64,000 nt of DNA from Bacillota bacterium (GTDB lineage Bacteria; Bacillota_A; Clostridia; Christensenellales; Aristaeellaceae), in assembly GCA_023421735.1 (NCBI GenBank), contig JAEZSP010000082.1, positions 1-64,000 on the forward strand. Reading direction: 5' to 3'. Of the stretch, positions 1 to 64,000 are shown one piece after another (position 1 is the stretch's first letter; every line of letters begins with the position of its first letter). The translations under genes and the position numbers were made by a program. The notes under the pieces were generated by a model that worked only from the letters and a program-made list of their open reading frames with translations, ran no database searches and was not told the origin of the DNA.

Positions 1-147
1 GCTGATTCGTGCTGTTTGCCCTGTTCGTCCCAACAGATCATTCCCCAGAAGTCCCGGCCGTACCGATCATCGCGCCACCGACGTTCGCAGACCTTTCTAA
101 GCTTAAGTTGATGACATTGATCTCTACAGAGAAGGAGGCGATGCCTC
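1..147. other. Left-edge stretch without a recognised gene
   Basis: None of the three forward frames gives a recognisable C-terminus of an ABC subunit, although an upstream operon member is expected because the next gene starts mid-operon in style. The only clear signal is the AAGGAGG ribosome binding site at about 131-138, which serves the GTG start at 148. Nothing else is supported. Confidence 0.4.
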
Positions 148-1140
148 GTGACGCGCGAAGCGCTCGTCGAGGTTCGAAACCTCAAGAAATATTTCCCGGT
201 CAGCCGTGGCATCCTCGGTCATCACATCACGGGTACCGTGAAGGCGGTCGATGACGTATCGTTTTCCATATACCGCGGCGAAACGCTGGGCTTCATCGGC
301 GAATCCGGCTGCGGAAAGAGCACGCTCGCGCGGGTACTTGCAGGACTCACCGCCGCCACAAAGGGCAGCGTTCTGTTTGGCGGCACGCAGATCGATCCCC
401 GCAAAATGGGCGAGAATCGCCAATCGATCCAAATGGTCTTTCAGGACCCCTATTCCTCCATCGATCCGCGCATGTCGATCCGCCGCACGATCGAGGAGCC
501 TTTGCGCGTGCACGCGCACCTGTCGCGTGCCCAAAAGCGGGAAATCGTGGTGCCGCTGATTGAAAAGCTTGGCCTGAGCGAGGCCGATTTGGGCAAATTC
601 CCCCATGAGTTTTCGGGCGGACAGCGCCAGCGCGTCGGCATTGCGCGCGCGTTCATCCTCAATCCCGCATTCGTCATCTGCGACGAACCCGTCTCCGCGT
701 TGGACGTGTCGATTCAGGCGCAGATCCTGAACCTATTCAAACAAATGCAGCGGGAAATGGGCACAACGTATCTGTTCATTTCCCACGATATGTCGGTCAT
801 CAAGCATGTGTCCGATCGCATTGCCGTGATGTATCTGGGACACCTGATGGAGATGGCGGACAAGCGCACGCTGTTTGCGCATACGATGCACCCCTATTCC
901 GCCGCACTCATGAGCGCGATCCCCGTTCCAAATCCGGAATATCGCCGCGACCGCGTGCTTTTGGCGGGCGATTTGCCCAGCCCGCTCGATCCGCCGCCGG
1001 GCTGTCCGTTTCAGACGCGGTGCCCGCAGGTGATGCGTATTTGCCGCGTGCAGCCGTCAGCGTTTCACGAGACGGAACCGGGGCATTTTGTGGCCTGCCA
1101 CCTCTTTGACGGAATCGGGAAAGGGGGCGCCTCATGCTGA
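148..1140 (+). CDS. Oligopeptide/dipeptide-type ABC importer ATP-binding protein (OppF/DppF-like)
   Basis: Cytoplasmic ATPase of an Opp/Dpp-family importer, 330 residues, the usual length. It has Walker A GESGCGKST, signature FSGGQRQR, Walker B VICDEPVSALD and the switch histidine in SHD. The C-terminal oligopeptide-transporter extension carries the family cysteine pattern (GCPF, RCP, then ICR). A GTG start at 148 is chosen because AAGGAGG lies about ten bases upstream; the ATG at 140 is out of frame. The stop overlaps the next permease start, so the genes are translationally coupled. The partner ATPase and the solute-binding protein are presumably left of the window, so the substrate cannot be read here. 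The terminal glycerophosphodiesterase gene hints at glycerophosphodiesters or an unrelated peptide/sugar ligand. Confidence 0.9.
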   Translation: MTREALVEVRNLKKYFPVSRGILGHHITGTVKAVDDVSFSIYRGETLGFIGESGCGKSTLARVLAGLTAATKGSVLFGGTQIDPRKMGENRQSIQMVFQDPYSSIDPRMSIRRTIEEPLRVHAHLSRAQKREIVVPLIEKLGLSEADLGKFPHEFSGGQRQRVGIARAFILNPAFVICDEPVSALDVSIQAQILNLFKQMQREMGTTYLFISHDMSVIKHVSDRIAVMYLGHLMEMADKRTLFAHTMHPYSAALMSAIPVPNPEYRRDRVLLAGDLPSPLDPPPGCPFQTRCPQVMRICRVQPSAFHETEPGHFVACHLFDGIGKGGASC

Positions 1141-2054
1141 AATTCTTCCTCATACGCCTGCTCAAGGCGCTGCTCACCATCTGGTTCATTCTCTCGTTGG
1201 TCTTTGTCTTCACGCGCATAACGGGCGACCCGACGAACTGGCTTTTGCCGGACGACGCGAGCGAGCAGCAGCGGGAAGAGCTGCGCGAGAGCCTCGGCCT
1301 CAATAAACCGCTGTACGAGCAGTACGTCAATACAATCACGAGCCTGGTTACGGGAGACGCGGGCAAGAGCTATAGCTATCTGCGTCCCGTGAGCGATTTG
1401 TTCGCAGAGCGCGTAGGATTCACGCTTCGACTCGGGTTCGCTTCGTTTTTCATCTCGGCCATACTCGGCGTCACGCTCGGCATCATCGCGGCGGTTTACC
1501 GAAACTCCTTTTTTGACCGGCTCACGATGGGCATCTCCATTGCGGGGTCCACGCTGCCGAACTTTGTGCTGAGCATCCTTCTGGTCTTTCTGTTTTCCCT
1601 CAAACTGCGCATGCTCCCCAGCGCGGGAACAGGGACGATCTACAATTACATCATGCCCGTGATCGCCATGAGCGTGGGTCCGACGGCAAGCATCGCGCGC
1701 CTGACGCGTTCATCGCTGTTGGATGTGCTGCGGCAGGATTATCTCGATCTCGCGCGCGCAAAGGGCGTCAGAACCCCCATCGTACTCATCAAACATGCGC
1801 TGCGCAACGCGTTGATCCCGGTTGTGACGATCATCGGTTTGCAGCTGGGTTCCATCATCAGCGGTTCGGTCGTCGTGGAAACGGTGTTCAGCTGGCCCGG
1901 TATCGGCACGCTCATCATTACGGCTGCGCGGACGCGCGATTATCCGGTCATCATCTACGGGGTCATGTGGATCGCCGCCGCGGTTACGCTTATGAACATG
2001 CTGGTGGATTTGAGTTATTCCTTCCTCGATCCCCGCATCCGCGACAACGCTTAG
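1134..2054 (+). CDS. ABC importer permease, OppB/DppB-like
   Basis: Integral membrane permease of the same importer, 306 residues. An N-terminal hydrophobic helix (about 7-28) is followed by an extracytoplasmic segment and five further helices from about residue 95. The cytoplasmic EAA-type coupling loop is visible as the stretch around DLARAKGV near residue 205, followed by HALRNALIPV. The ATG at 1134 lies inside the end of the ATPase gene (7-base overlap), indicating coupled translation. Family membership is clear; ligand specificity is not readable from a permease. Confidence 0.92.
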   Translation: MLKFFLIRLLKALLTIWFILSLVFVFTRITGDPTNWLLPDDASEQQREELRESLGLNKPLYEQYVNTITSLVTGDAGKSYSYLRPVSDLFAERVGFTLRLGFASFFISAILGVTLGIIAAVYRNSFFDRLTMGISIAGSTLPNFVLSILLVFLFSLKLRMLPSAGTGTIYNYIMPVIAMSVGPTASIARLTRSSLLDVLRQDYLDLARAKGVRTPIVLIKHALRNALIPVVTIIGLQLGSIISGSVVVETVFSWPGIGTLIITAARTRDYPVIIYGVMWIAAAVTLMNMLVDLSYSFLDPRIRDNA

Positions 2055-2064
2055 GAGAGAGCCG

Positions 2065-2913
2065 ATGAAAAGCAAAAAAAGACGCGGCATTTCGCCGCTT
2101 ATCCTGTTTCTGATGATTACGTTTCTCGCCATCTTCGTCTTTTCGATGCTGGCGCACGTGCTGTTCCCCATTGACCTGGGCGAAACCCACCTGCTCGCGC
2201 GCCTCAAAGCGCCGCAGTTCATCGACGGATCATCGGGCTATCTGCTCGGGACGGACAGTCTCGGGCGCGATTTTGCCGTAAGGCTCGTCTATGCGACGCA
2301 GAACTCGCTTCTCATCAGTACGGCGGGCATGATCATCGCCATGGCAATCGGACTTGCCCTCGGCGTACTCAGCGGGCTGTACGGCGGCTGGCTCGACCAT
2401 GCGATCATGTTTCTCGTTGACGCGCGCATGTCGATTCCCTTCATCATCATCGCGATCGTGTGCGCCTCCGTCTTCGGGTCAGATAAGATAACGATGGCGC
2501 TCATCATGGGATTGACCGGCTGGTCGACGTTCACGCGGCTGATCCGCGGGCAGATTTTACAGCTCAAAAAGGCGGATTTCATCGAATGCAGCCGCTCTAT
2601 CGGCGCGTCGCGGCTGCGCATTCTCTTCGAGCATATTCTGATCAACATCTCCTCGCCGCTCATTGTGGATGCGACCATGCGCCTGAGCTCGTTCATTCTC
2701 CTTGAAAGCTCGCTGAGCTTTCTGGGCCTCGGCATTCAGCCGCCGGACGTGTCCCTGGGCGTGCTCGTGAGCAGCGGGCGCGATTACCTCATTAACAACT
2801 GGTGGCTTGCCATCGCGCCCAGCACGGTCATTGTCGGAATCGTCCTGCAGGTCTCCCTGATCGGCGATTGGCTGCGTGATCGGCTCGACCCCAAGCTCCA
2901 GAACAATGCATAA
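2065..2913 (+). CDS. ABC importer permease, OppC/DppC-like
   Basis: Second permease of the operon, 282 residues, ten bases after the OppB-like gene with ribosome binding site AGGAGAG. It has an N-terminal helix (about 12-33), a periplasmic-side segment with the OppC hallmark LLGTDSLGRD near residue 53, then four to five helices and an EAA loop (ECSRSIGASRLRI, about residue 175). Together with the preceding permease it forms the heterodimeric channel. A GDPD gene follows 17 bases downstream with its own AAGGAG site, so it is probably co-transcribed. Confidence 0.92.
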   Translation: MKSKKRRGISPLILFLMITFLAIFVFSMLAHVLFPIDLGETHLLARLKAPQFIDGSSGYLLGTDSLGRDFAVRLVYATQNSLLISTAGMIIAMAIGLALGVLSGLYGGWLDHAIMFLVDARMSIPFIIIAIVCASVFGSDKITMALIMGLTGWSTFTRLIRGQILQLKKADFIECSRSIGASRLRILFEHILINISSPLIVDATMRLSSFILLESSLSFLGLGIQPPDVSLGVLVSSGRDYLINNWWLAIAPSTVIVGIVLQVSLIGDWLRDRLDPKLQNNA

Positions 2914-2930
2914 AAAAAGGAGAATCAACG

Positions 2931-3632
2931 ATGATCATCATCGCACATCGCGCGGGAACGGACCGATACCCCGAACAGTCCATGGCATCCATCCGTCACT
3001 CCCTCGCCCTTGGCGCGGATTATGCCGAAGTGGACGTTCGTTTCACGAAGGACGAGGTTCCGGTCGTGTGCCATGATCCGAATACGCAGCGCGTATTCGG
3101 GTTGGATTCCGAGGTTGAGCGCCTGACTGCCGAGGCGTTCCTTGCACTCCGGCATGTGGCCGACCCGGACATGGGAACCTATACGCTTGAGCAGCTGTTT
3201 CAGGCGGGTCTTGCGCCGCTATTGCTCCATTACAAAAAGTACGTCCCGACCCAACTCGACACGGTGCTCCGGCAAATTCAACAATTTGGATTAACGCATA
3301 AAGTCATTCTCGGCATGCAGACAGCGGCATCCATTCGGCAGATTAAGGATTTTGATCCGGACATCCGCGTATTGGCATTCATGCCGACAATCGATGACCT
3401 GGATGCGTTCCTCGCGCGCCCGTTTGACATCATACGCCTGTGGGAAAGCTGGGTCACACAGGAGCGCGTCGACCGAATCAAAAAAGCGGGCAGGCAGTGT
3501 TGGATCATGGCGCGCGCGCAAGAGACGGGCTATACGAATCTTTCAAATCTTCGCATCTGGACAGAAATGGGCGCGGACGGCGTTTTGCTCAATGAAATAG
3601 AACCGCTTTCCGACTGGATGAATGCAATGTAG
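2931..3632 (+). CDS. Glycerophosphodiester phosphodiesterase (GDPD family)
   Basis: Cytosolic hydrolase (no signal peptide), 233 residues, expected to cleave glycerophosphodiesters to sn-glycerol-3-phosphate and an alcohol. The catalytic signature is intact: His6-Arg7 in AHRAG, Glu15 in PEQS, Glu33 and Asp35 in EVDV, and His48 in CHDP. It is the last gene of the Opp/Dpp-type operon, so the importer may deliver glycerophosphodiesters or phospholipid head-group fragments; that link is inference from gene order. Family assignment is secure; the exact substrate is unknown, and some bacterial GDPDs act on wall teichoic acid or other diesters. Confidence 0.9.
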   Translation: MIIIAHRAGTDRYPEQSMASIRHSLALGADYAEVDVRFTKDEVPVVCHDPNTQRVFGLDSEVERLTAEAFLALRHVADPDMGTYTLEQLFQAGLAPLLLHYKKYVPTQLDTVLRQIQQFGLTHKVILGMQTAASIRQIKDFDPDIRVLAFMPTIDDLDAFLARPFDIIRLWESWVTQERVDRIKKAGRQCWIMARAQETGYTNLSNLRIWTEMGADGVLLNEIEPLSDWMNAM

Positions 3633-3654
3633 GAAACGATGGCCGGCCTCTGTG

Positions 3655-3745
3655 CTTGACGTGGGTGAAAAGACCATCCCCTGCTGCGCCCGCCCGCCTT
3701 CATGCCTGGAACACGCGCGTTGTTATGAAGGAACATCCGTACGGA
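3655..3745 (+). repeat. Degenerate copy of dispersed convergent-intergenic repeat
   Basis: Begins CTTGACGTGGGTGAAAAG and aligns by eye, with gaps, to the better copies at 9122 (plus) and about 34055 (minus), sharing a CTGCGCC block and a TGCC-TGGAACA block. It lies between the convergent ends of the GDPD and aldo/keto reductase genes. This is the weakest of the three copies and alignment beyond about 90 bases is not convincing. Confidence 0.4.
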
Positions 3746-3778
3746 GATCATTGTGCAGGTGAACGGGCAGTGTTGCAT

Positions 3779-3807
3779 ACAGCCCCCGGCTGCCAGCCGG
3801 GGGCTGT
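3779..3807. terminator. Perfect 13-bp stem-loop, probable bidirectional terminator
   Basis: ACAGCCCCCGGCT and AGCCGGGGGCTGT form a perfect 13-base-pair stem around a GCC loop, between two convergent genes. Neither side has a long T-tract, so it could work with factor help or as an mRNA 3'-end stabiliser. Confidence 0.65.
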
Positions 3808-3813
3808 GCATAT

Positions 3814-4971
3814 TTACAGGAGCGCTGCGAACTTTTCCATGACGCCGGGAATATCGATGCCCTGCGGGCAGATGCGTGCGCATGCGCCGCACTGAAGACA
3901 AGCGCCGGGTTTTTGCGCCTCGCGCATGGCGTCGAGCGTGAAGTGGAGGATCGGGGATTTTTCGTACTTGTTCTCATTGTACATGGAAATCAGCTTTGGG
4001 ATGTCGAGGTTCTGGGGACACTCCTCCATACAGTAGCCGCAGGCGGTGCAGGGAACCATATCGGTCATTCCCTTCACGACGCTGTCGAGGATTGTCTTTT
4101 CCGGCTCGGACAGCGGATCGAGCGCGGCATAGGTGGCGAGGTTATCCTCGAGCTGCGCAAGCGTGGTCATGCCGCTCAGGGCGACCGCAACATGCGGCAG
4201 GGATTGCAGATAGCGGAATGCCCACGATGCGATGGACCGATCCGGCGCGGCATTCGTCAACAACCGTTCCGCATCCGCGGGCAGTTTTGCAAGCCGCCCG
4301 CCGCGCACGGGTTCCATGGCGATCACGGGCAAACCGTGTTTTGCGATGATTTCAACCTTTTTGCCCGCCTCCTGTAGTGTCCAATCAAGGTAATTGATCT
4401 GAATCTGTACGAATTCAAAGCAATCGAACCGGGTCAGGAATCGGTCGATGGTCTCGGCGCGTCCGTGTGCGGAAAAGCCGAGGTGGTGGATGCGTCCGGC
4501 TTTTTTTTGCGCAAGGAGATACGCCACCATGCCAAGCTCTTCGTTTGTGTAGAGGTCGAAGGAGGTCTCGCACACGTTGTGGAGCAGATAAAAGTCAAAA
4601 AAATCCACCCGGCATTTTTCGAGCTGCTCTTCGAAAATGTCTGCCGCGGATGACGCCCTGTGCCCTGCGAGGTAGCCCTGAAAGCCGAGCTTTCCGTTTT
4701 CATAGTTCATCAAGTGACCGGGCATCTTGGAGGCAAGGTGCCACTTCTCTCGCGGGTAACCCGCGAGCGCGCGGCCGATAAACGTCTCGGATTCACCGTT
4801 GTGATAGCGGTATGCGGTGTCAAAGTAGTTGATGCCGCCTTCGACGGCGCGGTCGATGATTGCACGCGCAGGCTTTTCGTCGATGGGTCCGCGCTCCGCC
4901 GTGGTGGGCAGGCGCATGTTCCCCATGCCGAGCATGGAGAGATTCATTTCGTGAAATGCTCTGTAAATCAT
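3814..4971 (-). CDS. Aldo/keto reductase with C-terminal 2x[4Fe-4S] ferredoxin-like domain
   Basis: NAD(P)H-type oxidoreductase, 385 residues. An N-terminal AKR barrel carries Asp51, Tyr56 (FDTAYRYH), Lys82 (ASKMP) and a His in FYLLHNV, the catalytic tetrad. The C-terminal 80 residues carry CTACGYCMEECP and CLQCGACARICP, two ferredoxin-type cluster motifs typical of the Fe-S AKR subfamily in anaerobes. The start at 4971 is preferred over upstream codons because GGGAGGA precedes it. It lies 13 bases after the MerR gene on the same strand, so the two are likely one transcript from the MerR-type promoter at 5399-5429. The substrate is unknown; reactive aldehydes are a reasonable guess given the regulator. 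Confidence 0.9.
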   Translation of the reverse strand: MIYRAFHEMNLSMLGMGNMRLPTTAERGPIDEKPARAIIDRAVEGGINYFDTAYRYHNGESETFIGRALAGYPREKWHLASKMPGHLMNYENGKLGFQGYLAGHRASSAADIFEEQLEKCRVDFFDFYLLHNVCETSFDLYTNEELGMVAYLLAQKKAGRIHHLGFSAHGRAETIDRFLTRFDCFEFVQIQINYLDWTLQEAGKKVEIIAKHGLPVIAMEPVRGGRLAKLPADAERLLTNAAPDRSIASWAFRYLQSLPHVAVALSGMTTLAQLEDNLATYAALDPLSEPEKTILDSVVKGMTDMVPCTACGYCMEECPQNLDIPKLISMYNENKYEKSPILHFTLDAMREAQKPGACLQCGACARICPQGIDIPGVMEKFAALL

Positions 4972-4984
4972 GTTCTTCCTCCCG

Positions 4985-5371
4985 TTAATCAGGTTCCTGG
5001 TAGAAGTTCTTTTCGAACTTTTGCATTCGTTCCTCGTAACCGTCGAGCTTTTGATCGAGTCTGTTGATTGCTGCCTGCAATTCCGCAATGCGCTTCGCAA
5101 TCTTTTCCCGTTCGGCGATCAGAATTTCCTTGCGCTGCGCGATCGACTGACTCCCTTGCCGGAAGAGCGCGACGTATTCCGACAGCGCCTCGATCGACAC
5201 CCCCGCGCCGCGCATACAGCGGATAAACTCTACCCACCTGAGGTCGCCTGCCGTATAGTCTCTGAGTCCGCTTGCCGTGCGCGTGACCGGAGGAATGAGT
5301 CCCTGCTTTTCGTAATAGCGCAGCGTGTCGGGCGTCAGCCCATACTTGCCCGCCGCCTCTGAGATCGTCAT
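4985..5371 (-). CDS. MerR-family transcriptional regulator
   Basis: 128-residue regulator. The N-terminal winged helix-turn-helix is clear (TISEAAGKYGLTPDTLRYYE, then DLRWVEFIRCMRGAGVSIE), followed by a dimerisation coiled coil rich in Glu/Lys/Arg from about residue 75. There is no cysteine-rich metal site, so it resembles the AdhR/NmlR/CueR-like group that senses aldehydes or stress rather than a heavy-metal sensor. The start at 5371 follows AAAGGGAGG. It heads an operon with the Fe-S aldo/keto reductase and very probably autoregulates through the dyad in its own 19-base-spacer promoter. Confidence 0.9.
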   Translation of the reverse strand: MTISEAAGKYGLTPDTLRYYEKQGLIPPVTRTASGLRDYTAGDLRWVEFIRCMRGAGVSIEALSEYVALFRQGSQSIAQRKEILIAEREKIAKRIAELQAAINRLDQKLDGYEERMQKFEKNFYQEPD

Positions 5372-5398
5372 GTAAGCGCCTCCCTTTCCGTTTTGACC

Positions 5399-5429
5399 AT
5401 CATAGCACATGGAGTGCGCTCCAAGTCAA
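5399..5429 (-). promoter_or_regulatory. MerR-type promoter with 19-base spacer and central dyad
   Basis: Reading the minus strand: TTGACT (5429-5424), a spacer of exactly 19 bases, TATGAT (5404-5399). The spacer contains the dyad TGGAG-N4-CTCCA. An over-long spacer with a central inverted repeat is the hallmark of promoters untwisted by MerR-family activators, and the CTTGGAG/CTCCA arms resemble known AdhR/NmlR-type sites. The predicted transcript starts about 20 bases before the MerR start codon. Confidence 0.85.
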
Positions 5430-5508
5430 GCGATTCTGCATGCCACTCCCTCAAAGACGCTCCGCGACCTGTATTTTTGGCAAACTCTCGGCAGAAATAT
5501 AGAGAATA

Positions 5509-5538
5509 TTGACAAATGACATTGCTTTCTTGTAAAAT
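5509..5538 (+). promoter_or_regulatory. Sigma-A promoter for the zinc-ribbon membrane protein gene
   Basis: TTGACA at 5509-5514, an 18-base spacer, TAAAAT at 5533-5538. It predicts a leader of about 145 bases before the start at 5693. Between 5372 and 5692 I see this promoter, the divergent MerR promoter and the leader, and no gene. Confidence 0.7.
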
Positions 5539-5692
5539 GAAGCATGCGCTTTACGATCCGCTGCTGTTTGTTTCACGAACGGCAACGAAGAATCAAAACA
5601 GCTTTGCGTTCCGCCGCCGCGTTTCGGCAGCGAAGAGCGCGAGGTCTCTTTACATATAGCCATATAACACAATGAGAGAGGGAGGAATCCGC

Positions 5693-8347
5693 ATGAGCGT
5701 TGTGTGCAGATCTTGTGGGGAACGGTTGTCCGATGGTTCGCTTTTTTGCCGAAAATGCGGTGCGAAACAGGCGCCGCGTTCGGATGCGGCGCCCGTATGC
5801 ACCTCGTGTGGTCGAAATCTCCCGACAGGGGCCCTGTTTTGCCGCCATTGCGGTATGCGCGTTTCACCGTCATCATCCAAAGACGGCGCCCCGGAAAGCC
5901 CCACCGCCCGGCAGCAACTCCGTACGCGGCAAACCAGCCGGTCAAATGATGCGGTGCAAAAACGGAATCCGCAGAAGAATGCGGGGCATGCGCATGTGCA
6001 GAGGCCGTCATCTGCTGTAACGCGGCATCGCGCGCGCAAAAAGCGCCACGGTTTGAGAAGGGCCTTCCTTTCACTTCTGGTTTTGGCGGTCGCCTTTTTT
6101 GCGCTGTGGCGGTTCGTCTTGCCGGACGAACTGTGGGACGTGCATCCACGCCAGACGGAGTATCCCGGCGCGGCGAACCTTGCGATGGGCTTGACGGACG
6201 TTTCGATCACAGCTGCGGACTTGGATGTACCGGCACTTTCCGCGACCGTGTCGCCGGAACAGCCGGAAGTGCGGCTCAACGGCACGATGGTCAACTTTGG
6301 CGCGTATAATTTGCCGGGGGAGAAGGCGCTTGCAGTCAAAAAATTGTCTGCCAAAACCGATGCGGAGAATGGATTTTCCATCCAGCCGTATGACTTTGAA
6401 CTGGAGGGCATGTCCGAATTCGTCCTGCCCGTACTGGTGGAGATGGCCTACGAGCCGACGGTCGAAGACGATCTCCTCGAGGCGAATCGCATATTCGTGC
6501 AGCATTACGACGAGGCGGCTGGATGGCGGCTCATTCCCAGCTGGATCGACACGGAAAGCAACACAGTCACCATCCTGACCAATCACTTTTCAACAATCGG
6601 GGTTTTTGAAGATACCCGGTTTCAGGACGCGGAGGGCGTGGTATCGCTGTTCCGCTATCTGGGCGACTATCGCGGTCCGACCACACCCGTGTACACCACG
6701 GGCAATGCCATCGACGCGAATCTTGCCTACATCGACGAGAGCATTTTCCAAACATTTATCGACACACGCACAGTTCCGGTGCGCGATGCGGCCTCGGGCG
6801 TGCTCGACCTGATGAACCACGAAACGTCCGGCACGACGTACGCATTATTTGCGAACTCCCAGGCGGCGTATGACAGCCTCAGTCCTACGCTCGGCAAGGC
6901 GGGCATGCTGTTCGTCTTTTCCAAGATGGCAAACCAGTGGTACAACGGCGTTGCGACCGAGGATATAATACTGGACAATGCCTTCAATCTGGGTGAGATC
7001 GCGCTGAGCGGAACGGGTGCGGCCCTCGCCGCGCCCGAACTCACGCTCGCTGCCGCCGGCGTGTGGGCCGTGGGATTGACATATGACGTGGGGACTGCGG
7101 GATACGAATACATCAGGGACAGCGACGCGCGGTACGTTGCATACCGCGATTTCAGTGAATACGGTCAGATCATCTACCTGCCCGACGAAGGAAAGTGCGT
7201 CTACATCGGGGAGCGAAACGATCCGACCTATGAATTTTACGAGGCCGATTACGCGAGACGCTATGCCATCGATTTGATGGATCAACACGGCTGGGCGCAG
7301 GCCTTCGCAAGCATCCAGAAAAAATTCAAGGATGACCCGCGCAAGATCACTTCTGCGCTCGAGACGTTGCTCGAAAGCTACCTGGATGTGTTCTGGACGA
7401 CCGACGGCAGCCGCATCCTCGCATATTTACAGGAACAACCGGCGGGGATGTTGGGCCTTGGAACTATGGCGGACGATTGGGTATGGCCCACGGAAGGGGA
7501 AATCGAGGGGTACAAGGCCGCATATCGGGTGCGCATGAAGGAGTTTTTACGGCCCATCATGAAGGCGATGTGCCAGAAGGAACTGCTTTCCCTGCGCGAA
7601 CAGACGTTTCAGGCGGTGGTGGAAGCATGGCCGCTTCTCAATACCGAGATTCGATTCGAAGTGCGGGACGCGGCGTTGCCGGACGGAAAATACTTTCCCC
7701 AGTCGCCGCTGTCCGAAATGTACATGGCGTTTTCGCCCCTGAGCGATGCCGCAATCCCCTCGGAATGGGTCTGCGCGGAACGGCATGAACGGTCGGATGT
7801 GGTGTTTACCTGCAATCTGTACGCCTACATCAAGGCGGGCTGTCCGGGTACGATCCATTTTTGGGGCACCCAGGCAGATGAACATCTCATGCGGCCTGTT
7901 CTCATGGCACCGTTTGCGCTCTCCATGCCGACGACGGTCGTTTCGGTCGGCAGCGAAATGGAAATCAGCGGCATCTACACCGGCACGAGCCAGGGGAAAA
8001 TCCTCTCGACCGGCGAGACGAGCACGCTCTATTACCCCGCCGTTCGGATTGAAGAGACGGGCACTGGGCTGACGGTCGGCCCCTGTCTTGAAAATGGCGA
8101 CTATGAGAGCGAGTTGCAGGTACCGTGCGTGTATAATTCCGAAACAGGCGTCTATGAGGGCAGCGTTTATCTCGAAACAGGAAGCCAGTGGACGCAGCTG
8201 ATCTTCGCGGTGGAGATGTCGGTGGAAAACGGCAAGCAACGCGCGCAGGTCGCGTACGTGCAGCATTTCTCGGCCCACGCGAGCAGGTTGCAGGAATACG
8301 ACGTCGCCTGGAACAGTCCGCTGACCGGAAACGCCGTTTCCAGGTAG
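5693..8347 (+). CDS. Double zinc-ribbon, single-pass membrane protein with large extracytoplasmic region (function unknown)
   Basis: 884 residues. The N-terminus has two treble-clef zinc ribbons: CRSCGERL with CRKCG (about 5-24) and CTSCGRNL with CRHCG (about 37-56). A basic linker follows, then one transmembrane helix (about 125-147, SLLVLAVAFFALWRFVLP). The remaining roughly 730 residues are predicted outside the cell and match no family I recognise; they are rich in Asp/Glu and Tyr, and the last 150 residues look like a beta-sandwich. The start at 5693 follows GAGGGAGGA; an ATG at 5672 lacks such a site. The next gene also ends in a zinc ribbon, suggesting a functional pair. The role is unknown; a sensor or anchoring function is only conjecture. 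Confidence 0.8.
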   Translation: MSVVCRSCGERLSDGSLFCRKCGAKQAPRSDAAPVCTSCGRNLPTGALFCRHCGMRVSPSSSKDGAPESPTARQQLRTRQTSRSNDAVQKRNPQKNAGHAHVQRPSSAVTRHRARKKRHGLRRAFLSLLVLAVAFFALWRFVLPDELWDVHPRQTEYPGAANLAMGLTDVSITAADLDVPALSATVSPEQPEVRLNGTMVNFGAYNLPGEKALAVKKLSAKTDAENGFSIQPYDFELEGMSEFVLPVLVEMAYEPTVEDDLLEANRIFVQHYDEAAGWRLIPSWIDTESNTVTILTNHFSTIGVFEDTRFQDAEGVVSLFRYLGDYRGPTTPVYTTGNAIDANLAYIDESIFQTFIDTRTVPVRDAASGVLDLMNHETSGTTYALFANSQAAYDSLSPTLGKAGMLFVFSKMANQWYNGVATEDIILDNAFNLGEIALSGTGAALAAPELTLAAAGVWAVGLTYDVGTAGYEYIRDSDARYVAYRDFSEYGQIIYLPDEGKCVYIGERNDPTYEFYEADYARRYAIDLMDQHGWAQAFASIQKKFKDDPRKITSALETLLESYLDVFWTTDGSRILAYLQEQPAGMLGLGTMADDWVWPTEGEIEGYKAAYRVRMKEFLRPIMKAMCQKELLSLREQTFQAVVEAWPLLNTEIRFEVRDAALPDGKYFPQSPLSEMYMAFSPLSDAAIPSEWVCAERHERSDVVFTCNLYAYIKAGCPGTIHFWGTQADEHLMRPVLMAPFALSMPTTVVSVGSEMEISGIYTGTSQGKILSTGETSTLYYPAVRIEETGTGLTVGPCLENGDYESELQVPCVYNSETGVYEGSVYLETGSQWTQLIFAVEMSVENGKQRAQVAYVQHFSAHASRLQEYDVAWNSPLTGNAVSR

Positions 8348-8385
8348 GCGCGGTAAGGCAGAGGGAAAGGCGAGGAGGATATCAC

Positions 8386-9024
8386 ATGGAGTCATTGACA
8401 TGGAAAGCCCAGGTGAGCAAGCCGGGGCAAAAGACCGCGATCGTGGCGGAATATGTGCTCAATGATTTGGGCGTGTTCGTCAAACGCGAAAAGCGCGTGC
8501 CGAAAAGCGCACCGTTGAATCGATTGACCGGTTTTCGCGTGGGGTACAAGGCGATACCGGACACCGATTATCGTGCTGCGCCGCTCGACCGCAATGCGAT
8601 ATTGTGGAAGAAGGTCACAGCTGTCGTCGAAAATGGCGACGGAATTCGCATATGCGGCAACCGGGCCGATCAACTTGAACTGGTCGTTGAGGGCGGACAA
8701 CGCGGCGAGGTACTTCGGTATATCGAAGTCATGCGCGACGCGCATCCGCCCGTCGCAGCCGCCGACTTCGACGCGGCTTCCTGGATCTGTTGGCGGGACG
8801 ACGACGATTGGGGCGATCCGTTTGCGCCGCTTTCCGCCATGATTGCAGAGGAATTGACCACCGAGCGCTTTCTTGATCCCGGGGTAATGGCCGAGACCGA
8901 GATTCCGGATCCGCTGTTACCCTCTGTACAAGCGGCAGGGTTTTGCACGCAATGCGGCTCGAAATTGTATCCGGATAGCCGATTCTGCGAAAAATGCGGT
9001 GCGCGGGTGACGGAAGCCGAATGA
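8386..9024 (+). CDS. Cytosolic protein with C-terminal zinc ribbon (unknown function)
   Basis: 212 residues with no signal peptide or membrane segment. The C-terminus has a zinc ribbon, CTQCGSKL then CEKCGARV, closely resembling those at the N-terminus of the preceding gene. The first about 110 residues look like a compact beta-rich domain and contain no motif I recognise. The start at 8386 is set by GAGGAGG ten bases upstream; the frame is open further upstream but that part overlaps the previous gene. The 38-base spacing implies an operon with the zinc-ribbon membrane protein. The two may interact through ribbon domains; this is inference. Confidence 0.75.
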   Translation: MESLTWKAQVSKPGQKTAIVAEYVLNDLGVFVKREKRVPKSAPLNRLTGFRVGYKAIPDTDYRAAPLDRNAILWKKVTAVVENGDGIRICGNRADQLELVVEGGQRGEVLRYIEVMRDAHPPVAAADFDAASWICWRDDDDWGDPFAPLSAMIAEELTTERFLDPGVMAETEIPDPLLPSVQAAGFCTQCGSKLYPDSRFCEKCGARVTEAE

Positions 9025-9030
9025 CGACAA

Positions 9031-9060
9031 GCGCCCATCGGGCCCGTGCGGGCCCAGGGC
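9031..9060 (+). terminator. GC-rich stem-loop after the zinc-ribbon operon
   Basis: GGGCCC-GTGC-GGGCCC (9040-9055), extended by an outer GCCC/GGGC pairing. There is no T-tract, so it may only be an mRNA 3'-end structure. Confidence 0.4.
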
Positions 9061-9121
9061 AATACCGCACAAATCCTACACGCGCGGACGGCTGCATTTC
9101 CGCCATCTTGCCCCTGCGGAA

Positions 9122-9245
9122 TTCTTGACGTAGGCGGAAAGTCCGCCCCTGACTGCTACGCCGGCGCTCCGGCTTCGCGCCAGGAACAAAAGTGTCGCGC
9201 TAAACTCCATCGCTTCTGTCATGGACGGAGTCCTGGTGGGCGCTT
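9122..9245 (+). repeat. Dispersed convergent-intergenic repeat, copy A
   Basis: The core starts CTTGACGTAGGCGGAAAGTC and includes the small palindrome GGCGGA-AAG-TCCGCC. Over about 64 bases it matches the minus-strand copy near 34055-33990 with about 14 differences by my count, and similarity continues more loosely to about 9240. It lies between the convergent ends of the zinc-ribbon operon and the isomerase gene. It has no coding potential that I trust. Confidence 0.65.
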
Positions 9246-9257
9246 TGCATTGAAGGA

Positions 9258-10718
9258 TCAGGAGCGCGTGCGATTTTCCCGGATTTCGACGACTACGCAC
9301 GCGATCCCAAGTGCGTGGGCCACGCGGCGAATCTCCTCGGCAAAATGGCCGATGCCCAGCGCGATGTGGTGCGTCGGGCCCTCCATGACCCAGTCATGGA
9401 TGAACGTTCGTGTGTCCGGGGAAAAGCGCGCGCGGGTGTTCGTGTTTCCTGTCGGCGGGATTGGCCCCGCGCATGACATGCCCTCGCCCACGATGAACTT
9501 GAATGTCCCCGCGTGCGTTTGGGTAATGCCAAGCATGGTGATGGGGCCCTCCTTGATTTTGAATTCGACCGAGGCGCCGTGTCCGGGCTTTCCGTGGTAG
9601 TGGGTCAGGCTGCGCAGCGCGGGCCGTCCCTGCGCGATGCCCATGTGGTGGGGCCCATCGTGACCGATGAGGATAAAATCTCCGTCAAAATCAAAGGGGT
9701 GCAATTCCGCAAAGCTGCCGCCGATGCCGAGCCTGTCCATGATGAACATGGCAAGGCATGTCTTGATGTCGTACTCGCCGCACATGGGGAACCCCCGCGC
9801 CTGCAAAAGCGTGTTTCCAACAATGAGGGATGCGGCAACGTCCCGCTGCACGCTCCCCGGCCGTCCGCCGTAATAATAGGCGAGGCCCGTGAGCGAAAAG
9901 CGCGTCACGAAGCGATCGAGCGCGGCTGCGCTCCTGGCGCTCTGGAAGAGATCCTCCTTTGTCAGCTTTTTCGTGACCGGGTCGCTCTTGGGATCGGGCA
10001 TGTCAAAGAGTGCTTCGATCCGGACGATCTGCTCTCGGATTTCACCTTCCGTCACCCGGTCGTAATCCTCCGCGAGGTCGTCGATTTCAAGAAGCGGCAC
10101 GTGAACGCCGAACGCGGCTGAAAGTGCCGTTGGGTCGGCATGCATGTCGTACATGGCTTCGAGCACGTGACCCATGAGGCCCAGACGCGCCCCTTTGAGC
10201 GCGCGCAGCACCCGTGCGACGCGCAGCCACCGCTCGATTTCATGCTCGACAAACGGATCCGCAACAAGCGTTCCAATAACCACGTCTTCCACGGGACGCC
10301 CATAGCGCAGAGACACGTTCATAAATTCCGGAACCGAGCAGATGTTGTCGTTTTCGAGCTGCATCCGCGTATTTGCGATCGTATAATCGAGTCCCGCGCG
10401 CGGCTGCAACGCAAGAAGCACCAGCGGAAGCCCGCAGTCCCGCAAAATGGGCGCGAACACGCTGGAGGTGGCATAGGTGGTCATATCGACAAAGACCATA
10501 TCCAGATCGGCGGCGCGCAGTTTCTTCGCCGCCTCATATGCGGCGGGGCTCGAATCGATGATGCCGAGATCGAGTACAAAATCCCCCTGTGCGGCAAGCT
10601 TTCTTTCGATCTGTGCATGATAGCCCGACAGACTCTCGAAAAGGCCGGGAAACTGCGCCCAATACGGTTCGTGCGCGACGCCGAATAGGCCGATGCGCGC
10701 CACAGTCTGATCGCTCAT
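9258..10718 (-). CDS. L-arabinose/L-fucose isomerase family protein
   Basis: 486 residues, close to the roughly 500 of AraA. The family fold is indicated by the C-terminal half, where metal and catalytic candidates line up: Glu315 (CGEYD), Glu338 (FAELHPFDFDGD), His353/His357 (GHDGPHH) and His450/451 (THHIALGIGH), matching the Glu-Glu-His-His set of AraA. The activity is therefore expected to be Mn-dependent aldose-ketose isomerisation of a pentose or deoxyhexose. No ribulokinase or epimerase is nearby, so the sugar is uncertain. The start at 10718 is chosen for the AAGGGGG seven bases upstream, although an in-frame ATG lies six bases earlier. It is divergent from an AraC regulator that probably controls it. 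Confidence 0.8.
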   Translation of the reverse strand: MSDQTVARIGLFGVAHEPYWAQFPGLFESLSGYHAQIERKLAAQGDFVLDLGIIDSSPAAYEAAKKLRAADLDMVFVDMTTYATSSVFAPILRDCGLPLVLLALQPRAGLDYTIANTRMQLENDNICSVPEFMNVSLRYGRPVEDVVIGTLVADPFVEHEIERWLRVARVLRALKGARLGLMGHVLEAMYDMHADPTALSAAFGVHVPLLEIDDLAEDYDRVTEGEIREQIVRIEALFDMPDPKSDPVTKKLTKEDLFQSARSAAALDRFVTRFSLTGLAYYYGGRPGSVQRDVAASLIVGNTLLQARGFPMCGEYDIKTCLAMFIMDRLGIGGSFAELHPFDFDGDFILIGHDGPHHMGIAQGRPALRSLTHYHGKPGHGASVEFKIKEGPITMLGITQTHAGTFKFIVGEGMSCAGPIPPTGNTNTRARFSPDTRTFIHDWVMEGPTHHIALGIGHFAEEIRRVAHALGIACVVVEIRENRTRS

Positions 10719-10739
10719 GTGCATCCCCCTTTTTTGCAC

Positions 10740-10745
10740 ATTATA
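10740..10745 (-). promoter_or_regulatory. -10 element of the isomerase gene without a good -35
   Basis: A perfect TATAAT on the minus strand lies 22 bases upstream of the isomerase start, yet no acceptable -35 hexamer is found 16-19 bases further up. This is typical of activator-dependent promoters and fits control by the divergent AraC protein. Confidence 0.5.
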
Positions 10746-10826
10746 AAGGATTTTCGATGGGATATGTAGAAAGAGAATGAGCGTGATCGTCGATCCGTCA
10801 GCACAGAATGAGCAGGGAGGCGTAAA

Positions 10827-11717
10827 ATGCGCGTGGACGAGATACAGCCGTTGGTTCGGCTGTGCCATATTTTTTCCGTGGAGCGGGGAACACCGCTTGA
10901 AGCCAAGCATTGCGCCGATCGCAGGCTCATTTATGTCCGCCGGGGCAAGGGCCGTTTTATCGTTGCGGGTGAAACGGTAGAGACGCGGGAGGGCGATCTG
11001 TTCCTCTTTCCGGCCGGGACGCTCTACGAGGCAAGCGGTCAGATGCAGCTCGTCGGCGTCAACTTTGACATGATCGGGCGCGCCGGCGCGCCGCCCATTC
11101 CGGTCGCGATGATCCATCCCACGCGCTACCGGGACGATCTGCGCGTAGAGGCGGAGCCGGTAGAGGATCAGCCCGCACTCAACGGCGTCGTTCGGCTGCG
11201 GGATGCGTCGTTTGCCGAAGAGCGACTTGAACGGATGTTAGAGGAGTACGGTGCGCGCCGCCTTTTTTTTCACACAGGCCTGCGCGGAGAGATGCAGGCG
11301 CTCGTGGTTCGGATCGTGCGGGAGGCGATGCGCGGCGAGCCGGAAAATTTGGCGGAGCGCATCCTCCAATATATCCGGGATAACTATGCGCACCCCATGA
11401 CCAACCAAACCCTGGAGGACGCGTTTCACTTTCACGAATCGACGCTCAGCCGCGCGCTGCGGCGGCACACGGGCATGCCGGTGCACCGCTACCTTCTGGA
11501 ATATCGCATCCGGCAAGCGGTGAACCTGCTCGAACACCAGCCCTATACGGTTGAGGAAGTGGCGCATAAGGTCGGCTTCGAGGACGCCAATTATTTCACG
11601 CGCTACTTTAAAAAGATCATGGGCGTTACCCCGGGGACCTACCTGTCCGGCGCGCGCGATCCCCATAAATCGCCCCAAAACACCATCCATGTCGAGATGG
11701 AAAAACCGGAGCCGTAA
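10827..11717 (+). CDS. AraC-family transcriptional regulator
   Basis: 296 residues. The N-terminal part (about 1-120) is a cupin-type sensor domain (LIYVRRGKGRFIVAGE, then GDLFLFPAGTLYEA). The C-terminal hundred residues hold the paired helix-turn-helix motifs, with the second recognisable at EEVAHKVGFEDANYFTRYFK. The start follows GGGAGG at 10815-10820. It is divergent from the isomerase gene across 108 bases, so it is the obvious candidate regulator and probably activates in response to a sugar. A polar tail of about 25 residues follows the DNA-binding domain. Confidence 0.9.
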   Translation: MRVDEIQPLVRLCHIFSVERGTPLEAKHCADRRLIYVRRGKGRFIVAGETVETREGDLFLFPAGTLYEASGQMQLVGVNFDMIGRAGAPPIPVAMIHPTRYRDDLRVEAEPVEDQPALNGVVRLRDASFAEERLERMLEEYGARRLFFHTGLRGEMQALVVRIVREAMRGEPENLAERILQYIRDNYAHPMTNQTLEDAFHFHESTLSRALRRHTGMPVHRYLLEYRIRQAVNLLEHQPYTVEEVAHKVGFEDANYFTRYFKKIMGVTPGTYLSGARDPHKSPQNTIHVEMEKPEP

Positions 11718-11771
11718 AAACCGGAAGATGGCTCCAGCATAAAACGAGCAGGAACCGAGACGCGCCGTCCG

Positions 11772-12635
11772 TCATTTCCGATACACGGAAGGCGGTATGT
11801 TCTCCTTTGTTTTGAAGGCGCGGCTAAACGAACTGATGCTCTGAAAGCCGATGTTCTCCGCGATATAGCCGATCGAATGGTGCGTCGTCACGAGCATTTC
11901 CTTCGCCTTGTTGAGGCGCGAGTGCAGGTGGTACTGGATGGGCGATGTGCCAAACGTATTTTTAAATTGCCTGCTCAGATGATATTTGCTCATGTGGACG
12001 TTGTTTGCCAGTTCGTCAAGGGAGATTTCCCGATGCAGATTCTGATCCAGATAATCCTTCACCTGATAGGCGATATTGAGCGTTTGTTCGGGCACCACCG
12101 CGTTTCCCCAGCGTACCTCGCGCAAAAGCGTCGAAAACAGCTGTACGAGCAGGCCGCGCAGGATCAGATCAAAATACACCATGCGCAGTTCGTACTCGCT
12201 GATGATGCTGAATAAAATCGACTCGATGTTCTTTGGATTTCGCAGCCTGATGTGCGGCGGCAGGCCGGGATAGAACTCGTCAAGGATGTCCTGCCGAAAA
12301 AGATTGCGATCGGCTTCGGGGATTTGTTCGCGATTATTGAAGCAGATATATACATACGGACTGAGCTTGTCCTCAAAAAGATCAAAGTGAACATGCGGCT
12401 GCTGGATCGGTTCCTCGCTGACGCTGCGGATGGAATGCGGCTGATTGGGACGAAAGATGAAAATATCCCCCGGAATGCCCTGATAGACGACGCCGTCCAC
12501 GACGACTTCGAGTGTGCCGTTTTTTAGCAGCATGATTTCATAGTCGAAAATGACACGCATCTGGATCTTCCAGCCACTTTCCTGCCAGCCACCCAAAGCA
12601 ATTCGCACGTAAGGCTCTATCTGAGGATACTTCAT
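11772..12635 (-). CDS. AraC-family transcriptional regulator
   Basis: 287 residues. The N-terminal cupin domain includes GDIFIFRPNQPHSI near residue 70; the C-terminal AraC helix-turn-helix pair includes SLDELANNVHMSKYHLSRQF and IAENIGFQSISSFSRAFK. The start at 12635 follows AAGGGGG. The gene sits directly downstream of the GH172 gene on the same strand but has its own promoter (12660-12688) and is separated from it by a perfect hairpin. It probably senses a saccharide and controls the GH172/Opp genes. It is only distantly similar to the AraC protein next door, so it is not a recent duplicate. Confidence 0.9.
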   Translation of the reverse strand: MKYPQIEPYVRIALGGWQESGWKIQMRVIFDYEIMLLKNGTLEVVVDGVVYQGIPGDIFIFRPNQPHSIRSVSEEPIQQPHVHFDLFEDKLSPYVYICFNNREQIPEADRNLFRQDILDEFYPGLPPHIRLRNPKNIESILFSIISEYELRMVYFDLILRGLLVQLFSTLLREVRWGNAVVPEQTLNIAYQVKDYLDQNLHREISLDELANNVHMSKYHLSRQFKNTFGTSPIQYHLHSRLNKAKEMLVTTHHSIGYIAENIGFQSISSFSRAFKTKENIPPSVYRK

Positions 12636-12659
12636 ATGCATGCCCCCTTCCGCGCCTCT

Positions 12660-12688
12660 ATTATACGCATTTACATGTGGGAGGGCAA
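12660..12688 (-). promoter_or_regulatory. Sigma-A promoter of the second araC-type gene
   Basis: Minus strand: TTGCCC (12688-12683), 17-base spacer, TATAAT (12665-12660). The leader before the start at 12635 is about 20 bases. Confidence 0.65.
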
Positions 12689-12706
12689 GAGGACTCATTT
12701 CATATC

Positions 12707-12744
12707 AAGGCAATCGTTTGCGCTGCGCGGCAAACGATTGCCTT
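12707..12744. terminator. Perfect 15-bp inverted repeat between GH172 and araC genes
   Basis: AAGGCAATCGTTTGC and GCAAACGATTGCCTT flank an 8-base loop. It lies 38 bases after the GH172 stop, so it most simply ends or protects that transcript. The lack of a T-tract and its closeness to the araC promoter leave open an operator role. Confidence 0.55.
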
Positions 12745-12781
12745 TGACTGATCCGATTGGGAGTCATGACGTGTCTGCTTG

Positions 12782-13849
12782 TCAGATCACTTCAAGTCCA
12801 TCCTTATCGGGGAGCTTGGGGAACGGCGTTGCCGGCAATGTCTGGTACCAGTACGCGACGGATGCGAGATCCTCCTGCAGCGGCAAGTAGCGCCCGCCCT
12901 CGCGCCAACCAAGCGCCTGGATCGTTACGCGCAGATCGCTGTCAAAGTGAATGGGATCCGTAATGTGCCAGCGGTACATGCCAAAGCGGAACTGGCTGCG
13001 ATTGAGGGTGTCGGGCGTGATGACCTGAAGCCCTGCATACGGCGTCGAGAAGGGCATATACCGGTCGTGCGTTACCGGGTCCTCAAAGTCGTAGGAGCCG
13101 CAGAAGTAGTCCTCGGTACCGGTGCCGCAGATCGTGGGATACTCCTTGTCTCCATCCATGTAGAACTTGATTTCTCCTTCGCCCCACCAGTTGTTGTTGT
13201 TCGTGCCCCACGCCATGTACGTGCCGACATACTGGCCCTTGCCGCGGATGCCGTCGACGATGGTATAGACCTCCTTGTAGGGAAGGGGGTTCACGCGCCG
13301 GAATTGCGCGTGAAAGTATGCGACTTCGTCCGGTAAATCTGTGAGGGCATATGTCACCTGGTAGAACATGACCATGTCCTCATCCGCGATGTTCTCAAGC
13401 GTCATCCGACAGCTCTTTTGAAACGGCATCTGCCAATAGCAGTTGAAGGCGCTGCCGGGATTGACGCATACCGCAAGCGAATTGATTTGCGCGTACACGT
13501 TCCAACCCATGCAGAAAAAATCGCCCACCGGGCATTCGACGGAGGGGTTTTCCTGTCCGTCCCAATAGATGCGCAGGATCGTGTTGCGCCACCTCTTGGT
13601 CGGGGTCATCCAGATGTGGTTGATGATCCCCGGGCCTTCGATCTTTGCCATTTCGAAGGTGGATTTCGCTGCGATCCGCACACATGGATTGACCTTCCAC
13701 CCCGTGCCCAGATCACGTGCAGCGCTTTTTGCGATGCCCTCTTCAAGCGGACACTTGCCGCCTTCCCCCTTGGTGCCTGTGTAGTTCTCCGGGCTGATGG
13801 AGCGTGTTCTGGTGTTCGAGACGCGGTAGAGGCTCGACAATTCAATCAT
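12782..13849 (-). CDS. GH172 (DUF2961) family glycoside hydrolase
   Basis: 355 residues with no signal peptide, so probably cytosolic. The N-terminal RTRSISPENYTGTKGEGG block and the GTGTEDYFCGSY block are diagnostic of DUF2961, now GH172, whose characterised members act on alpha-D-fructofuranosides and D-arabinofuranosides. Likely catalytic acids are Glu246 in GTGTED and Glu224 or Glu226 in GEGEIKF, by analogy with the characterised fructofuranosidase. Its promoter is divergent from the solute-binding protein gene of a full Opp-type importer, so imported oligosaccharide is probably trimmed inside the cell. Exact linkage specificity cannot be read from sequence. Confidence 0.85.
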   Translation of the reverse strand: MIELSSLYRVSNTRTRSISPENYTGTKGEGGKCPLEEGIAKSAARDLGTGWKVNPCVRIAAKSTFEMAKIEGPGIINHIWMTPTKRWRNTILRIYWDGQENPSVECPVGDFFCMGWNVYAQINSLAVCVNPGSAFNCYWQMPFQKSCRMTLENIADEDMVMFYQVTYALTDLPDEVAYFHAQFRRVNPLPYKEVYTIVDGIRGKGQYVGTYMAWGTNNNNWWGEGEIKFYMDGDKEYPTICGTGTEDYFCGSYDFEDPVTHDRYMPFSTPYAGLQVITPDTLNRSQFRFGMYRWHITDPIHFDSDLRVTIQALGWREGGRYLPLQEDLASVAYWYQTLPATPFPKLPDKDGLEVI

Positions 13850-13893
13850 GGAAATCTTCCTTTCTGCTCTGCGCCAGTTTCCTTATGCGAAAG

Positions 13894-13922
13894 AGTATAT
13901 ATGCGTCAATCCCCTTCGTCAA
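13894..13922 (-). promoter_or_regulatory. Sigma-A promoter of the GH172 gene
   Basis: Minus strand: TTGACG (13922-13917), 17-base spacer, TATACT (13899-13894). The leader is about 40 bases. Confidence 0.7.
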
Positions 13923-14070
13923 GCAATTCGAACGAATGCAGCACAATGTGAAAATCGAGCGCAACGTATGCCAAAAAACCGCTTGCGGCGGGTGATTTTG
14001 GACGCGGGATGTGCAGCGGTTTTGTTATGGAACAAAGCAAGATATGTAAAATGAAACACAAGATATGCGA

Positions 14071-14099
14071 TTGAGTTTTGCATAATCTGACGATAAAAT
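14071..14099 (+). promoter_or_regulatory. Sigma-A promoter of the Opp-type importer operon
   Basis: TTGAGT at 14071-14076, 17-base spacer, TAAAAT at 14094-14099. It gives a leader of about 110 bases before the binding-protein start. Confidence 0.65.
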
Positions 14100-14215
14100 G
14101 ATAAATAAAGTGATTGAAATACGGTGTGTTGCGTTAAGCCATAAGGAATCGTTGTTGGGCATTGCTGGATTATGATGGCGCATGAAGTCGCCATGAATAA
14201 TGGAGGTAGAAAACA

Positions 14216-16102
14216 ATGAGGAGAATGATCTCACTGGTGATCGCGCTTATGCTGGTCATAGGCACAATGGGGTCGGTCGCGTTTGCTGACGAACAGACCG
14301 TCGCCGGCACGCCGCGTTCAGAGACGTTGGTCGTCGAGAACCTGAGCGGCGTGGTGAGCAATCCCGGTCAGTCCAACCCGTACATGAGCGGCACCAACTA
14401 CGACCGCGGACTTCACCAGCTGGTGCTGTCCAACCTCTGGGATATGGATACCATCAACGGCGTCCAGATTCCGGATCTTGCTGCGGAACTGCCCACCCCG
14501 CTCAATGACGACTTCACCAGCTTTGAAGTGAAGTTGACCCAGGGCGTCAAGTGGTCGGACGGCGTGGATTTCACCGCCGATGACGTGGTTTTCACAATCA
14601 ACGAAGTCATCGGACTCAAGGACGTTCTATCGATGGGCGCATGGCTTGCGAACATCGTCTCCTCCTGCGAGAAGGTGGACGATTACACCGTCATCATCAA
14701 TACCGTCGACAGCCGCCCGCGCATTTCCGAGGATTTGGGCGTTACGGTCTGGGGCAACGGCCTGCGCATCATTCCCGAACACTACTGGAAGGATCACGAC
14801 CTGGCGACCGATCCCTACGAGGACCCCATCGGCACCGGCCCCTATACGCTGGGTGCCTATGATCCCAACGGCTACTGGTTCCTTTATGAGCTGCGCGAGG
14901 ATGCGCAATACTCCGACGTCGGCGTTTTGACCGGCAAGGTACCGGCTGCCAAGTACGTGCTTTTCACCGCCTATGGCACCGAGGAAAAGAAGGCCATGGC
15001 GATGCTCAACAACGAGTGCGACATTCTCTGCGACATCTCGCCGGAAGCGTGGGAAGTTCTCCTCGCCGGCAATCCGAACGTCGCTTGCTGGCTGCCTGAC
15101 TACCCCTATGGTTGCTTTGATGATCCCTGCGAGCGCGGCATCGTGTTCAACTGCGACGTTGCGCCGTTTGACAACGTTCAGGTGCGCTGGGCAATGGCGC
15201 TTTCCCTAGACATCGTGCAGGCTTCGATGGATACGTTCACCGGCCAGATGCGCGTTTCCCCGCTGTGCATGCCGCCGACGACCTTCCTCTCCAATGCCTT
15301 CCATAAGCCCATGCGCGATGAGCTGATCGCCTATACATGGGATGACGGCTATCAGCCCTTCGACAAGGACTATGCACTCGAACTTCAGCAGGCATTGCTC
15401 GATGAGGGCATCGACACCGTGAAGGACATGACCGAAGACGAGCTGATTGACCTGTTCGGCATCGGCTGGTGGAAGCATGACGCCGCGAAGGCCGAAGAAC
15501 TTTTGACCGGCGCGGGCCTCAGCCGCGATGCGGACGGATTCTGGACGTATGAAGGCGAGCGCGTATCCTTCGAGATCATTGCGCCGTCCGGATTTGAAAC
15601 CCAGTCTGAGCGCCTTGCGTATGCATGCCAATCCCAGTGGTATCAGTTCGGTTTTGACGTAACCGTGCAGGCATCGGAAGCCGGATTCTTCCATTCCGTC
15701 AACGGTTTGGGAGAGTATACGAGCGGTTCCTGGTGGCCGTCCTGCGGCGTCATGCGCGACCTGTATACCCAGCTTTCCGGCTGGAACACCAAGTTCTATA
15801 CACCCAACGGAACCGTGACCAACGGAACCTTCACCCGGTTCCGCAGCGAGAAGCTGGATGAGATTTTGAACACCATGGCGCCCATGGCAAGCGGTGACGA
15901 GACATACGAACTCTCCAAAGATGCGCTGATGGTCATGGCGGACGAAGTTGCGTGGCTGCCGATGTTCGGCACCTCGAAGCTGGTTCCCACCAACTCCACT
16001 TACTGGACGAATTATCCGGATTCCTCGAATCCGTATAACGGACCCTGGTGGTGGTGGAGCTGCTTCAAGTACATCGTGACCGAAATCGAACCGGCCCAAT
16101 AG
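14216..16102 (+). CDS. Extracellular solute-binding protein, family 5 (Opp/Dpp type)
   Basis: 628 residues. The N-terminal signal peptide (MISLVIALMLVIGTMGSVAFA) has a type I-like AFADE cleavage region and no lipobox cysteine, so membrane anchoring is not evident. The SBP_bac_5 body follows, with the typical LTQGVKWSDGVDFTADDVVF block near residue 100 and RWAMALSLD in the middle. The start follows TGGAGGT. It heads the importer operon 14216-20037 and is divergent from a GH172 hydrolase, which suggests an oligosaccharide rather than a peptide as ligand; several family 5 proteins are known to bind sugars. The C-terminus is unusually aromatic (a run of four Trp). Confidence 0.92.
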   Translation: MRRMISLVIALMLVIGTMGSVAFADEQTVAGTPRSETLVVENLSGVVSNPGQSNPYMSGTNYDRGLHQLVLSNLWDMDTINGVQIPDLAAELPTPLNDDFTSFEVKLTQGVKWSDGVDFTADDVVFTINEVIGLKDVLSMGAWLANIVSSCEKVDDYTVIINTVDSRPRISEDLGVTVWGNGLRIIPEHYWKDHDLATDPYEDPIGTGPYTLGAYDPNGYWFLYELREDAQYSDVGVLTGKVPAAKYVLFTAYGTEEKKAMAMLNNECDILCDISPEAWEVLLAGNPNVACWLPDYPYGCFDDPCERGIVFNCDVAPFDNVQVRWAMALSLDIVQASMDTFTGQMRVSPLCMPPTTFLSNAFHKPMRDELIAYTWDDGYQPFDKDYALELQQALLDEGIDTVKDMTEDELIDLFGIGWWKHDAAKAEELLTGAGLSRDADGFWTYEGERVSFEIIAPSGFETQSERLAYACQSQWYQFGFDVTVQASEAGFFHSVNGLGEYTSGSWWPSCGVMRDLYTQLSGWNTKFYTPNGTVTNGTFTRFRSEKLDEILNTMAPMASGDETYELSKDALMVMADEVAWLPMFGTSKLVPTNSTYWTNYPDSSNPYNGPWWWWSCFKYIVTEIEPAQ

Positions 16103-16130
16103 CGCCGCGCGAATACAACCTGTAACAGGG

Positions 16131-16156
16131 CGGGAGGGCGCAAACGCGCTCTCCCG
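16131..16156 (+). promoter_or_regulatory. Stem-loop between binding protein and permease genes
   Basis: CGGGAGGGCG pairs with CGCTCTCCCG (one mismatch) around a short loop and lacks a T-tract. Such structures after binding-protein genes commonly raise binding-protein mRNA relative to the permeases by stabilising the upstream message or by partial termination. Confidence 0.5.
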
Positions 16157-16197
16157 GCTCTGCTATATTATGAGGCGCATTTCAAGGAGGGTTACCC

Positions 16198-17193
16198 ATG
16201 CGGATGGCCAAATTCATGCTTTCGCGCATCCTCGTCTGGCTGCTGACGATTCTGGTTGGGATCACGGTCGTGTTTTTTATGCAGCGCGCCATGCCATCTG
16301 ATCCGATCGAAACCATGATCAGCAAAATTATGTCCAAGGGGACCACGCTTTCGCCTGAGACGCTGGACGCCATGCGCGAGACGCTCCAGAAACAGTACGG
16401 GTTGACCGGGAGTCTGTTTGATCAGTATGGTTCGATGCTCAAGCGGCTCAGCGTGATGGATCTGGGTGTTTCAATCGCCAATTATCCCACGCCCGTTTCG
16501 AGCATGCTTGCCCAGGCGCTTCCCTATACCGTGTGTCTATTGCTCTCGACGACCATTCTTTCCTGGATCATCGGAAACGCGGTCGGCCTGCTGGCCGGAT
16601 TTAAAAAGAATAAGTGGTATTCGAAACTCATGGAGACGGTCAGCATGTGCATTTACCCCACCCCATATTTCATGCTTGCGCTGGTCATTATGATCCTGAT
16701 GGCCTATGTCAAGAGATGGTTCCCGTTGATTCCATCGTTCGGGACGCCGGAACTTACATATGCGTGGATCAAAAAGGCCGTCTTTAACTCATTCATGCCC
16801 GCCCTGTCCCTGATGCTGGTTGGAACGGGCTGGTGGATCATCAGTATGAAATCACTTTCCGCGAACGTTGCGGAGGAGGAGTATGTGAACTATGGGCGGC
16901 TGAAGGGACTCTCCGAGTCGGCAATCGGCTACCGATATGTGTTTCGCAATTCCATTCTCACGCAGGTCACGGCGCTCGCGCTGCACATCGGCGGCGCATT
17001 CAGCGGCGCTCTCATGTGCGAAATCATATTCAGCTATCCGGGCGTGGGGCAACTGGTCATGACGGCAATCAGCAATTCGGATTACAATCTTTTGACCGGG
17101 TTGATTTTCGTATCTATTTTCGCAGTTGCCACCGCCACGCTGATCGTCGACCTCATTTATCCGTTCATCGATCCGCGCATCCGTTACAACTGA
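16198..17193 (+). CDS. ABC importer permease, OppB/DppB-like
   Basis: 331 residues with an N-terminal helix (about 7-29), an outside loop, then five helices from about residue 100. The EAA-type loop is EEYVNYGRLKGLSESAIGYR near residue 225. Ribosome binding site AAGGAGG precedes the start. It is paired with the next permease to form the channel of the importer headed by the family 5 binding protein. Confidence 0.92.
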   Translation: MRMAKFMLSRILVWLLTILVGITVVFFMQRAMPSDPIETMISKIMSKGTTLSPETLDAMRETLQKQYGLTGSLFDQYGSMLKRLSVMDLGVSIANYPTPVSSMLAQALPYTVCLLLSTTILSWIIGNAVGLLAGFKKNKWYSKLMETVSMCIYPTPYFMLALVIMILMAYVKRWFPLIPSFGTPELTYAWIKKAVFNSFMPALSLMLVGTGWWIISMKSLSANVAEEEYVNYGRLKGLSESAIGYRYVFRNSILTQVTALALHIGGAFSGALMCEIIFSYPGVGQLVMTAISNSDYNLLTGLIFVSIFAVATATLIVDLIYPFIDPRIRYN

Positions 17194-17218
17194 TGCAGAC
17201 GGACGAAAGGAGCATGGG

Positions 17219-18079
17219 ATGAATACCGGATACAGGGCAAATTTCAAACAGACATGGCAGTCCATGAGCCTGCGGTTTAAAATCGGACTCGCAATTGTAC
17301 TCGCTTTTGTCATCATCGGCTTTCTGGTCTATCTGTTCAGCCCGGGTGACGTGATGGCTTTGAGCGCGTTCAAGAAAAATCAAGCCCCGAGCATAGAACA
17401 CCTGCTCGGCACGAATAAGCAAGGGCAGGACATCTTCTGGCTGCTCGTCGAATCGATCCACAATTCCATGATGGTGGGCATATTTGTGGCATTCGCGGCG
17501 ACCGTTATCGGCGTCCTGGTTGGGCTTTTCTCCGGCTTTGTCGGCAGTTTCGTCGATCGAATCATCTTGTTTATATGCGATTCGGTGATCGTGATCCCCT
17601 CGCTGCCGATCCTGATTCTGATGGGGTCGCTGCTCAAGGGGCGGGCCTCGCTGCTCATGATCGCAGGCATTCTGATCATATTCAACTGGCCATGGCCTGC
17701 CCGGCAGGCGCGCTCGATGGCACTGACCATCCGGGAACGCGAGTTTATCAATACCGCCCGATTCTCGGGCGAAAGCACGTTCAAGATCATCCGCGTGGAG
17801 ATCCTGCCGCACGTCTTGAGTTGGGCGATGGCAAACTTTGTCAACACAATCCTTGTGGCGATCGGCTCGGAGGCCTCGCTTGCCGTGTTGGGGCTTTCCT
17901 CCACGACGACGCCGACGCTCGGCAATATGATCTACTGGGCGCGTCAGTATCAAGCAATTATGCTCAAACAATGGGTTTGGATCGGTTCGCCCGTGCTTGC
18001 GACCTCGATCATGTTCATTGGACTTTTCCTGACATACACGGGCTATAACGAGTATGTCGCGAAGAAGAGGGGGCGTTAG
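17219..18079 (+). CDS. ABC importer permease, OppC/DppC-like
   Basis: 286 residues. The N-terminal helix (about 22-42) is followed by LLGTNKQGQD near residue 60, the OppC-type post-helix motif (here TNKQGQD in place of the usual TDxxGRD), then helices and an EAA loop (REFINTARFSGES, about residue 180). The start at 17219 is six bases after AAAGGAG; the ATG at 17214 is out of frame. It lies 25 bases after the OppB-like gene. Confidence 0.92.
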   Translation: MNTGYRANFKQTWQSMSLRFKIGLAIVLAFVIIGFLVYLFSPGDVMALSAFKKNQAPSIEHLLGTNKQGQDIFWLLVESIHNSMMVGIFVAFAATVIGVLVGLFSGFVGSFVDRIILFICDSVIVIPSLPILILMGSLLKGRASLLMIAGILIIFNWPWPARQARSMALTIREREFINTARFSGESTFKIIRVEILPHVLSWAMANFVNTILVAIGSEASLAVLGLSSTTTPTLGNMIYWARQYQAIMLKQWVWIGSPVLATSIMFIGLFLTYTGYNEYVAKKRGR

Positions 18080-18082
18080 CAT

Positions 18083-19066
18083 ATGATGAGAATTGAGAAT
18101 CTGACCGCGCAGTATCAGACGATTACAGGCCCTGTGGTTTCCGTCAAGGACGTGGATTTCACGATTGGCGATAACGAAATCTTTGGCATTGCGGGGGAAT
18201 CGGGCTGCGGAAAGTCGACGCTTCTCAAGGTATTGTACGACACGCTCCAATATCCCCTCGAGATTGTGAAGGGGCGCGTCGTGCTTGAATATCAGGACGT
18301 CCGGGGCGCGAAGCATACGCTCGAGAGCGGACACATTCACGAGGCGTGGTGGGACGCGATTTCCTATGTCCCACAGGCGGCGATGAGCGTTTTAAATCCC
18401 GTCTATCGAATCGAGGATCAGTTTTACGAGCTGTTCCGCCGCCACCGCAAGGGAGCCGGTCGTGCGGAAATGCGGGCACGGGTGGTCGAGTACCTTTCGG
18501 AGCTCTCCCTTCCGAACGATATTCTGAAATCCTTCCCGCATCAACTCTCGGGTGGCATGCGCCAGCGCGTGGTCATTGCCATGGCGACGTTTTTACACCC
18601 GAGCGTAATCTTCGCGGACGAACCCACGACTGCGCTGGACGTCGTCGTCCAAAAGAGCATTCTTATGATGCTGCTTGAACTTCAGCGCCGCATGAAAAAC
18701 ACGCTTGTGATCGTATCACATGACATGGGCGTGCATTATCAGATCACCAGCCGCATGGGAATCATGTATTCCGGGAGTATGATGGAGCTGGGTGACACGA
18801 ACGACATCTTCAGCCGACCGGCGCACCCGTACACCCAAATGCTCATCGGCGCGCTCCCGAAGGTAGGCGACCGTGCCGAGCGCGAGGGGATCCCCGGCGG
18901 CCCACCCTCTTTGCGCAATCCGCCGCCCGGCTGCCGGTTTGCGCCGAGGTGCCGTTATGCGGAGGCGATCTGCGCGTCCGCCGTGCCGGAGTTTCGCGCC
19001 ATCGCGCCGGGTCGGTACGCGGCCTGCCATCTCATCGGCAAGCTGAAAGGGGGCGAGGTTGAATGA
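18083..19066 (+). CDS. ABC importer ATP-binding protein, OppD/DppD-like
   Basis: 327 residues with Walker A GESGCGKST, signature LSGGMRQR, Walker B VIFADEPTTALD and SHD switch. The C-terminal oligopeptide extension has the cysteine pattern PPGCRF, RCRYAEAIC. It lies three bases after the OppC-like stop and overlaps the next ATPase by an ATGA junction. It forms the ATPase heterodimer of this importer with the following gene. Confidence 0.92.
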   Translation: MMRIENLTAQYQTITGPVVSVKDVDFTIGDNEIFGIAGESGCGKSTLLKVLYDTLQYPLEIVKGRVVLEYQDVRGAKHTLESGHIHEAWWDAISYVPQAAMSVLNPVYRIEDQFYELFRRHRKGAGRAEMRARVVEYLSELSLPNDILKSFPHQLSGGMRQRVVIAMATFLHPSVIFADEPTTALDVVVQKSILMMLLELQRRMKNTLVIVSHDMGVHYQITSRMGIMYSGSMMELGDTNDIFSRPAHPYTQMLIGALPKVGDRAEREGIPGGPPSLRNPPPGCRFAPRCRYAEAICASAVPEFRAIAPGRYAACHLIGKLKGGEVE

Positions 19067-20037
19067 CCGGCAATCTGCTCGAGATCAGAAACCTCACGAA
19101 GGAATTTAAAATCGGCGGTATGCTTTCCCGCAAAAAAATGCACGCCGTTGACGATGTCACGTTGACGCTTCCGGGAGATAGACCAAGCATCCTGTCAGTT
19201 GTGGGCGAATCGGGCTGCGGAAAGACGACGCTGACGAAAATGATCCTGCGGCTTCTCGCACCGACGGCGGGCGCAATCGAAATGGAAGGGATCGATTGCC
19301 TGAGTCGGCGTGCCCTGCCCAACAAGCAGTTCCGCACGATGCTCCAGCCCATTTTTCAGAACCCGTTCGACGCCTTTTCAAGCAGGCGCCAGGTGGTGAA
19401 GTATTTGGTTGATACGGCCTTCGCCTATGGCGGTGCACACAGCCGGAAGGATGCGGTTGCGGCGTCCGAGAAGGCGCTCGCGGCGGTGGGGCTGAGCTAT
19501 GACGTGGTAGCGGGCAAGTATTCCACCCAGTTTTCAGGCGGCGAACTTCAGCGCGTGTCGATTGCGCGCGCACTGATCACTTCGCCCAAGATCATCATTG
19601 CGGATGAACCGGTTGCCATGATCGACGCATCGCTCAAGATCAACATCGTCAATTTGTTTAAAAAGCTGCGGGATGAATTCGGGATCAGTTTTATCTACAT
19701 CACCCACGACCTGTCGACCGCGTATTACGTGAGCGATCATATTGCGACGCTTTATCGGGGCAGCCTGATCGAGTCCGGACCGGCCAAAAGCATCATGGAA
19801 CATCCGGCACACCCGTATACGGAGCTTCTGATGAATTCCGTGCCGCATGTGGGCGACCGCTGGGAGAAGGGCGTAAGCATGTCGGACGCGGAAACGCGCG
19901 AGTTCACGCTCAAGTGTTGCAAGTTTTCCCGGCGCTGCCAATACGCGACGGAAGAATGTTTCAAAAATATGCCGCCGATGCGCGACCTTGACGACGGGCG
20001 GCAGGTTCTGTGCTACCATCCGAGGACGGCCCAATGA
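19063..20037 (+). CDS. ABC importer ATP-binding protein, OppF/DppF-like
   Basis: 324 residues with Walker A GESGCGKTT, signature FSGGELQR and Walker B IIIADEPVAMID. The final catalytic region reads VAMIDAS rather than the common VSALDVS; the Walker B Asp and catalytic Glu are retained. The C-terminal cysteine pattern is CCKFSRRCQYATEEC. The start overlaps the OppD-like stop (ATGA), and its own stop overlaps the start of a secreted thioredoxin-like gene, so that gene is translated as part of the same operon. Confidence 0.92.
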   Translation: MTGNLLEIRNLTKEFKIGGMLSRKKMHAVDDVTLTLPGDRPSILSVVGESGCGKTTLTKMILRLLAPTAGAIEMEGIDCLSRRALPNKQFRTMLQPIFQNPFDAFSSRRQVVKYLVDTAFAYGGAHSRKDAVAASEKALAAVGLSYDVVAGKYSTQFSGGELQRVSIARALITSPKIIIADEPVAMIDASLKINIVNLFKKLRDEFGISFIYITHDLSTAYYVSDHIATLYRGSLIESGPAKSIMEHPAHPYTELLMNSVPHVGDRWEKGVSMSDAETREFTLKCCKFSRRCQYATEECFKNMPPMRDLDDGRQVLCYHPRTAQ

Positions 20038-20792
20038 GGCGTATGCGGATGCGCGCGCTGTCGATGCTCCTCGCGCTGTTGTTCATGCTGCCCCTGCACA
20101 CGTGCGCGGAAGGATTGCGCATGGACGTGTATGTGTACGATCCGTGCGGTGGCTGCGGTGCGCCGGGTGCGGGCTGCAAAAGCTGTTCCATCATCGATGA
20201 GATCGCCAACCGTTATCGGCTCATGTTTGCCGACGAATCGCCCGAAATCGTGTTTCATAATCTCAGGGCGGATCAAGCCGATCAGGCAGCGTGCGACGAG
20301 CGGTTGCTGGCTTGTGGAATCGATCCGGACACGGTCGCTCTGCCGCTTTTGTGGATTGGAGACGCGGTGTTCCAGGCGGACGGGAGCGTGGACGAGGCGA
20401 TTCGCACGTATGTGGAAGGTGGCTGCGCGGACTATCCCGGCATGGCCGAACTGCTGCGCGAAAAGGCGGAATATGAGGCGCGAGCCGTGACTGGAACGGT
20501 TGTCTACCTCTATAGCCCCTATTGCGAGGATTGTAGGGACATCTCCCGATGGCTGCGCTTCAGTCTTCCCCTGGGATACGAGCTTGTGACCTACGATATC
20601 TACACGGAGGCGGGGCAGGAGATGGAAAAATACCTGCTCGACGACCTGGGGATTCCGGTTGACGAATATAAAATCCCGCTCGTTGTGTATGGCACATACT
20701 GGTTTGCCGGCAAGGATTCTATTTATCTGAGCCTTAAAAGCCGCATTCAGGAGCACCCAGGACTCTCGACGACGCAATTGGTCGAACAATAA
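20034..20792 (+). CDS. Secreted tandem thioredoxin-like protein
   Basis: 252 residues. The signal peptide (about 1-24, LSMLLALLFMLPLHTCAEG) ends near a Cys, but the LHTC sequence is not a canonical lipobox. Two thioredoxin-like halves follow: the first opens with a cysteine cluster (DPCGGCG, then GCKSC) after a beta strand; the second has YSPYCEDC, a CxxC in the expected place after beta-1, and a cis-proline-like IPLVVYG. It was probably duplicated within one gene. Translation is coupled to the Opp-type ATPase by an ATGA overlap. A role in extracytoplasmic disulphide exchange or sensing is inferred; the link to the importer is unexplained. Confidence 0.75.
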   Translation: MRRMRMRALSMLLALLFMLPLHTCAEGLRMDVYVYDPCGGCGAPGAGCKSCSIIDEIANRYRLMFADESPEIVFHNLRADQADQAACDERLLACGIDPDTVALPLLWIGDAVFQADGSVDEAIRTYVEGGCADYPGMAELLREKAEYEARAVTGTVVYLYSPYCEDCRDISRWLRFSLPLGYELVTYDIYTEAGQEMEKYLLDDLGIPVDEYKIPLVVYGTYWFAGKDSIYLSLKSRIQEHPGLSTTQLVEQ

Positions 20793-20803
20793 AGGAGGTA
20801 TGG

Positions 20804-20887
20804 GTGCGCCGAATGCATAAGTCCATTTCTGCCAATCCGGCCATGGCATGCCGCGACTGCGAGAATGGACTTTTGGCATGTTCGTAG
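20804..20887 (+). CDS. Possible 27-residue Cys-containing peptide (short ORF)
   Basis: A GTG start at 20804 follows a near-perfect AAAGGAGG (20791-20798) that overlaps the previous stop. The product would be 27 residues with three cysteines (CRDC and a near-terminal AC). A second possibility is the ATG at 20800, giving only six residues. The reading frame runs through a long-looped inverted repeat (AAGTCCATT/AATGGACTT, 20820-20876), which may instead be the operon 3' end. Nothing in the peptide identifies a family. Confidence 0.25.
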   Translation: MRRMHKSISANPAMACRDCENGLLACS

Positions 20888-20918
20888 AGTAGTTTAGATC
20901 AATGCAAATGCGCGTGTG

Positions 20919-21251
20919 CTACGGTGCATCCCCCAAAAGTGTGCAGTAGCGCGCGATTTTGCGCTCGACTTGATCCATATGCACGATCCCCGCCTCCCGG
21001 AGCGTTTCCTTTCCCTGAATGAACAGTATGAGCGCGGGCACCGAGAAGACCCCGCACGCAGCGGCAAGCTCGGGCGTATCTTCCGCCTCGATTTTCACGG
21101 GTATGACGGCGGGATAGGCCAAAAGCAGCGCGTCGAGTTTCCCTTCAAGCGCGTGGCATACGCCGCATGAACGCCCGCCGACGTACACGAGCAACATGTC
21201 GTTTTCCCCTTGTAGGCGATTGAGCGCCTCAATATTTCGTATGGTTTTCAT
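20919..21251 (-). CDS. Thioredoxin-family protein
   Basis: 110 residues, cytosolic. The active-site motif is CGVC (GGRSCGVCHALEGK, about residues 29-32) in place of CGPC, followed by the cis-Pro in FSVPALILF. The start at 21251 follows AAGGAG and overlaps the upstream MFS carrier stop as ATGA, so the two are translationally coupled. Family is secure; the partner is unknown. Confidence 0.88.
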   Translation of the reverse strand: MKTIRNIEALNRLQGENDMLLVYVGGRSCGVCHALEGKLDALLLAYPAVIPVKIEAEDTPELAAACGVFSVPALILFIQGKETLREAGIVHMDQVERKIARYCTLLGDAP

Positions 21252-22453
21252 ATGGTTCTCCTTTTCCCCCGCGCAAACGCAACCCCGCACGCTGCCGTTA
21301 CGAGCGCAGCAAGCAACATCCAAACGAGGATGACGCTGCTGAGGCCGAAGCGATCAAAGAGCGCGCCCGAAAGCAGCGACGATGCGCCTGCGCCGAGGTA
21401 TGTAAAAAAGTCGAGCAATCCGCAGACATAGGAGACGGCGTTGACCTTGTCAAACCGCATCGGATAAAAGCCGATCAGATAGGTCGTCACGGCGTACATG
21501 GTCGCGGATGCGATGCCGAGCATTCCCAGAATCAGTACGGCGCCGAAGGTTCCGCCTGTGCCAAATGCGAACAGCACCGCCAGGGAGACGAGGCACGCGC
21601 CGAACAGCGTTGCGATCATCCGGATCATGCTCGCATCCGATCGCCGATTGAGAAATCCAGAGAGGACCGAGCCTGCGAAGCTGAAAACTGGTAAGATCAC
21701 GGCGAATGCCACCGGAAGAGAGCCCACTTTTCCGAGCATGTAGGGCGCATAGAAATTGATCCCTTCCTTTATAAAGCCCATCGTCGCGCAAATGAGCGTA
21801 ATGGCCACGAGTACGGAAAGTTCCGAATGAATGCTGCCCTTCTTCGCAACGTGTTTTTCGGGCGCAACCGCTGCGCGGGGCAGAAGGAGAAAAAATGCCA
21901 GGCAGTAGCCGATCGTCAGTGCGCCGGTGCCAAGAAACAGCGCCCGATAGCCGAAGCGTGAAAGGATTGGCTCCGCGAATCCCCATGATACGACGCACCC
22001 GACCGCGGACGAGGTCATCATGATCATCGAGACGGCGTTGCGCCTTTTTTCGTCGTAATAGTGCGCCATGAGGCGCATCATCGGCCCCCAGAGCGCCGAC
22101 AGCGCATAGCCGTTGATTGCCCAGGAGAGCGCGAGCACCCAGTATGCGCGCGTCAATCCGAAGAGCATGTTGCACATGCCGGAGAACAGCATGCCCAGCG
22201 CAATCATCAGGCGCGGCGGCGCATAATCGCCGATTCGGCCGTTGGCGAGCTGGCCGACTGCGTAGAAGACGAAAAAGAGCGTTCCGAGCACAGAGACGGC
22301 GGAAACCGGGTATTCATTGTCCCGGACGATGCGCGCGAGTGACACTGCCATGTTGGAGCGACTGACGTAAGAGGCGGCATACGCTGCCCAGGAGAGGAGA
22401 AGCACTTTGCGCGCGTCGGAAGCGCGTGGGAGCAGTGCCGTTTGCTGGTTCAT
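21248..22453 (-). CDS. MFS transporter, organophosphate:phosphate antiporter (OPA)-like
   Basis: 401 residues with about 12 transmembrane helices in two six-helix halves separated by a loop near residues 190-205. The N-terminus (YAASYVSRSNMAVSLARI) resembles the start of GlpT/UhpT/UhpC-type carriers, where the first helix contains a conserved Arg. The start at 22453 follows AAAGGGGA. Promoter TTGACG-17-TACCAT lies 50 bases upstream. It is coupled to a thioredoxin gene. A sugar-phosphate or glycerol-phosphate substrate is suggested by family resemblance only. Confidence 0.8.
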   Translation of the reverse strand: MNQQTALLPRASDARKVLLLSWAAYAASYVSRSNMAVSLARIVRDNEYPVSAVSVLGTLFFVFYAVGQLANGRIGDYAPPRLMIALGMLFSGMCNMLFGLTRAYWVLALSWAINGYALSALWGPMMRLMAHYYDEKRRNAVSMIMMTSSAVGCVVSWGFAEPILSRFGYRALFLGTGALTIGYCLAFFLLLPRAAVAPEKHVAKKGSIHSELSVLVAITLICATMGFIKEGINFYAPYMLGKVGSLPVAFAVILPVFSFAGSVLSGFLNRRSDASMIRMIATLFGACLVSLAVLFAFGTGGTFGAVLILGMLGIASATMYAVTTYLIGFYPMRFDKVNAVSYVCGLLDFFTYLGAGASSLLSGALFDRFGLSSVILVWMLLAALVTAACGVAFARGKRRTI

Positions 22454-22502
22454 GGCGAATCCCCTTTGAGCAGCGCCCCTACGCGCCGCGGGTGATCTCC
22501 AT

Positions 22503-22531
22503 ATGGTAGCATGACGCGCGAACGGCGTCAA
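22503..22531 (-). promoter_or_regulatory. Sigma-A promoter of the OPA-like MFS/thioredoxin operon
   Basis: Minus strand: TTGACG (22531-22526), 17-base spacer, TACCAT (22508-22503). Confidence 0.6.
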
Positions 22532-22696
22532 TGTATTTTCGTCCGGTCTTTAAGATTCCATTTTGCCGTCGCGTTCACTTACGGTATTCAGCCGATAATG
22601 GCTGGATGCGTTCATCCGTGCCGCGCGACGGCCATGCAGGACTATCATTCATCTCCGCCGGAAAATGGGCTTCACGTTAGCTTTTTGTTTCTGCGC

Positions 22697-22725
22697 TTGT
22701 ATTTTTGATCTCGCGGGATTATAGT
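22697..22725 (+). promoter_or_regulatory. Sigma-A promoter of the phosphonate-type importer operon
   Basis: TTGTAT at 22697-22702, 17-base spacer, TATAGT at 22720-22725. The leader before the ATG at 22768 is about 35 bases. I saw no clear Pho-box direct repeats beside it. Confidence 0.65.
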
Positions 22726-22767
22726 ATATACGTACGCCTAACACAGTACATAACGGGAGGAAAAGAC

Positions 22768-23814
22768 ATGAAGAAACTGTTTGCTCTGGTGCTTGCGGTC
22801 GTTCTGGTTCTGGGCGCAACATCCGCGATGGCGGAGGCCGTCAAGATGGACAAGCTGACCCTCGAATTCGTGCCCTCCAAGGACGCGGATGTCATCATTA
22901 CGGGAACCAAGAACCTGCCTGACCTTCTCAAAGCGGCGCTCCTCGAGCAGGGCTATGATGTGGGCGAAATCGACATTACCGTCGGCACGTCCTACGAGGC
23001 GACCGGCGAGGCCATGGCGGCCGGCACCATCGACATCGGTTGGCTGCCCGGTGGCACATACGCGCTGTACTCCGACGAGGTGGACGTGATTCTCACCGCC
23101 ACCCGCAACGGACTTTCAAATGATTCCACCGATCCGACCACCTGGAACGGCGATGCGAACAAGACCACGCCCATCGACGATCAGGTTACGTTCTATCGTT
23201 CCCTCATTTATGCCACCCCCTCCGCCTACGGCAAGGAGCTTGCCGCGAAGGTGAATGCGGGCGAGGCGCTCACCTGGGAAGACCTCGACAAGGCCAACTG
23301 GGCGATTTTGAAGACCTCCTCTTCTGCTGGCTACATCTATCCCACCATGTGGCTCATGGACAATTACGACGGCAAGAAGCTGTCCGACCTGTCCAACGTC
23401 GTGACGCTCTCCGGCTATGGCGAGTCCTTCGCACAGGCAGCCGCCGAAGCGGTTGACATCATCGTGTGCTACGCAGACGGTCGCCGCGACTATGAGGCAG
23501 CCTGGACGCTGCCCACCGATCAGCAGGATTCCACCGGCAAGGCCGGTATGGGCCGCACCGACTCCATCTGGAACGAGATGAATGTCATCGGCGTCACCGC
23601 GCCCATTTATAACGACACCGTGTCCATCACCAAGGCAAACCCCGCAGTTTACAATCCCGCGTTCATCGCCGCGATGCAGAACGCCCTCATCAACGTCATT
23701 TCCACCGACGAAGGCAAGGCGATTTTCTCCGTGTACAGCCACACCGGCTACGCGGTCGCGACCGATGCGGATTACGACGGCGCGCGCAAGGCGCTTGAGG
23801 CCGTTCAGGAATAA
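22768..23814 (+). CDS. phnD: Phosphonate/phosphite-type ABC importer substrate-binding protein (PhnD family)
   Basis: 348 residues. The signal peptide (about 1-22, ALVLAVVLVLGATSAMAEA) has a signal peptidase I-like AMA-EA site and no lipobox. The mature protein shows PhnD-family features: an early LTLEFVPSKDAD strand, the DIGWLPGGTYAL block and the SSAGYIYPTMWL block that lines the oxyanion pocket in this family. The start at 22768 follows GGGAGG. It leads a PhnC-E-E operon ending in a 5'-nucleotidase-like enzyme, so the ligand is probably a phosphorylated compound. The phn symbol reflects family, not proven phosphonate uptake. Confidence 0.85.
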   Translation: MKKLFALVLAVVLVLGATSAMAEAVKMDKLTLEFVPSKDADVIITGTKNLPDLLKAALLEQGYDVGEIDITVGTSYEATGEAMAAGTIDIGWLPGGTYALYSDEVDVILTATRNGLSNDSTDPTTWNGDANKTTPIDDQVTFYRSLIYATPSAYGKELAAKVNAGEALTWEDLDKANWAILKTSSSAGYIYPTMWLMDNYDGKKLSDLSNVVTLSGYGESFAQAAAEAVDIIVCYADGRRDYEAAWTLPTDQQDSTGKAGMGRTDSIWNEMNVIGVTAPIYNDTVSITKANPAVYNPAFIAAMQNALINVISTDEGKAIFSVYSHTGYAVATDADYDGARKALEAVQE

Positions 23815-23871
23815 CCGGAACAAGGGCAATCCCGCACAAAGCCCGTACGCGTGGCAGTGCGGGGATGTCCC

Positions 23872-23896
23872 AGGGCGGGGGCTCGTCTCCCGCCCT
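23872..23896 (+). terminator. Stem-loop after phnD-like gene (partial terminator 1)
   Basis: AGGGCGGG and CCCGCCCT enclose a 9-base loop, followed by CTTT. It lies 58 bases after the binding-protein stop and probably reduces read-through into the ATPase and permease genes. Confidence 0.55.
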
Positions 23897-23916
23897 CTTT
23901 CACGTTAAAGGAAGAG

Positions 23917-23952
23917 CCGCCGAACGGAACTTGACCCGGTTTCGGCGGTTTT
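23917..23952 (+). terminator. Second stem-loop with T-tract before phnC-like gene
   Basis: CCGCCGAA pairs with TTCGGCGG, followed by TTTTA. Two consecutive hairpins between binding-protein and ATPase genes suggest deliberate attenuation. Confidence 0.55.
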
Positions 23953-23970
23953 ATATATGAGGGGATACAT

Positions 23971-24750
23971 ATGATTGAATTTGCGCATGCTGGAAAGACC
24001 TACCCAAACGGCGTCCGGGGACTCAAGGACGTGAACCTGAAAATCGAGCAGGGGGAGTTTGTGGCGATCATTGGCCTCTCCGGCGCGGGCAAGTCGACGC
24101 TCATCCGCACGATCAATCGAATGATCGATGCAACGGAGGGCAAGGTGGTCGTCGACGGCGTGGATGTGATGAGTCTCAAAGGCAAGGCGCTCCGTCGTTT
24201 CCGGCGGCACATCGGTATGATCTTCCAGTCGTTCAACCTCGTGACGCGCTCGACCGCGATCAAAAATGTCCTCACCTCCATGGTGCCGGATATGAACTTC
24301 TTCCGCGTGCTATTGGGCCTCTTCTCGAACAAACAGGAGATGGCGGCGCTCGAGGCGCTCGACAAGGTCGGCATCCTCGATAAGGCGTATACCCGCTGCG
24401 ATCAGCTTTCGGGCGGTCAGCAGCAGCGCGTTGCGCTTGCGCGTACCCTCAACCAAAATCCGTCCATCATCCTCGCCGACGAACCCGTCGCCGCACTCGA
24501 TCCCGTGACCGCCAATCAGGTCATGAGCGATTTTCGGCGCATCAACCGCGAGATGAACATCACCATTCTCATCAACATCCATCACGTCGATCTGGCGCTC
24601 GATTTCGCGGACCGCGTGATTGGCATTCGCGCTGGTGAGGTGGTTTACGATGGGCCTACCCAGAACGTCACCAAGGCCGTGCTCGATGAAATCTACAGCG
24701 GCGCGGAGGTACCGACCGCCGAGGCCGAAAAGAAGGGGGCTGCGCAATGA
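23971..24750 (+). CDS. phnC: Phosphonate-type ABC importer ATP-binding protein (PhnC family)
   Basis: 259 residues, typical PhnC length. It has Walker A GLSGAGKST, signature LSGGQQQR, Walker B IILADEPVAALD and switch histidine in NIHHVD. PhnC-specific stretches include FRRHIGMIFQSFNLV and the VYDGP segment near the end. Ribosome binding site TGAGGGG lies close to the start. It overlaps the next permease by ATGA. It energises the two PhnE-type permeases. Confidence 0.92.
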   Translation: MIEFAHAGKTYPNGVRGLKDVNLKIEQGEFVAIIGLSGAGKSTLIRTINRMIDATEGKVVVDGVDVMSLKGKALRRFRRHIGMIFQSFNLVTRSTAIKNVLTSMVPDMNFFRVLLGLFSNKQEMAALEALDKVGILDKAYTRCDQLSGGQQQRVALARTLNQNPSIILADEPVAALDPVTANQVMSDFRRINREMNITILINIHHVDLALDFADRVIGIRAGEVVYDGPTQNVTKAVLDEIYSGAEVPTAEAEKKGAAQ

Positions 24751-25583
24751 CAAAGGCGCAACGGCAGCCCCTGTTTGACCGCGTCTTTAAGCCCAAGACC
24801 ATGACGGTCGGTGATCGCAGCGTCTCAAAGCCGCGTTCCAGAACGCCGCTGATCCTGCTGATTCTGATCGCGGCGGTGTGGGGTTCAGTGGTCGTGACGG
24901 GCTTTGATGTCTCGATTCTCATCCGGCGCGGGCATCAGTTCACGGTGATCCTGGAGAAAATATTCAATCCCAAGTGGAGCTATTTTGCGAAGGTGTGGAA
25001 CCCGCTTCTCGATACCATCAAGATGTCGGTTATCGGGAGTGCGGTCGGTTCCATTCTTGCGCTGCCCTTTGCGGTGGTGGCTTCCACAAACATCAATAAA
25101 TCCGGCTGGATGGTCGCGATACTGCGCATTCTCCTCAACGTCGTGCGCACGCTTCCGACGCTCATCATCGCCTCCATCTGCGCCCTGATTTTCGGACTCG
25201 GCACCTTCGCAGGCATGGTCGCCATCACGGTCTTTACCTTCGGCGTGGTGACAAAGATGCTGTATGAATCCATCGAGACCATCGACATGGGTGCGTTCGA
25301 GGCCATGGAAGCGCTGGGTGCGACGCGGTTTCAGGCGTTCTGGTCGGCGTGCATGCCCCAGATATTGCCCACCTATCTCTCCCACTGCCTGTACTCATTT
25401 GAGATTAACATCCGCGCGGCGTCCATCCTCGGCTACGTGGGCGCGGGCGGTCTGGGCATTCTCATCAACGAGCGCATCGGTTGGCGCGATTACGAAGGAC
25501 TGGGCACGGTGCTTATCTCGCTGTTCGTCGTGGTTCTGATCATCGAGAACACAAGCCAGTACCTGCGCAGGAAGCTGAGTTAG
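24747..25583 (+). CDS. phnE: Phosphonate-type ABC importer permease (PhnE family), first copy
   Basis: 278 residues with a hydrophilic N-terminus of about 30 residues, then about six helices. The EAA-type loop is MGAFEAMEALGATRFQAFW near residue 180, and the PhnE-typical IRAASILGYVGAGGLG follows. It is coupled to phnC by ATGA. Two different PhnE proteins in a row indicate a heterodimeric channel. Confidence 0.92.
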   Translation: MTKAQRQPLFDRVFKPKTMTVGDRSVSKPRSRTPLILLILIAAVWGSVVVTGFDVSILIRRGHQFTVILEKIFNPKWSYFAKVWNPLLDTIKMSVIGSAVGSILALPFAVVASTNINKSGWMVAILRILLNVVRTLPTLIIASICALIFGLGTFAGMVAITVFTFGVVTKMLYESIETIDMGAFEAMEALGATRFQAFWSACMPQILPTYLSHCLYSFEINIRAASILGYVGAGGLGILINERIGWRDYEGLGTVLISLFVVVLIIENTSQYLRRKLS

Positions 25584-25593
25584 GAGGCCGCCG

Positions 25594-26415
25594 ATGCAAA
25601 AATATGTGAATCCCATTGAGGAAATGTACGAAAGCCGCCCCCGCAGATGGTGGGTCTATACGCTCATCACGCTGGTGATCGCGGTGCTGGTCGGCTGGTC
25701 GGGCACCGCCATTGAGTTCAAGGGTTTTGCGGCGAAGGGCAGCGAGGTCGCCTATGGCATCGTCTACGGCATTTCGCATCCGGACCTTACGCTGCTGTTC
25801 AACTGGACGAAGGACGGCGTACCATACATGCTGTTTGAGACGGTCGCGATTGCGCTTTTGGGCACGCTCATCGGCGGGCTGCTTGCCGTGCCGTTCAGCT
25901 TCCTTTCGAGCGAGAACATCGTGCCCAAATATGTGGCGTTCGTATTCCGCGCGTTCATCCTCCTCATTCGTACCATCCCGAGCCTCGTTTGGGCGCTGGT
26001 TTGGATTCGCGTGACGGGGCCGGGCGCATTCTGCGGCGTGGTGACGCAGTCCATCTGCTCGATCGGCATGATCTCAAAGATGTACATCAACGCCATCGAG
26101 GACCTCGACACCCGCATTTTGGAGAGTCTCGATGCGGCGGGCTGCACCACATTCCAGAAAATACGCTACGGCATCCTCCCGCAGCTCTACGCCAATTTCA
26201 TCTCGACCATCGTCTATCGGTTTGACATCAACATCAAGGACGCAACCACGCTGGGCATCGTCGGCGCGGGCGGCGTTGGCGCGGCGCTCATCCAGTGCAT
26301 CAATTCCCGGCGCTGGAGCATGGTCGGCGCGTTCCTGGCGGGCATGATCGTCCTGATGCTCTTCATCGAACTGTTCTCCACCCGAATCCGAAAACGTCTT
26401 GCGAGGGGTTCATGA
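25594..26415 (+). CDS. phnE: Phosphonate-type ABC importer permease (PhnE family), second copy
   Basis: 273 residues with about six helices. The EAA loop is LDTRILESLDAAGCTTFQKI and the family motif is IKDATTLGIVGAGGVG, clearly homologous to but divergent from the first PhnE. It lies ten bases after the first permease with AGGAGG, and overlaps the downstream hydrolase start by ATGA. It completes the importer. Confidence 0.92.
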   Translation: MQKYVNPIEEMYESRPRRWWVYTLITLVIAVLVGWSGTAIEFKGFAAKGSEVAYGIVYGISHPDLTLLFNWTKDGVPYMLFETVAIALLGTLIGGLLAVPFSFLSSENIVPKYVAFVFRAFILLIRTIPSLVWALVWIRVTGPGAFCGVVTQSICSIGMISKMYINAIEDLDTRILESLDAAGCTTFQKIRYGILPQLYANFISTIVYRFDINIKDATTLGIVGAGGVGAALIQCINSRRWSMVGAFLAGMIVLMLFIELFSTRIRKRLARGS

Positions 26416-27905
26416 AAAAGCTCACGATCTATTTCACCTCAGACACGCACGGCTATCTCTATCCGACGAACTTTGCGGACGAGACGCCCCGCGCCATGGG
26501 GCTTTTCTCAATGGACTTTAAAAAAGACGGGAATACGCTCGTCATCGACGGCGGCGATTGCCTGCAGGGCGCGCCGCTGACCTACTTTTGCCGGCAGGCG
26601 AACCGCCCCATGCCTGTCGCGCGTGCGATGAACGAGTTGCAATACGATTATGTGACGCTCGGGAATCACGACTTCAATTACGGCTACGAGGTCATGCGCG
26701 ATCACCTCGGGGCGTTATCCGCCCGCTGTCTGTGTGCGAACCTGACCGACCTCGGCGGGGAACTGGCCTTTGGCGATACTGCCGTACGCGTGATGGAAAA
26801 CGGACTGCGCGTGGGCCTGGTCGGCATGGTGACGTCCTGGGTCGGCGTGTGGGAAAAGAGCGAAAACATGGAGAAGCTGCGCGTGGGCGATCCGTTCACC
26901 GCGGCAAAAGAGGCGTGTGCCGCGCTGCGCGACCAGGTGGATGTGTTGATCGGCATCTACCACGGCGGGTTCGAAAAGGACGTCAAAACGGGGCGTGTCT
27001 TGAGCGAAACGGACGAAAACATCGGCTGCAAACTCTGCGAGGAGCTTCCGTTTGATCTCCTCCTGACGGGGCATCAGCATGTGCCCATGGAGAACGCCAA
27101 TTACTGCGGCACGCACGTCGTGCAGACGCCCTGCAACGCGGTCAAGTACGTCAAAGTGACGCTGGAGGAAGACGGGACGTTTTCCTCCGCGCTCGCGGCG
27201 CCCACCGCGCCCGCGCGCCTCAAACCGTGGCAGGCAAGCCTGTTTGCCGAATTGAATGCATGGCTCGACCGTCCGATCGGGCACATCTCCCGCGTGCTTC
27301 TGCCGGGCGACAAGCTGGACATGGCGCTTAACGGCGCACCGATTGCGGACTTTTACAACATGGTACAGTTGGATGCGAGCGGTGCGAACGTCTCCTGCAC
27401 GTGCTTGGGCAATGAATTGCGCGGCTTTGTGGACAGGGATGTCACCGTGCGCGACGTGGTGGCGAGTTATACTTATTCAAACACGCTGGTCGTGCTCGAA
27501 ATCACGGGGGCCATCCTGAAAATGGCGCTCGAACAATGCGCAACGTATTTCGACACATCAGGCGGTACGGTGGGAATCGCCGCACCCTTCCTTCTTCCCA
27601 AGGAGGCGCACTATAACTACGATTTCTTTTATGGGATTACCTACGAATTCGACCTGAAAAATCCCATCGGAAGCCGCGTGACGAAACTTATGCGAAGCGG
27701 AAAGCCCGTTTCAGGGGATGATCGGATGGCCCTCGTCATGAACAACTATCGCGCGACGGGCGCAGGGGACTTCGGCTTTTATCAAAACTGTCCGCGTGTG
27801 AAGGAGATGCAGACCGAGGTGAGCGAACTCATCCTCAATTACCTGTCCGCGCGGGAGATGGTCGAGATTCCGGCGTTCCCGTCTTATCGGACGGTTTTGC
27901 CGTAG
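26412..27905 (+). CDS. Bifunctional metallophosphatase/5'-nucleotidase-type enzyme, cytosolic
   Basis: 497 residues. The N-terminal calcineurin-like metallophosphatase domain has SDTHG (Asp11, His13), DGGDCLQG, GNHDFNYG, an YHGG histidine and GHQH, a complete two-metal site. The C-terminal 5_nucleotid_C substrate domain covers about residues 290-480 (NLVQ-like and YNYDFFYGITYEFDL regions). It has no signal peptide, unlike the secreted UshA/YfkN type, so it acts inside the cell. ATGA coupling to phnE places it in the importer operon: the imported compound is presumably a phosphomonoester such as a nucleotide, or is converted to one. The last 71 bases overlap the convergent MFS gene. Confidence 0.88.
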   Translation: MKKLTIYFTSDTHGYLYPTNFADETPRAMGLFSMDFKKDGNTLVIDGGDCLQGAPLTYFCRQANRPMPVARAMNELQYDYVTLGNHDFNYGYEVMRDHLGALSARCLCANLTDLGGELAFGDTAVRVMENGLRVGLVGMVTSWVGVWEKSENMEKLRVGDPFTAAKEACAALRDQVDVLIGIYHGGFEKDVKTGRVLSETDENIGCKLCEELPFDLLLTGHQHVPMENANYCGTHVVQTPCNAVKYVKVTLEEDGTFSSALAAPTAPARLKPWQASLFAELNAWLDRPIGHISRVLLPGDKLDMALNGAPIADFYNMVQLDASGANVSCTCLGNELRGFVDRDVTVRDVVASYTYSNTLVVLEITGAILKMALEQCATYFDTSGGTVGIAAPFLLPKEAHYNYDFFYGITYEFDLKNPIGSRVTKLMRSGKPVSGDDRMALVMNNYRATGAGDFGFYQNCPRVKEMQTEVSELILNYLSAREMVEIPAFPSYRTVLP

Positions 27906-29157
27906 GAAAAGGAGCTGTGCTCCGGTGCGCGAATCGGAGCGCTACTACTGTCTCCAGGACGACGAAGCCGAGGCCCATCGCGAGAGGCAGCGACCGGTTC
28001 AGTTCCGCCAGCAGCCCGGCAAGCCACGTGACCGGTGCGCCGACGAGCAGAATTCCGGCTGTCATCATGCTGTTGATCCGCGCACGCTCCTCCTGCGGGA
28101 TGGTAACCGAGATCAGCGACTCGACGTACGGCCCGAGCATCGCCAGCGCGAACGCGTCGCACGAGGCGGACAGGAACGCGACCCACACCGCCCCGCGCGC
28201 AAGGGGCAAAAGCGCCAGCGGAAGCGCAAGGGAGAGGCCCTTCGCCGCGATGCCCGATAAAAGCGGCACGCGAACGCGCGAAAGCTTTATGTGCGGGATG
28301 ATCAAGAGGTAGACAACAAGCGTGATGATTGCTTTGGCGGGTGGCAGCGCGGAAAAAACGGCGGCGCTGATGCCATACTTTTCCGTCACAAAAAGCGGCC
28401 AGAAGTTCGCGAACACCGCCCCATCGCAATTTATGAGAAGTGCGAACGCTGCCAACAGTAGCAGGCTTTTATTCCCGATTGCCGAAACGAACGCGCTGAA
28501 ATTTCCGAGCGCAAGGTGCAGTGCGCTGCATCCTCGGCTCGCGGCGATCCGCGCCCGTCCGATGGAACTTTCGCCCGACATGCGGTACTGGAGGATGAAC
28601 TTGGCCGTCATAAGAAGAAGCGCCAGCGCGTAGAGCGCGCGCATGGTGGGTGGGAGCGAAAAGCGGACGATGAATATGCCTGCGACCGGGGCGAGAAACC
28701 CAGCCGCCATTCCCATAATCGACAGGATGGTGAATATGTGGACGAGCTTGTCGTCGTCTCCGTCCTCGACGATTAGGCAGCTGAAGCTGGTGCCCGTTAC
28801 GCGCCACATGCCGTTGAACGCAGCCGCGAGAGCGAAAAGGGGGAAGCTTCGTGCCGACATCCAGAGCGCGCAGGGAATCGTCCAGCTCATAAGGCCGAAG
28901 AGCAGCATCGATTTTCTGCGGCCAATCTTGTCGACAATCCCACCCGACAAGAGCGCCCACGCGAATTGACTGGCAAAGCCCAGTGCGGCCACCGTACCGA
29001 TTTGTGCGTCCGTGAGCCCGAGATCCGACATGTAAAGGGATGCGAAGGGAAGAAAGAGCTGGTACGGAATCGCCCACAACGGTTCAGTAAATACGCACGC
29101 CCTCTGATTGCCCCGGAGGGAGCGCAGCGAGCGGTACAGCGAACGGATTGCTTTCAT
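27835..29157 (-). CDS. MFS transporter of unknown substrate
   Basis: 440 residues with about 12 helices. The N-terminal half holds GLTDAQIGTVAALGF and the MFS loop-2 signature-like GGIVDKIGRRKSML. A long central cytoplasmic loop (about 200-220) precedes the second half. The polar tail of about 25 residues is encoded in the segment that overlaps the 5'-nucleotidase gene on the other strand. The start at 29157 follows AAAAGGAG. No neighbour identifies the substrate. Confidence 0.85.
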   Translation of the reverse strand: MKAIRSLYRSLRSLRGNQRACVFTEPLWAIPYQLFLPFASLYMSDLGLTDAQIGTVAALGFASQFAWALLSGGIVDKIGRRKSMLLFGLMSWTIPCALWMSARSFPLFALAAAFNGMWRVTGTSFSCLIVEDGDDDKLVHIFTILSIMGMAAGFLAPVAGIFIVRFSLPPTMRALYALALLLMTAKFILQYRMSGESSIGRARIAASRGCSALHLALGNFSAFVSAIGNKSLLLLAAFALLINCDGAVFANFWPLFVTEKYGISAAVFSALPPAKAIITLVVYLLIIPHIKLSRVRVPLLSGIAAKGLSLALPLALLPLARGAVWVAFLSASCDAFALAMLGPYVESLISVTIPQEERARINSMMTAGILLVGAPVTWLAGLLAELNRSLPLAMGLGFVVLETVVALRFAHRSTAPFPTAKPSDKTGTPESRPSPARTGN

Positions 29158-29426
29158 TCTGTTCTCCTTTTTATATCTTGGTGGCATCAGCTCCTTTCAA
29201 AATGACTCGGCCGACTCCGCTTCCCGCGATGGCTTCGCGTGGGAGCGACCCGCAATCCGACATGCAACTCCACCCCTTTCGCAATGATTAACATAATGAT
29301 ACACGATGAGCCGCCCTGTTGTCCAGTCCATCCGCCGCACACTCTTTTGATGTGCGACGGATCAGTGGAAGATCAGTATGCAAAAAAGGGAGTCGCATGT
29401 GCGGCTCCCAAACCAAAAGGGATCGG
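29158..29426. other. Intergenic region between MFS and sodA genes
   Basis: Contains the MFS leader, an imperfect GC-rich hairpin near 29209-29239 and, at its right end, the sodA terminator. No gene is supported. Confidence 0.45.
29382..29409 (-). terminator. Rho-independent terminator of sodA
   Basis: Minus strand: GGGAGCCGC-ACAT-GCGACTCCC followed by TTTTTT, 18 bases past the stop codon. Confidence 0.85.
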
Positions 29427-30038
29427 TTAACGCTTCGCATAGTTTTCCGCGACCTTGTTCCAATCGACCACCTCGAAAAATTCCTTTACATAATCGGCGC
29501 GCAGGTTCTTGTACTTGAGATAGTACGCGTGCTCCCACACGTCGATGCCGAAAATCGGTCGCCAGGCACCTTCCGTTTCGGTGATGGGGTTGTCCTGATT
29601 CGGTGTCGCCATGACCTTCAAATCGCCCTTCCCGTCGGTTGCAAGCCATGCCCAGCCGGAGCCGAATTGCCCTGCCGCCGCCTTTGAAATCTGTTCCTTG
29701 AAGTCGTCAAACGATCCAAACGTTTCCTCGATCTTTTCGGCCAGCTCACCCGTTGGCGCGCCACCTGCATGCGGTGCGATGTGGCCAAAGTACAGATTGT
29801 GGTTAAAAAACCCGCCGCCGTTGTTGCGCACCGCCGTGCGCACGTCCTCCGGTACGAATTTAAGTCCTGCCAAGAGTTCCTCGACGGGTTTTCCTTCCAG
29901 TCCCGCCTTTTCGACGGCGGCATTCAGGTTTTTCGTATACCCGGCGTGGTGCTTTGTATAATGGGTCTGCATGGTGAGCGCATCAATATGCGGCTCCAAC
30001 GCGTCAAATGCGTAATTTAGTTTTATCTGCTCAAACAT
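29427..30038 (-). CDS. sodA: Superoxide dismutase, Fe/Mn family
   Basis: 203 residues, typical length. All four metal ligands are present: His26 (THYTKHH), His80 (FFNHNLYF), Asp166 and His170 (GIDVWEHAYYL). Gly-Gly-Gly-Phe-Phe-Asn before the second His and GSGWAWL are family hallmarks. It converts superoxide to oxygen and peroxide in the cytosol. Monocistronic: it has its own terminator, and GGGAGA is the ribosome binding site. Its presence indicates some exposure to oxygen in what otherwise looks like an anaerobe. Metal preference (Fe, Mn or cambialistic) cannot be assigned by eye. Confidence 0.95.
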   Translation of the reverse strand: MFEQIKLNYAFDALEPHIDALTMQTHYTKHHAGYTKNLNAAVEKAGLEGKPVEELLAGLKFVPEDVRTAVRNNGGGFFNHNLYFGHIAPHAGGAPTGELAEKIEETFGSFDDFKEQISKAAAGQFGSGWAWLATDGKGDLKVMATPNQDNPITETEGAWRPIFGIDVWEHAYYLKYKNLRADYVKEFFEVVDWNKVAENYAKR

Positions 30039-30132
30039 GGAGAATCTCCCTTCTCCCCGTTGGTAGGGGCTCCTAACTGCTCTGCATGAAATATACCCCT
30101 GTTGGCGGGATGTGAATCAGCCGCAATTTCGG

Positions 30133-30161
30133 TTCATTTTTTCTGTGGAATATGGTATCAT
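30133..30161 (+). promoter_or_regulatory. Probable sigma-A promoter of the GyrI-like/C39-like pair
   Basis: TTCATT, 17-base spacer, TATCAT, with the GyrI-like start 25 bases downstream. The -35 is weak. Confidence 0.45.
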
Positions 30162-30185
30162 TGGGAAATAAGGAGGAAAAGAGAC

Positions 30186-30665
30186 ATGGAGAATGTGTTT
30201 GGGGTGCGGGTTCTGGCACTGCCGAAGTGCCGGATGGTCACATCGGGGATGGAGACAGGCGCGCCGTTTGCGCCGGAGAGCAAGCTGACGGCGTTCAGTA
30301 CGTGGTTTTCGAAGATTGCCGCGACTGATCGGTTCATGCCGCGCGATTTTCTGTGGTACGATGCGGAGATTCCGGGCATGGAATGGTGTTATGTCTATTC
30401 TGAGGGAATGGACACCGGCGATTTTGAGGTCGTCGACTTCGACGGCGGACTGTACGCAGCCGCGATTTCAGTCGATGAGGACGATACGGATGGCACTCGT
30501 GTATACGAGGGGATCAAAGCGTGGATCGCCGAATGCGGTTTTGCATTAGATGAACGGCCGCGGCACAGGACGATGTTCCACATCCCAACACCGGCGTCAG
30601 CCAAAAAGGTGATGGGTTTCAATCAGCTCGACATATTTGTGCCGATCAAAGGGACGGAGGTTTAA
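30186..30665 (+). CDS. GyrI-like/AraC effector-binding-domain protein
   Basis: 159 residues, a single small-molecule-binding SOUL/GyrI-like domain without a DNA-binding part. The fold is suggested by an alternating strand pattern, an acidic strand near the middle (GLYAAAISVDEDD) and the C-terminal FNQLDIFVPIK typical of this family. The start at 30186 follows AAGGAGG; in-frame upstream sequence lacks such a site. It is followed after two bases by a 360-residue protein, so the two form a unit. Members bind diverse ligands or hydrolyse xenobiotics; the role here is unknown. Confidence 0.7.
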   Translation: MENVFGVRVLALPKCRMVTSGMETGAPFAPESKLTAFSTWFSKIAATDRFMPRDFLWYDAEIPGMEWCYVYSEGMDTGDFEVVDFDGGLYAAAISVDEDDTDGTRVYEGIKAWIAECGFALDERPRHRTMFHIPTPASAKKVMGFNQLDIFVPIKGTEV

Positions 30666-30667
30666 GC

Positions 30668-31750
30668 GTGGCAAGCCGCATCATCGAATATGTGCCGCGC
30701 GTCGCGCAGTTTCCGGAGGGCGGAAGCGCCATGCTCACACCCTTCATCGGTTCCCTGTGGGCCGCGCTTTCCGGCATGGGCAGGCCGCGCCCCTATGCGG
30801 ACATACTGGCATTGAGCGGCGCGGGCAACCGCCTCGTCTGGCGGCCGGGAAAGTGGGATGGAGGGAATGTCGATATTCTCGCCTGCGAGGAGGACGCCTT
30901 CGCTCCGCACAGGCGCGCGCTTGAGGCGCTGGGGCTTTTGGGGACGTTTCGGCTCACAAAACCCATTGCGGGGATGGATGGGCCGCTGGTTTCGGAGGAT
31001 GCGGCACGCGCCGAGATCGTAAAATCGCTGGATGCGGGAGTGCCTGTGATCGCCATGGGCATCATCGGGCCACCGGAGTGCTGCGTGGTGTTCGGATACG
31101 AGGGGGACGGCGCGTCGCTCGTGGGTTGGAATTATTTTCAGACGGACGAAGGTTTCCCAAAGGACGAACCCTTCAAGAAGATGGGTTGGTTCGAGGGCCT
31201 GTTGGGCTACATATTGCTTGCGGACGCCGGGAGCACACCCTCTGTGCGGGAAAACACACGCACTGCCGTGCGTGCCATCGTGGAAAACGCGATGCACCCG
31301 GACGTGCGCGGTGCGAAGATCGGCATGGCCGCGTGGGAAGCGATGCTGGATGCGCTCGAAAATGCCTCTTTTGATGATTGCACCCGGGTTCTCTTGGCTG
31401 ACGCCGACGGAGTCTTAGATGACGAAGTATGGGAAAAGACGGTGCAGGGGCGGTTCTACGTCTATTGCGACGCGCTATGTCAGATTTATGAGCGCGGCGC
31501 GGCGTTGCCCTATTGGGAGAGCGTACACACCGAAAATCCCGATTGGGCGGAGCCGATCGCGGAGGCGATCGATGCCTGGCGCGCCTGCGCACAGTACGGT
31601 GGTTTTCTTTGGAAGCATTTGACCAATGACGAAGCGGGTTTCCGGAAATTTGCCGACCCCGCGATTCGCAAAATTCTTGCCGACGAGGGACGGCGGGCCA
31701 TGGCGCTGGATCAGGCGGCAGTCGCGGCGATCAGAAAGCTGCTCGGATGA
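30668..31750 (+). CDS. C39/BtrH-like protein of unknown function, copy 1
   Basis: 360 residues, soluble. The middle segment (about 115-160, KSLDAGVPVIAMG then VVFGYEGDGASLVGWNYF) has the spacing of the C39/BtrH N-terminal-type cysteine-peptidase-like fold, in which a segment on controlled access precedes a His/Gly-Tyr strand. The expected catalytic His is not evident (ECCVVFGY instead), so enzymatic activity is doubtful. The GTG start follows GGAGG. It shares overall length and domain order with 37874-38971, and both sit directly behind a ligand-sensing or regulatory gene. Function not known. Confidence 0.6.
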   Translation: MASRIIEYVPRVAQFPEGGSAMLTPFIGSLWAALSGMGRPRPYADILALSGAGNRLVWRPGKWDGGNVDILACEEDAFAPHRRALEALGLLGTFRLTKPIAGMDGPLVSEDAARAEIVKSLDAGVPVIAMGIIGPPECCVVFGYEGDGASLVGWNYFQTDEGFPKDEPFKKMGWFEGLLGYILLADAGSTPSVRENTRTAVRAIVENAMHPDVRGAKIGMAAWEAMLDALENASFDDCTRVLLADADGVLDDEVWEKTVQGRFYVYCDALCQIYERGAALPYWESVHTENPDWAEPIAEAIDAWRACAQYGGFLWKHLTNDEAGFRKFADPAIRKILADEGRRAMALDQAAVAAIRKLLG

Positions 31751-31756
31751 AACAAA

Positions 31757-31786
31757 ACGGTCCGATTCCATGCGGAATCGGGCCGT
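31757..31786. terminator. Bidirectional terminator, 13-bp stem
   Basis: ACGGTCCGATTCC and GGAATCGGGCCGT (one G-T pair) around ATGC. On the minus strand it is followed by TTTTGTTT, suiting the gene ending at 31801; it also lies six bases after the plus-strand stop. Confidence 0.8.
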
Positions 31787-31800
31787 GATTGTCTACATGG

Positions 31801-32499
31801 TTATTCGGCAACGACGGGATCGAAAATCATCATCATATCATCGGCTTCCAAAACCAGACGTCCGCCGCGCAACGTGCATGCCACCGGCTGATCCCCGTCC
31901 GTAATGGTGATGACATTCCCTTCCATGGACCAGGTCAGTTCGGCAGGTTCCTCCCCCGTCGTGACCGAGAGCGCCGTATAATCCGCGTTGATCGTCAGAG
32001 TCATCTCGACATACGACATGCCGGCCATGGAAATGCGGGTGCCGCTTATTTCGATCTCCGTGGCGATCCAGGCACCCACGAAGCTCGCTTCCGTCACATC
32101 CGTATCGGGTTCGGGCAGCGGTTCCGCGGCAGCCGTAGGTTCGCGCTCCAAATAAATCAACATGTAACCCGCGTCCAGGACGAGCGTTTCCTCTTCGAGC
32201 GTGACGCCAAATGGCATGCCCTGATCGGTATACGTCATCATGCCCTGCTCGTCGAGGGCCCAGGTGCCGGTGCTGATGTCTTCGCCGCTCATCGCCGTAA
32301 CCGAACCATCCGCGAAGAATTCCAATGTCATGTCACTGCCCATCATGGCATAGGGGAACGTGTTTCCATCCATCCCAACCTGTGTGGCGTACCAGAGACC
32401 CAGACAATCCGCGGGATCGACTGGGGTAACCTCCTCGGCGACCGCGAAAGGCATTAAAAGCGCAAGCACCAGGATGAGCGCGAGTGAGATCCTCTTCAT
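31801..32499 (-). CDS. Secreted protein with two lipocalin-like repeats
   Basis: 232 residues. Signal peptide (about 1-21, ISLALILVLALLMPFAVAEE) with an AVA-EE cleavage site. The mature chain is two similar domains of about 90 residues: each begins with a G-x-W motif (LGLWYATQV and VGAWIATEI), continues with a DMTLEFFADG or EMTLTINADY strand and a TGTWALDEQ or ELTWSMEGN strand, and ends LVLDAGYMLIYL or LVLEADDMMMIF. This resembles small beta-barrel lipocalin-like domains of Clostridia. Ribosome binding site GGAGGAGG precedes the start. The ligand is unknown. Confidence 0.75.
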   Translation of the reverse strand: MKRISLALILVLALLMPFAVAEEVTPVDPADCLGLWYATQVGMDGNTFPYAMMGSDMTLEFFADGSVTAMSGEDISTGTWALDEQGMMTYTDQGMPFGVTLEEETLVLDAGYMLIYLEREPTAAAEPLPEPDTDVTEASFVGAWIATEIEISGTRISMAGMSYVEMTLTINADYTALSVTTGEEPAELTWSMEGNVITITDGDQPVACTLRGGRLVLEADDMMMIFDPVVAE

Positions 32500-32536
32500 G
32501 TTCAATTCCTCCTCCTCATTATCAAGGCCCTGTTTT

Positions 32537-32565
32537 ATGGTACCATGAAGGCCATTGTGTGTCAA
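32537..32565 (-). promoter_or_regulatory. Sigma-A promoter of the secreted repeat protein
   Basis: Minus strand: TTGACA (32565-32560), 17-base spacer, TACCAT (32542-32537). Confidence 0.65.
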
Positions 32566-32630
32566 ACATTAGATATGCCAGCCGAGTAAATTTCTCTTTT
32601 CCGCATATCCCTTGCGCAGCGAAAAGGGCA

Positions 32631-32659
32631 TGGTCAATCGCGCGATCCTGTGCTATACT
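32631..32659 (+). promoter_or_regulatory. Sigma-A promoter of the M42 aminopeptidase gene
   Basis: TGGTCA, 17-base spacer, TATACT at 32654-32659. The leader is about 25 bases. Confidence 0.5.
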
Positions 32660-32688
32660 GAGTTGAAATGCTTTGGGAGGGAATCGAA

Positions 32689-33765
32689 ATGGACAAGCAA
32701 GGGGCAATCTCGCTCATCCGGGCGCTCTCGGACGCGCCGGGCGCTTCGGGGTTCGAGGATGCGGTCGTCGATGTGCTGCGCGCGGCAGCGCAGGGACTTG
32801 GCGATGCATCTGAAGACAAAATGCGGAATTTTTATCTGGACCGATGCGGGAACGTGGCGAACAAGCCCGTTTTGCAGCTCGATGCGCACACCGACGAGGT
32901 TTCATTCATCATACAAGCCATCAAGCCCAACGGCACGCTGCGCTTTTTGCAGTTGGGGCGCTGGGTACCGGCGGGCGTTGCCGCGCATCGCGTGCTGGTG
33001 CGCAACGCACTGGGCGCGTACATTCCCGGCATCATCGCCACTACGCCGCCCCACCATGCGAGCGAGGCTGAAAAAAACGCCGCGCCGCGCGTGGAAGACA
33101 TGACGATCGACGTGGGCGCGTCCTCCTATGAGGAAGCCGTCCATGATTTTCAAATCCGCATCGGCGAGCCCGTCGTGCCCGACGTCAAATTTGAATACGA
33201 CGAAAAGCACGATCTATTGATCGGTAAGGCATTCGATTGCCGCCTCGGTTGCGCCGCGATTGCGGAGACGCTCCGGGCGCTGGACGGCGAAAAACTGGAT
33301 GTGAACGTCGTCGGCGCGTGGGCGACGCAGGAGGAGGTTGGCACGCGGGGCGCTGCGGTAACCGCACGGCACGTTAAGCCCGACATCGCCATCGTCTTTG
33401 AAGGCTGCCCGGCGGACGACACCGTCGCGGAACCGTATATGGTTCAGACCGCAATCAAAAAGGGCCCCATGCTGCGTTATATCGACGCGCGCATGATCAC
33501 GCATCCCCGGTTTCAAAGGTACGCACTCGACATGGGCGAGCGGCTCGGCATTCCCGTACAGTCGAGCGTGCGCAGCGGCGGATCGACCAACGGCGCGCCG
33601 ATTCACCTTTCGAATCTGGGCGTGCCCTGCATCGTAATCGGCCTGCCCACGCGCTATATTCATACGCATCACGGCATCGCCTCTTATCACGATTTCGAGA
33701 ATGCGGTGAAGCTCGCGGTTGAAGTCATCAAGTCCCTCAACGGGGACGTGCTGGCGGGATTCTGA
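32689..33765 (+). CDS. M42-family metallopeptidase (aminopeptidase/endoglucanase-like)
   Basis: 358 residues, typical for the family of dinuclear zinc aminopeptidases that assemble into tetrahedral dodecamers. The metal site is visible in order: His in DAHTDEV (about 66), Asp in FDCRLGC (about 176), Glu-Glu in ATQEEVG (about 208), Asp/Glu in FEGCPADD and His in YIHTHHG. The start at 32689 follows GGAGGG. It cleaves N-terminal residues from peptides in the cytosol; the exact residue preference is not readable. Monocistronic with a strong terminator. Confidence 0.92.
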   Translation: MDKQGAISLIRALSDAPGASGFEDAVVDVLRAAAQGLGDASEDKMRNFYLDRCGNVANKPVLQLDAHTDEVSFIIQAIKPNGTLRFLQLGRWVPAGVAAHRVLVRNALGAYIPGIIATTPPHHASEAEKNAAPRVEDMTIDVGASSYEEAVHDFQIRIGEPVVPDVKFEYDEKHDLLIGKAFDCRLGCAAIAETLRALDGEKLDVNVVGAWATQEEVGTRGAAVTARHVKPDIAIVFEGCPADDTVAEPYMVQTAIKKGPMLRYIDARMITHPRFQRYALDMGERLGIPVQSSVRSGGSTNGAPIHLSNLGVPCIVIGLPTRYIHTHHGIASYHDFENAVKLAVEVIKSLNGDVLAGF

Positions 33766-33770
33766 CGGCA

Positions 33771-33808
33771 AAAGTCCCCGGAACACGGCGTTCCGGGGAC
33801 TTTTTTTA
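33771..33808 (+). terminator. Rho-independent terminator of the M42 gene
   Basis: AGTCCCCGGAAC and GTTCCGGGGACT form a perfect 12-bp stem around ACGGC, followed by seven T. Confidence 0.92.
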
Positions 33809-33894
33809 ATCTGCGAGAAGAGGTCACAGCCATTCCGGAGCGTCAACTGTGCGCTCACCGCGGGCATTTCCCGTGTTTCGCGTCGTCTTTTTCT

Positions 33895-34060
33895 CAATAA
33901 TAAGGGACCGGTACGCCATCGGCGATGGAAGCTGAAGAATTCGGCTCGGCCATTTTGCGCCTGGCACGAAGTCGGCGCGCAGGCGCAGTAACCAGGGGCG
34001 GATTTTCCGCCCATGTCAGGCGGGGAGCGACAAAGCCGGGGACAAAAGGGCTCGTCGAAA
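33895..34060 (-). repeat. Dispersed convergent-intergenic repeat, copy C
   Basis: On the minus strand it begins CCTGACATGGGCGGAAAATC near 34021 and shares with copy A the palindrome GGCGGA-N3-TCCGCC, the CTGCGCC/GCGCC block, the CTTCG-GCCAGG block and the CAAAA stretch, about 78 percent identical over 64 bases by my count. Looser similarity continues toward 33895. It sits between convergent gene ends like the other copies. Confidence 0.65.
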
Positions 34061-34098
34061 ACGCGGCTTGTGTTGTGGACGGGGTACAAGTATGCTTT

Positions 34099-34539
34099 TT
34101 AGTGAAGCGCTTCCTTGAGCGCCGTTTCCACCCAAACGCTGATGGTCAAGCCGTCTCGCGCCGCTGCCTGGCGAACGCGCGCCATGACGGAGCTGTCAAT
34201 CTGGCAATGAAGGTCGGTGTACTCGTCGCCTTCCGCGACGAACCGGAAGATCGCGTCATATTCGTGCGTGGGCAGGTGCTCCTGCGCCCAATCCTTCGCG
34301 GCTTCATAGGTAAGCGGAATGATTTTTTCTCCGGCGCTCCAGACGTACTGACTGGAGGGGGCCGCGTAGCGCGAGTTGCACCCGCCCTCGCCGTGGAGGA
34401 AAAATTCTCCCGTCCTCTTTTGATAAAGCGCCTCCGTGCAGTAATCGGGGTCGGTGGGCGTCGCCTTCTCGAACGCGTGCGCACCGAGCTTGTGCGCTTT
34501 TTCTGTATCGTAAACTTTGCCTGCAATGACTTTCTTCAT
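34099..34539 (-). CDS. Conserved short protein with C-terminal RHH-like segment (function unknown)
   Basis: 146 residues. The N-terminal part (KKVIAGKVYDTEKAHKLG, then LYQKRTGEFFLHGEGG and GEKIIPLTYEAAKDWA) matches a short protein that I recall as common on conjugative and plasmid elements of Firmicutes. The last about 35 residues (DSSVMARVRQAAARDGLTISVWVETALKEAL) look like a ribbon-helix-helix DNA-binding or dimerisation unit. Promoter TTGACT-17-TATACT and an AAGGAG-type site precede it. No function is established to my knowledge; here it stands alone without transfer genes. Confidence 0.7.
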   Translation of the reverse strand: MKKVIAGKVYDTEKAHKLGAHAFEKATPTDPDYCTEALYQKRTGEFFLHGEGGCNSRYAAPSSQYVWSAGEKIIPLTYEAAKDWAQEHLPTHEYDAIFRFVAEGDEYTDLHCQIDSSVMARVRQAAARDGLTISVWVETALKEALH

Positions 34540-34838
34540 GATTGTCTCCTTCCTCCGACTGTGTACGTCGGAAATCCGCTCTGGAGAGTTGTGTACAAAG
34601 AAAGTATATCATTGAGAACGTACAAAGTCAATAGAAAATGAACTCGATTTTCAACAAATACGCCGCACATATGCCCCACGAATTGGATCGCTTGCTGGCC
34701 GGGAGCCGTTTGCAGGCCGGATGTGTATTGCGTTTCAACAATTTGTGAACGTGCGCGTGCAAAGGCGCGCTTTTTCAGTTACCTTAAGGTTCGGTGGGTA
34801 TTCTATTGACATGGAAAAAGGACACCATGGAGGGTAGC
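34540..34838. other. Intergenic region between divergent genes at 34099 and 34839
   Basis: 299 bases. Contains the minus-strand promoter at 34603-34631, a small leader hairpin CCGAC-N6-GTCGG (34556-34571), and a terminator-like GCGCG/CGCGC hairpin followed by TTTTTC (about 34753-34778). No gene and no convincing plus-strand promoter were found. Confidence 0.45.
34603..34631 (-). promoter_or_regulatory. Sigma-A promoter of the short conserved protein
   Basis: Minus strand: TTGACT (34631-34626), 17-base spacer, TATACT (34608-34603). TTTGTAC occurs twice across the promoter and could be an operator half-site. Confidence 0.7.
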
Positions 34839-35759
34839 ATGAAGCTTTTTCAAAAAAAATACGTTTGGGCGATGCTCTATGCGTTCATTTTATTGACTTA
34901 CACGGCCTATACGCTGCTGGATGTATTCGTCATCCCGCGCACATACGCGGTGATTCCGCAAGCCTCCGCGCAGTCCGAGGAAACACAGGCCGAGGACACG
35001 CGGGAATCAGCTGCGCAAACGCCCGTCGTCACGGAGAATACATACAGTGATGAGAACGTGACCATCGTCCTGACGGAATATCGCGCCTACGATACCACGA
35101 TTTACGTTGCGGATATCACGCTTGCGCGCGCGGATCTTTTGTCAACCGCGCTTGCGCGGGGCGCATATGGGCGCAATCTCAAGGAAGTGACGAGTGCGAT
35201 CGCCCAGGAGAGGGGCGCGATCCTGGCGATCAACGGCGATTTTTACGGCGCGCGCACATCGGGTTATGTGATTCGAAACGGCGTCTTGTATCGCGCGACC
35301 GCCGCCTCGTCCTCGCAGGAGGATTTGGTGATTTACGAGGACGGAACATGCGCAATCATCCGCGAGGGAGATGTGACCGCCGAGGAACTCCTCGATGCCG
35401 GCGCCGTGCAGGTGATGTCCTTTGGCCCGGGGTTGATCGAAAACGGCAATGTCAGCGTGACGACCGGCGAAGAGGTCGACCAGGCGATGACGAGCAATCC
35501 GCGCACGGCAATCGGGATGATCGACGACCTGCATTACGTTATGGTGGTTGCGGACGGTCGCACGAGTGAGAGTGCAGGGCTTACGCTTTACGAACTTGCG
35601 ACGTTTATGCAGGGTTTGGGGGTCGAAACGGCATACAATCTCGACGGCGGCGGGTCATCGACCATGTACTTTAACGGCGAAGTGGTCAATCGCCCTACCA
35701 CCAACGGCAAATCCTTTGAAGAGAGGAGCGTGAGTGATATTGTCTGTATCTGCGATTAA
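34839..35759 (+). CDS. Phosphodiester glycosidase (NAGPA domain) family protein, membrane-anchored
   Basis: 306 residues. One N-terminal transmembrane helix (about 9-31, WAMLYAFILLTYTAYTLL) acts as signal anchor; a low-complexity linker follows. The NAGPA domain (about 95-305) carries AINGDFYG near the start and the hallmark YNLDGGGSSTMYFNG near the end, as in N-acetylglucosamine-1-phosphodiester glycosidases and bacterial DUF2233 proteins, many of which act on cell-wall polymers. The start at 34839 follows GGAGGG. It overlaps a small membrane protein gene by 26 bases. A degenerate paralogue lies at 58554-59534. Likely an extracytoplasmic hydrolase of a glycosyl-phosphodiester; the substrate is unknown. 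Confidence 0.85.
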   Translation: MKLFQKKYVWAMLYAFILLTYTAYTLLDVFVIPRTYAVIPQASAQSEETQAEDTRESAAQTPVVTENTYSDENVTIVLTEYRAYDTTIYVADITLARADLLSTALARGAYGRNLKEVTSAIAQERGAILAINGDFYGARTSGYVIRNGVLYRATAASSSQEDLVIYEDGTCAIIREGDVTAEELLDAGAVQVMSFGPGLIENGNVSVTTGEEVDQAMTSNPRTAIGMIDDLHYVMVVADGRTSESAGLTLYELATFMQGLGVETAYNLDGGGSSTMYFNGEVVNRPTTNGKSFEERSVSDIVCICD

Positions 35760-36129
35760 AACGCTCGTTGCCTATCTGGGCTTGTCGTTGTTTTGCGGCA
35801 TCTTCGGCGCGGGATACGAGCACTTTAGCCACGGCGTCTATTCAAACGACATGGTGTATCTGTTTGCCTTTCCGCTCGTGGGCGGCGCGATTCCCTATGC
35901 GCTGATTTTGTTGTTGCGGGCGCGGGTGCCCGGGCGCGTTTCCGCAAATCTCTATCATTCCGGCATCGCGACGTTGACCGTCGGAAGCTGTTTGTCCGGG
36001 GTTCTTCAAATCTACGGCACGGCTTCGCAGAATCTGGCGGCCTATTGGTGGGTCGGATACGCGTTGGCGGGGTGCGGCGCGCTCGCATATCTCTTGCCCT
36101 TGCGTGGAATGATAGCGAAAAAGGAGTGA
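35734..36129 (+). CDS. Small four-helix membrane protein (unknown)
   Basis: 131 residues with about four transmembrane helices (about 8-28, 41-62, 75-95, 104-124). No family recognised. The GTG start at 35734 follows GAGAGGAG and lies inside the end of the phosphodiester-glycosidase gene, implying translational coupling and a shared process at the membrane. TTG at 35740 is an alternative start. Confidence 0.65.
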   Translation: MILSVSAIKTLVAYLGLSLFCGIFGAGYEHFSHGVYSNDMVYLFAFPLVGGAIPYALILLLRARVPGRVSANLYHSGIATLTVGSCLSGVLQIYGTASQNLAAYWWVGYALAGCGALAYLLPLRGMIAKKE

Positions 36130-36134
36130 TTTCA

Positions 36135-36995
36135 ATGCAGGGCACAAAATCGCCGACGTTTCCTAAGCAGCATCAGCAAAAACAGCCGGGTTCCGAGGCG
36201 CGCATGAACCCACAGCCCCAGTATGACAATCCAGACTATAAGTCTGCGGGCAAAATGGTGGGCAAAAAGGCAGTCATCACCGGGGGAGACAGCGGCATCG
36301 GTCGCGCGGTCGCGCTCATATTCGCCAAGGAAGGCGCGGATGTCGCGATCCTTTACCTCAACGAGCACAAGGATGCGCAGGACGCCGCGCGTGAGATTCA
36401 GGCATTGGGCAGAAAATGCGAGGTCATTTCCGTCGATCTCAAGGGCGAAGACGCTGCGAAATGGGCGGTCGGCGAGGCCGTACAAAAAATGGGCGGTCTG
36501 GACGTCATTGTCAACAATGCGGGCGTGCAGTATCCGCAGAATTCCATCGAAGACATCACAAAAGAACAGCTGATTCATACGTTCGAGAGCAACTTCTTTT
36601 CCTATTTCTATGTCACAAAGGCTGCGCTTCCGCATCTCAGGGAAGGGGCGGCGATCATCAATACTGCCTCCGTCACCGCGTTTGAAGGCAATCCCCGGTT
36701 GATTGATTACTCGTCGACCAAGGGCGCCATCGTGTCGTTCACGCGTTCCATGGCGCTCTCGCTCGTGGCGCGCCAGATCCGCGTCAATGCCGTCGCGCCG
36801 GGTCCCGTCTGGACGCCGCTCATCGTGTCGAGCTTTTCCGCCGAGGAGGTGGGCACATTCGGCTCGACCACGCCCATGGAGCGCGCCGCGCAGCCGTGCG
36901 AGCTCGCACCGGTGTACGTGTATCTTGCGACAAGTGATTCGACAAACGTGACCGGACAAATCTTCAACATCAACGGCGGCACCATCGTCAACTGA
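36135..36995 (+). CDS. Short-chain dehydrogenase/reductase (YghA/YhdF-type, 'classical' SDR)
   Basis: 286 residues including a polar N-terminal extension of about 40 residues rich in Gln and Pro (KQHQQKQPGSEARMNPQPQY), characteristic of the YhdF/YhxD/YghA group. The Rossmann motif is TGGDSGIGRA, NNAGVQ follows, the catalytic Ser is in INTASVTAF, and Tyr/Lys in DYSSTKGAI. The start at 36135 follows AAAAGGAG. An NAD(P)-dependent oxidoreductase; related proteins are general-stress or aldehyde/sugar alcohol reductases, but the substrate is unknown. It lies five bases after the small membrane protein, though a functional link is not obvious. Confidence 0.9.
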   Translation: MQGTKSPTFPKQHQQKQPGSEARMNPQPQYDNPDYKSAGKMVGKKAVITGGDSGIGRAVALIFAKEGADVAILYLNEHKDAQDAAREIQALGRKCEVISVDLKGEDAAKWAVGEAVQKMGGLDVIVNNAGVQYPQNSIEDITKEQLIHTFESNFFSYFYVTKAALPHLREGAAIINTASVTAFEGNPRLIDYSSTKGAIVSFTRSMALSLVARQIRVNAVAPGPVWTPLIVSSFSAEEVGTFGSTTPMERAAQPCELAPVYVYLATSDSTNVTGQIFNINGGTIVN

Positions 36996-37006
36996 GCCGT
37001 TCCCCC

Positions 37007-37035
37007 AAGGGCGCGCAGGCTAGCGCGCCTTTTTT
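37007..37035 (+). terminator. Rho-independent terminator after SDR gene
   Basis: AAGGGCGCGC and GCGCGCCTT around a 6-base loop, with TTTTTT following. Confidence 0.85.
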
Positions 37036-37148
37036 ATTGCGTGTGCGGTTGCATTTCCAGCCTTGCGTGCGTCTTATGCGTGTCATGACAGGAGGAACAA
37101 GGCGCGTCCTTCCCCCGTTTTTTCGCCTTTTTGCCGCAGTTGCATCAA

Positions 37149-37176
37149 TTGACAAAATACGGGAACATGTTACAAT
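37149..37176 (+). promoter_or_regulatory. Sigma-A promoter of the TetR operon with internal palindrome
   Basis: TTGACA at 37149-37154, 16-base spacer, TACAAT at 37171-37176. The 8-base palindrome AACATGTT (37164-37171) overlaps the -10 and could be the core of an autoregulatory TetR operator. Confidence 0.7.
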
Positions 37177-37205
37177 GGAACCACAAAGCAAGAGGAGGCG
37201 GCAAC

Positions 37206-37835
37206 TTGAAGCACTCACCGCTGACGCCGGAGGAGATCAGCCGATCCATATATGAGGAGGCGCGTGCGCGCTTTCTTACGGATGGGATCGCGGCGACGGA
37301 GATGAAAAAAATCGCCGCCCATATCGGGATCGGACGTTCGACATTGTACCGCTATTACCCAAGCAAGGAAGGGCTTGCCGTCCACGTCGCATTCGAGCTG
37401 ATTGAACAACTGCTTTTTGCGGATTTGGTAACACAGATTGACCCGGCGCTCGACGGTTATGGAAAGACGTGCGCTTTTTATCAGTTATACACCGCGCGGC
37501 TGTGCGAACGGCCGGATGTGCTGCGGTTTTTTCTGGAGTATGATTCCATGTTTTCCATCGGGGGCGCTGTCATTCCCATGCGTCTTGAATACGAAGCGCG
37601 TATGGGCGCAGACATCGAGGCCATTGCGGCGTTTGTGCGCGAAGGACAGTTGGATGCCAGCGTGCGCACAGACCTCGATCCCGTGGTCTTTACCATGATG
37701 TGCGTCAACGCCTGCGTCGGCCTTTCGCAGCGATGCCTTACCCATGCCTTACGCAGTGACGAACGCTATAAGGTCGAGGCCGACGCGCTCCTCGACATGC
37801 AGAGAGACTTCATTCTGTGTGCGCTCAAATCATAA
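37206..37835 (+). CDS. TetR/AcrR-family transcriptional regulator
   Basis: 209 residues from a TTG start at 37206, chosen because AGAGGAGG lies seven bases upstream and the family-typical N-terminus (SPLTPEEISRSIYEEARARF) begins right there; no ATG fits. The helix-turn-helix is MKKIAAHIGIGRSTLYRYYPS. The C-terminal two-thirds form an all-helical ligand domain with no identifiable ligand. The next gene encodes a C39/BtrH-like protein, the likely regulated partner. Confidence 0.88.
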   Translation: MKHSPLTPEEISRSIYEEARARFLTDGIAATEMKKIAAHIGIGRSTLYRYYPSKEGLAVHVAFELIEQLLFADLVTQIDPALDGYGKTCAFYQLYTARLCERPDVLRFFLEYDSMFSIGGAVIPMRLEYEARMGADIEAIAAFVREGQLDASVRTDLDPVVFTMMCVNACVGLSQRCLTHALRSDERYKVEADALLDMQRDFILCALKS

Positions 37836-37856
37836 CCGTCCCCGGGGCGGTTCTTT
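37833..37856 (+). terminator. Short hairpin with T-run between tetR-type and C39-like genes
   Basis: AACCGTCCC and GGGCGGTT around CG, with one internal mismatch, followed by CTTTT. It may attenuate the downstream gene. Confidence 0.5.
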
Positions 37857-37873
37857 TGCACGGAGGATATGAT

Positions 37874-38971
37874 ATGAAGCGGATCGATCATCTGGTGGCA
37901 TTTCCGAAGGATGCGCAGTCGAGTCCGTTTTTCGGTGCGCTTGCGACCGTGCTCTTGCCCGCGCTCGGGTACGGGGCGGATACGCCCTTTTACTGCGCGC
38001 CGAAGGGGACTTTCTGCATCCATTGCGGAAATTGCACTGACTCGACTGCGCTTGAGAGGAACCACCTGCAGATTTATCACGAATATGCGACGCGCACGGG
38101 CGTTGCGCTGGGCTGGTCGGAGCCGGACGGGCTTGGGCTGGACGATGATTTCGTGCGCCGGGTGATGGGCATCGCAGGGCTCTCGTGGAAGCGGGTTGCG
38201 CGGAAAGACGGACGCGCGGCGGTTTTCCGCGCGCTTAAGGCTGCGATCGAAGCGGGGTATCCCGCGCTTATGAAGCGTGGAGACGGACGGGATTGGCTTG
38301 TGGTTGGGGGTTATGAGGAACGAGGGCGGCTGGTCGGTCTTGACGCCCACGCGCACTTCGACGTGTCCGCACGCCCTGCTCTTTTGCCGGATGAATATAC
38401 GGCCGACGGGTGGTTTGTTCTCTCCGACTGGTTCTCGCAGTTTCGGTCGGCAATTGTGATGACCGGGGGCGGCATGACGCGCACTTCACTCGCCGATACG
38501 CTTGTGTGCATGATCGATGCGCTCGAAAGCGCGGGTTTGGATGCGCTGGAGCGGGAGGTTCTGAGGCGAATCGACGCCGTGACGCCGGACAACGCCTACG
38601 ATACGGCGGTCTGGCTCAACGGCGTCGTCGGGTATCCCATTGAGGCGCGCTGGCACACTGCCGAATGCGCCGCCGCGACGCTCATGCGCATGACCGAAAA
38701 CCCGCGCGTTCGAGAGAAGCTTTTCGCGGTCGCGCGCCAGTACGTTTTTGACGGCGAGCTCGACGCCACGCACGGCACCTGCTGGAAAATCTGGGCGCTT
38801 CTGGGCGTGGGGTCGGAGACCGGCTACTCCGTCGCGCCCGAGACCGCCGCCGCGATTGCGGAAAGCGCGGCGAAGGAGGAAGGCAAGCGGCTGTTTCAAA
38901 TCGTATTCGAGAACGACCGGGTCGTGCTGGGCTTATTGCGAGAAGCAAGGGAATTGCTGGCATGCGAATGA
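37874..38971 (+). CDS. C39/BtrH-like protein of unknown function, copy 2
   Basis: 365 residues, soluble. The N-terminal segment (HLVAFPKDAQSSPFFGALATVL) and a central block (ALKAAIEAGYPALMKRG, WLVVGGYEERGRLVGLDAH) mirror the organisation of 30668-31750 and of C39/BtrH-type proteins. It has four clustered cysteines near residues 40-55 (FYCAPKGTFCIHCGNC) that could bind metal; copy 1 lacks them. The start at 37874 follows GGAGG. Behind a TetR gene, whereas copy 1 is behind a GyrI-like gene. Overall similarity between the two copies is low and was judged by eye. Confidence 0.55.
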   Translation: MKRIDHLVAFPKDAQSSPFFGALATVLLPALGYGADTPFYCAPKGTFCIHCGNCTDSTALERNHLQIYHEYATRTGVALGWSEPDGLGLDDDFVRRVMGIAGLSWKRVARKDGRAAVFRALKAAIEAGYPALMKRGDGRDWLVVGGYEERGRLVGLDAHAHFDVSARPALLPDEYTADGWFVLSDWFSQFRSAIVMTGGGMTRTSLADTLVCMIDALESAGLDALEREVLRRIDAVTPDNAYDTAVWLNGVVGYPIEARWHTAECAAATLMRMTENPRVREKLFAVARQYVFDGELDATHGTCWKIWALLGVGSETGYSVAPETAAAIAESAAKEEGKRLFQIVFENDRVVLGLLREARELLACE

Positions 38972-39030
38972 TGCCGCAAAATGAGATTGTGCGCCATGAT
39001 ATCGGCGTCGTGAGTCGCATCAGAACGCCG

Positions 39031-40305
39031 TCAGCGGTATAGGATTGCGTCGCGCGCCGGACCGTTCGAAACCAGCTTGATAGGGCAATCGAGTTGTGCC
39101 TCGATGAAATCGACATACCGCTTTGCCGCGTCGGGGAGGTCTGCGTAGCGCCGGACGTTCGTGATCTCGCGCCGCCAGCCAGGCAGGGTTTGATAGATCG
39201 GTTTCGCGCGGTTGAGACGGGGCGTCGCGGGGAAGTCCAATGTCTGCGTGCCGTCGATCTCATAGGCGATGCAGACCGGAATCTCGTCCAGATAGCCGAG
39301 CGCGTCGATGAGCGACAGCGCGACCTGCGTCGCGCCCTGCACCGCGACGCCATAGCGGCTCGCCACTGCGTCAAACCAGCCCATTCGCCGGGGTCTACCT
39401 GTCTTCGCGCCGTATTCGCCGCAATCGCCGCCGCGCCTTCTGAGCTCGTCCGCCGCCGTACCGAAGATCTCCGTCGTGAACGCGCCCGCACCCACGCAAC
39501 TGGAGTACGCCTTCACCACCGCCACGACGTCCGTGATCTCGCGCGGCGGAATGCCCGCGCCCACCGCGGCAAACCCCGCCAATGGCGATGACGACGTGAC
39601 AAAGGGATAAATGCCGTTGTCCGGATCGCGCAGCGCGCCGAGCTGCCCTTCGAGCAAAATGCGCTTTCCCGATTGGCGTGCGTCCGTTAAAAGCCGACGC
39701 GCGTCGCAAATGTGGGGCAAAAGCCTTTTGCGGAAGGAATCGATGTACGCCATCCATGCTTCAAATGTTGGAAAGGCGACGTCGCCGTACAAGGCATGCG
39801 CCTGAAGCTCCTTCTGCTCCGCCACGCGGCGGAGTTTTTCTTCAAATGCGCCGTCGCATATTTCGGCGAGCTGAAATCCGATTTTCAGGCTCTTGTCCGC
39901 GTAAAAAGGCGCGATGCCGGATTTTGTGGAACCGAAGCTCATTTTTCCGAGCCGCGTCTCTTCCCATTCGTCAAACAGGATGTGGTAGGGCATCAGGAGT
40001 TGCGCGCGCTCCGAGACGAGCACGCGCGGCGTGGGTACGCCGCCCCTTTCGAGCATTTCCAGCTCCGCAAAGAAGCTGATCGGGTCGAACGCCACCCCCG
40101 CGCCGATCAGGTTCACGACGCCCGGTCGGAACACACCGGAGGGGAGTATGTGCAGCGCATATTTCCCGTATTCGTTGATGACGGTGTGCCCCGCGTTTGC
40201 GCCGCCCTGAAAGCGCACCACCACGTCGGCATCCCCCGCGAGGAGGTCCGTGATCTTTCCTTTCCCTTCATCGCCCCAATTTCCGCCCACGATTGCCTTT
40301 GCCAT
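39031..40305 (-). CDS. purA: Adenylosuccinate synthetase
   Basis: 424 residues, the standard length. GTP-dependent condensation of IMP and aspartate to adenylosuccinate in AMP synthesis. Signature motifs are present: GGNWGDEGKGKITDLL (P-loop and catalytic Asp), RFQGGANAGHT with the catalytic His, GSTKSGIAP, and LLEGQLG. VGGN and NNW replace the common VGAQ; this is seen in a divergent Clostridial subgroup. The start at 40305 is preferred because AAAGGA is 10 bases upstream; a GTG three codons earlier is too close to that site. It follows a LysR gene on the same strand by 85 bases. Confidence 0.95.
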   Translation of the reverse strand: MAKAIVGGNWGDEGKGKITDLLAGDADVVVRFQGGANAGHTVINEYGKYALHILPSGVFRPGVVNLIGAGVAFDPISFFAELEMLERGGVPTPRVLVSERAQLLMPYHILFDEWEETRLGKMSFGSTKSGIAPFYADKSLKIGFQLAEICDGAFEEKLRRVAEQKELQAHALYGDVAFPTFEAWMAYIDSFRKRLLPHICDARRLLTDARQSGKRILLEGQLGALRDPDNGIYPFVTSSSPLAGFAAVGAGIPPREITDVVAVVKAYSSCVGAGAFTTEIFGTAADELRRRGGDCGEYGAKTGRPRRMGWFDAVASRYGVAVQGATQVALSLIDALGYLDEIPVCIAYEIDGTQTLDFPATPRLNRAKPIYQTLPGWRREITNVRRYADLPDAAKRYVDFIEAQLDCPIKLVSNGPARDAILYR

Positions 40306-40390
40306 GAAAACCACGTCCTTTCGCAGCCAGTATACGCGAAAGGAGAATATTCGTAAAATATATATTTTATATCAAGCGGATAAGCTTAGC

Positions 40391-41257
40391 TTATGGAACG
40401 AGGAGCCGCAGCAGCGCCTCTGCGGCTTTGGAGGCGGGCGAGCCGTGCGCCGCGAGCAAAAAATGGCGTGGAGGAATGGGCGGATCGATTTTCACCTCGA
40501 CGACATCGCCCGATGCGAGCGCCGTTTCCGCAAAATCGCGCACCACGCAGCCGATGCCGAGTCCGCGCCGGGCAAACTGCACGATCAGGCTGCTGGTTGC
40601 AAGCTCGAACGCGGGCAGGAGTTGTGCGTCGTGCGCCGCGAAAAAGGCGTCGACATACCGGCGGGTCGATGTGTTTTTCTCGAGAAGAACCAGCGGGCGC
40701 GAAGTCAGTTCCGCAAGGGACAGGGGGCGATCCGGCGCGTCCACAGGATGAGTCACAAAGATGTCTGCGATCTCCCGCAGCAGAATCGCACCCGGGAAGT
40801 CTGCGGGCTCGGACACCACGCCGAAATCGATGGTGCCGGATTCGAGTTTTCTGAGCGTCTCCGGCGTCGGGCCGTTTGTAATCGTAATGCGTACGCCGGG
40901 ATGCAGCCTGTGAAATTCCTCAAGCCGGGGCAAAAGAAAAAATTCGAGCGTCATATCGCTCGCGCCGACGGTGATTTCCCCGTCTTCGAGCGACGTGAGT
41001 GCGCGGACGCGATGTTCGCCCTGCCGGAGTCGGGCGATGCCTTCCTGCGCGAAGGGCAAAAGCGCTTGTCCCTCGGCCGTCAGCACGACGCCCTTGGGCG
41101 TTCGCTTGAACAACGCGCATTGAAGCGCCGCTTCAAGTTGGCGGATGGTTTGACTGAGCGCGGGCTGGGAGACATAGAGTTCTTCCGCTGCGCGCGTGAT
41201 GGAGCCGCAGTTTGCAGCCGCAAGGAATGCGCGATACCAGTCGAGGCTGAAGTCCAT
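40391..41257 (-). CDS. LysR-family transcriptional regulator
   Basis: 288 residues. The N-terminal winged helix-turn-helix is classic (FLAAANCGSITRAAEELYVS, then LSQTIRQLEAAL and LFKRTPKGVVLT). The C-terminal periplasmic-binding-protein-like effector domain starts near residue 90. The start follows AAGGAG. Its own promoter (41290-41318) contains a dyad suited to autoregulation and is back-to-back with a promoter for the MORN/cupin pair. The target genes are unknown; purA is downstream on the same strand, but LysR proteins usually control divergent genes. Confidence 0.92.
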   Translation of the reverse strand: MDFSLDWYRAFLAAANCGSITRAAEELYVSQPALSQTIRQLEAALQCALFKRTPKGVVLTAEGQALLPFAQEGIARLRQGEHRVRALTSLEDGEITVGASDMTLEFFLLPRLEEFHRLHPGVRITITNGPTPETLRKLESGTIDFGVVSEPADFPGAILLREIADIFVTHPVDAPDRPLSLAELTSRPLVLLEKNTSTRRYVDAFFAAHDAQLLPAFELATSSLIVQFARRGLGIGCVVRDFAETALASGDVVEVKIDPPIPPRHFLLAAHGSPASKAAEALLRLLVP

Positions 41258-41289
41258 AACTTCTCCTTATCGATGTGCCGGATGTCATT

Positions 41290-41318
41290 ATCATATTGCA
41301 CAACTGCACGGTTGTCAA
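41290..41318 (-). promoter_or_regulatory. Sigma-A promoter of the lysR-type gene with dyad
   Basis: Minus strand: TTGACA (41318-41313), 17-base spacer, TATGAT (41295-41290). An inverted repeat ACAAC-N6-GTTGT spans the -35 and spacer. Confidence 0.75.
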
Positions 41319-41353
41319 GCGCAGACAAAGGTGCGGCGACGGCAGAGGGCCGA

Positions 41354-41382
41354 TTGAAAAAAGCCGAAACGTCTGTTATCAT
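41354..41382 (+). promoter_or_regulatory. Sigma-A promoter of the MORN/cupin pair
   Basis: TTGAAA at 41354-41359, 17-base spacer, TATCAT at 41377-41382. Confidence 0.7.
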
Positions 41383-41411
41383 ATACGCATGAAACGACAA
41401 GGGGGATTCAC

Positions 41412-41708
41412 ATGCACGAGGGCGAGACATACGCAAACGGTCAACCGGTCAGCGTCATGGAGGGAGACGTGCTCACCTATTTTTTCAAGGACGGAAGCGT
41501 GAAGGCGCGCGGCGGGTTTATCGACGGAAAGATGGAAGGCGCGTGGGTGTTCAATCGCGCGGGCGGCGCACTTTGGCAGGAGGGTGCATTCAAGAACGGC
41601 GAGAAGAACGGGCGCTGGGTTCGCTATCATCAAGACGGAGCGATCGAGTATGATCAGGAATTCGTCGACGGCAAGCCCGTGAAAGCGGGCGGAAAGGCGG
41701 GGAAGTAG
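41412..41708 (+). CDS. MORN-repeat protein
   Basis: 98 residues with two to three MORN-type repeats of about 22 residues (GSVKARGGFIDGKMEGAWVF, LWQEGAFKNGEKNGRWVRYH, then YDQEFVDGKPV). Such short proteins resemble the YwqK-type antitoxin family, but no toxin gene lies beside it. Ribosome binding site AAGGGGG. It is followed after two bases by a cupin gene, so both are co-expressed from the promoter divergent to the LysR gene. Function unknown. Confidence 0.75.
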   Translation: MHEGETYANGQPVSVMEGDVLTYFFKDGSVKARGGFIDGKMEGAWVFNRAGGALWQEGAFKNGEKNGRWVRYHQDGAIEYDQEFVDGKPVKAGGKAGK

Positions 41709-41710
41709 AT

Positions 41711-42178
41711 ATGGGCGAAGTTGTTTACGGGAACGCGACCGATTCCGAAGCCGCACGCAGGGAAGGCCATCCGGGGTATGCATATACCCGCCGCGCGCTG
41801 GTGCCGGCAGACCGCGCGCAGATGTGCACACTTGGGCATTACGAGTTGGAGCCCGGCATGTCTGCATATCCCTATCACTGCCATTTGCAAAATGAGGAGA
41901 TTTTTTATATCCTTTCGGGGCAGGGGCTTCTACGCACGCCGGAGGGTGAGCGTCTCGTCGGACCCGGGGAATCGATCTATTTTCCCGCAGGCGAGGCGGG
42001 CGCGCACAAGATCACGAATATCTCCCAAACCGAAATGCTCGTCTACCTCGATTTCGATGTGTGCCATCCCCTCGACGCCTGCCTCTATCCCGATTCCGGG
42101 AAAATCGGCATTTACGGCCAGGGCGTGCGGCAGATTCACGAGACGGCAAATCAGGTGGACTATTACAAAGGGGAATGA
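41711..42178 (+). CDS. Cupin-domain protein
   Basis: 155 residues. The conserved cupin_2 barrel has motif 1 as YPYHCHLQNEEIFYILSGQG (two His and a Glu as metal ligands) and motif 2 as GPGESIYFPAGEAGAHKI with the fourth ligand His. Likely a metal-binding isomerase, decarboxylase or sugar-binding protein; no assignment is possible. It lies two bases after the MORN gene and ends at a strong terminator. Confidence 0.85.
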   Translation: MGEVVYGNATDSEAARREGHPGYAYTRRALVPADRAQMCTLGHYELEPGMSAYPYHCHLQNEEIFYILSGQGLLRTPEGERLVGPGESIYFPAGEAGAHKITNISQTEMLVYLDFDVCHPLDACLYPDSGKIGIYGQGVRQIHETANQVDYYKGE

Positions 42179-42180
42179 AA

Positions 42181-42218
42181 AACAGTCGCGCGGGCATGTC
42201 CCGACGCGACTGTTTTTT
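42181..42218 (+). terminator. Rho-independent terminator of the MORN/cupin operon
   Basis: AACAGTCGCG and CGCGACTGTT form a 10-bp stem with an inner GGG/CCC pairing, followed by six T. Confidence 0.9.
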
Positions 42219-42236
42219 GGATGGGCGGGCTTTGTG

Positions 42237-42899
42237 CTATATGCTCTCCCCGGTGTACGCCACAAGGGTGGCATCCATGACGCCGGACAGGGCGGAGACG
42301 CGGTTGAGGAACGCGTCCTGCTTTTCGACGCGGATTTCATAGGTCGCTTCGATGCCCGCGTTCGAGACGGTCTTGGACTTGAGCTTATAATACCTGAGTG
42401 TGCCGACGACCTGTGCGACGCCGCGCTCGGCGGAATCGCCCATGCGGACGACGAGCAGATAGCTGTTGAGCTTGGCGGACCATACTTTGGTAATCAAGGT
42501 AATGAGGATGGCGACGCCAATGAGGGTCATCAAGGTGAGGAAGAACTGCCCCGCGCCCAGGAGGATGCCCATGGTCAGCGCCCAGAACATGTATGCGGTA
42601 TCGAGCGGCTCCTTGACGGCCGTACGGAAACGAACGATGGAAAGCGCGCCGACCATACCCATGGAGAGCTGAATGGATTCTTTGATGCACATGACGACCG
42701 GGGTGGTGACGAGCGTCATCATCATCAGCGTCAGGGCGAAATTGCTCGAGTACATCACGCCCTTGTAATTGTACTTGTAGATCAACGCGATAATTAGCCC
42801 AAAGAAAAACGCGATGATCAGCGACGCGAGGATCGTGAACCACGACATCGGGCCGATCGACTGGGAACTGAGCAATTCCTTGATTAAGTCTTCTCTCAT
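42237..42899 (-). CDS. DUF4956 membrane protein (VTC/CotH module)
   Basis: 220 residues with four transmembrane helices: about 20-41, 50-70, 77-95 and 103-130. The hallmark GALSIVRFRTAVKEP follows helix 3, and a cytosolic C-terminal domain of about 85 residues follows, predicted alpha/beta. It is the third gene of the CotH-VTC-DUF4956 operon. A paralogue at 51270-51923 keeps the VRFR motif. DUF4956 has no established function; neighbouring a soluble VTC polyphosphate polymerase, it is a candidate membrane channel or anchor for the polymerase, by analogy with the helices of the yeast VTC complex (inference). Confidence 0.85.
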   Translation of the reverse strand: MREDLIKELLSSQSIGPMSWFTILASLIIAFFFGLIIALIYKYNYKGVMYSSNFALTLMMMTLVTTPVVMCIKESIQLSMGMVGALSIVRFRTAVKEPLDTAYMFWALTMGILLGAGQFFLTLMTLIGVAILITLITKVWSAKLNSYLLVVRMGDSAERGVAQVVGTLRYYKLKSKTVSNAGIEATYEIRVEKQDAFLNRVSALSGVMDATLVAYTGESI

Positions 42900-42945
42900 C
42901 GGGAGAACCCTCCTTCTTTCTGGTGCGGAAAAAATCCATTTTAGA

Positions 42946-43650
42946 TCAAATTACATGTTCGTATCTGCGCGCCATTGTATACTTCGAAATGGCGCTGCGT
43001 TCTGCGGAGAGTCCCCCAAGCAGGGCCGCGACAAAGTCCGGCAGATAGGAATTGAACTTCACTTCCAATATCTCCACATCCCGGTCGTGCGGACACACGG
43101 TGGGGATGTCCGGGTTGAACAGATCGATGCTGGAAAGACCCGTGCGCAGATGCATGTCAAACGTGATCCGAAGATCTCCGACCGGATACTCATACGCCTC
43201 GCGCACATAGTCCACGATCACCTTCGGCTTGAGAAGCCGCGTGCGCATCAGGAGGAACATCTCCTGAATGAGCGGACTTTGCGCGTTTTGGAGGCCGACC
43301 GGGTCGCCGTCGATCAATTTGTCGCATAGGCGCCGCGTGATTCGGACCGACGATTTTTGGATCAGGTTTCCGATTTTGCGCTTGCGCTCGAGGTAGATTT
43401 CCTCGCCCAGGAAATTATAGATGCGGATGCGGTACTTGTCTCGGTGCATAAAGCCGTTTTCCTTGTCGTGAAACGCGGTATTAAACGCGTCGTCAAAGTA
43501 CAGGGAGCGGATCATGTACGGCCCGCGCCGGCAATGGGGGTCGAGCCGCAAAACCGGCGAAAGCCGGGCGCGCAGCACGGCCAGCTCCGCAGGATTGACA
43601 AAGTATTTCAGCTCATGCCGCGCGGGGAGCGCCTGCCTTTTTTCTTGCAT
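42946..43650 (-). CDS. VTC-domain polyphosphate polymerase-like protein, copy 1
   Basis: 234 residues made of a single VTC tunnel domain. Conserved blocks: RHELKYF at the N-terminus, RSLYFDD, RDKYRIRIYN, the basic strand YLERKRKIGNLIQKSS, then EILEVKFN and SAISKYTMAR. These give the Lys/Arg-lined tunnel and acidic metal site of Vtc4-type polymerases that make polyphosphate from ATP. There are no membrane helices, unlike the eukaryotic protein; the adjacent DUF4956 gene may supply them. It lies ten bases after the CotH gene. Polymerase activity is expected from family, not shown. Confidence 0.85.
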   Translation of the reverse strand: MQEKRQALPARHELKYFVNPAELAVLRARLSPVLRLDPHCRRGPYMIRSLYFDDAFNTAFHDKENGFMHRDKYRIRIYNFLGEEIYLERKRKIGNLIQKSSVRITRRLCDKLIDGDPVGLQNAQSPLIQEMFLLMRTRLLKPKVIVDYVREAYEYPVGDLRITFDMHLRTGLSSIDLFNPDIPTVCPHDRDVEILEVKFNSYLPDFVAALLGGLSAERSAISKYTMARRYEHVI

Positions 43651-43660
43651 ATCTGCTCCT

Positions 43661-46600
43661 CTAATTTCCGTCGTCTTCCGCGTTCTGAATGGCCTGATAC
43701 GCCGTGCCGAAGTAGGTTTGCATCTGGCTGTCCGAGAGGTTCAGCGCATCCTGAAACCAGCCAAGAAGCTGCGCCGGTCTGGTTTTGGAGTAATTGGCGA
43801 ACTCCTTGAGATACTTGGCGTAGGTGGATTCCTTCATGCCCCATCGCGCAAACTGCGCCGGCAGTTCCGGCAGAAGCGCTTCGTATCGCGCCTTGATCAT
43901 CGCGTACACGTTTTCGGTGGAGTACGTCGTCGCCAATTGCTGGCCGAAATAGGTGAGGAATTCATCGCGGAACCGGTCGTTTTTCATGCAGGCGATAAAC
44001 AGGTCGTTGTTTGTGCGCTTTCCCTCGCCCATGCCGCCCGGCGCAAGCCAACGGCTGATGGAGTTGGTATCGACGGTAAATGCCCAGTCCAGATCGAACA
44101 GGCACCAGCGCCACAGGCCGTCTGCATTTGGGTTTCGATAGCGCTTGATATTGAGCGTGTCGCCGTTCCCGCTGAATATTTCAATGGACATGTATTCGAT
44201 ATAGTTTTGAATGTCGATCACCGAACCGATGTGCGCATATGCCTCGTCGGTATTCGTGTTGTGGTTATTGACCCACGTCAGCAAATCTGCGTAGGTGTCG
44301 TTTGATCCCTGCATCACGTTGGTATTTGCCTTCACGAGGTCGATGTCGTCCTCCTGTCCCTCCCAGCCCTCGAATTGGCAGATCGAGTAGGTGCTGATAT
44401 GTTCGCGCATGTAATACTGGCCCCAATAGACGCCGTTGATGTACACGACGCAAATCTCCGTCTTTTGATAATAGAGGTCCGTGCCGTCCGCAAGGTCGGT
44501 GAGCACGGAATCGCGCATACGCGCGTATATGCCGTCCTGCCCCGCCGCGCGCAGGAGAAAGGAGCTGTACTGCGTATAGTCGCGTGCGGTAAAAAGCGGT
44601 GCCTCAAACATCCCGTCTCCGGAATACGCCGAACGAGCGTAAATCTTAAACGCCTGCTGATCCATCGCGCGGCTGTATTGGCCGTGGAGCTTGACGCCGC
44701 ATTCCTGTGAGAGCAGGGGCGTACCGTCCGCCTCATAGATTTCGATGTGTCCCTCGCGCTCCCAGTCCATCCAGAAGTTTGCGCCCCGGTTCATGGAGCC
44801 GTAGGGGAAATCCTTATATGCATTCGGGCCCATGACCATGATGCCCGCCTCGTCGCTTGTGAGGTTATAGGGGTCGGAGACGAGCGAGACCACGCGCACC
44901 GTATGCGAGACGCCGAAAAAGTAGGTCTGCGAATCCATGTAGGATTCGAGCGCATTGTCCGCATACACCCGCGTGCGCAGAACCGTCGTCGAGGAGATCG
45001 TGATCGGCGCCGTGTAGAGCGTCGAGGACGTGGTCGGATCCGAGCAGTCGGTCGTATAATAAATGCGCTCGCCTTCCCCGGCGCTGAGTTCGACCGAGAT
45101 CGTCTCGCCCGTCTGGAAGAGTCCGCCTTCGACCGAGTAGGCTGCCGCCTGTGCCTTTTTGGCGTAGTGCGCGCCGGAATTGACCGCGAGGGGCGTCATG
45201 GTCGTGAAGTAATAAAGATCGCCATACTGATCGGGCATGCGGCCATAGGAGATATTCGAGAACTGTTGGGGCACGAAAATGCGGTCGAAGATCGCGCCGT
45301 CCGGCGTCGAAAGGCAAAGGTGGTAGCCGCCCGCCGCCGAAAGTCGAAAGCCCACGTTGAGGAACGAGCCGTTCTTGTCGGTGAGTCCTGAACAGTAGAC
45401 GCCCAGATAGCTTCCCGCCTCGATCATTGTGCCTGCCGGAAACTGCCACTTGCGCGGCTTATCCGCGTTGTCCGAAAATCCGTAATTTGAAAGGTCGATC
45501 GCATTGCCCGTCGCGTTGTAAAACTCCACCCAGTCGTATTTTTGCTGGGTGGTGGATGCGGCGACCTCGGTGATATAGATCCCAATCGAATTGAGCGCCG
45601 CGAACCGATCCGAGATCAGCGCGGCGCTTTCCTGCGTATTTGCCATGCCCGGCGTTGGTGCCGTGGAGGTTGTAAAGCTCCCGTCCGATTGTTTGGCGTA
45701 GGCCTCGTCGGCTTTCAGAAGTGGATAATCGATCGCGTCGACGAGCTGCCCCTTTTCATTTGAGAGGACGACCGATTCGCCCTCCGTGGAGAGCTTGAAC
45801 GACGCGGCGAGAAAGTCGCCCGCCGCCGAATCCGCCCCGGTGCACCAAATCAGGAGATAGCCGTCTGCGGGGATGCTCGTGCCATCGGGGATCGCATATT
45901 TCATGACGTCCGAGCGCGCGTCGCTTACGTGCCATCCGGAGATATCCACGGCCGAGTCCGACGCATTGTGAAGTTCGATGTAATCGTATAGCCCGCCGTT
46001 TGGCGCCGCATAGGATGCGTTTTTCGCCATGATTTCGGTGATTTCAACGGGGCTTTCGACCATGACGACGGCGAGGGATTTGTAATTTTCACTGGTGTTG
46101 AGAAGGCCGGGCGTATATTCGCTCGTGACCGACCAGGTTGCGTCGTCCACGCGCATATAGGATTCGTTGTTCTGCAGATCCGGCACGTTCACGGAATCGA
46201 CCGCCGTCCCCCGTGCGGAGAAGAGCATCAACGTGTCGCCTGCGCGGCTGATGGAAAACGGCGCGTGCAGTTCGTAATCCACGGTGTTGCGGTTTTTGCT
46301 GTCGCAGAAGACGATGACACATTCGCCCGGTTCAAGCGTCATTGAAGGGAATATAAACCGGTCGGTTGATTTTTCATTTTTCGCCAGCGTGATGCCGGAA
46401 AGATCGGCAGGTAAAGTGCCGGTATTCAGAATCTCCACCCAGTCGGCGCTTTCGCCGTCCTCGGTATAGAGGGCGGAATCATTTGCGGACATGATTTCGT
46501 TGAGCCGGATATCGGTGATCGCGTGAATTTCGGTGACGGTATCGTTTTCGGATTGCGTGTCGTCGTTTGAAAGCGTGAAGCCTTCCGGATGCGTGGATTG

Positions 46601-46732
46601 ATAGATGAAGGCCACGATGATGGCGATCAAGCCAAAGATGGAAAGGACGATGAGGTCGCCCTTTCCGCCGCGCCGTTTCGCGGGCGGCTTGCGCATGGTT
46701 CGATTGGCCAATTGGGCACCCCCCCATCTCAC
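43661..46732 (-). CDS. CotH-kinase surface protein with lamin-tail domains
   Basis: 1023 residues. A signal-anchor helix (about 26-45, LIVLSIFGLIAIIVAFIY) is followed by three lamin-tail beta-sandwich repeats (each with a WVEILNTG, YDYIELHNAS or YDWVEFYNAT strand, about 70-180, 235-340 and 385-500), then a chitobiase-like/Fn3-like segment (about 530-620, GERIYYTTDCSDPTTSS). The C-terminal CotH kinase-like domain is at about 640-1000, with GVKLHGQYSR, YINGVYWGQYYMREHI and the FDLDWAF metal-binding segment. It predicts an extracytoplasmic enzyme that phosphorylates surface proteins, as CotH does for spore coat. Promoter TTGTCT-17-TATACA is 29-57 bases upstream; AAAGGA is the ribosome binding site. 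It heads the operon with VTC and DUF4956 genes. Confidence 0.88.
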   Translation of the reverse strand: MRWGGAQLANRTMRKPPAKRRGGKGDLIVLSIFGLIAIIVAFIYQSTHPEGFTLSNDDTQSENDTVTEIHAITDIRLNEIMSANDSALYTEDGESADWVEILNTGTLPADLSGITLAKNEKSTDRFIFPSMTLEPGECVIVFCDSKNRNTVDYELHAPFSISRAGDTLMLFSARGTAVDSVNVPDLQNNESYMRVDDATWSVTSEYTPGLLNTSENYKSLAVVMVESPVEITEIMAKNASYAAPNGGLYDYIELHNASDSAVDISGWHVSDARSDVMKYAIPDGTSIPADGYLLIWCTGADSAAGDFLAASFKLSTEGESVVLSNEKGQLVDAIDYPLLKADEAYAKQSDGSFTTSTAPTPGMANTQESAALISDRFAALNSIGIYITEVAASTTQQKYDWVEFYNATGNAIDLSNYGFSDNADKPRKWQFPAGTMIEAGSYLGVYCSGLTDKNGSFLNVGFRLSAAGGYHLCLSTPDGAIFDRIFVPQQFSNISYGRMPDQYGDLYYFTTMTPLAVNSGAHYAKKAQAAAYSVEGGLFQTGETISVELSAGEGERIYYTTDCSDPTTSSTLYTAPITISSTTVLRTRVYADNALESYMDSQTYFFGVSHTVRVVSLVSDPYNLTSDEAGIMVMGPNAYKDFPYGSMNRGANFWMDWEREGHIEIYEADGTPLLSQECGVKLHGQYSRAMDQQAFKIYARSAYSGDGMFEAPLFTARDYTQYSSFLLRAAGQDGIYARMRDSVLTDLADGTDLYYQKTEICVVYINGVYWGQYYMREHISTYSICQFEGWEGQEDDIDLVKANTNVMQGSNDTYADLLTWVNNHNTNTDEAYAHIGSVIDIQNYIEYMSIEIFSGNGDTLNIKRYRNPNADGLWRWCLFDLDWAFTVDTNSISRWLAPGGMGEGKRTNNDLFIACMKNDRFRDEFLTYFGQQLATTYSTENVYAMIKARYEALLPELPAQFARWGMKESTYAKYLKEFANYSKTRPAQLLGWFQDALNLSDSQMQTYFGTAYQAIQNAEDDGN

Positions 46733-46760
46733 ATATCCTTTACATCATAGCGCATATGTC

Positions 46761-46789
46761 TGTATAATGCGATGATAAAGTACAGACAA
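46761..46789 (-). promoter_or_regulatory. Sigma-A promoter of the CotH-VTC-DUF4956 operon
   Basis: Minus strand: TTGTCT (46789-46784), 17-base spacer, TATACA (46766-46761). A vegetative-type promoter argues against a purely sporulation-specific role. Confidence 0.65.
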
Positions 46790-46871
46790 ATGTACGAATA
46801 TTTTGTAAACGGGCGTGACGGGGACGCCGCAAACGGCATATTGTGCGAGTGGGGGCGAATGGAGGATACCC

Positions 46872-47390
46872 ATGGACGATATGCGATTTGCGAAACTCGA
46901 TGAGACTTACATGGACGAAATGCTAGAAATACAAAAAATCTGCTGGGAGAAGACGCCGGGACTTTTCGTCATGAGCAGCCGGGAGGCGTATCTGAGGGCG
47001 TTTGAATTCGATAATTTCGTGGTTGGCGTGATTGACGGCGAGCATCTCGTCGGTTTTTTGAATTGCGCGGCCCATAACCGCCGCTCGGGCATGAATCTTG
47101 GGCGGCACCTCGATTATTCGCCCGAGATGCTCGACCGGGTTGGCCATTTAAACACCGTGCTGATGCGTCCTGATCATCGGGGTCGCGGACTCGCGCTCCG
47201 GCTCGTCGAAATGGCGATTCGGGAATTCCCCGCGCACGTCCGCTACCTGATGGCGACGACCGCTCCGTGGAACACCGCCGCGCAGCGAATTCTAAACGAA
47301 TTCGGGTTCGACAGACAGGGAGATGAGATTGAGGTCTCGGGTCAAAGGAGACTCCTGTTTGTGCGCGATCTCGAACAGCACCCCAAATGA
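46872..47390 (+). CDS. GNAT-family N-acetyltransferase
   Basis: 172 residues. The acetyl-CoA loop RPDHRGRGLALRLVE (about 103-117) fits the Q/RxxGxG/A motif, followed by the terminal WNTAAQRILNEFGF strand-helix. The start at 46872 follows TGGAGG. Monocistronic with a terminator. The acceptor substrate is unknown. Confidence 0.88.
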   Translation: MDDMRFAKLDETYMDEMLEIQKICWEKTPGLFVMSSREAYLRAFEFDNFVVGVIDGEHLVGFLNCAAHNRRSGMNLGRHLDYSPEMLDRVGHLNTVLMRPDHRGRGLALRLVEMAIREFPAHVRYLMATTAPWNTAAQRILNEFGFDRQGDEIEVSGQRRLLFVRDLEQHPK

Positions 47391-47394
47391 ACGA

Positions 47395-47424
47395 GACCCC
47401 CGGTGCGCCGGGGGTCCAGTTTTT
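47395..47424 (+). terminator. Rho-independent terminator of the GNAT gene
   Basis: GACCCCCGG-TGCG-CCGGGGGTC, then CAGTTTTTT. It is also placed to serve the convergent ytfJ gene. Confidence 0.9.
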
Positions 47425-47428
47425 TCTG

Positions 47429-47896
47429 TTATTCAGCAGGTACTTCGGGAAGCGGCCCCTCGGGTGGGATGCTCTGCGCACTCTTCTTGCGGGGCCGTTC
47501 TTTTTCTTCGCGGCACTCCCTGCGCGCGTTTGTGCGCGCGAGGACGGTTTTCAATTCTTCCATCAAATCGGGAATCAATTCGATGATCCGATCAGTGGCG
47601 TGTTCGGTCATTGCGGGCAGCATCCGCACGTGATTGTCGCCGCAGACCAGAAAGCCCACGGGCTGTATCGTCACGCCGGCACCCGCCCCGCCCGCAAAGG
47701 GGTAATTCTGGCTCGCCTTGTCGGGCGAGTATTCGCCGCCGCCCGCGACAAAGCCGAAGCTCACCTTTGAAACGGGGACAACCGTCGAGCCGTCCTGCGC
47801 CACGATCGCGTCGCCGAGCACGGTGTTGACGTCCACCATGTCGCGGATCGACTCCATCGCGGTGTCCATCAGCCCGTGAATGGGGTGTCTTTCCAT
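47429..47896 (-). CDS. ytfJ: GerW/YtfJ-family sporulation protein
   Basis: 155 residues. The conserved core (HPIHGLMDTAMESIRDMVDV, GDAIVAQDGSTVVPVSKVSFG, FVAGGGEY, GGAGAGVTIQPVGFLV) is the YtfJ signature. In Bacillus subtilis the protein is made in the forespore and is needed for normal germination. The start at 47896 follows CGGAGGA. The C-terminal tail is basic (EEKERPRKKSAQ). The neighbouring DUF2953 gene is the same partner as in Bacillus (ytfI-ytfJ), supporting a spore-forming or recently spore-forming lineage. Confidence 0.92.
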   Translation of the reverse strand: MERHPIHGLMDTAMESIRDMVDVNTVLGDAIVAQDGSTVVPVSKVSFGFVAGGGEYSPDKASQNYPFAGGAGAGVTIQPVGFLVCGDNHVRMLPAMTEHATDRIIELIPDLMEELKTVLARTNARRECREEKERPRKKSAQSIPPEGPLPEVPAE

Positions 47897-47900
47897 GATA

Positions 47901-48356
47901 TCATCCTCCGGTGCCGCGCAATATAAACGCAAGTGCGGCCTTCATAATATGTCCAGCCGTGAGCCGCGCTATGCCGTGTGCCTCGCCCGCGAGCGTTTTA
48001 TGCGCAAAATCCGGCGTCACGCGCACTTGTCCCGCGGCGTGCGTCGCGGCGCGCAGCATATCCAAAACCACCACGAGAAGTCCGCAGGTTTCTGCGGTCA
48101 GTGCCGCGTCGCCCGTTCCGAGGACGAGATTGACCTCGAGCCGTTCGAGCGTCACGGATTTGACGATGCGAAAGATGAGCCCGATCGGCACGCGCTTTTT
48201 CAGCTTTTTTTTCTTGCGCGGCTTATGCGCGCGCGGATGCGCCCGAAACGCGCCCACGCCAAAGCGCAGCCCGTGTGCGTCGATCCGGACGGCAAACACG
48301 AGTGGCAGATTATAGAAATAGATTGCGCACATGACAAGCGCCGCGACCCAATGCAA
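47901..48356 (-). CDS. ytfI: DUF2953 protein (YtfI-like)
   Basis: 151 residues from a TTG start at 48356, chosen because GAGGAGGT lies six bases upstream; the upstream ATG at 48374 would place that site inside the gene. An N-terminal membrane helix (about 2-22, VAALVMCAIYFYNLPLVFAV) is followed by a basic loop (HKPRKKKKLKKRVP) and a beta-rich domain with LERLEVNLVLGTGDAALTA. This is the YtfI/DUF2953 pattern, here slightly shorter than usual. It lies four bases before ytfJ. Confidence 0.8.
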   Translation of the reverse strand: MHWVAALVMCAIYFYNLPLVFAVRIDAHGLRFGVGAFRAHPRAHKPRKKKKLKKRVPIGLIFRIVKSVTLERLEVNLVLGTGDAALTAETCGLLVVVLDMLRAATHAAGQVRVTPDFAHKTLAGEAHGIARLTAGHIMKAALAFILRGTGG

Positions 48357-48443
48357 AGACGCACCTCCTCGCATCTATTTTGTCCGGACATGCCCAAATT
48401 TACCAATTTATATGATAAAATAATTGGAGAAGGAGGGAGAACA

Positions 48444-49637
48444 ATGGCCGATTTAAGGGTATTTGCAAAGACGATTGAGGACGAAGCGCTGCGGCAGGTT
48501 GAAATGCTGCTCGCGCAGGAGCCCTTTCGGGACTGCAAGGTACGGATCATGCCCGATGTGCACGCCGGAAAGGGCTGCGTGATCGGCTTCACGGCCGACC
48601 TTGGCGACAAGGTCATTCCGAACATCGTGGGCGTCGACATCGGCTGTGGTATGCTGACGATCGAATGGGGAAAGGTGGAACTCTCCCTCGACGCGCTTGA
48701 TCGGACGATTCGTGAAAAGGTGCCATTTGGGCGAAACGTCCACGACGGACGCGTGGCGCGCTTTCCGCAGATGCTCGATTTGCGGTGCTACCGCGACCTC
48801 AAGGACGCCAAACGCTTGGAAAGGAGCATCGGTTCGCTCGGGGGCGGGAACCATTTCATTGAAGTGGACGCGGACGATCCGGGGAACAAGTACCTCGTCA
48901 TCCATACCGGCAGCCGCAATCTCGGAAAACAGGTGGCGGAGTATTATCAAAAGCTTGCAATCGATCTCATGTCGGGGAAGGATGCGCTGTTTGCCGCGCA
49001 GAAAAAGCTGATCGCGGATTATAAGGCTGCGGGCAGACGCGCTGAAATTCAGGCGGAGATCAAAAAGCTCTATCAATCGTTTCGAGGGAAAAAGCCCGAC
49101 GTGCCGGATGCGCTTTGCTATCTCACGGGCGAATACCGCGACGATTATCTGCACGATATGCGCATCTGTCAGGCATACGCGGTCCAAAACCGCGCGACCA
49201 TCGCGGAGATTTTGTGCGGGGCGATGGGTCTTTCGGAAAAAGGGCGGTTCGAGACCATTCACAATTACATTGACCACGATTCGAACATCGTGCGCAAGGG
49301 CGCCATCCGTGCGGCAAAGGGCGAACGATTGCTCATTCCCATCAACATGCGTGACGGCTGCATCGTGGGGATCGGCAAGGGCAACGACGACTGGAACCAG
49401 TCCGCGCCGCACGGGGCGGGCAGGTTGATGAGCCGACACAAGGCGCGCGAGGTGCTCTCGCTGGATGAATACCAAAAAAGCATGGCTGATATCTTCACGA
49501 CCTCGGTTGGCGCAGATACCATCGACGAGGCGCCCATGGCCTACAAGCCCATGGACGAAATCCTCGAAACGATTGGGGATACGGTGGAGGTCGACCGCAT
49601 CATCCATCCGATTTATAACTTCAAGGCGAGCGAATAA
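48444..49637 (+). CDS. rtcB: RtcB-family RNA-splicing ligase
   Basis: 397 residues. GTP- and Mn-dependent ligase joining 2',3'-cyclic phosphate or 3'-phosphate RNA ends to 5'-OH. The active-site Cys68 lies in GVDIGCGM; GGGNHFIEV, HTGSRNLGK and GAGRLMSRHKA contribute metal and GMP-binding residues, and the guanylylated His lies in the later APHGAGR block. The start at 48444 follows AAGGAGGG; the frame is open upstream but without a site. No rtcA, archease or rtcR is adjacent, so it is an orphan copy, probably in RNA repair. It is shorter than the E. coli enzyme, as many Firmicute homologues are. Confidence 0.93.
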   Translation: MADLRVFAKTIEDEALRQVEMLLAQEPFRDCKVRIMPDVHAGKGCVIGFTADLGDKVIPNIVGVDIGCGMLTIEWGKVELSLDALDRTIREKVPFGRNVHDGRVARFPQMLDLRCYRDLKDAKRLERSIGSLGGGNHFIEVDADDPGNKYLVIHTGSRNLGKQVAEYYQKLAIDLMSGKDALFAAQKKLIADYKAAGRRAEIQAEIKKLYQSFRGKKPDVPDALCYLTGEYRDDYLHDMRICQAYAVQNRATIAEILCGAMGLSEKGRFETIHNYIDHDSNIVRKGAIRAAKGERLLIPINMRDGCIVGIGKGNDDWNQSAPHGAGRLMSRHKAREVLSLDEYQKSMADIFTTSVGADTIDEAPMAYKPMDEILETIGDTVEVDRIIHPIYNFKASE

Positions 49638-49690
49638 AAATGATAGGCGCATGCGCGCCGTTTGAATAGAAATGAGTGCGAGGTGATTGC

Positions 49691-50431
49691 ATGGGCGAGC
49701 GGGAGCGGCGCATCCTGGAGATTCTGTTGACGGAAAAACGGGCGGAGGTCGCACAACTCGCGCAGCTTTTGGGCGTGTCGCAGGTCACGGTGCGCAAGGA
49801 TCTGGACGCGCTCGAGCGACGCGGGGTCATTTTGCGCGAGCATGGCTATGCGCGCCTGCGCAGTCAGGACGACATGAATGGACGGCTCGCCTATCATTAT
49901 GAGGAAAAGCAAAAGATTGCGCGCGCGGCCGCGCGGCTCGTCTCGTTTGGCGAGACGGTGATGATTGAGAGCGGAAGCTGCTGTGCGCTGCTTGCGGAGG
50001 CATTGGTGGAAAAATCCGTCTCCATTATTACAAACAGCGCTTTCATTGCAGCGCGCGTGCGCGTGCTGCCCGGGGCGAAGGTGATCCTTTTGGGCGGCGC
50101 TTATCAAAATGACGCGCAGGTGACGGTCGGACCGCTCGTCGCGCAGTGTGCCAAAAGTTTTCTCGTAGACAGGCTCTTTATCGGTACGGACGGATATTCT
50201 CCGGACGCGGGATTCACCAACGCCGATCATATGCGCGCGCAGGCCGTGCGCGACATGGCGGCGCAAGCCGCCGGCGTCGTTGTTTTGACGCAGAGCGAAA
50301 AGTTTGCACGGCGCGGGGTCGTCCCACTTTTGATTGACAGGCAAATTGAAAAGGTGATTACCGATGCCGGCATTCCGCCGGATGCGCGGCGTGCGCTTGC
50401 CGCGCACGGGATCGACATCATATGCACTTAG
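49691..50431 (+). CDS. DeoR-family transcriptional regulator
   Basis: 246 residues. The DeoR helix-turn-helix (ERERRILEILLTEKRAEVAQ, then VSQVTVRKDLDALERRGVI) is followed by a sugar-phosphate-sensing DeoRC domain (MIESGSCCALLAEAL, TNSAFIAARV, VDRLFIGTDGYSPDAG). The start at 49691 follows GCGAGGTG. It ends at a strong terminator. Located between rtcB and the second VTC operon, it could regulate either or a distant sugar pathway. Confidence 0.9.
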   Translation: MGERERRILEILLTEKRAEVAQLAQLLGVSQVTVRKDLDALERRGVILREHGYARLRSQDDMNGRLAYHYEEKQKIARAAARLVSFGETVMIESGSCCALLAEALVEKSVSIITNSAFIAARVRVLPGAKVILLGGAYQNDAQVTVGPLVAQCAKSFLVDRLFIGTDGYSPDAGFTNADHMRAQAVRDMAAQAAGVVVLTQSEKFARRGVVPLLIDRQIEKVITDAGIPPDARRALAAHGIDIICT

Positions 50432-50455
50432 GCCGCCGAAGGGCGGTCTTTTTTT
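50431..50455 (+). terminator. Rho-independent terminator of the deoR-type gene
   Basis: GGCCGCC-GAAG-GGCGGTC followed by seven T. Confidence 0.88.
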
Positions 50456-50563
50456 ATGGACAGAATTTGAACAAACCGAGAACTTGATCTTTGGCGGCAC
50501 TTTTCTTTAATAATCATTTAGGTTGGGCGGTTACAATAGCGCCATGGAAGGGAGGTCACGATC

Positions 50564-51277
50564 ATGGCACAGCAGATTTTCAGGCGCGTAGAGAATAAAT
50601 ACGTTCTTTCGTGCACGCAATATCATCAGCTTATGCGTGGGATCGCGGACAAAATCACAATCGATCAGTATGGCAGGCATACGATTCGCAACATCTATTT
50701 CGACACGCCGGATTTTCGGTTGCTCCGCGCATCCATTGACGCGCCGGTGTACAAGGAAAAACTTCGGTTGCGCGGCTATGGGCGCGTGCGCGATGACGAT
50801 ATGGTGTTTCTGGAACTCAAGAAAAAATATAAGGGGATTGTCTACAAGCGCCGGGTTGCGCTTCCCCTTTCGGTCGCACAGACGGCGCTTGCGGAGAATT
50901 CGGCGGCGGATTGTCAGATCATGCGCGAGATCGATTACTTCGCGCGGCTCTATCAGCCGCTTCTGCCGCGCATTTTCCTCGCCTACGAGCGCCGTGCGTA
51001 CACGTTTCCGGGAGAACCCGACCTGCGGCTCACCTTTGATGAGAACATCCGTGCGCGCATGGACGATGTGCGGCTCGACGGCGGCGATGCGGGTGAGCTG
51101 CTCCTTTCCCCGGGCGACATAGTGATGGAATTGAAGATTCCCGGCGCGGTTCCGCTCTGGTTGGCGAAGGCGTTCGCAGAATGCGATATTTTTCCGCGCG
51201 GCTTTTCAAAAGTCGGCACCTATTATGTCTCCCGGGTGATGGGCGGCATCGAAAGGATTGAAAAACGCTATGCTTGA
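50564..51277 (+). CDS. VTC-domain polyphosphate polymerase-like protein, copy 2
   Basis: 237 residues, a single VTC domain. Tunnel motifs are intact: FRRVENKYV, RNIYFDTPDF, KEKLRLRGYG, the basic strand FLELKKKYKGIVYKRR, then VMELKIPGAVPLWLAK and FSKVGTYYVS. It is more like the classical VTC consensus than copy 1 at 42946. Ribosome binding site GGGAGG. Its end overlaps the DUF4956 gene start by eight bases. Expected to polymerise phosphate from ATP; direction and acceptor are unknown. Confidence 0.88.
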   Translation: MAQQIFRRVENKYVLSCTQYHQLMRGIADKITIDQYGRHTIRNIYFDTPDFRLLRASIDAPVYKEKLRLRGYGRVRDDDMVFLELKKKYKGIVYKRRVALPLSVAQTALAENSAADCQIMREIDYFARLYQPLLPRIFLAYERRAYTFPGEPDLRLTFDENIRARMDDVRLDGGDAGELLLSPGDIVMELKIPGAVPLWLAKAFAECDIFPRGFSKVGTYYVSRVMGGIERIEKRYA

Positions 51278-51923
51278 GGCACTCATGAATCTCTCGTTTG
51301 CCGAATTTGCACTTTCGACCGGCGCGTCGGTCGCGCTGGGCGTTTTGATCGCGCTTTTATACCGGCGTGCATCGTCGGCGAGCAAATCGTTCCTTGTGAC
51401 GCTCGCGATGATGCCGACTTTGGTCGGTGCGGTCATCACGCTGGTCAACGGAAATCTGGGTGCGGGGGTTGCGGTCGCGGGCGCGTTCAGCCTCGTCCGG
51501 TTCCGTTCTGCGCCCGGAAGCGCCCGAGAGATCGGGTACATATTCATGGCGACTGCCGTGGGTATCGCGACCGGCATGGGCTACGCGCTGTACGCCGTCC
51601 TTCTGTTTTTCGTGCTCGCAGGTCTTATGTTCGCGCTCGAACGGACGAATTTCGGTGAATGCGCGCGTGCTGATCGGCAGCTCAAAATTACCATTCCGGA
51701 AGATCTTGACTATGCGGGACTGTTTGACGATCTGTTTGCGCGTTATGCGAAGCGCGCGGAGCTCGTGCGCGTCAAGACGACGAACATGGGGAGCCTGTTT
51801 GAACTGACATACGAAATCACGCTGCGCGACCAGATGATCGAAAAGACATTTATCGATGAGCTGCGTTGCCGCAACGGAAACTTGAATATCACCTGCGGCA
51901 AGGTTGCGGCGGGCGAACTGTAA
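51270..51923 (+). CDS. DUF4956 membrane protein (VTC/beta-helix module)
   Basis: 217 residues with about four transmembrane helices within residues 15-125 and the same GAFSLVRFRSAPGS motif as the paralogue at 42237. The C-terminal cytosolic domain (from about 130, RQLKITIPEDLDYAGLFDDL) is alpha/beta. The ATG at 51270 is preferred; a TTG at 51258 would sit immediately on the AAAGGA site. Its overlap with the VTC stop implies translational coupling, supporting a physical complex with the polymerase (inference). Confidence 0.85.
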   Translation: MLEALMNLSFAEFALSTGASVALGVLIALLYRRASSASKSFLVTLAMMPTLVGAVITLVNGNLGAGVAVAGAFSLVRFRSAPGSAREIGYIFMATAVGIATGMGYALYAVLLFFVLAGLMFALERTNFGECARADRQLKITIPEDLDYAGLFDDLFARYAKRAELVRVKTTNMGSLFELTYEITLRDQMIEKTFIDELRCRNGNLNITCGKVAAGEL

Positions 51924-51932
51924 GGGAGCCAT

Positions 51933-53651
51933 ATGAAAAAGTTATTATTGTTATTACTGAGCCTCGTGCTCATGGCAGGCCTCGCGGCTTGCGCAGTAAC
52001 GAACGCGGAAGACCGGCAAAGCGCGCTCACGGTCAACGGCGACGCGGTCACCGTCGACGCGGACGGGACGTATACCATCACAACCGGGGGAACATACGAA
52101 CTCTCCGGCACGCTCGATGGACAGATTTGGATTGACGCCAAGGAAGAAACGGTCACGCTGATTCTAAACGGCGTGGATATCAAGAGTGGGCTCTCCTCCG
52201 CCATCTACATCCAAAAGGCGGAGGCGGTGACCATCGAACTGGCAGAGGGCAGCGAAAACCGCCTCTCGGACGCCGCCGATTACACCTACGACGACCAAGC
52301 CGAGGAAGAGCCGGACGGCACGATCTTTTCAAAATCGGATCTTGTCATTCAGGGCACAGGGAGTCTCGAGATTCAGGCAAACCACAGCTACGCCATCCGC
52401 ACGAAGGACGCCCTCACGATCGCGACGGGCACGTATGAAATCACATCCGCTGATACCGGCATTCGTGCGGGCGACAGTGTAACCATCGCGGGCGGCGATC
52501 TCACGATCACTTCCGGAAACGACGGAATCCGCGCAAGCAATGACACCGATGAGACGCTCGGATGGGTTCTCGTTTCCGGAGGGACAATCCGGATTTCCGC
52601 GGCGTGCGACGGCATTCAGGCAGAGACGGATCTCACCGTCACGGGCGGCACAATCGAAATTGCCACGAGCGGTGCGATTGCGGGAGATGATACCAGCGCC
52701 AAGGGATTGAAGGCGGGCGGCAACATCGCCATCTCCGGCGGAGAAATGACGCTGAACACGGACGACGACGGCGTGCATGCAAACGGAAACGTTTCCGTTG
52801 TGGATGGAACCCTGACCATTTCTTCCGGCGACGACGGCATGCATGCGGACGCCGACATGACCGTTTCCGGCGGCACGGTCACGATCACACAATCCTACGA
52901 GGGCATTGAAGGCAAAAATCTCGTCATCTCCGGCGGCACAATCCACATCACGTCTTCGGACGACGGCCTCAATGCGGGAGGCGGAGCGGACGGCTCTTCC
53001 TTCGGGCGAATGGGTGCGAACACATTCGCGAGCGGCAGTGATTACTCGCTGGAAATCAGCGGCGGGTTCATCGTGATCCATGCGCAGGGCGACGGCGTCG
53101 ATTCCAACGGCGATCTGACCATCTCCGGCGGCGTGACGCTCGTCAGCGGGCCGACGAGCGATGGCAACGGCGCGATGGACAGCGGCGACGGCGCGACATT
53201 CAAAGTCACCGGCGGCATCCTCATCGCGGCGGGCAGCTCCGGCATGGCCGAAACGCCCGGCGGCACATCGACGCAGAATTCCATCTCGGTCGGGCTGACG
53301 GGTTCGGCGGGCGAACTCGTGTCCATCGCGGATGCGAATGGAAATGTACTCTATGCGTTTTCGCCTGAAAAGGCCTACGCAAATGTGCTGATCTCTGCAC
53401 CGGACATCACGACGGGCGAAACGTATACCGTGTGCCTCGGCGGTACGGCGAGCGGACTGGATGCAGACGGCTATCAGAAGGCCGGATCGGTATCCGGCGG
53501 ACAGGCAGTTGGCAGCGCGACCGTCGGTTCGTACCTCTCGACGATCGGAAACGTTTCGACAAGCGGCTTTGGCGGCATGAATGATTGGAACCGCCAGGGC
53601 GGTCAGATGCCGAGTGGTCAGATGCCCGGCGGACAGCGCCCGGGATATTGA
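51933..53651 (+). CDS. Beta-helix lipoprotein of the Cthe_2159 (carbohydrate-binding) family
   Basis: 572 residues. Lipoprotein signal MKKLLLLLLSLVLMAGLAAC with lipobox LAAC, so anchored to the outer face of the membrane at Cys20. The body is a long series of about 20-25-residue repeats ending in motifs such as SGGTITI, DDGVHA, DDGMHA and DDGLNA, forming a right-handed parallel beta-helix with Asp-Asp calcium-type sites, as in Cthe_2159, a cellulose/pectate-binding protein. The tail is Gly/Gln/Met-rich (GGQMPSGQMPGGQRPGY). It lies nine bases after the DUF4956 gene and closes the operon. A surface adhesin or carbohydrate-binding role is plausible; the link to polyphosphate is unexplained. Confidence 0.85.
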   Translation: MKKLLLLLLSLVLMAGLAACAVTNAEDRQSALTVNGDAVTVDADGTYTITTGGTYELSGTLDGQIWIDAKEETVTLILNGVDIKSGLSSAIYIQKAEAVTIELAEGSENRLSDAADYTYDDQAEEEPDGTIFSKSDLVIQGTGSLEIQANHSYAIRTKDALTIATGTYEITSADTGIRAGDSVTIAGGDLTITSGNDGIRASNDTDETLGWVLVSGGTIRISAACDGIQAETDLTVTGGTIEIATSGAIAGDDTSAKGLKAGGNIAISGGEMTLNTDDDGVHANGNVSVVDGTLTISSGDDGMHADADMTVSGGTVTITQSYEGIEGKNLVISGGTIHITSSDDGLNAGGGADGSSFGRMGANTFASGSDYSLEISGGFIVIHAQGDGVDSNGDLTISGGVTLVSGPTSDGNGAMDSGDGATFKVTGGILIAAGSSGMAETPGGTSTQNSISVGLTGSAGELVSIADANGNVLYAFSPEKAYANVLISAPDITTGETYTVCLGGTASGLDADGYQKAGSVSGGQAVGSATVGSYLSTIGNVSTSGFGGMNDWNRQGGQMPSGQMPGGQRPGY

Positions 53652-53665
53652 CCGCACAACAACAC

Positions 53666-53699
53666 GCTCCCAGCCAAAGGGCATGGGAGCGCCTTTTTT
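53666..53699 (+). terminator. Rho-independent terminator of the VTC/beta-helix operon
   Basis: GCTCCCA and TGGGAGC around an 11-base loop, then GCCTTTTTT. Confidence 0.85.
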
Positions 53700-53745
53700 G
53701 TCTTCGATATGCGGGCCGTTTTCCAGGATTGGCGGGTCAGCCTCG

Positions 53746-55764
53746 TCACTCCAGTTCGAACGCACCCGTGTAGAGCTGATAGTACTGCCCACGGTTTTCG
53801 ATGAGCCGTTCATGGTTGCCGCGTTCGATGATGCGGCCGTGGTCGAGCACCATGATGACGTCGGAATTCTGGACGGTGGAGAGCCGATGCGCAATGACGA
53901 ACACGGTGCGCCCCTTCATGAGTCGATCCATACCGCGCTGGACGAGGAGTTCCGTGCGCGTATCGATGGAGGAAGTTGCCTCGTCGAGAATCATGACGGG
54001 GGGATCCGCTACGGCTGCGCGCGCGATGGCGATGAGCTGGCGCTGACCCTGCGAAAGGTTCGATCCGTTCGCCGTGAGGAGCGTGTCATAGCCGTCGGTC
54101 AGCCTTCTGATGAAGTCGTCGGCGTTCGCAAGTCGCGCGGCCGCATAAACTTCTTCGTCCGTCGCATCGAGCTTCCCGAAGCGGATATTCTCCATCACAG
54201 TTCCGGTGAACAGGTTTGTATCCTGCAAAACGATGCCGAGGGATCTGCGCAGGTCGGGCTTTTTGATCTTTTCGATGTTGATCCCGTCGTAGCGAATTTT
54301 GCCCTGTTGAATCGCATAGAAACGGTTCAGAAGATTCGTGATGGTCGTTTTGCCGGCGCCGGTTGCGCCGACGAATGCAACTTTCTCGCCCGGCTCCGCA
54401 TAGAGTGAGATGTCATGAAGAACCGGTTTGCCCTCTTCGTAGGCGAACTCGACGTCGGTGAGCCGCACATCGCCCGCGACCTTTGTATACGTGATCGAGC
54501 CGTCTGCCTGATGCGGGTGCTTCCACGCCCACACGCCGGTGCGCGCCGGGGTCTCGGTGATGGTGCCGTCCTCTGCGATTTTGGCGTTAACGAGCGTGAC
54601 ATAGCCCTCATCAGGCTCCGGCGCCTCGTCCAGTAGGGCGAAGATGCGCTTTGCGCCCGCCATGGCCGAAACGACCGCGTTGATCTGCTGGGATACCTGG
54701 CTGATGGGCATGGTGAACGAGCGCGAAAGCTGCATGAACGCCGCGATGGTGCCGAGGGTCAGCCCACCGACTCCGCCAATGGCCAGCGCCCCGCCGACGA
54801 CTGCAAGCATCACGTATTGCAGATTGCCGAGATTCCCCATGATCGGCATGAGGATGTTGCCGAGCATATTCGCCTGATTTGCCTGTTCGCACAGCGCGTC
54901 GTTCAGGTCGGCGAACTCCTTTTTGGCGACGGGCTCGTGGTTGAACACCTTCAAAACTTTCTGCCCGTTGATCATTTCTTCGATAAATCCGTTGAGTGCG
55001 CCGAGGGTCGCCTGCTGCGCGGAGAAATAGCGCGCCGAGCGTCCGCCGATCCGCTTTGTGATCTGCATCATGATAACCACGAACCCGATCGTGAAAAGCG
55101 TCAGCCAGATGTTTAGCAGGAGCATGTTTACGAGCACGGTGATGACCGTCACGACGGAAGAGAACACCTGCGGGATCGACATGCCGACCATCTGACGCAG
55201 CGTCTCCGTGTCGTTGGTGTAGCGGCTCATCACGTCGCCGTGAGAATGCTGGTCAAAGTATTTGATCGGCAACTTTTGCATGTGCGTGAAGAGCTGATCG
55301 CGCACCCTTTTGAGCGTGCCCTGCGAAACGCTGACCATCAAAAAGTTGAACAGCCACGTACAGAAGATGCCAGTGAGGTAGATGAGCGCCATCACGATCA
55401 CCATGTGAAACAGCCCCGTAAATACCGGGTTCTCCACCTCGATCAGCGGCGTGATGTAATTGTCAAACAGCCTTTTCAAAAACAGTGCGGCCTGAACGTT
55501 TGCCTGCGCGGAGACGATGATCGCCACAAACACCACGATGAGGCGCGGCCAGTAGGGCAGAAAGACTGTCTTTAATATGCGCATTGCCGTGTTTTTATCG
55601 AGCTTGCCGCGCGGGCCAAAGTTTCCGCCGCGCGGGCCGCCGGGGCCGCCGAACATCCGCCCGCCGGGCTTTTGTTCAATGCGCGAATACCGCTTGAATA
55701 CCGCGGAAGGCTCGCTCATGCCGGGCAAATCCTTGCGATTGAGCCTCGGTTTTTTATTCCGCAT
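53746..55764 (-). CDS. Heterodimeric ABC exporter subunit (canonical ATP site)
   Basis: 672 residues. A long polar N-terminus rich in Gly/Pro/Arg (GGRMFGGPGGPRGGNFGPRG), then six transmembrane helices (about 65-370) and an ATPase domain (about 430-670) with Walker A GATGAGKTT, signature LSQGQRQ and Walker B VMILDEATSSID with the catalytic Glu intact. An extra segment of about 30 residues (TPARTGVWAWKHPHQADGS) lies between membrane and ATPase parts, typical of the YheH/BmrD-like partner. The start at 55764 follows AAGGGGGG and overlaps the upstream subunit by 11 bases. Exports drugs or lipids with its partner; the substrate is unknown. Confidence 0.92.
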   Translation of the reverse strand: MRNKKPRLNRKDLPGMSEPSAVFKRYSRIEQKPGGRMFGGPGGPRGGNFGPRGKLDKNTAMRILKTVFLPYWPRLIVVFVAIIVSAQANVQAALFLKRLFDNYITPLIEVENPVFTGLFHMVIVMALIYLTGIFCTWLFNFLMVSVSQGTLKRVRDQLFTHMQKLPIKYFDQHSHGDVMSRYTNDTETLRQMVGMSIPQVFSSVVTVITVLVNMLLLNIWLTLFTIGFVVIMMQITKRIGGRSARYFSAQQATLGALNGFIEEMINGQKVLKVFNHEPVAKKEFADLNDALCEQANQANMLGNILMPIMGNLGNLQYVMLAVVGGALAIGGVGGLTLGTIAAFMQLSRSFTMPISQVSQQINAVVSAMAGAKRIFALLDEAPEPDEGYVTLVNAKIAEDGTITETPARTGVWAWKHPHQADGSITYTKVAGDVRLTDVEFAYEEGKPVLHDISLYAEPGEKVAFVGATGAGKTTITNLLNRFYAIQQGKIRYDGINIEKIKKPDLRRSLGIVLQDTNLFTGTVMENIRFGKLDATDEEVYAAARLANADDFIRRLTDGYDTLLTANGSNLSQGQRQLIAIARAAVADPPVMILDEATSSIDTRTELLVQRGMDRLMKGRTVFVIAHRLSTVQNSDVIMVLDHGRIIERGNHERLIENRGQYYQLYTGAFELE

Positions 55765-57517
55765 CCGCGTCGCCCCCCTTCTTCTGGGATTCGTAGACCT
55801 CTCGATAGATTTCGTTGTCCGCCAGGAGCTCCTGATGCGTGCCAATGCCGTTGATTTTGCCGCCTTCGAGCACCAGAATCACGTCCGCGTCTTCGACGGA
55901 GGCCACGCGCTGCGCGATGATAAACTTAGTGGTCGCCGGTATGTAATCCTGAAATGCGCGCCGGATGAGCGCGTCGGTCTTCGTATCGACCGCGGAGGTC
56001 GAATCGTCCAGGATCAGGATCTTCGGCTTTTTGAGCAGTGCGCGCGCGATGGTTAGCCGTTGTTTTTGCCCGCCCGAGACATTTGAGCCGCCCTGCTCGA
56101 TGAACGTGTTGTAGCCGTCTGACATTTGGCGGATGAATTCATCCGCCTGTGCGAGCTTTGCCGCATACTCGACTTCCTCATCCGAGGCATTCTCGTTGCC
56201 CCAGCGCAGGTTTTCGTAAATCGTACCCGCAAAGAGCTCGTTTTTCTGCAGAACCATGGCAACCGAGTCGCGCAGTACCGGGATGTCGTATTCGCGCACG
56301 TCCACGCCGCCCACGTATACCGTGCCGGCGGTTGCATCATAGAGCCGGGGGATGAGCTGCACGAGCGACGATTTTGAAGAACCCGTGCCGCCGAGGATGC
56401 CGACCGTCTGGCCGGACTTCACCTTGAAGTTCACGTCCGTCAAACAGCAGTTGTTGATGTCCTTCGAGTAGCTGAAGCTGACGTTTTTGAATTCCACGGA
56501 GCCGTTTTTGACGGACATCACGGGATGTGCCGGATCGACGATGTCGCTTTCCTCATCAAGCACCTCGACGATGCGCCCCGCGGATGCGCGGGAGATGGTG
56601 ATCATGACATAGATCATCGAGAGCATCATGAGGCTCATCAGGATTTGCCCCGCGTACTGAATCAGGGTGAAGAGATCGCCTTGCGTCATCGAGCCCGCCG
56701 CGCCGTGCCCGTTTACGATCATCATCGCGCCGAGCCAGCTGACCAGGAGCACCGAGAAATACATTGCGAACTGCATCAGCGGCTGGTTGAGTGCCAGAAG
56801 CCGCTCTGCGCGCGCGTTCAGACGATAGATGCCGGAGGACTCCGCCTTGAATTTTTCAACCTCGTATTCCTGGCGCACGAACGACTTGACAACCCGGACG
56901 CCGCGCAGATTTTCCTGCACGACGCGGTTCAGACGATCCATGGTCTGAAACATCCGGCGGAACAGCGGATGCACGTGAGAGGCGATAAACAATAGTCCGC
57001 CCGCGAGGATCGGCACCGCGCCGAGGAACACCAGCGCCAGCCGCCAGTTGATGAGTGATGCCATGATGAGCGAAAAGATCATCATCAACGGGCCCCGCAC
57101 CGCCACGCGAATGATCATCATGAATGCGTTTTGCACGCTCATCACGTCGGTGGTCAGGCGCGTGACCAAACTCGCGGTGGAAAATTTGTCGATGTTTGCG
57201 AAGGAAAAGGTCTGTACCTTGGTGAACATATCCTGCCTGAGGTTGTGGGAAAAACCGGACATGGCGCGCGCGGCAAATCTGCCGGAGAGCACGCCAAACG
57301 TCAGGGAGACGAGGCAGCAAATGAATAGGAGCCCGCCGATTTTAAGGAGATAGGGAAGGTCTCCCGCACCGCCATTGCCGTTGATGCCATTGTCAATCAG
57401 AAGTTTCATGAGAACCGGGATCACCACGTCCATGATGACCTCCAGCGAGACGCAAGCGGGCGCAAGGAGCGTCGCCCGCTTGTATTCCCGCACGCTCCTG
57501 AGGAGCTTTTTGATCAT
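55754..57517 (-). CDS. Heterodimeric ABC exporter subunit (degenerate ATP site)
   Basis: 587 residues: six transmembrane helices (about 15-310) and an ATPase domain (about 340-575). Walker A is GGTGSSKSS, signature VSGGQKQR, but Walker B ends ILDDSTSAVD with Asp in place of the catalytic Glu. Such a change is the rule for one half of BmrCD/TM287-288-type exporters. It is coupled to the MarR gene by an ATGA overlap and to the second subunit by an 11-base overlap, so the three form one operon from the promoter at 58058-58086. Confidence 0.92.
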   Translation of the reverse strand: MIKKLLRSVREYKRATLLAPACVSLEVIMDVVIPVLMKLLIDNGINGNGGAGDLPYLLKIGGLLFICCLVSLTFGVLSGRFAARAMSGFSHNLRQDMFTKVQTFSFANIDKFSTASLVTRLTTDVMSVQNAFMMIIRVAVRGPLMMIFSLIMASLINWRLALVFLGAVPILAGGLLFIASHVHPLFRRMFQTMDRLNRVVQENLRGVRVVKSFVRQEYEVEKFKAESSGIYRLNARAERLLALNQPLMQFAMYFSVLLVSWLGAMMIVNGHGAAGSMTQGDLFTLIQYAGQILMSLMMLSMIYVMITISRASAGRIVEVLDEESDIVDPAHPVMSVKNGSVEFKNVSFSYSKDINNCCLTDVNFKVKSGQTVGILGGTGSSKSSLVQLIPRLYDATAGTVYVGGVDVREYDIPVLRDSVAMVLQKNELFAGTIYENLRWGNENASDEEVEYAAKLAQADEFIRQMSDGYNTFIEQGGSNVSGGQKQRLTIARALLKKPKILILDDSTSAVDTKTDALIRRAFQDYIPATTKFIIAQRVASVEDADVILVLEGGKINGIGTHQELLADNEIYREVYESQKKGGDADAE

Positions 57518-57999
57518 ACGTTCACCTCCGGTGTGTCTTCAGGGTGCGCAACGTCCAGGTTCTCCATCACCGCGGTTCGAATCTTTGCCATGCAGGACAT
57601 GAACTGCTTTTTCTCGGCGGGCGTCAGCGCACCCTCGATGATTGCGTCCACGCGCTGCATGTCGGCCATTTGATTCTTGTGCATCTGAATCGCCTTTTCC
57701 GTCAATACGATCCGCTTGAGCCGCGCGTCCGATAAAACGGCCTCGCGGGTCAAAAGTCCCTTTTTCTCCATCAGGGTGATGACGCTTGAGGTTGTGGAAC
57801 GCGAGATTTTAAGCGCCGTCTCGATGTCCTTCTGGTAAACGTCGCCTTCGTGGTGATAGAGAAATCCGATGATCCAGTGGTGCAGCCGCGTGAGCTGCAT
57901 CCCCCCCTCCAGCGTGCGCATGTGCGCGTCCCCATGCCGATGGATCAAATGATCGAGTGTTCTCAGTTCAAATATGATTTCGCTGTCCTTCGGTCTCAT
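57514..57999 (-). CDS. MarR-family transcriptional regulator
   Basis: 161 residues. The winged helix-turn-helix is evident (DVYQKDIETALKISRSTTSS, VITLMEKKGLLTREAVLSDAR with the wing Asp-x-Arg), flanked by dimerisation helices. The start at 57999 follows AAAGGAGGG. It controls and is co-transcribed with the downstream exporter genes; as usual for the family it probably represses its own operon until a ligand binds. Confidence 0.92.
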   Translation of the reverse strand: MRPKDSEIIFELRTLDHLIHRHGDAHMRTLEGGMQLTRLHHWIIGFLYHHEGDVYQKDIETALKISRSTTSSVITLMEKKGLLTREAVLSDARLKRIVLTEKAIQMHKNQMADMQRVDAIIEGALTPAEKKQFMSCMAKIRTAVMENLDVAHPEDTPEVNV

Positions 58000-58057
58000 G
58001 CGTTCCCTCCTTTCGCGTCTCGCCAGATGTTTGAGAACGTACTGTTTGCGTGCTAAC

Positions 58058-58086
58058 ATTTTACTGCCTGATTAATTTGCTGTCAA
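58058..58086 (-). promoter_or_regulatory. Sigma-A promoter of the MarR-ABC exporter operon
   Basis: Minus strand: TTGACA (58086-58081), 17-base spacer, TAAAAT (58063-58058). The spacer carries the small palindrome ATTAAT (58071-58076), a possible MarR contact. Confidence 0.75.
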
Positions 58087-58182
58087 GTCTTTTTTTATCT
58101 CTTTCGACACATTTTTCGTTTCCGAGCGCGGTTGTGCGAAAGGGGTGGCGTCCTTGATCGGCAAGGGGAATACATGAAAAGC

Positions 58183-58253
58183 CAAAAAAGAAACCGCCGT
58201 TCCAGCGGAAGACCGGTTCGCATGATCGAAACCAACCTTTCGCCGGAACGGCG
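58183..58253 (-). terminator. Long-loop terminator downstream of the 58282 gene
   Basis: Arms at 58195-58207 and 58241-58253 are complementary over 13 bases with one mismatch. On the minus strand the stem is followed by GTTTCTTTTTTG. The loop of about 33 bases is unusually long. Confidence 0.6.
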
Positions 58254-58281
58254 ATGGATTATGGGCCAAGGGCCGGCGCGG

Positions 58282-58557
58282 TCACTTTCCGCGTTTCTCC
58301 CGTCTTTCCCGCAGTTCCATGTACGTGCGCAGCGCGCGCAGGCGGGCGAGCGCAGTCAGGTGAAAAGCTGCGTTGACGATGGACAGGAAGGCAAGGGCAA
58401 AGAGCAACCACTTGGTGGTCTGATTGGCAAGGAAGCTCATTTCGCCGCGCTTGACCTGATCGATGAGAAACAGGGCGATGAGCACGGCCGAGAGGATAAT
58501 GATGAGGTGGGAGAGAATCCGGAGTATGAGATTGACGACAGGGCGTCCGGTCGTCAT
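58282..58557 (-). CDS. Small membrane protein (two helices)
   Basis: 91 residues with two transmembrane helices (about 9-32 and 50-74) and a basic tail (RTYMELRERREKRGK). The start at 58557 overlaps the upstream stop as ATGA; an alternative ATG at 58584 has GGAGG ten bases upstream and would add nine residues. No family is recognised. Coupled to a degenerate NAGPA-like gene, paralleling the pairing at 34839/35734, where a phosphodiester glycosidase is also followed by an overlapping small membrane protein. Confidence 0.6.
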   Translation of the reverse strand: MTTGRPVVNLILRILSHLIIILSAVLIALFLIDQVKRGEMSFLANQTTKWLLFALAFLSIVNAAFHLTALARLRALRTYMELRERREKRGK

Positions 58558-59534
58558 CTCGGGATCAAGATCATGTCGCTGCATTCGCGCTTAGCCTCCT
58601 GATGTAAACTGATTTCTGCGCCGTCGAAATCCATTTCGGCAAGCGTCCCCCCATAGAGTGCATAGGCGGATTCACAGCCCAGCGCACGCATGGTTTCGCT
58701 CAGCGATTCGAGGGTTACGTAGCCCTCCATGATGACGAAGCAGTAGTGTCCCGGTTCATAGTATCCGAATGCCGCGCGCCGCCCCGGCAGGAGCATGTCC
58801 GTGTCGTATTCGGACGGAATCGATCCATCCGCGAGCAGAATCGGGCCAAAGCTCCAAATCTGAACGGGGTGCTTATCCATGACATGCGTCAGGTTAAACG
58901 CGGCAGGCGCGTAGAGATCGACCGTGCCATCCCAGTTGAGCACGCATACATCCCGATCGGCCGTTTTGGAATACAGGATGCCGTTTCGCATGATCACGCC
59001 GCCGTAGCGCTCGGAATAATTGTCGCCCGTGATGGCAAAAAGCGCGTCATTCTGCGCCGCGATGGACTGCGCGCGCGCGCGTTGTCCCTTGCCGTAGGTG
59101 TCGTTGGCGAGCGCGGTTTGAAGCCGCGAAAGATCGGACACGAAGACGTCCGCTACGTATACGGGCCCTGTTGAGAGCGCGTAGGTCGTGATCGTCAGCT
59201 CGCAGCTCGCGTCATAATAATAGGTGGTGTCTCCATCGATACGCGTCTCGGGCGTGCTGTGTAAAAAACGCCCGTCGAACGAAAAATAGCCCAGGTCGCC
59301 GCCGTTGTCCGTGGATTTGCTTTCGCCTGAAATGAAGTAGGCGCTCCCGCTGCGCGGAGATGCAATGCCAACGCCCGGCTCGGCCCGCACGATGCCGTAG
59401 CGAAAAAAAATGAAAAAGAAGATCCCGAGCGCGACGCACAGAACGTCCGCGCCCACGATGAGGAGCGTTTTTTTAAGCTTCGCCGCGTCATATGGGGTGC
59501 CGTCCCGGACAACCAGCTTCCATCTGTCGTTCAT
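58554..59534 (-). CDS. Membrane-anchored NAGPA-like protein lacking the DGGGS motif
   Basis: 326 residues with one transmembrane helix (about 25-47, LLIVGADVLCVALGIFFFIF), then a domain aligned by eye with the phosphodiester glycosidase at 34839: GPVYVADVFVSDLSRLQTAL, FAITGDNYSERYGGVIMRNG, IWSFGPILLADGS and the terminal EAKRECSDMILI. At the place of the catalytic YNLDGGGSST it reads YALYGGTLAEM, so key residues are gone and the protein may bind but not cleave. The start at 59534 follows GGAGG. Likely extracytoplasmic; role unknown. Confidence 0.75.
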   Translation of the reverse strand: MNDRWKLVVRDGTPYDAAKLKKTLLIVGADVLCVALGIFFFIFFRYGIVRAEPGVGIASPRSGSAYFISGESKSTDNGGDLGYFSFDGRFLHSTPETRIDGDTTYYYDASCELTITTYALSTGPVYVADVFVSDLSRLQTALANDTYGKGQRARAQSIAAQNDALFAITGDNYSERYGGVIMRNGILYSKTADRDVCVLNWDGTVDLYAPAAFNLTHVMDKHPVQIWSFGPILLADGSIPSEYDTDMLLPGRRAAFGYYEPGHYCFVIMEGYVTLESLSETMRALGCESAYALYGGTLAEMDFDGAEISLHQEAKRECSDMILIPR

Positions 59535-59687
59535 CGCGCCATCCTCCGCTTTCATCAAATTATACCATCCGGCGCGCCGAAAAGCAAGAATCATCGAATG
59601 AGGCGGTGTAAACGTTTGTTTTTCGGTTTCGGGCACATGTTTTCGCGTGTTTACCAATATTTAACCATAAAATCGCGCGCTGAGGGC

Positions 59688-59716
59688 TTGCATTCACCCT
59701 CGGGAATGGTTAAACT
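59688..59716 (+). promoter_or_regulatory. Sigma-A promoter of groESL
   Basis: TTGCAT at 59688-59693, 17-base spacer, TAAACT at 59711-59716. The transcript should start just before the CIRCE operator. Confidence 0.75.
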
Positions 59717-59730
59717 ATCATCTGTAAGCG

Positions 59731-59757
59731 TTGGCACTCGATTAAAAGGAGTGCTAA
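59731..59757 (+). promoter_or_regulatory. CIRCE operator (HrcA binding site)
   Basis: TTGGCACTC-N9-GAGTGCTAA. It matches the CIRCE consensus except G for A at the third position of the left arm. It lies within the first bases of the transcript, the usual position for HrcA repression. Confidence 0.95.
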
Positions 59758-59793
59758 CAGAGAGAGTTCCATTCGAACAAGGAGGTTTGGATT

Positions 59794-60078
59794 ATGAAAA
59801 TCAAGCCGCTGGCAGATCGCGTTGTGATCAAGAATGTCGAGGCCGAGGAAACCACCAAGGGCGGCATCCTTTTGACCAACTCCGCCAAGGAAAAACCCCA
59901 GATGGCAGTCGTACTGGCTGTGGGCCCGGGCGGACTTGTGGACGGCAAGGAAGTCAAGATGTATGTTGCCGAGGGGCAGAAGGTGTTTTATTCCAAATAT
60001 GCCGGTACCGAAGTCAAGATGGATGGCGAAGAGTACATCATCGTGCGTCAGTCGGACATTCTGGCGATCGTCGAATAA
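59794..60078 (+). CDS. groES: Co-chaperonin GroES
   Basis: 94 residues. KIKPLADRVVIKNVEAEETT, the mobile loop GGILLTNSAKEKPQ and the C-terminal EYIIVRQSDILAIVE are diagnostic. It caps GroEL. AAGGAGG precedes the start; groEL follows after 16 bases. Confidence 0.98.
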   Translation: MKIKPLADRVVIKNVEAEETTKGGILLTNSAKEKPQMAVVLAVGPGGLVDGKEVKMYVAEGQKVFYSKYAGTEVKMDGEEYIIVRQSDILAIVE

Positions 60079-60088
60079 CGGGAGGTAG

Positions 60089-61726
<1,638 letters not shown>

Positions 61727-61737
61727 ACCCGACGGGA

Positions 61738-61797
61738 GAACAGTCGGGGGCAAGGCCCCCGGCCCCCGCCAGGGGGAAGGAGTCCCCTTGGAATCCC
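61738..61797 (+). repeat. GC-rich dispersed repeat, copy D
   Basis: Contains the hairpin GGGGGC-AAG-GCCCCC followed by CCCCCGCC and an imperfect stem ending TCCCCTTGGAATCCC. It matches, with small gaps, the minus-strand copy at 62803-62867. It lies between the groEL stop and its terminator. Confidence 0.6.
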
Positions 61798-61827
61798 ATG
61801 CTGGGATGCAATTTCATATATCAGACG

Positions 61828-61856
61828 GCCGTTCGGGGGCTCAAACCCCGAACGGC
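61828..61856 (+). terminator. Rho-independent terminator of groESL
   Basis: GCCGTTCGGGG and CCCCGAACGGC form a perfect 11-bp stem around a 7-base loop, followed by TCTATTTGTTTT. Confidence 0.85.
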
Positions 61857-61895
61857 TCTATTTGTTTTGGGTTGTGCGCTTGATTTTCGAGGCTG

Positions 61896-61924
61896 TTGCC
61901 GCAGAGGAAAGTGCGATGTATAAT
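61896..61924 (+). promoter_or_regulatory. Sigma-A promoter of the HExxH protein gene
   Basis: TTGCCG at 61896-61901, 17-base spacer, TATAAT at 61919-61924, with the start codon 23 bases downstream. Confidence 0.65.
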
Positions 61925-61946
61925 GTGAAAAGGGAGGTGAACGGCG

Positions 61947-62723
61947 ATGGTCATCGACGACGGAATTGTAAGGCGCTACCTTGCCGGGGAGTCACTGGAC
62001 GCCGATCGGGAGCATTGGATTTACCGTGCCGAGGGTCCGGAAAGTCTCTTTTCTGCGCCCGATCCGGAGAATACGCATTGGGTAGCGAAGCTACACGATA
62101 AATTGATCGAACAGATTTATGCGTATGTTCCCAGAAATCACGCGGCAGCCAAGGCAATCTTCCCCTTTTTTGACGAGGTTGCAAGCGATTTTACGATCAT
62201 GTTGGTCGTCGGCTTCCCAGACCCCTATGAGGCGATGATGCTAGAATCACCGGATGGGGAATCTGTGATGGTGTTTGACCTGATCCAGTTTGGCGAAGAA
62301 TCGTTGGAGGAGGATTACAGCTGCCACCGGGTACTCACCCACGAGTTGATTCACATGTGCCTTCACCGGGATTACCCGCAGCCGAAAAATCCGACGTATC
62401 GCGCGGACATGGACTATTTGGTCTTCGACGAGGGTTTTGCGCATGCCCTTACATATCCCGCGGACATCGGATCATTTCAGTTCGACGCCGCGCTGGAGGA
62501 TCGATTTCGCACCGCGCGGGAGACACTGCGTTCGGCCCTGGCTGAAACCGATCCGGATCGTCAGCGGGAGCTTCGCACAGCTGCTGACACGGGCAGATAT
62601 TGGAATAAATTCGGCGCCATTGCCGGGAAACTGTTTTTGCTCAAACACGTGGGCGATATTGGCGCAATTTATCGATCCGGCTGGAATGGATTTGCGCGGC
62701 GGGTTGTGGCAAACGAGCCGTAA
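61947..62723 (+). CDS. Putative gluzincin-type zinc metallopeptidase (unknown family)
   Basis: 258 residues with no signal peptide. HELIH at residues 132-136 and Glu162 in FDEGFAHAL form a HExxH-25-E zinc site of gluzincin type; His165 is close by. The N-terminal 90 residues are acidic and aromatic (EHWIYRAEGPESLF, THWVAKLHDKLIEQIYAYVP) with no known domain. Ribosome binding site AGGGAGG. Monocistronic and bracketed by inverted copies of a GC-rich repeat. It may be a cytosolic peptidase or a protease-like toxin domain; the family is not recognised. Confidence 0.75.
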   Translation: MVIDDGIVRRYLAGESLDADREHWIYRAEGPESLFSAPDPENTHWVAKLHDKLIEQIYAYVPRNHAAAKAIFPFFDEVASDFTIMLVVGFPDPYEAMMLESPDGESVMVFDLIQFGEESLEEDYSCHRVLTHELIHMCLHRDYPQPKNPTYRADMDYLVFDEGFAHALTYPADIGSFQFDAALEDRFRTARETLRSALAETDPDRQRELRTAADTGRYWNKFGAIAGKLFLLKHVGDIGAIYRSGWNGFARRVVANEP

Positions 62724-62732
62724 ACATCAAAA

Positions 62733-62774
62733 CGAAAAAATCCGATCGCGCGGGGCCTAGGCCCCGCGTGATCG
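62733..62774. terminator. Palindromic terminator between convergent genes
   Basis: 62743-62774 is a near-perfect palindrome (CGATCGCGCGGGGCC and its complement, one mismatch). On the minus strand it is followed by ATTTTTT, serving the aminotransferase gene, while it also lies just past the plus-strand stop. Confidence 0.8.
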
Positions 62775-62802
62775 ACGTGAAAAATCAGGTCTTCCCCAGT
62801 TC

Positions 62803-62867
62803 GGGATTCTCAAGGGACATTGCCCCTTGAGCGGGGGTCCAGGGGGTAGAGCCTCCCTGGCGTCATC
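62803..62867 (-). repeat. GC-rich dispersed repeat, copy E
   Basis: On the minus strand it reads CCAGGGAGGCTCTACCCCCT, then GGACCCCCGC, and ends TCCCTTGAGAATCCC, paralleling copy D in order and spacing but in inverted orientation. It overlaps the last bases of the aminotransferase gene by at most a few codons. Confidence 0.6.
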
Positions 62868-64000
62868 CCCGCAAAGTATCTACAAACGCCCCGATGCGCT
62901 TTGCGGCCTCGACGATGTTCTGGTTGGAGGAGGCGCAGGAGCAGCGGATATGGCCTTCGCCGAGGGAGCCAAAAGCGTCGCCGGGTACGGTGGCGACTTT
63001 TTGCTCCCGCAGCAGACGCTCGCAAAATTCCTGAGAAGAGAGACCGGTTGATTTGACCGAAGGGAATACGTAGAATGCGCCCATCGGCTCGTGGCAGGGG
63101 AGTCCCGCTGCCTGAAACCCTTCGAGCAGGATCCGACGACGCATGTTGTATGCATCGACCATGCGGCGGACATCCGAGAAGTCGTTTGCGAAATTGACGC
63201 GCAGTGCCTCAATGGCGGCGTACTGGGCGGCGGTGGGCGCGCACATGATGGTGTACTGATGGATTTTGAGCATCACATCGAGAAGCTCTTTGGGCGCGCA
63301 GATGTAGCCGAGCCGCCAGCCGGTCATGGCAAATGCCTTGGAGAATCCGTTCAGGGTAATCGTACGCTCCCGCATGCCGGGGATTGTTGCAAACGAGATA
63401 TGCCCCTCGCCGGTGTAATTGAGTTCGGAATAGATTTCGTCCGAGATCACGATGATGTTTGTGGGCCTGAGGATCTCCGCAATGGCCTCAAAGTCCTCTT
63501 TGCGCATCACCGCGCCGGTGGGGTTGTTGGGATAGGGCATGATGATCGCCTTGGTTTTTTCGGTGATGAGGGATTTGAGTACGTCGGGCTGCAGCCGGAA
63601 CATGTTTTCCATGTCCGTGGGCGCAGGCACGACGACGCCGTTTGAGAATGCGACGCCCGGCATATAGGACACGTAACTCGGGTCGGGCACGATCACCTCG
63701 TCTCCCGGTTCGAGCAGCGCGCGCAGCGCCAGGTCGATCCCCTCGCTCGCACCGACGGTCACCATGATCTCGGTCGTGGGATCGTAATCCATGAAGTGGC
63801 GCTCGCTCTCATATCGGGCGATCAGGCGGCACAGTTCCTTGAGCCCGCGGTTGGCCGTATAGTGGGTTTGACCGCGGCGCAGGGAATAGATGGCCGCATC
63901 CGTGTACGTCCAGGGCGTATTGAAATCGGGTTCGCCGACGCCCAGGGAAATAACGCCCTGCATTTCGCTGACGATATCGAAAAACTTGCGGATGCCGGAC
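62863..64000 (-). CDS. Class I/II aminotransferase, 5'-truncated by the window edge
   Basis: At least 379 residues are visible; the frame stays open to base 64000 and the sequence before the first Met (SGIRKFFDIVSEMQ) matches the family N-terminus, so the true start lies outside. PLP-dependent aminotransferase of the aspartate/alanine/aromatic group. GVGEPDFNTPW, the NNPTGAV block with the pyridine-stacking region, SDEIYSELNY, the PLP lysine in TLNGFSKAFAMTGWRLGY, and the terminal Arg in HIRCSCASS are present. The exact amino acid cannot be given; PatA/AspC-type enzymes of Clostridia are closest. An HTH or Lrp-type gene may lie upstream. Confidence 0.92.
   Translation of the reverse strand, partial: SGIRKFFDIVSEMQGVISLGVGEPDFNTPWTYTDAAIYSLRRGQTHYTANRGLKELCRLIARYESERHFMDYDPTTEIMVTVGASEGIDLALRALLEPGDEVIVPDPSYVSYMPGVAFSNGVVVPAPTDMENMFRLQPDVLKSLITEKTKAIIMPYPNNPTGAVMRKEDFEAIAEILRPTNIIVISDEIYSELNYTGEGHISFATIPGMRERTITLNGFSKAFAMTGWRLGYICAPKELLDVMLKIHQYTIMCAPTAAQYAAIEALRVNFANDFSDVRRMVDAYNMRRRILLEGFQAAGLPCHEPMGAFYVFPSVKSTGLSSQEFCERLLREQKVATVPGDAFGSLGEGHIRCSCASSNQNIVEAAKRIGAFVDTLRG

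Follow-up and report, generated by a model that had tools for sequence, protein, structure and literature searches.

The stretch of DNA analysed here (the window, 64,000 nucleotides) carries two three-gene modules, each combining a VTC protein and a DUF4956 protein with a surface protein of a different kind. This arrangement had been proposed in a preliminary description of the window, and Pfam recovered both domain sets. The features are as follows.

43661..46732, minus strand: CotH/lamin-tail surface partner of module 1, with three LTD stretches, Fn3_assoc/CHB_HEX_C_1 and CotH (E 2.6e-36; Pfam)
42946-43650, minus strand: VTC protein of module 1 (PF09359, Pfam E 3e-35), in clade A of the VTC tree
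42237-42899, minus strand: DUF4956 protein of module 1 (PF16316, Pfam E 7.5e-11; also HHalign and conservation)
50430-50449, plus strand: terminator-like hairpin before module 2, at the end of a DeoR-family gene
50564-51277, plus strand: VTC protein of module 2 (PF09359, Pfam E 1e-34; tunnel residues), in clade B
51270-51923, plus strand: DUF4956 protein of module 2 (PF16316, Pfam E 5e-19, scanned from 51258)
51933-53651, plus strand: Cthe_2159-type beta-helix surface partner of module 2 (Pfam E 2e-87)
53676-53697, plus strand: terminator-like hairpin after module 2

The genes of both modules are operon-packed and have ribosome-binding-site-like stretches. Module 1 has the order CotH/lamin-tail, VTC, DUF4956, with spacers of 10 bp between CotH and VTC and 46 bp between VTC and DUF4956. 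Module 2 runs VTC, DUF4956, Cthe_2159; the start codon of DUF4956 (ATG, 51270) lies across the stop of VTC, and the Cthe_2159 start follows 9 bp further on. The neighbours between 39 and 58 kb are cupin, GNAT, YtfJ, DeoR and RtcB proteins according to Pfam and, by reading, purA, LysR, MarR and two ABC exporters. Pel families were absent among the scanned window proteins, which represent part of the ORFs, so that the modules do not adjoin pelDEADAFG. Rfam gave no match in the window at gathering score, and NCBIfam none for the six module proteins; a plasmid search returned two distant DUF4956 genes, and a search of phages gave a single match of 129 bases, located close to where the stretch ends.

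A recent duplication of the modules is ruled out by identities of 22% (VTC) and 21% (DUF4956) and by the different VTC clades. Their proximity in the window is apparently incidental. Of 13 Clostridia-class genomes having at least two analysed modules, 12 had them on different contigs, which could still be neighbours given the draft assemblies, and one had them 1.3 Mb apart; a single Bacilli-class genome (G196) had two modules about 20 kb apart.

The module 1 partner, which may start at the ATG at 46696, consists of an N-terminal membrane anchor, three lamin-tail stretches, an Fn3-associated domain and a CotH kinase-fold domain (680-985) that covers positions 1-318 of 322 of PF08757. Columns kept in at least 85% of 43 partners are all present (G684, D733, G771, Y773, E777, D840, N856, D858, and D880), and D858 and D880 presumably correspond to the catalytic/metal Asp residues of Bacillus CotH, judged from their spacing. 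By family membership, this partner is thus a predicted kinase. An N-terminal hydrophobic segment was found in 44 of 45 CotH proteins, including that of the window, the exception being cut by a contig end, and the CotH kinase-fold proteins of the modules appear to be anchored outside the cell. The module 2 partner is a Cthe_2159 (PF14262) beta-helix with a lipoprotein-like N-terminus and a G/Q/M/P-rich tail, both ends being read in the sequence, and matches the solved structures 4peu/4phb with 133 bits. Cthe_2159 binds calcium.

The two VTC copies cover positions 2-231 and 2-226 of the 235 of PF09359 (E ~1e-35). At E<=1e-3, VTC was the only Pfam domain in these 234 and 237 aa proteins, and DUF4956 the only one in the adjoining gene. 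The tunnel residues are conserved in module 1 (R11, E13, K15, R74, R76, K90, R150, E196, K198, and K223) and correspond to R8, E10, K12, R68, R70, K86, R143, E189, K191, and K216 in module 2. R264, R266, and E426 of Vtc4, which are the residues substituted in the inactive yeast VTC complex, align with R68, R70, and E189 of module 2; in 91 sequences, both arginines are conserved to 100% and the glutamate to 98%. Both window proteins also possess the equivalents of all three residues and of K200 and K458, which we take to be functionally important in Vtc4, and the C-terminal SK lysine is kept in the bacterial proteins. These proteins are putative enzymes that would synthesize polyphosphate from ATP.

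It is improbable that the bacterial VTC proteins are instead other TTM enzymes, such as tripolyphosphatases or nucleotide-triphosphate phosphohydrolases. Such an activity would be in line with the Foldseek matches to the YgiF triphosphatase and to class IV adenylate cyclase-like proteins, which had weaker E-values than the VTC matches, and with the glutamate (E10) at a position where Vtc4 has threonine; an assay of a bacterial VTC was not found in the open-licence literature, preprints excluded. However, all ten PDB matches of the bacterial VTC profile at E<=1e-3 were VTC chains, and the catalytic R, R, and E are kept together with the SK lysine. A phmmer search with the VTC and CotH proteins of module 1 and with DUF4956 found no PDB sequences. 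The yeast VTC complex (Vtc1/Vtc3/Vtc4; PDB 8i6v, 7ytj, 3g3q) has the TTM polymerase domain and the tunnel residues in common with the bacterial set, whereas the latter has no SPX domain and no Vtc1-type helices; its membrane part is a separate, sometimes fused, MgtC-like protein with an ACT-like domain, and a surface partner is added.

We surveyed 298 genomes, 147 of the Clostridia class and 151 of the Bacilli class. A DUF4956 gene lay within 3 kb of VTC for 90 of 97 matches in the former and 40 of 40 in the latter (130/137 in total). All 130 adjacent pairs were on the same strand, with DUF4956 downstream of VTC in 129. Among the seven exceptions, five concerned VTC matches that were partial or had low scores, a further VTC gene was on a 3.2 kb contig (G097), and in one genome the two genes were on different contigs (G041). 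The 147 Clostridia-class genomes had both genes in 74 cases, VTC only in two, DUF4956 only in two (both below the cut-off), and neither in 69, which is a co-occurrence far beyond chance (Fisher P 7e-37); the preliminary description had named a lack of such co-occurrence as a refutation, and this outcome did not arise. Both genes were also found in the same 3 of 14 control genomes (Bacteroides ihuae, Corynebacterium glutamicum, and Methanosarcina acetivorans). One locus (L139) has DUF4956 next to Cthe_2159 and no VTC match within the fetched stretch. Among the 97 stretches fetched, L136, L137, and L138 had no VTC gene in the simple gene caller and stand outside the tree and gene-order counts.

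The two proteins also diverged together: their distances correlated with r=0.91 over 85 pairs, compared to a maximum of 0.08 in 1000 permutations. Both Pfam domains were present on one chain in 35 of the 120 clusters listed. The window proteins align to seven of these fusions over at least 220 VTC and at least 185 DUF4956 residues; in the other 28, part of one half is left unaligned, and there is a frame slip in one fusion (P0246). The model of a fusion had its best PDB matches in Foldseek with the VTC complex and 3g3q/3g3r, and its pTM of 0.53 makes the domain arrangement not reliable. The earlier interpretation that VTC and DUF4956 act as one unit was supported by adjacency, correlated distances, and fusions, and we infer from these patterns that the two proteins are in physical contact.

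DUF4956 of module 1 has membrane helices followed by a predicted C-terminal ACT/ferredoxin-like domain and contains an R90-F91-R92 motif, which is R81-F82-R83 in module 2 (numbering from 51258). In HHalign, DUF4956 matched MgtC/SapB (PF02308) with 98.6% and E 8e-15 over 216 columns, including the membrane and C-terminal domains; 20 shuffled or reversed controls reached at most 0.3%, and the PelG control 0. For this comparison, 21 of 30 MgtC loci had a usable reading frame, and 85 of 89 DUF4956 rows were kept. At E<=1e-3 in Pfam, the window proteins match PF16316 only, and the PF02308 matches of related DUF4956 genes stay under the cut-off of that family. By its profile, DUF4956 is thus related to MgtC/SapB but not filed there, being set apart by its own family PF16316, the RFR motif, and the tie to VTC. 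The AlphaFold model of module 2 DUF4956 (pLDDT 81) gave fold matches spanning residues 136-221, which barely covered the membrane part. The basic RFR motif recalls the basic TM1 residues described for the yeast VTC channel, which is a likeness only.

As DUF4956 is a full-length relative of MgtC/SapB, and as the MgtC actions described in PMC6658541 are regulatory (PhoR, ATP synthase), regulation competes seriously with the proposed membrane path as its role. DUF4956 could regulate a sensor kinase or the ATP/phosphate balance with nothing crossing the membrane, the VTC product being short polyphosphate or triphosphate that signals locally or drains ATP, and the surface protein a co-regulated output. 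We consider this possible, albeit unlikely. The homology includes the C-terminal ACT-like domain, and Salmonella MgtC is described as binding PhoR and activating phosphate transport (PMC6658541). OmpR-type response regulators were enriched close to VTC, accounting for 36 of 675 genes at positions 1-4 from it but for 3 of 393 at greater distances within these stretches (P 6e-5). On the other hand, a comparison by eye showed no MgtC place above the cut-off within 70 kb of VTC on the same contig, whereas 130 of 137 VTC matches adjoin a DUF4956 gene. A direct complex is indicated by the pairing of one VTC with one DUF4956, by their co-divergence, and by the fusions, and a regulatory role would be compatible with such a complex.

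The preliminary description knew of no function for this gene grouping, which has to be corrected. A set of CotH, polyP polymerase, and DUF4956 genes beside Gram-positive Pel genes was described in 2020 (PMC7112168), and mutant phenotypes are reported for Streptococcus intermedius (PMC12345266). SIR_1592-1594 of its pel locus are the same three kinds of gene as module 1, whereas module 2 carries Cthe_2159 instead of CotH. SIR_1592, reported as an MgtC transmembrane and ACT protein with four TM segments, is DUF4956 in our reading. Deletion of SIR_1592 or SIR_1594 (CotH) reduced aggregation and changed the amount of Pel, which increased with the SIR_1592 deletion, while no change of either is reported there for the deletion of the polyP polymerase gene SIR_1593 (PMC12345266). 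This difference would suit a regulatory DUF4956, and the VTC deletion result does not easily agree with an essential role of VTC as the engine. The authors report that the trio was not found outside the Pel locus (PMC12345266, PMC7112168), which is contradicted by the CotH modules of our sample, as Pel genes are beside only 3–4 of 40. In NELoc-2 of Clostridium perfringens, which is described as lying inside a polysaccharide-type locus, two VTC-'tubulin' pairs are beside CotH, HEAT, and glycosyltransferase genes (PMC2879425); by order and length, these 'tubulin/FtsZ' genes look like DUF4956. At least two genes of this layout were found in 6 of 40 CotH modules. The Cthe_2159 alternative and its mutual exclusion with CotH were in no paper found in the open-licence literature, preprints excluded.

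Within 8 kb of the 130 modules, on either strand, we found CotH in 61, Cthe_2159 in 45, neither in 24, and both in none. For the two sets, the exclusion had P values of 9e-10 and 1.6e-9, with modules taken as independent and kinship ignored, and the VTC tree shows repeated exchanges of the partner. This suggests a common, putative machine of which the surface protein is an interchangeable output. Most units having a surface protein, as well as the intact tunnel residues, agrees with the earlier interpretation. Neither partner was found for 22 of the 90 modules of the Clostridia class and 2 of the 40 of the Bacilli class, some of them at contig ends, so that modules do not require a surface partner in cis. 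Conversely, most CotH places (68 of 112 and 31 of 51) and many Cthe_2159 genes (67 and 25 places in total) are not near a VTC. Further stretches of genes already counted were left out, as were weak separate matches (CotH in G030; Cthe_2159 in G043, G051, G059, and G229, and weak second genes elsewhere), none of which is within 8 kb of a VTC by eye. Partner states vary slightly with the way of counting: CotH modules number 42 by distance in the Clostridia-class set and 40 by gene order among the proteins on the tree. Many modules without a partner appear to be VTC–DUF4956 pairs on their own, in some cases accompanied by a divergent two-component system. A third surface partner was rejected, as no shared family was seen beside 19 of 21 such tree modules, with neighbours judged by their N-terminal 60 residues and membrane segments.

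That about a quarter of the Clostridia-class modules have neither neighbour would fit ordinary phosphate storage, with VTC as a PPK1 substitute and the neighbours as passengers. This is most improbable, as the partner exclusivity is repeated in two classes and VTC occurrence is unrelated to PPK1: the 147 genomes had both in 31 cases, VTC only in 45, PPK1 only in 21, and neither in 50 (P 0.17), so that a replacement of PPK1 by VTC was not supported.

The reading that we prefer, with a probability of about 0.5, is that polyphosphate is synthesized in the cytosol and that the MgtC-like protein in the membrane couples this synthesis to a single surface protein, which can be exchanged. VTC and DUF4956 would each form one half of a machine bound to the membrane. 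This machine would be the bacterial equivalent of the yeast VTC complex, with DUF4956 in the place of the yeast enzyme's own transmembrane helices. VTC would polymerize polyphosphate from ATP at the cytosolic face, and DUF4956 would dock it to the membrane and pass or hold the chain there. The unit would serve either a CotH kinase-fold or a Cthe_2159 beta-helix protein, and we infer that polyphosphate is exported or attached to this protein; phosphoryl transfer by CotH and polymer binding by Cthe_2159 are guesses. Outside the cell, ATP is expected to be scarce or absent. In a more specific and rather doubtful version, VTC-DUF4956 would push polyphosphate out as the phosphoryl donor of CotH, which would use or attach the chain and phosphorylate surface proteins or exopolysaccharide, resulting in a membrane-spanning polyphosphate-powered kinase system; in the other type of module, this engine would supply the Cthe_2159 beta-helix, which would hold a polyphosphate coat.

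DUF4956, an unexplained family, gains a near-obligate partner. If the preferred reading is true, VTC-type polyphosphate would be a cell-surface output in many Firmicutes rather than only a store and, judging from the control genomes, perhaps also in Bacteroidota, Actinomycetota, and one archaeon. MgtC-like proteins would be linked to polyphosphate, and the phosphate source of an extracellular kinase would have a possible answer. A testable prediction is that the surface gene is swapped while the anchor is kept.

The anchors were compared using 18 of 27 sampled Cthe_2159 partners and that of the window. An anchor common to all partners was rejected, as a match was clear in only 2 of these 19; L079 was a borderline case with z 4.3 across 22 residues, the Cthe_2159 protein of the window had z 3.7, and the others were below 4. 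In the two clear cases, L116 with z 9.8 and L096 with z 6.0, the N-terminus resembles that of CotH partners, so that these two Cthe_2159 proteins have kept the CotH-type membrane anchor.

The window carries two three-gene modules on opposite strands, about 3.8 kb apart. Module families were assigned by Pfam, and gene spacing and start sites were read from the window sequence. The gene coordinates that the preliminary description had given for the two modules are right. The features of this region and its surroundings are:

34794-35759, plus strand, protein with a NAGPA phosphodiester-glycosidase domain
42237..42899, minus strand, DUF4956 protein of module 1
42946..43650, minus strand, VTC protein of module 1
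43661..46732, minus strand, first gene of module 1, encoding an anchored surface protein of 1023 residues that combines a CotH kinase-fold domain with an Fn3-associated domain and three lamin-tail stretches
46757-46788, two 8-bp arms, TGTCTGTA and TACAGACA, forming a perfect inverted repeat around a gap of 16 bp; the repeat separates module 1 from the divergently oriented GNAT gene and may be an operator
50564..51277, plus strand, VTC protein, first gene of module 2
51270..51923, plus strand, DUF4956 protein of module 2
51933..53651, plus strand, Cthe_2159 beta-helix protein of module 2, with a lipoprotein-like N-terminus
58554-59657, minus strand, second NAGPA-domain protein within the same 64 kb

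Terminator-like hairpins delimit module 2.

When a profile of 40 VTC sequences, in which 22 columns are invariant, was compared with the PDB, all ten matches at E≤1e-3 were VTC chains (best 3g3q, E 4e-23). R68, R70, and E189 of copy 2, which correspond to R74, R76, and E196 of copy 1, align with R264, R266, and E426 of Vtc4, the three residues substituted to inactivate the yeast VTC complex. This complex was also the best match to the model of P0243 (pLDDT 83, pTM 0.53), a natural fusion of VTC and DUF4956. DUF4956 (89 sequences) aligned with MgtC (21 sequences) over 216 columns with an HHalign probability of 98.6% (E 8e-15), against at most 0.3% for 20 scrambled controls, and the Pfam models of the two families each match some members of the other family below the cut-off. 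In the structural model of the copy 2 DUF4956 protein, there are membrane helices and, at the C-terminus, an ACT/ferredoxin-like domain; the R-F-R motif of the family is conserved at 97%, 93%, and 100%. The name "YhiD involved in acid resistance", which JGI gives to some homologues, agrees with the MgtC kinship, and PMC12345266 already describes the Streptococcus intermedius member as MgtC+ACT.

Starting from L001, the nearest relative in the genome collection (VTC identity 63%), we searched 147 genomes of its class, Clostridia (first set), and 151 genomes of Bacilli, the class to which Lysinibacillus telephonicus (G003) belongs (second set). DUF4956 lay within 3 kb in 90 of the 97 VTC matches of the first set and in all 40 of the second, on the strand of VTC in 130/130 adjacent pairs and downstream of it in 129. 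Both families were present in 74 first-set genomes, VTC alone in two, DUF4956 alone in two, and neither in 69; among 14 control genomes, the two families were found in the same three, one of which, Corynebacterium glutamicum, also has matches to CotH. Pairwise distances of VTC and DUF4956 correlated with r=0.91 (85 pairs; permuted maximum 0.08), a value to which shared descent of neighbouring genes contributes. Among the 120 clusters listed for a joined VTC-DUF4956 query, 35 had both Pfam domains in one chain; seven of these aligned nearly completely with both halves, and the rest were without part of one half. One cluster, P0246, is a frame-slipped fusion, a form into which overlapping genes readily turn. 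The preliminary description had named a lack of co-occurrence of the two families beyond chance across genomes as a ground for refutation, and the outcome therefore does not refute it. The pair is near-obligate. At locus L139 (G101:C13), a DUF4956 gene directly adjoins Cthe_2159; the fetched stretch holds no VTC match, and VTC lies on other contigs of this genome.

The CotH proteins retain conserved acidic residues, and their kinase fold is probably located outside the membrane, as 44 of 45 have an N-terminal hydrophobic segment. The Cthe_2159 protein of the window is related to a solved beta-helix structure, and PMC6712302 describes binding of cellulose and of acid sugars by its family. With partners counted up to 8 kb away on both strands, CotH accompanied 42/90 modules of the first set and 19/40 of the second, Cthe_2159 26/90 and 19/40, and neither 22/90 and 2/40. 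The two never occurred together (0/90 and 0/40), compared with 12.1 and 9.0 modules expected if they were independent. Restriction to same-strand partners left the first-set counts identical and gave 17 CotH, 14 Cthe_2159, nine neither and none with both among the 40 second-set modules. No module thus has more than a single kind of surface partner.

The 91 VTC proteins placed on a quick tree fell into two clades (SH-aLRT 98%), with unsure placement of the long branches L131, L132, and L135. The clade of copy 1 comprised 36 CotH, five Cthe_2159, three partnerless and two undecided modules, and that of copy 2 comprised 22 Cthe_2159, 18 partnerless and five CotH modules. The partner labels require at least 21 changes (23 if the undecided rows form a group) versus a mean of 41.5 for shuffled labels, and 0 of 200 shuffles were as low as observed; partner and VTC-DUF4956 engine are therefore linked, yet partners have repeatedly been exchanged or lost. 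Starred branches alone require 6-8 changes per group. In L116 and L096, the Cthe_2159 protein has retained the membrane anchor that the CotH proteins of its relatives have at their N-terminus, with a different outside domain. This hints, but does not prove, that the engine is contacted through the anchor.

We favor a model in which a polyphosphate polymerase (VTC) would act in the cytosol, held at the membrane by its MgtC-like partner (DUF4956), and this unit would serve one exchangeable surface protein; for these steps jointly, we estimate a probability of about 0.5. That VTC and DUF4956 act as one complex is a safer proposition, and polyphosphate export a more speculative one. The main competing explanation, a regulatory module working in the style of MgtC, appears less likely to us, and two observations speak for it. 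Response regulators are enriched near VTC (36/675 genes at distance 1-4 vs. 3/393 beyond), and, in PMC12345266, loss of SIR_1592 (DUF4956 by our reading) or of CotH altered aggregation and Pel in S. intermedius, with no such effect reported there for VTC loss. For that trait at least, nothing speaks more strongly than this absent report against VTC as the essential component. OmpR-type response regulator and histidine kinase genes often flank VTC-DUF4956 in the sampled neighbourhoods, divergent or downstream; none were seen among the genes read next to either window module.

Earlier papers already report the set of CotH, polyphosphate polymerase and DUF4956 next to pel genes (PMC7112168), NELoc-2 relatives (PMC2879425) and the S. 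intermedius mutants (PMC12345266). In the open-licence literature, preprints excluded, we did not find Cthe_2159 as an alternative partner, its mutual exclusion with CotH, the retained anchor, the VTC-DUF4956 pairing statistics or the fusions. A statement in PMC12345266 that the trio is not found outside the Pel locus fails in our sample of 40 CotH modules on the tree. Single phmmer queries with four Pel-locus genes and three genes of another polysaccharide-type locus, run on fetched stretches of up to 8 kb on each side, some of which end at contig ends, found at least two of the four Pel-locus genes near 3/40 modules, and PelG alone near one more (L123). At least two of the other three genes were found in 6/40 and exactly one in two further modules; the remaining 28/40 had no match to the seven genes in these stretches. 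This other locus, which encodes a conserved protein of about 720 residues, a HEAT protein and a glycosyltransferase-2 downstream of CotH (L076, L078, L084, L086, L088, and L104), is distinct from the Pel locus and resembles NELoc-2 of Clostridium perfringens. One gene upstream of VTC in L056, L060, L063, and L069 lies a family of 285-288 aa, whose L060 and L063 members have a lipoprotein-like start and, by eye, resemble ComEC-type metallo-beta-lactamase domains.
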